A stretch of DNA of 10,255 nt from Acidithiobacillus ferruginosus (GTDB taxonomy: Bacteria > Pseudomonadota > Gammaproteobacteria > Acidithiobacillales > Acidithiobacillaceae): assembly GCF_018854495.1 (NCBI RefSeq), contig NZ_JABBDR010000296.1:1-10255 (forward strand). The letters are read 5' to 3'. A program made the translations under genes and the position numbers. Below the pieces are notes generated by a model. That model searched no databases, was not told the DNA's origin, and saw only the letters and a list, made by a program, of their open reading frames with translations. The first letter of the stretch is position 1. Each line of letters opens with the position of its first letter. Shown piece by piece: positions 1-10,255 of the stretch.

Positions 1-2510
1 CCGGCGGTGTGGGCCAGCATGTAGCCGCCGATGACATCACCGACCGCATAGATATGGGGCACATTGGTGCGCCCGGAGGCATCGACGGCGATGACGGCGC
101 GATCTCCCAAGGCCACACCGACCGCGGCCAGATTCAGCCCGCTGGTATCCGGGCGCTTACCCGTCGCCACCAGCAGCAGATCACAGGCATAATTCGCCAC
201 CTCATCGCCTGACTGGTAGCGCACCTCCAACTGGCCGGGTTGCTCCGCGACCTCCGTCACTTTGACCCCGGTCAGCACCTGCAAACGCGGGCTGTTATGG
301 GCGATGGCCTTCATCAACTGTTCGGCGACTTCCTTCTCCATCTCGGCCACTGGCCGTGGCAGGGCTTCCAGTACCCGCACTTCGGCGCCGAAATCGTGGA
401 ACATCTGCGCCATTTCCATACCGATGGCACCCGCGCCGATGACGCAGAGGCGCGCGGGCGGCTGTTTCAGGTTCCAGACCGTATCGGAAGTCACCGCCGC
501 GCCACTCTTCAACGCATCCTGAATGCCGGGAATCGGCGGCACAAAGGCGGGGGCGCCCGTAGCAATGACACAGGCTCCGAAGGTCAGGGTCCGCGCATCC
601 TTGCCGCTGATCTCGACGCTGTGGTCACCGGTGAAACGGGCATAGCCTTCCAGAACCTGAATTTTCACGCCCTGATCGGTTTTCAGGGCCATTTCTCCAC
701 GGGTCTGGAGAATACCGCGCCGATGCTGTTCCAGTTGTGCCCAATCCAGCTTGGGCGCGCCCAGGGCAATGCCCATCGCCGCATCGTGCTCGCGGTCGCG
801 GATGCGATCCGCAGCAGCACGCCAGGCCTTGGAGGGAATACAGCCCCGCCATAGACATTCACCGCCCGGCAGAGGCGCATTGTTGACCATGGCCACCCTG
901 ATGCCGTTCTCTGCGAGCTCGCGGGCGCAGTCTTCGCCGCCGGGGCCTGCGCCGATGACCAACACTTGCACGTCGTAATCCCCTTCGGGAATCACCGGGC
1001 CGCCACTACCCAGCCAGTTCTCGGGATGCTCCATGGCCTGTTTCAGGTCATTGAGGAACAGGGCCGCCTCGGCGCCGTTGACCACCCGGTGATCTGCCGT
1101 GATGGTGATGGGCATGCCTTCGGGTCCATTCCCGGCGATAGCAATGATGGCCGCCGTCCCCGGGGTGACGATGGCATCGAACTGGGCAATGCCGTACATC
1201 CCCATGTTCGAGATGGTAAAGGTAGGGTTGGTATATTCAGGCGGACTGAGACGACGTTTGCGCGCCTTCTCCAGCAATGAGGTCCACTCCGTCTGCAACT
1301 GTTCCGGCGTCTTGCCTTCGACACCGCGCAGGACAGGCACCACCAGACCACCGTCTTCCGTAGTCGCGGCAATGCCGATGTCATGCTGACTGCGTTCGAC
1401 AATCTTATCCACAGGCTGATAAGCGGCATTCACCAGAGGGTGTCTGTGCAACGCCTGCGAAGCGGCCTTGGCGATCGCCACCGTGACGGAAAGCTTGTGT
1501 GCCTTGGCGGCGCGGATCAGCGCCTCGGGCCTGACCTGCACGGTGACATGGAAAACCGGAATGCTCAGGGAAGCGACCATCGCCTGGCTGATCGCTCTTT
1601 CGATGGCCGTCATGGCGCGACCGTTACCCGGCACCGCGGGCTCGGCAGCGCCGGCGGACGCAACCGGGGCTGCATGGCCATCCGCAGCGCCGAGAACATC
1701 TGCGGCGACGATCACGCCCGCAGGCCCTGTACCGCGCAGCCCGTTGATATCCACACCCCGCTGACCCGCCAACTGCCGGGCAAAGGGGCTGGCGGCCCCC
1801 TGCCGCGGACGCGGCGCCGGATGTGCACCCGGTACTGGGCCAGACATGGCGGCGGCAGGCAGGGGAGTCGCTACGGGCGCCGATGTAGCGTCCGTCTGGC
1901 GCAGCCCCCCGTCATGGACCGCGTTTTCGTGGCTTACCTGCTCCGGCGACTCCACTAGCCAGGCGATGGCCTCTCCTACGGGCACCACCGCATCCACCGC
2001 CACCAAAGGACCCGACAGGTAGCCCTCACGGAACACTTCCACGTCCATGATGGCCTTGTCCGTTTCCACCGTCGCCACCACATCCCCGCGCTGTATCCTG
2101 TCCCCCGGGGCCTTTTCCCAGGACACCAGCACACCTTCGGTCATGGTGTCGGAGAGCTGCGGCATCTTCACCGCATAGCCCTCAGAGGCGGGTGGCGTAG
2201 CGGACGCAGGCCCCGTCGGCACGGCCGCAGGCGCCGCAGGAACAGGAGTTGCCACCGTTTCCACCGCGCTATCGGTGATATAGCCAATAGTCCCGCCCAC
2301 CGGAATGACACTGTTGGCCTCGGCCAGGGGCCCCGCCAGGTAACCGGAACGGAACACCTCGACATCCATGATGGCCTTGTCCGTTTCCACCGTCGCCACC
2401 ACGTCGCCACGCTCTACCCGCGCGCCCGCAGGCTTCTCCCAGGATACAAGGACACCTTCCGTCATGGTGTCGGAAAGTTGCGGCATTTTGATGACGTAAG
2501 GTTCAGCCAT
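1..2510 (-). CDS. Fused pyruvate dehydrogenase E2-E3: dihydrolipoamide acetyltransferase joined to dihydrolipoamide dehydrogenase (3' end outside window)
   Basis: One uninterrupted frame from ATG at 2510 to the left edge, 836 codons visible, which I translated codon by codon without meeting a stop. Domains in order: lipoyl domain 1 (about 1-80, lipoylated Lys45 in ETDKAIMD); Ala/Pro linker; lipoyl domain 2 (about 112-190, Lys152 in the same motif); Ala/Pro linker; peripheral-subunit-binding domain (about 238-275); acyltransferase core (about 298-500, with SNMGMYG and the catalytic His474 in DHRVVNG); linker (about 501-513); then E3 with FAD motif IGAGPGG (519-525), redox pair Cys552/Cys557 in GGECLWRGCIPSK, NAD motif GAGAIG (692-697) and the second FAD motif around Asp825 (YAVGD). 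The E3 dimerisation domain with its His-Glu pair should lie beyond position 1. E2 moves acetyl from E1 to CoA; E3 reoxidises the lipoyl arm with NAD. It follows pdhB by 55 bases with a weak SD (GGTGA). Fusion of these subunits is atypical, and an Asn replaces the usual Asp of HxxxDG. Confidence 0.93.
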   Translation of the reverse strand, partial: MAEPYVIKMPQLSDTMTEGVLVSWEKPAGARVERGDVVATVETDKAIMDVEVFRSGYLAGPLAEANSVIPVGGTIGYITDSAVETVATPVPAAPAAVPTGPASATPPASEGYAVKMPQLSDTMTEGVLVSWEKAPGDRIQRGDVVATVETDKAIMDVEVFREGYLSGPLVAVDAVVPVGEAIAWLVESPEQVSHENAVHDGGLRQTDATSAPVATPLPAAAMSGPVPGAHPAPRPRQGAASPFARQLAGQRGVDINGLRGTGPAGVIVAADVLGAADGHAAPVASAGAAEPAVPGNGRAMTAIERAISQAMVASLSIPVFHVTVQVRPEALIRAAKAHKLSVTVAIAKAASQALHRHPLVNAAYQPVDKIVERSQHDIGIAATTEDGGLVVPVLRGVEGKTPEQLQTEWTSLLEKARKRRLSPPEYTNPTFTISNMGMYGIAQFDAIVTPGTAAIIAIAGNGPEGMPITITADHRVVNGAEAALFLNDLKQAMEHPENWLGSGGPVIPEGDYDVQVLVIGAGPGGEDCARELAENGIRVAMVNNAPLPGGECLWRGCIPSKAWRAAADRIRDREHDAAMGIALGAPKLDWAQLEQHRRGILQTRGEMALKTDQGVKIQVLEGYARFTGDHSVEISGKDARTLTFGACVIATGAPAFVPPIPGIQDALKSGAAVTSDTVWNLKQPPARLCVIGAGAIGMEMAQMFHDFGAEVRVLEALPRPVAEMEKEVAEQLMKAIAHNSPRLQVLTGVKVTEVAEQPGQLEVRYQSGDEVANYACDLLLVATGKRPDTSGLNLAAVGVALGDRAVIAVDASGRTNVPHIYAVGDVIGGYMLAHTA
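969..986 (-). promoter_or_regulatory. Possible internal ribosome binding site and GTG start for free E3
   Basis: On the minus strand, AAGGGGA (985-979) sits 7 bases before an in-frame GTG (971-969) that encodes Val514 of the fusion. Starting there would give M-Q-V-L-V-I-G-A-G-P-G-G, which is how ordinary stand-alone E3 enzymes begin. It may be a relic of the E3 gene before fusion, or a working internal start. The purine-rich stretch also simply encodes Glu-Gly-Asp of the linker, so chance is possible. Confidence 0.4.
2016..2486 (-). repeat. Tandem lipoyl-domain duplication (copies 2337-2486 and 2016-2165)
   Basis: Two copies of about 50 codons, offset by 321 bases (107 codons), lie within the E2 part of the fusion gene. 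A 38-base stretch is identical in both (2044-2081 and 2365-2402), covering the lipoyl-lysine codon and its surroundings. The blocks MPQLSDTMTEGVLVSWEK and RGDVVATVETDKAIMDVEVFR-like segments are the same in protein. Multiple lipoyl domains are common in E2 proteins; such close identity suggests a recent duplication or gene conversion. Confidence 0.9.
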
Positions 2511-2565
2511 ATTTCACCATTGTTGAGTCAAACCGAGGTTAGGGAGGGAACGGATTGCGGGAATC

Positions 2566-3546
2566 TTACCGGCCCAGCATCTTCCGCACAGCGGCGACCA
2601 CTTCTCCGGCATTGGGGATGGCTGCCTTCTCCAGGTGGCGGTTATACGGAATAGGCACATCCAGCGCATGCACCCGTACCGGCGCCGCATCGAGATCGAA
2701 AAAGCATTCCTCGTTGAGGATCGCCACCACCTCGGAACCCACGCCCACCGGCGCCTCGTCTTCTTCGACAACAACGGCGCGATGGGTCTTGCGCACGCTG
2801 GCCGCGATACCGGCCCGATCCATGGGTTTGAGTGCCCGCAAATCCACCACTTCGGCGTCGATGCCGTAGTCCTGAGCCAACTTCTGCGCCGCATCCAAGG
2901 CCCAATGAACGCTGATATTATAGGCAAAAATACTGACGTCCTTACCCGGCCGCATCACTTCGACACCTTCCAGCGGCGTAAAAAATTCTTCGTCCGGGAT
3001 CTCGCCCTTGAGGTTATACATACTCTCGTGCTCGATGATCACTACCGGATCATCACAGCGCACGGCGCTTTTCAGCAGCCCATAGGCGTCGCGCGGCGTT
3101 GCCGGGGTCACCACCCGCAGGCCGGAAATACCCATGAACACTTTCTCCATGCGCGCCGAGTGCTGGGCACCCAATTGGTGCGCAGTGCCGCCCGGTACCC
3201 GCATCACGAAGGGACAACGGATACGACCACCGGACATGTAATGGATTTTCGCGGCATTGTTCATGAGCTGATCCATCGCCAACCAGGCGAAATTAACGCT
3301 CATGATTTCGACGATGGGACGGGCCCCGATCATGGCGGCGCCCACCCCGATACCGGTGTAGCTGTTTTCAGAAATGGGTGTATCGATTACCCGCTGCTCG
3401 CCGTACTTGGCGAAGAGGCCGCTGGTCGCCTTATAGGTACCGCCGGCGACGCCGATATCCTCACCCATGGCAAAAACCAGGGGGTCCCGCGCCATCTCTT
3501 CATCGTGGGCGCGCAGGATACCCTGCCAATACATCATTTCAGCCAT
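2566..3546 (-). CDS. pdhB: Pyruvate dehydrogenase E1 component, beta subunit
   Basis: A 326-residue transketolase-like beta subunit of the alpha2-beta2 E1 enzyme, which with E1 alpha decarboxylates pyruvate using thiamine diphosphate and acetylates the lipoyl arm of E2. Visible features are the N-terminal MGEDIGVAGGTYKAT segment (27-41), DTPISE ending in Glu60, which in this family activates the thiamine ring, the PGGTAHQLGAQHS segment (about 118-130), and a C-terminal transketolase C domain rich in Val/Glu (VVDLRALKPMD, VVVEEDEAPVG). The start at 3546 (MAEMMYW) is chosen because it aligns with family N-termini; its ATG overlaps the pdhA stop by 8 bases (ATGGCTGA), implying translational coupling. 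An in-frame extension upstream lies wholly inside pdhA. The length is normal. I cannot exclude a branched-chain or acetoin substrate from sequence alone, but the context favours pyruvate. Confidence 0.94.
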   Translation of the reverse strand: MAEMMYWQGILRAHDEEMARDPLVFAMGEDIGVAGGTYKATSGLFAKYGEQRVIDTPISENSYTGIGVGAAMIGARPIVEIMSVNFAWLAMDQLMNNAAKIHYMSGGRIRCPFVMRVPGGTAHQLGAQHSARMEKVFMGISGLRVVTPATPRDAYGLLKSAVRCDDPVVIIEHESMYNLKGEIPDEEFFTPLEGVEVMRPGKDVSIFAYNISVHWALDAAQKLAQDYGIDAEVVDLRALKPMDRAGIAASVRKTHRAVVVEEDEAPVGVGSEVVAILNEECFFDLDAAPVRVHALDVPIPYNRHLEKAAIPNAGEVVAAVRKMLGR

Positions 3547-4522
3547 GGCTGCCTGCCTCCTTTTCTGTGTATACGTAACGCGCGATATCTTCCAGACGCG
3601 GCTCCGGGCTCTCGGCGGCAAAGCGCACGATTTCATTTTCGATTTCGTCCAGTATGGCCTTGTCCATGGCGTGGAACTCGTCCTCGCTGACCACCCCGGC
3701 TTCCAGCAGACGGCGCTTGTAGATGCCGATGGGATCGCGCTGCGCCCATTCCTCCACCTCTTCCTTGGACCGGTAGGCGCCCGAGTCGGACATGGAATGG
3801 CCCCGCAGACGATAGGTCATCAACTCCAGGAAGTAGGGTTTACGCTTTTCCCGCACGTACTGCACCGCCTTTTCGGCGTGGTCCATGACCACATCGATAT
3901 CCTGGCCGTCGCACTGCGCCGCCTCGATTTTGTAGGGTGCCACCCGCTTGTACTGGTTGATCTCCACCGTCGAACGTTCAATGGCAGTGCCGATACCATA
4001 CAGGTTGTTTTCGCAGATAAAGAGCACCGGCAAATTCCACAGGCTCGCCATGTTCATGGTCTCGTGGAAAGTGCCCTGATTATTGGCGCCGTCGCCCAAA
4101 AAACAGATCGAGATTTCGTCACTACCGCGCAACTGGATCGCCTTGGCAAAACCGGCCGCCAGCGGGAAGGGGCCGCCGACCAGCGCGTAGCCGCCCATGA
4201 AGTGCACATCGGGATCAAAGAGGTGCATGGAACCGCCACGGCCCTTGGAACAGCCTGTTTCTTTGCCGAAGAGCTCCGCCATCAGCGCCTTGGGATCCAT
4301 ACCTGATTTCAGGGCATGGATATGATCGCGATAGCCGGTCACCACGTAGTCCGAACCGGTGCGGGCCTTCTCCAGCACACCGATGGCACAGGCTTCCTCA
4401 CCGGGATAGAGGTGCAAAAAACCGCCGATCTGGCGTTCGTGATAGGCCTCCGCGCAGCGTTCCTCGAAACGGCGGGCAAACAGCATTTCACGCAACAGGC
4501 GCTTCTGGTCCGTGGCGTCCAT
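3539..4522 (-). CDS. pdhA: Pyruvate dehydrogenase E1 component, alpha subunit
   Basis: A 327-residue thiamine-diphosphate-dependent alpha subunit of heterotetrameric E1. It has YPGEEA (39-44), the GYRDH segment (63-67), SKGRGGSMH (92-100), and the classic ThDP/Mg motif opening GDG (143-145) with NNQG, closing at Asn172-Asn173 (ENN). The conserved loop YRLRGHSMSD (237-246) matches the region phosphorylated in animal E1 alpha. The start at 4522 (MDATDQK) is preceded by a perfect AGGAGG only 3 bases away; the frame is open 24 codons further up, but that stretch runs through the leader hairpin and lacks family similarity. It is the first gene of pdhA-pdhB-(E2-E3 fusion). This is the E1 type of Gram-positives, alpha-proteobacteria, mitochondria and some chemolithotrophs, not the single-chain AceE of E. 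coli. The alternative is another 2-oxo acid dehydrogenase E1. Confidence 0.94.
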   Translation of the reverse strand: MDATDQKRLLREMLFARRFEERCAEAYHERQIGGFLHLYPGEEACAIGVLEKARTGSDYVVTGYRDHIHALKSGMDPKALMAELFGKETGCSKGRGGSMHLFDPDVHFMGGYALVGGPFPLAAGFAKAIQLRGSDEISICFLGDGANNQGTFHETMNMASLWNLPVLFICENNLYGIGTAIERSTVEINQYKRVAPYKIEAAQCDGQDIDVVMDHAEKAVQYVREKRKPYFLELMTYRLRGHSMSDSGAYRSKEEVEEWAQRDPIGIYKRRLLEAGVVSEDEFHAMDKAILDEIENEIVRFAAESPEPRLEDIARYVYTEKEAGSHG

Positions 4523-4545
4523 GGTCCTCCTAGACAAAAAACATT

Positions 4546-4572
4546 GGACCTGTGTCACTAGGGACACAGGCC
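4546..4572 (-). promoter_or_regulatory. pdhA leader hairpin followed by U-tract (possible attenuator or SD-masking structure)
   Basis: An inverted repeat CCTGTGTC / GACACAGG (arms 4549-4556 and 4563-4570, 6-base loop) extends by two more pairs past a single bulged base. Reading the minus strand, it is followed 4 bases later by six Ts (4541-4536) and then the pdhA AGGAGG. The loop reads CCTAG, complementary to CTAGG that overlaps the Shine-Dalgarno; GGTCC at the 3' foot is complementary to GGACC just before the ATG. It resembles an attenuator terminator or a translational switch, but a simple operator or stabilising hairpin fits too. Confidence 0.5.
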
Positions 4573-4604
4573 TCAGGTGAATGAGTGAGAGCAAAATCTT
4601 GGGA

Positions 4605-4634
4605 ATGATGGCCCAGGCTGCGGCAAAGCGTCAA
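4605..4634 (-). promoter_or_regulatory. Candidate sigma-70 promoter for the pdh operon
   Basis: On the minus strand TTGACG (4634-4629) and CATCAT (4610-4605) are separated by 18 bases. The -35 matches consensus at 5 of 6 and the -10 at 4 of 6. Transcription would begin near 4598, giving a leader of about 75 bases that contains the hairpin at 4546-4572. No other convincing promoter is seen between 4523 and 4730. Confidence 0.45.
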
Positions 4635-4730
4635 GAGTGCCCGCATAGAAGCACCGACTTGCCAGCAGGGGCGGCAGTAAACAAGGCCGAGCACCGGGGT
4701 AGATTTGCGATGCTGCAGCAGGTGTTGTTT

Positions 4731-5009
4731 TCAGTTGCCGTTCAGAGTGCGCTCGATACTGGGGAGTGCCGCGCCTACACCGGCACCAACCGCACCGCCG
4801 ACCGCAGCCCCTACAGCGGGATTGCCTGCAGCGACCGTACCCAGAACCGCACCACCGGCGGCGCCAATGGCGCCGCCGCTCAGGGCACGCTGACCCGTAG
4901 GGCTCATATTGGCACAGCCGCCGAGCGCCACAACGCAAAAAACCAGCGCGAGAGGAGACAACCAGCGCCGCCGGTCTGCAACGGCACTTACGAAGTTTCC
5001 TGATATCAT
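4731..5009 (-). CDS. Small glycine-zipper lipoprotein (OsmB-like)
   Basis: A 92-residue protein with a basic N-terminus (RRR at 13-15), a hydrophobic segment (about 16-29) and a lipobox LGGC ending at Cys32, so it is predicted to be lipid-anchored after cleavage by signal peptidase II. The mature part is almost wholly a glycine zipper: repeated GxxxG-type Gly/Ala spacing from about 44 to 81 (GGAIGAAGGAVLG, GAAVGGAVGAGVG), a pattern that packs helices in membranes. This resembles OsmB/YMGG-type small envelope lipoproteins. ATG at 5009 has a good AGGAG 7 bases upstream. Its neighbours are another small exported protein upstream and the pdh operon downstream, with no obvious terminator before the pdhA promoter. 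Function is unknown; an envelope stress or integrity role is an inference from the family. Confidence 0.8.
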   Translation of the reverse strand: MISGNFVSAVADRRRWLSPLALVFCVVALGGCANMSPTGQRALSGGAIGAAGGAVLGTVAAGNPAVGAAVGGAVGAGVGAALPSIERTLNGN

Positions 5010-5047
5010 TGTCCTGCTCCTGTTTTTCCCGTACCCACCACTAATCC

Positions 5048-5077
5048 GTTAGACCGGGCATTCGTCACTTCATTCAA
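5048..5077 (-). promoter_or_regulatory. Candidate promoter for the glycine-zipper lipoprotein
   Basis: On the minus strand TTGAAT (5077-5072) and TCTAAC (5053-5048) are separated by 18 bases, each matching sigma-70 consensus at 4 of 6. The -35 overlaps the stop codon of the preceding gene. It lies about 40 bases before the ATG at 5009. This is a weak pattern match only. Confidence 0.3.
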
Positions 5078-5418
5078 CGATGCCAGTCATCATCGTGCCG
5101 CCAGCGCCCGGCCCAAGGCGGAGGTCCGCGATGCTCCCAGCGACGGCGCTCATAAATCTGGGCACGCATAGGTGCCACATAATAGCCACGGGGCGGAGGC
5201 ACATAGTAAACGGGGCGAGGGGGCGGGGCGTAATAGACCGGTGGAGGCGGGGCGTAGTAACCCAGACCGTTGCCAAGAAATACGCTCAACCCCGGAATAG
5301 CGAGCCCGAGGGACATGTCATCGTCTGCCCGAACCGCGGTGCTGGTCAGACCGCACAGCAGCGCCAGGGTGGCGACAAGTACCAAATGGCGGACGCCATA
5401 AGCTGACGACTTGATCAT
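5074..5418 (-). CDS. Small secreted Tyr/Pro-rich protein, function unknown
   Basis: A 114-residue protein. The start at 5418 (MIKSSAYG) is chosen because AAGGAG lies 7 bases upstream and because it places a Sec signal peptide at the N-terminus: basic residues, a hydrophobic stretch (HLVLVATLALLCGL), then a likely AxA-type cut after AVRA near residue 30. The mature part begins DDD, has a short hydrophobic Gly-rich stretch, then a low-complexity Tyr/Pro section with three or four units of YYxPPP form (about 54-82), and ends in a Trp/Arg/His-rich tail (RRRWEHR, WAGRWRHDDDWHR). Small exported proteins of this composition are common in proteobacteria, but I do not recognise a named family. A surface or periplasmic location is inferred from the signal peptide. 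It is followed after 64 bases by the glycine-zipper lipoprotein gene. Confidence 0.75.
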   Translation of the reverse strand: MIKSSAYGVRHLVLVATLALLCGLTSTAVRADDDMSLGLAIPGLSVFLGNGLGYYAPPPPVYYAPPPRPVYYVPPPRGYYVAPMRAQIYERRRWEHRGPPPWAGRWRHDDDWHR

Positions 5419-5681
5419 AATCAAACTCCTTGTATCAGGTAGTGATTCGCCCGGCTCCGGCATCGGCAGATCATCGTGTACCACGACTTTGTCCGAACAT
5501 CTACCGATACTGATTGCAGAGCGTAGCAGACGAACGCAGCAAAATTGGTGCCATGCTCATTGGCCTTATTTTCGGCAGGTTACGTTGCTCCGCTGTAGGA
5601 AAATGGCTACAAATCCGGAACCATAGATAATAATATGTATACTTTCATGAGGTTAGATTGTCGCTGATTACCACGGCGCGT
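5419..5681. other. Intergenic region between argC and the Tyr/Pro-rich protein gene
   Basis: About 260 bases with no convincing gene. The part near 5615-5650 is AT-rich compared with its surroundings. I see no clear rho-independent terminator after argC and no convincing sigma-70 promoter for the downstream gene. Confidence 0.5.
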
Positions 5682-6716
5682 TTACGGCAGCAGGGCGATT
5701 TGCATCAGGCCCGCGTCCTCCGCCAGGGAGAACAGTCGGTTCATATTCTGTATCGCCTGCCCCGCCGCCCCTTTGACCAGATTGTCGATGACCGAAAGGA
5801 CGACTACTTGCCCCGGCCGGGGCTGATGTACGGCGATATGGCAGGTGTTGGCACCCCGCACTGAACGGGTAGCCGGGTGACTGCCGAAGGGCAGGACATC
5901 CACAAAAGGCTCGCCGGCGTAACGGGTGGCGAACAGGTCTTGTAGCGCCGCATCGCTCATCGGCTGCGCCAGGCGCCCGTAGAGGGTGGCATGAATGCCG
6001 CGGATCATCGGCATCAGGTGCGGTGTGAACTGCAACTCCAGCCGGGTCCCGCTGATGTCAGAGAGCACGGCCTCGATTTCCGGCCGGTGCCGGTGGCCGC
6101 TGACGCCATAGGCACTGACGCTATCCGCCGTTTCGGGGAGTATCAAGCCGACCTTGGCGCTACGACCCGCTCCGCTGACGCCGGACTTGCAATCCGCGAT
6201 CAGCGTATCCTCTCGCAGCAAGCCCTCGGCCAATAGAGGCGCAAGGCCGAGGATGACCGCCGTCGGATAACAGCCTGGATTGGCAATCAGCCGCGCCTCA
6301 CTGACCTTGGCCCGATAGTATTCGGGCAAGCCATAACAGGCTTCGGCCAGCACCTCGGGTGCGCGGTGGGCCATGCCGTACCACTGGGCAAAAACTTCTG
6401 CGTCGGGCAATCGGAAATCAGCACCCAGGTCGATAATTCGTACGCCATTGGCCAGCAGTTTTGGAGCGCTGTCCATGGCCACGCCATGGGGTGTCGCAAA
6501 AAAAACGACGTCCAGGGTGCCGAGTATGGCGGGATCTGGGGCGGTATAGGACAGGTTGCAGTGGCCACGCAAATTGGGGAAGTGCTCGTCCACTCGCTGC
6601 CCGGCCTCAGCGCGGGAAGTGATGGCCACTAGCTCGACTTCCGGATGCGGCAGCAGCAGACGGAGCAACTCCACCCCGGTATAACCCGTACCCCCAACGA
6701 TACCTGCGCGAATCAT
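5682..6716 (-). CDS. argC: N-acetyl-gamma-glutamyl-phosphate reductase
   Basis: A 344-residue enzyme that reduces N-acetylglutamyl phosphate to the semialdehyde with NADPH, the third step of arginine (ornithine) biosynthesis, in the cytosol. An N-terminal Rossmann motif GGTGYTG (8-14) binds [13 protein letters not shown] (72-80) and DLGADFRL (96-103) are family signatures; the catalytic Cys149 lies in [16 protein letters not shown] and the GHRHRPE motif follow, and the end [11 protein letters not shown] is typical. Length is that of the standard type-1 enzyme. ATG at 6716 has a strong GGGAGG-type SD about 6 bases upstream. It sits 74 bases after rpsI, in the order rplM-rpsI-argC seen in other proteobacteria, yet a strong terminator lies in the gap, so argC must rely on readthrough or on a promoter I could not place. 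Confidence 0.96.
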
Positions 6717-6745
6717 GTTCCCCTCCCTGATGCTAATCCGTAACA

Positions 6746-6769
6746 GAAAAAGCCGCCCGAAGGCGGCTT
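6746..6769 (-). terminator. Rho-independent terminator after rpsI
   Basis: Perfect 8-base-pair stem (arms 6750-6757 and 6762-6769) with a 4-base loop. On the minus strand the loop is UUCG closed by C-G, the very stable cUUCGg tetraloop, followed by a run of Ts (6751-6747). It begins 21 bases after the rpsI stop and ends about 30 bases before the argC start. Confidence 0.88.
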
Positions 6770-6790
6770 GTTTCCCAGTCCGAAGCGTGA

Positions 6791-7177
6791 TTAACGCTTG
6801 GAGAACTGGTGACTACGCCGGGCCTTATGCTTGCCGACCTTCTTCCGTTCCACTTCGCGGGCGTCACGGGTGACGAAACCGGCGCTGCGCAAGGGACGGC
6901 GCAGGGTTTCATCATAGACCATGAGGGCGCGGGTAATGCCATGGCGGATCGCCCCGGCCTGACCACTGGCACCACCACCGCTGACATTCACCAGAATGTC
7001 GAACTGGCCGCCATGACCGGTCAGCTCCAAGGGCTGCATGACCACCATGCGTGAGGTCTCACGGCCAAAGTAGTCTTCCAAGGTGCGCTTGTTGATGACG
7101 ATCTTGCCAGAGCCACGGCGCAAATACACGCGGGCTGTTGCACTTTTACGCCGACCGGTACCGTAATATTGTTCCAT
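6791..7177 (-). CDS. rpsI: 30S ribosomal protein S9
   Basis: A 128-residue protein of the small subunit head, about the same length as E. coli S9. The N-terminal [14 protein letters not shown] signature, the [15 protein letters not shown] core (about 67-81) and the basic tail [11 protein letters not shown] are diagnostic; in the family the C-terminal Lys-Arg reaches the peptidyl-tRNA site. It begins 12 bases after the rplM stop, with an AAGG-type SD overlapping that stop, so the two genes form one operon. It is followed by the UUCG terminator. Confidence 0.98.
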
Positions 7178-7189
7178 AAAGTCTTCGCC

Positions 7190-7618
7190 TTAAACGTTCA
7201 GGGGCTGCGGCTGCTGCGCCGAATGAGGATGCTCGGAGCCGGTATAGACCTTGAGCTTCTTGAACATCGCCCGACCCAGCGGATTCTTGGGCAGCATGCC
7301 CTTGACCGCGAGTTCGATGATCCGCTCCGGGTGCGTCTCCATCATCTTCTCGAAGGAAGCACTCTTCAGGTTGCCGACATAGCCGGTGTGATGGTAATAC
7401 ATTTTGTCTTTGGCCTTGTTGCCGGTAACCGCGATCTTGTCGGCATTGATGACGACAATATAATCGCCGGTATCGGCATGGGGCGTGTACTCGGGCTTAT
7501 GCTTGCCACGCAGACGTTTGGCCAACTCCGAAGAGAGGCGGCCCAGAACTTTATCGGTGGCATCCACCACGAACCAGTCTCCTTGCACTTCATGAGACTT
7601 GGCAGAATAGGTCTTCAT
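7190..7618 (-). CDS. rplM: 50S ribosomal protein L13
   Basis: A 142-residue large-subunit protein, the same length as E. coli L13, binding 23S rRNA early in assembly. Diagnostic segments are [15 protein letters not shown] (19-33), [17 protein letters not shown] (about 40-56), [14 protein letters not shown], and [22 protein letters not shown] near the C-terminus. The start at 7618 (MKTYSAK) matches family N-termini and has GGAG 6 bases upstream; a GTG nine codons earlier is in frame but lies just inside the predicted transcript start. First gene of rplM-rpsI. Confidence 0.98.
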
Positions 7619-7656
7619 CACAAACTCCGGCTTCGGGTTTTTCACTGAGGGGCGGG

Positions 7657-7685
7657 AGATTAGCGATGATAAGGGCAGATGTCAA
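7657..7685 (-). promoter_or_regulatory. Strong sigma-70 promoter for rplM-rpsI
   Basis: On the minus strand a perfect TTGACA (7685-7680) is followed after 17 bases by TAATCT (7662-7657), which keeps the key first, second and last bases of the -10 consensus. The start would be near 7650, giving a leader of about 32 bases with GGAG before the ATG at 7618. Confidence 0.75.
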
Positions 7686-7761
7686 GGTATTTGCGCACGC
7701 TGGGATAGCTACCCAATGCATTCGTAAGAGCCGACGCCCTGCATCCACGTAGGTTTACCAG

Positions 7762-7789
7762 AAAGGCGCGGCCGCCACCGTGCCTTTTT
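7762..7789. terminator. Probable terminator after the DUF2892 gene
   Basis: Ten-base-pair stem including one G-T pair (arms 7762-7771 and 7778-7787), 6-base loop, 43 bases beyond the stop of the minus-strand gene. The T-run (7785-7789) is on the plus strand and partly inside the stem; on the minus strand only three Ts follow. Function on the minus strand is therefore plausible but not certain. Confidence 0.45.
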
Positions 7790-7829
7790 ACACGGCGCCC
7801 GAACGAACCGTGAAACAGCACACAGAGGA

Positions 7830-8042
7830 TCAGGATCTTGCGGGCGGTTTTATCGGGCAGGTCTTGATGCCCAGCAGGGTATATAGTGCGCAGAAACCGG
7901 TAAGCCCGGTAATAAGCGGCACCAAGCCGACCAGCGCCCACCACTTCTCAGCGCCCGGCAGAAAAACCGCCAGCACTATAATAATGGCCAATCCCACGAT
8001 CACGCGAAGAACCCGATCCGCAGTCCCTTCATTGACAGGCAT
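7830..8042 (-). CDS. DUF2892 (YgaP-like) small inner-membrane protein
   Basis: A 70-residue protein with the DUF2892 pattern: N-terminal MPVNEGTADRVLRVIVG (the family's conserved Asn, Asp-Arg and Arg), a hydrophobic helix (IIIVLAVFLPG), WWALVGLVPLITG as a second helix, then TGFCALYTLLGIKTC with the paired cysteines. Such proteins are found alone or joined to rhodanese domains, as in YgaP; here there is no rhodanese domain. The ATG at 8042 is preferred over the in-frame TTG at 8048 because GGAG lies 8 bases before the ATG but only 2 before the TTG. It lies 84 bases after the nitroreductase gene on the same strand. Biochemical role unknown; a link to sulfur chemistry is only an association known from fused relatives. 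Confidence 0.85.
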   Translation of the reverse strand: MPVNEGTADRVLRVIVGLAIIIVLAVFLPGAEKWWALVGLVPLITGLTGFCALYTLLGIKTCPIKPPARS

Positions 8043-8089
8043 TTTCAACTCTCCCGCAGGCGGTCACCTGCTCCGTATGATGAGTTAAC

Positions 8090-8095
8090 AGTATA
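8090..8095 (-). promoter_or_regulatory. Possible -10 element for the DUF2892 gene
   Basis: TATACT on the minus strand (8095-8090) matches the -10 consensus at 5 of 6, about 48 bases before the ATG at 8042. No good -35 lies at 16-18 bases, so this is tentative. Confidence 0.3.
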
Positions 8096-8126
8096 GAGCA
8101 ATTTCCTGCGACGATCTGCCCAAAAC

Positions 8127-8726
8127 TCAAAAATGATCAAGATATACCAGATGCTCCATAGGTTCCCGGTTTCTCGGCCAGGCATTACCCGTACCCTTGC
8201 CGACCGCCACCATATAGCCGATGGCAAAGTCTGCCGGCAGACGAATAATCTTTGCCACCGCGTCGACATCAAACCCGTCCATGGGGCAGGAGTCATAACC
8301 CAGATCCTGCGCCACCAGCATCAGGGTCATGCCGAAGATACCCAAAGTGCGCATCGACTCGTCCCTCGCCACTTCCGGCTTACCGCGATAGTATTCGTCC
8401 AGCTTCGGCAGCAAAAAATCCTGCACCGGCTGCGGCGATGTCGCCCAGTACCGCTGCGGGTCCTTCTGCCAGGCATTGAGGTCGGCACACAGCACATAGA
8501 GCGCCGAAGCGTCCGTCACCTGCGCCTGACCCCAGGCCACTTCCCGAATGGCCGCCCGCTGCGCAGGGTCCCGCACATCCACGATCCGCCAATGCTGAAT
8601 GTTGTATGCACTGGGTGCCAACGCCGCCGTCTCCAGCAGCACCCGTCGGGTTTCATCGGACATTTTATGATTCGGATCAAAGGTTTTTACGGCGCGGCGA
8701 TTTTTTACAGCAGTAACAACTTCCAT
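8127..8726 (-). CDS. Nitroreductase-family FMN oxidoreductase
   Basis: A 199-residue protein of the nitroreductase fold (PF00881 type), which binds FMN between two subunits and passes electrons from NAD(P)H to nitroaromatics, quinones or similar acceptors. Visible family features are the N-terminal NRRAVKTFDP (9-18, FMN phosphate contacts), APSAYNIQHWRIV (37-49), the central helix ESMRTLGIFGMTLMLVAQDLGYDSCPMDGFD (123-153; the Met-Leu-Val-Ala and Gly-Asp patterns are typical), and the C-terminal AVGKG (174-178) with Arg185. Length is typical of NfsB-like enzymes. ATG at 8726 has a GGGGG stretch 5 bases upstream and a near-consensus promoter with a palindrome just beyond. The natural substrate cannot be told from sequence. 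The DUF2892 gene follows, probably with its own promoter. Confidence 0.93.
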   Translation of the reverse strand: MEVVTAVKNRRAVKTFDPNHKMSDETRRVLLETAALAPSAYNIQHWRIVDVRDPAQRAAIREVAWGQAQVTDASALYVLCADLNAWQKDPQRYWATSPQPVQDFLLPKLDEYYRGKPEVARDESMRTLGIFGMTLMLVAQDLGYDSCPMDGFDVDAVAKIIRLPADFAIGYMVAVGKGTGNAWPRNREPMEHLVYLDHF

Positions 8727-9030
8727 TCAGGCCCCCTAATATTTTCAGCATGGCCCAATCTAAGACCGACCGGTTGGTATTGTCAAGGAAGTGGGCGGGA
8801 TGGATTGGCAGGACAGGATGGGGCGACAAGCCAACAATTCTCTTTGCGAATGTACAACTATTCGTCATCATGGCAAAACAAAAGGACGAGAAGAAGCCGA
8901 TTTTTCTGAACCGGGTTGCCTGCAGCAAGGGATCCGAGATCAATGTTCGAGTGCTATCAGCAAGGCGACAAAAATCATGGGAATCAACCAAAATAAAAGC
9001 CGTGTCACACATTGAGCCCGCGGTGAATCG
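8727..9030. other. Divergent intergenic region between nitroreductase and flavoprotein genes
   Basis: About 300 bases. The left part holds the nitroreductase promoter and palindrome described separately. The right part (about 8830-9030) is less GC-rich than the genes and should drive the plus-strand flavoprotein, but I see no good sigma-70 pair there. A 94-codon plus-strand frame (8750-9034) crosses the region and runs into the next gene; it has no recognisable domain and no clear SD, so I do not call it a gene. Confidence 0.5.
8757..8786 (-). promoter_or_regulatory. Promoter of the nitroreductase gene with palindrome in the spacer
   Basis: On the minus strand a perfect TTGACA (8786-8781) pairs with TAGATT at 18 bases (8762-8757) or TTAGAT at 17. 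The spacer contains a 14-base near-palindrome at 8765-8778, plus-strand ACCGACCGGTTGGT, with 12 of 14 positions symmetric. Such a site is well placed for a repressor or activator. Start expected near 8750, leaving a leader of about 24 bases. Confidence 0.6.
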
Positions 9031-10209
9031 GTGAAGATGGATGTGCTGATCGTCGGCGCAGGCGCCGCCGGGCTCATGTGCGCGATCGCGGCCGGCCGCC
9101 GCGGACGGCGCGTTCTGGTGGTCGACCATGCCAACAAGGTTGGCAAGAAAATTCTGATGTCCGGCGGCGGCCATTGCAATTTCACGAATCTAGGGGTAAC
9201 GCCAAGCCAGTACCTCTGCAGCAACCCCCATTTCCCCAAGTCGGCGCTGGCGCGTTACACACCCGCGGACTTCATCGCACTCGTGGAGAAACACGGTATC
9301 GCCTATCACGAAAAAGAACTTGGCCAGTTGTTCTGCGATGGCTCCTCCAGGCAGATCGTACAGATGCTGCTAGATGAATGCGCCGCAGCCGACGTGACCA
9401 TGGAAACCAGCTTCAGCATAGAACGCATTCACAAAACAGCGGAAGGCTTCAGCCTGCGTACTGCCCGCGGCGAGGTACAGACCGAAGCATTGGTGGTTGC
9501 CACCGGCGGTCTGTCCATTCCCGGCATGGGTGCCACGGGTTTTGGCTACGAAATCGCCCGCCAGTTTGGTCACCATGTGCTCCCCACCCGCCCCGGACTG
9601 GTACCTCTGACGCTGAGTGGTAGCCATCAGGCGCATTATAAGGACCTGGCGGGGGTCACGTTACCTGACGTGGAAGCCCATACGGCAAGGCAGAGTTTCC
9701 GCGGAGGCCTCCTGTTCACCCATCGTGGCCTCAGCGGTCCGTCTATCCTGCAAATTTCTTCCTACTGGCAACCTGGAGATGGTCTGTATATTGACCTGTT
9801 GCCGGACCAGAATACAGGTGGCTGGCTTTTGGAACAGCGCACGGCCCGGCCGCTCGCCGCACTCAAAACCGTGCTCGGCGATGCACTGCCGAAACGGCTG
9901 GCGCAGCGCCTGTGCGAGCAGTGGTTCGACAGCCGGCCCATGCGGCAATACCGCAGCGCGGAGCTCAGACTGATCGGCAGTCAGATCAACGCATGGCCCG
10001 TCATCGCCAGCGGCACCGAAGGTTACCGCACTGCCGAAGTCACGCTGGGGGGCGTCGATACCGACATGCTGTGTTCCAGCACTTTGCAGTCCAAGCTGGT
10101 GCCTGGCCTATATTTCATCGGCGAAGTGGTCGACGTTACCGGCTGGCTTGGCGGCTATAACTTCCACTGGGCATGGGCATCAGGACAGGCGGCGGGGCAG
10201 GTCGTTTAA
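9031..10209 (+). CDS. YhiN/HI0933-family FAD-dependent oxidoreductase
   Basis: A 392-residue flavoprotein of the HI0933 family (E. coli YhiN is about the same size). Evidence: the FAD-binding Rossmann motif DVLIVGAGAAGLMCA (4-18), acidic Asp32 at the end of the second beta strand, KKILMSGGGHCNFTN (39-53, family signature, usually GGGRCN), VVATGGLSIPGMGATGFGY in the middle, LFTHRGLSGPSILQIS (the HI0933 insert), and the C-terminal GLYFIGEVVDVTGWLGGYNFHWAWASG, which closes the FAD site. Two starts are possible: GTG at 9031, with GGTGA 4 bases upstream, or ATG at 9037, with the same GGTGA 10 bases upstream; GTG gives an N-terminus that aligns slightly better. Physiological substrate is unknown for most of this family. 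It is the only plus-strand gene here and diverges from the nitroreductase gene. Confidence 0.93.
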   Translation: MKMDVLIVGAGAAGLMCAIAAGRRGRRVLVVDHANKVGKKILMSGGGHCNFTNLGVTPSQYLCSNPHFPKSALARYTPADFIALVEKHGIAYHEKELGQLFCDGSSRQIVQMLLDECAAADVTMETSFSIERIHKTAEGFSLRTARGEVQTEALVVATGGLSIPGMGATGFGYEIARQFGHHVLPTRPGLVPLTLSGSHQAHYKDLAGVTLPDVEAHTARQSFRGGLLFTHRGLSGPSILQISSYWQPGDGLYIDLLPDQNTGGWLLEQRTARPLAALKTVLGDALPKRLAQRLCEQWFDSRPMRQYRSAELRLIGSQINAWPVIASGTEGYRTAEVTLGGVDTDMLCSSTLQSKLVPGLYFIGEVVDVTGWLGGYNFHWAWASGQAAGQVV

Positions 10210-10220
10210 ATTCGCGCCAA

Positions 10221-10255
10221 AAAACAACCCCGCCTCGATATTTCTGAGGCGGGGG
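10221..10255. terminator. Bidirectional rho-independent terminator
   Basis: Nine-base-pair GC-rich stem (arms 10228-10236 and 10246-10254) with a 9-base loop, starting 18 bases after the flavoprotein stop. On the minus strand it is followed by TTGTTTTTT, so it can end a minus-strand transcript entering from the right. The plus-strand T-tract, if present, is outside the window. Confidence 0.75.

Follow-up and report, generated by a model that had tools for sequence, protein, structure and literature searches.

A conserved fusion of the E2 and E3 proteins in Acidithiobacillus and other bacteria, predicted to serve as a covalent subunit of pyruvate dehydrogenase

E3 is usually a separate dimer, common to several complexes and held by them in few copies. 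The window analyzed here, 10,255 nucleotides that make up the entire contig C218 of a 309-contig Acidithiobacillus ferruginosus assembly, appears to carry pyruvate dehydrogenase (PDH) E2 and E3 in a single gene, which raises the question of whether such a fusion is real, and how a complex would be built from it. A minus-strand ORF starts at ATG 2510 and reaches the end of the window after 836 codons without a stop (2510..3), in agreement with the single-frame fusion that the sequence-only reading had described, and Pfam recovered the domain order it had given, lipoyl-lipoyl-PSBD-acyltransferase-E3, including the peripheral subunit-binding domain (PSBD) that it had listed as retained. The Pfam residue limits are 240-273 for E3_binding, 299-500 for 2-oxoacid_dh and from 515 for Pyr_redox_2, besides two lipoyl stretches, while the Pfam matches of the fused chain include no E1 domain, E1 being encoded by separate genes. 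The features of the fused gene are as follows.

3..2510, minus strand: fused E2-E3 gene, 5' 836 codons (E2 and the FAD/NAD part of E3), the rest lying on contig C291
2274..2501, minus strand: lipoyl domain 1 with the ETDKA lysine K45 (Pfam Biotin_lipoyl; limits by eye)
1950..2177, minus strand: lipoyl domain 2 with lysine K152 (Pfam Biotin_lipoyl; limits by eye)
1692..1799, minus strand: PSBD (Pfam E3_binding PF02817, 40.7 bits, cut-off 23.7)
1011..1616, minus strand: E2 acyltransferase catalytic domain (PF00198, about 170-171.7 bits)
1074-1091, minus strand: HRVVNG motif of E2, within the acyltransferase domain
972..1016, minus strand: junction W499-D513, E2 C-terminal knob and E3 N-terminus (from alignments)
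3..974, minus strand: E3 FAD/NAD domains with the redox disulfide C552/C557 (Pyr_redox_2, 230 bits)

The missing end of the gene, encoding the E3 dimerization domain, was found in the same genome as 150 residues encoded at the very edge of contig C291 (14167-14616 of its 14618 positions). This piece is 99% identical to residues 834-983 of protein P0002, which is 97% identical to the window's part of the fused protein. The ends of C218 and C291 have 13 exact bases in common, across which the reading frame continues, and the joined gene comes to about 983 codons, within the range of roughly 950-1000 that had been predicted. Among the best 120 protein matches, full-length fused relatives extend from 97% down to 54% identity, and judged by these alignments the relationship is far beyond chance. 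The nearest full-length proteins measure 983-996 aa, the named ones belonging to Acidithiobacillus and being labelled 'FAD-dependent oxidoreductase', and a few full-length entries in that set bear E2 or pyruvate dehydrogenase names; the label on most of the named full-length relatives conceals their E2 half. An artefact of assembly or sequencing that joined two genes could be suspected from the split of the gene over two contigs in this assembly, but the identical architecture recurs in many other genomes, including the single-contig genomes G003, G007, G016, G049, G063, and G109. We therefore reject this explanation, whose probability we regard as negligible. A stop or frameshift near 990-1020, considered earlier as a possible flaw, is likewise excluded by the relatives with intact architecture.

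The search for the same architecture in related genomes, which the sequence-only reading had called for, found it in many. In a search with P0002 at a threshold of E 1e-120, the fused gene was matched in 28 of the 31 genomes of the window genome's order (the misses being G011, G023, and G027), or in 24/25 when only those of good quality are considered. A draw from the class gave 77 matches in 369 genomes. Of these 77, G237 has an E2 by itself, in G312 the two halves lie separately on its contig, in G105 and G119 a single stop interrupts the match, and several others run into contig ends; the split gene of G013 falls on X residues (masked bases) and was not counted as a real break. Matches were found in 2/299 genomes drawn from the phylum, one of them the window's own. 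In the order of G596, whose protein is identical to a Sulfuritortus protein over 480 residues, 23/250 genomes contain this E3 clade, in all 23 cases within a frame 958-1030 aa long. Among the named loci are those of Acidithiobacillus, Thiobacillus, Thiohalophilus, Thiohalobacter, and Hydrogenophilaceae, organisms that are mostly known as chemolithoautotrophs. Outside groups appear in the titles of 2/80 loci (L066, Spirochaetia; L072, Desulfobacteraceae) and of a few partial proteins from the protein searches, in both cases from metagenome bins. Taken at the level of sequence, this covalent variant of PDH is both real and conserved. No description of an E2-E3 fusion was found among the titles and abstracts listed from an open-access collection that includes few subscription journals.

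The genes beside the fusion point to the complex it belongs to.

2566..3636, minus strand: pyruvate dehydrogenase E1 beta ORF (NF006667, 378 bits, cut-off 321)
3539..4594, minus strand: pyruvate dehydrogenase E1 alpha ORF (TIGR03182, 412 bits, cut-off 393.85)

The start of the E1 alpha ORF possibly lies downstream of its TTG. The gene order E1 alpha-E1 beta-E2E3 is seen in 74 of 80 loci, and of the remaining six, five are cut by contig ends and one (L062) is without E1 alpha upstream. AceE (TIGR00759, E up to 1e-100) was detected in none of 76 genomes with the fused gene, in a search for which 3/14 control genomes were positive. The other neighbours in the window are ordinary, with argC and an aminoacetone-oxidase-family flavoprotein at 5682-6716 and 9031-10209, respectively, and ORFs at 6791-7645 that by eye resemble ribosomal proteins S9 and L13. 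The window genome also contains a second PDH-like cluster, with E1 alpha and E1 beta (both above NCBIfam cut-offs) and a lipoyl piece at the end of contig C12 (L124). An unfused E2 catalytic domain with the motif DHRVIFG lies on the end of contig C38 (L121 10023-10670), followed by genes that by eye resemble acetate kinase, a transporter, phosphotransacetylase, aldolase, and pyruvate kinase. C12 and C38 presumably join into one second cluster, in which no E3 was seen.

The residues expected for catalysis are preserved in both halves. Across the 44 aligned fused proteins, lipoyl K152 is present in all and K45 in 43 (one gap), and E2 residues H474, S434, and N478 as well as the E3 redox pair C552 and C557 (CxxxxC) and the C-terminal H957 and E962 are each found in 44/44. 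H474 and S434 align to H603 and S551 of E. coli AceF. From sequence, we infer that the fused E2-E3 is active. In every one of the 44 the Asp of the HxxxDG motif is replaced by Asn; passages of PMC8421416 name this Asp, D607 in E. coli E2p, as one of the catalytic residues. Asn was likewise found in 280 of the 281 DHRxxxG motifs of the proteins retrieved, with a single Asp, and since the unfused E2 proteins P0204 and P0205 also carry it, fusion alone does not explain the change. A similar case is the PSBD, where R245 is present in 44/44 proteins and a basic residue at position 266, Arg in E. coli AceF, in 0/44; this loss was considered as a mark of fusion and rejected, as P0204 and P0205 are without the basic residue too. 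Neither half of the fused protein attains its NCBIfam equivalog cut-off, with 299 bits against 445 for TIGR01349 (E2) and, on the full-length P0002, 372.7 bits against 408.8 for TIGR01350 (E3). The E3 half ends in an Arg-rich tail (RRL..RLRR) in which R969, R970, L971, R974, L975, R976, and R977 are invariant in the 44 fused proteins, a pattern also found in 53/55 E3 proteins of stand-alone length.

One earlier claim did not survive inspection of the junction, namely that a Gly/Ser linker of about 13 residues separates the two enzymes. The E2 C-terminus (W499-L-G) runs directly into the E3 N-terminus (GPVIPEGDYD). Unfused E2 relatives terminate at the family W (P0204 with ...DPARWLS, P0205 with ...NPGRWLIRGIS), and stand-alone E3 relatives start with an IPxGDWD-like head (52/55 of that length). 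Because unfused E2s end and stand-alone E3s begin at this point, there is no true linker, the native termini abut, and a flexible Gly/Ser linker is rejected. The spacing between the DHR motif and the E3 GxGPGG motif is 47 residues in 33/44 fused proteins, 48 in 5/44 and 50-62 in 6/44, and the distance from W to GxGPGG behaves in the same manner (fixed in 33, +1 in 5, +3-15 in 6). W499 itself is invariant (44/44) and is followed by M in 20, L in 15, I in 4, and A in 5 proteins; together with this next residue it aligns with the ends of two E. coli proteins, RRLVM in AceF and RLLLDV in SucB. The hydrophobic C-terminal knob is therefore kept, with no extra residues before it in a comparison that covered E. 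coli AceF and SucB.

We were also interested in the history of the fusion. A careful, unrooted E3 tree without outgroups was built from 44 fused proteins and 19 of the 55 of stand-alone length, leaving out P0303, P0325, and P0341, which looked like internal starts, and the stray P0312. Stand-alone E3s fall in three places among the fused ones, with three label changes, all three forced by supported branches; this tree supersedes an earlier quick one (70 rows, very long outgroups) with 7-8 label changes, five of them forced by starred branches. The simplest reading of the tree would be that the fused form is the older state, with several later splits. Unfused forms do occur, as G237 holds an unfused E2 and the protein collection contains stand-alone E3 relatives, and among the 369 class genomes one partial match to the E3 clade, in G312, lies in a frame as short as that of a stand-alone E3 (438 aa).

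E2 is active only as a trimer and E3 only as a dimer, and the 1:1 stoichiometry of the two that had been anticipated follows by construction from the single chain. We propose that E1 would put acetyl on the swinging lipoyl arms, that the E2 domain, active as a trimer, would hand it to CoA, and that the E3 domain attached to it, working as a dimer, would reoxidize the lipoyl arm with NAD+, each PDH E2 thus being supplied with its own E3. It is probable, at roughly 80%, that the fused gene encodes such a covalent E2-E3 subunit of PDH, working with E1 alpha and E1 beta and with E3 dimers built into the particle. As E3 begins about 13 residues past the E2 knob, E3 dimers of neighbouring trimers should enter the particle; those from adjacent E2 trimers would then be built in rather than loosely docked to the PSBD, which would be left for E1, its presumed partner. 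Closure of trimers by dimers could yield an OdhA-like hexamer or a cage whose two-fold edges each bear an E3 dimer, that is, 12 E3 dimers in a 24-mer and 30 in a 60-mer, and the kept knob may favour the cage a little. On the possible clash with normal core assembly that the sequence-only reading suggested, the sequence points in both directions, the knob being retained but E3 following it after about 13 residues.

Alternatively, E3 might merely hang from an ordinary 24- or 60-subunit E2 core whose architecture is unchanged. The kept hydrophobic knob speaks for such a core, given that, in passages of PMC8421416, the C-terminal knob connects E2 trimers and knob-into-hole contacts form the basis of the trimer-trimer interfaces. 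However, the tether of roughly 13 residues, in which I507 is conserved in 43/44 and P508 and G510 in 44/44 aligned fused proteins, is unlike a long Ala/Pro linker, and E3 would be expected to dimerize between chains and thereby impose trimer-trimer contacts. We consider an unchanged core rather unlikely. To the fuller form of our own proposal, in which E2 trimers are joined via E3 dimers in a closed particle (a hexamer or a cage of 24 or 60 chains), E3 is also structural, E1 is the sole ligand of the PSBD and the canonical, separate E3 (Lpd) serves only 2-oxoglutarate dehydrogenase (OGDH), we would give about even odds. The carriers include sulfur and iron oxidizers, in which the single chain would be expected to impose an atypical architecture on a well-known complex, and the fusion offers a way to test which of three features PDH needs: the size of the E2 cage, the stoichiometry of E3, or docking through the PSBD.

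If E3 is tied to PDH, the question arises of which E3 serves other complexes. OGDH E1 (PF16870) is present in 278 of the 369 class genomes, comprising 39 of the 77 with a match and 239 of the 292 others, and the idea that the fusion requires OGDH loss was rejected on these counts. TIGR01350 was then applied to 76 of the 77 matching genomes, G237 being left out, and Lpd above the cut-off was found in 37/38 genomes with OGDH E1 compared with 5/38 without, the latter being G173, G285, and G380, all borderline (408-416 bits), together with G287 and G345. As the genomes are related, Fisher tests on these data overstate independence, and the count by family is fairer (21/21 with OGDH vs 1/13 without, six mixed families left out). 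G072, G074, G119, G185, G212, G240, G273, and G355 lack OGDH and have a non-fused E3-like match of 380-397 bits, and at the looser threshold of E up to 1e-112 Lpd is seen in 38/38 genomes with OGDH vs 13/38 without among the matches listed; the split depends on where the cut-off is set, which lowers our confidence in the proposal a little. The canonical Lpd lies no more than 5 kb from OGDH E1 in 17 of 19 genomes, among matches listed with both positions. Several Lpd matches sit in frames of 714-797 aa (G173, G285, G380, G287, and G382), which hints at further fused or extended forms of E3. Most simply, these data would be read as a division of duty in which the fused E3 works for PDH and the canonical Lpd for OGDH, such that OGDH-bearing organisms would retain a separate canonical Lpd, mostly beside the OGDH genes. 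With its E1 operon, the absence of AceE and an Lpd that tracks OGDH, the fused gene looks like the E2-E3 of PDH, to which it is presumably dedicated. In this lineage E3 would be joined to E2 at 1:1, against the textbook picture of a separate E3, and a second E3 is apparently kept for another complex.

It is conceivable that free E3 is also made from the fused chain, through an internal start or by proteolysis, or that the chain works in trans, so that its E3 would serve the H protein of glycine cleavage, the lipoate-binding protein LbpA of sulfur oxidation, or the second PDH-like cluster. In the window genome's order GcvP is present in 29/31 genomes while the TIGR01350 cut-off is passed in 0/31 (11/14 controls pass), the stand-alone E3s branch within the fused E3 tree at three places, and in the window an in-frame GTG at residue 514 is preceded by GAAGGGG. 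In addition, Cao et al., in passages of PMC6067878, propose that the E3 of LbpA is common with 2-oxoacid dehydrogenases. Against this, a start-like codon at that residue occurs in only 9 of the 61 loci in which the junction was found (80 tried), 8 of these 9 having an SD-like stretch, and 36 have Tyr at that position, so a conserved internal start was rejected; the window genome, moreover, has another dihydrolipoyl dehydrogenase-like gene. This is a 463-aa protein on contig C271 that exceeds the NF004943 dihydrolipoyl dehydrogenase cut-off (668 vs 432 bits) and may serve glycine cleavage. We thus hold a free or trans-acting E3 from the fused chain to be doubtful. A 472-aa E3-like protein of the same genome (L128 690-2105, G000:C243), with GGTCLNRGCVPKK and HPSRAEE, scores under the cut-off for each of the 25 NCBIfam families listed.

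Compared with known systems, the fused protein resembles canonical PDH E2 (AceF/PdhC) and Lpd in its E2 domain order, lipoyl lysines, PSBD, catalytic His and Ser, E3 redox disulfide, His-Glu pair, and adjoining E1 genes, whereas it differs in having E2 and E3 on one chain and Asn instead of Asp in HxxxDG. In contrast to canonical E2, it is also devoid of 11-14 residues before the DHR motif, a stretch equally absent in the unfused P0204, P0205, and the second E2 of the window genome. Neisseria p64K is an E3 with an N-terminal lipoyl domain and is not known to have a PSBD or acyltransferase domain; the fused protein is like it in that E3 is carried on a longer chain and unlike it in that both of these domains are present. 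Only the E3 part of p64K was matched, as the structures 1ojt and 1bhy. The actinobacterial OdhA/KGD proteins, two-in-one 2-oxoglutarate dehydrogenases, have an E1o-E2o fusion as their hallmark, and the fused E2-E3 chain contains no E1 domain. According to passages of PMC10415282, their partner enzyme is E1o, here replaced by E3, their lipoyl groups come from another protein, whereas the fused E2-E3 has its own lipoyl domains, and their E2 has a phenylalanine-containing insertion to be set against the fused E2-E3. The precedent of OdhA invoked in the sequence-only reading is nevertheless apt, as the same passages (PMC10415282) describe an E2o trimer and an E1o dimer on one chain with a 17-residue linker, assembled into a homohexamer, and the fused E2-E3 shares with OdhA/KGD the plan of a trimeric E2 joined by a short linker to a partner enzyme that forms dimers.
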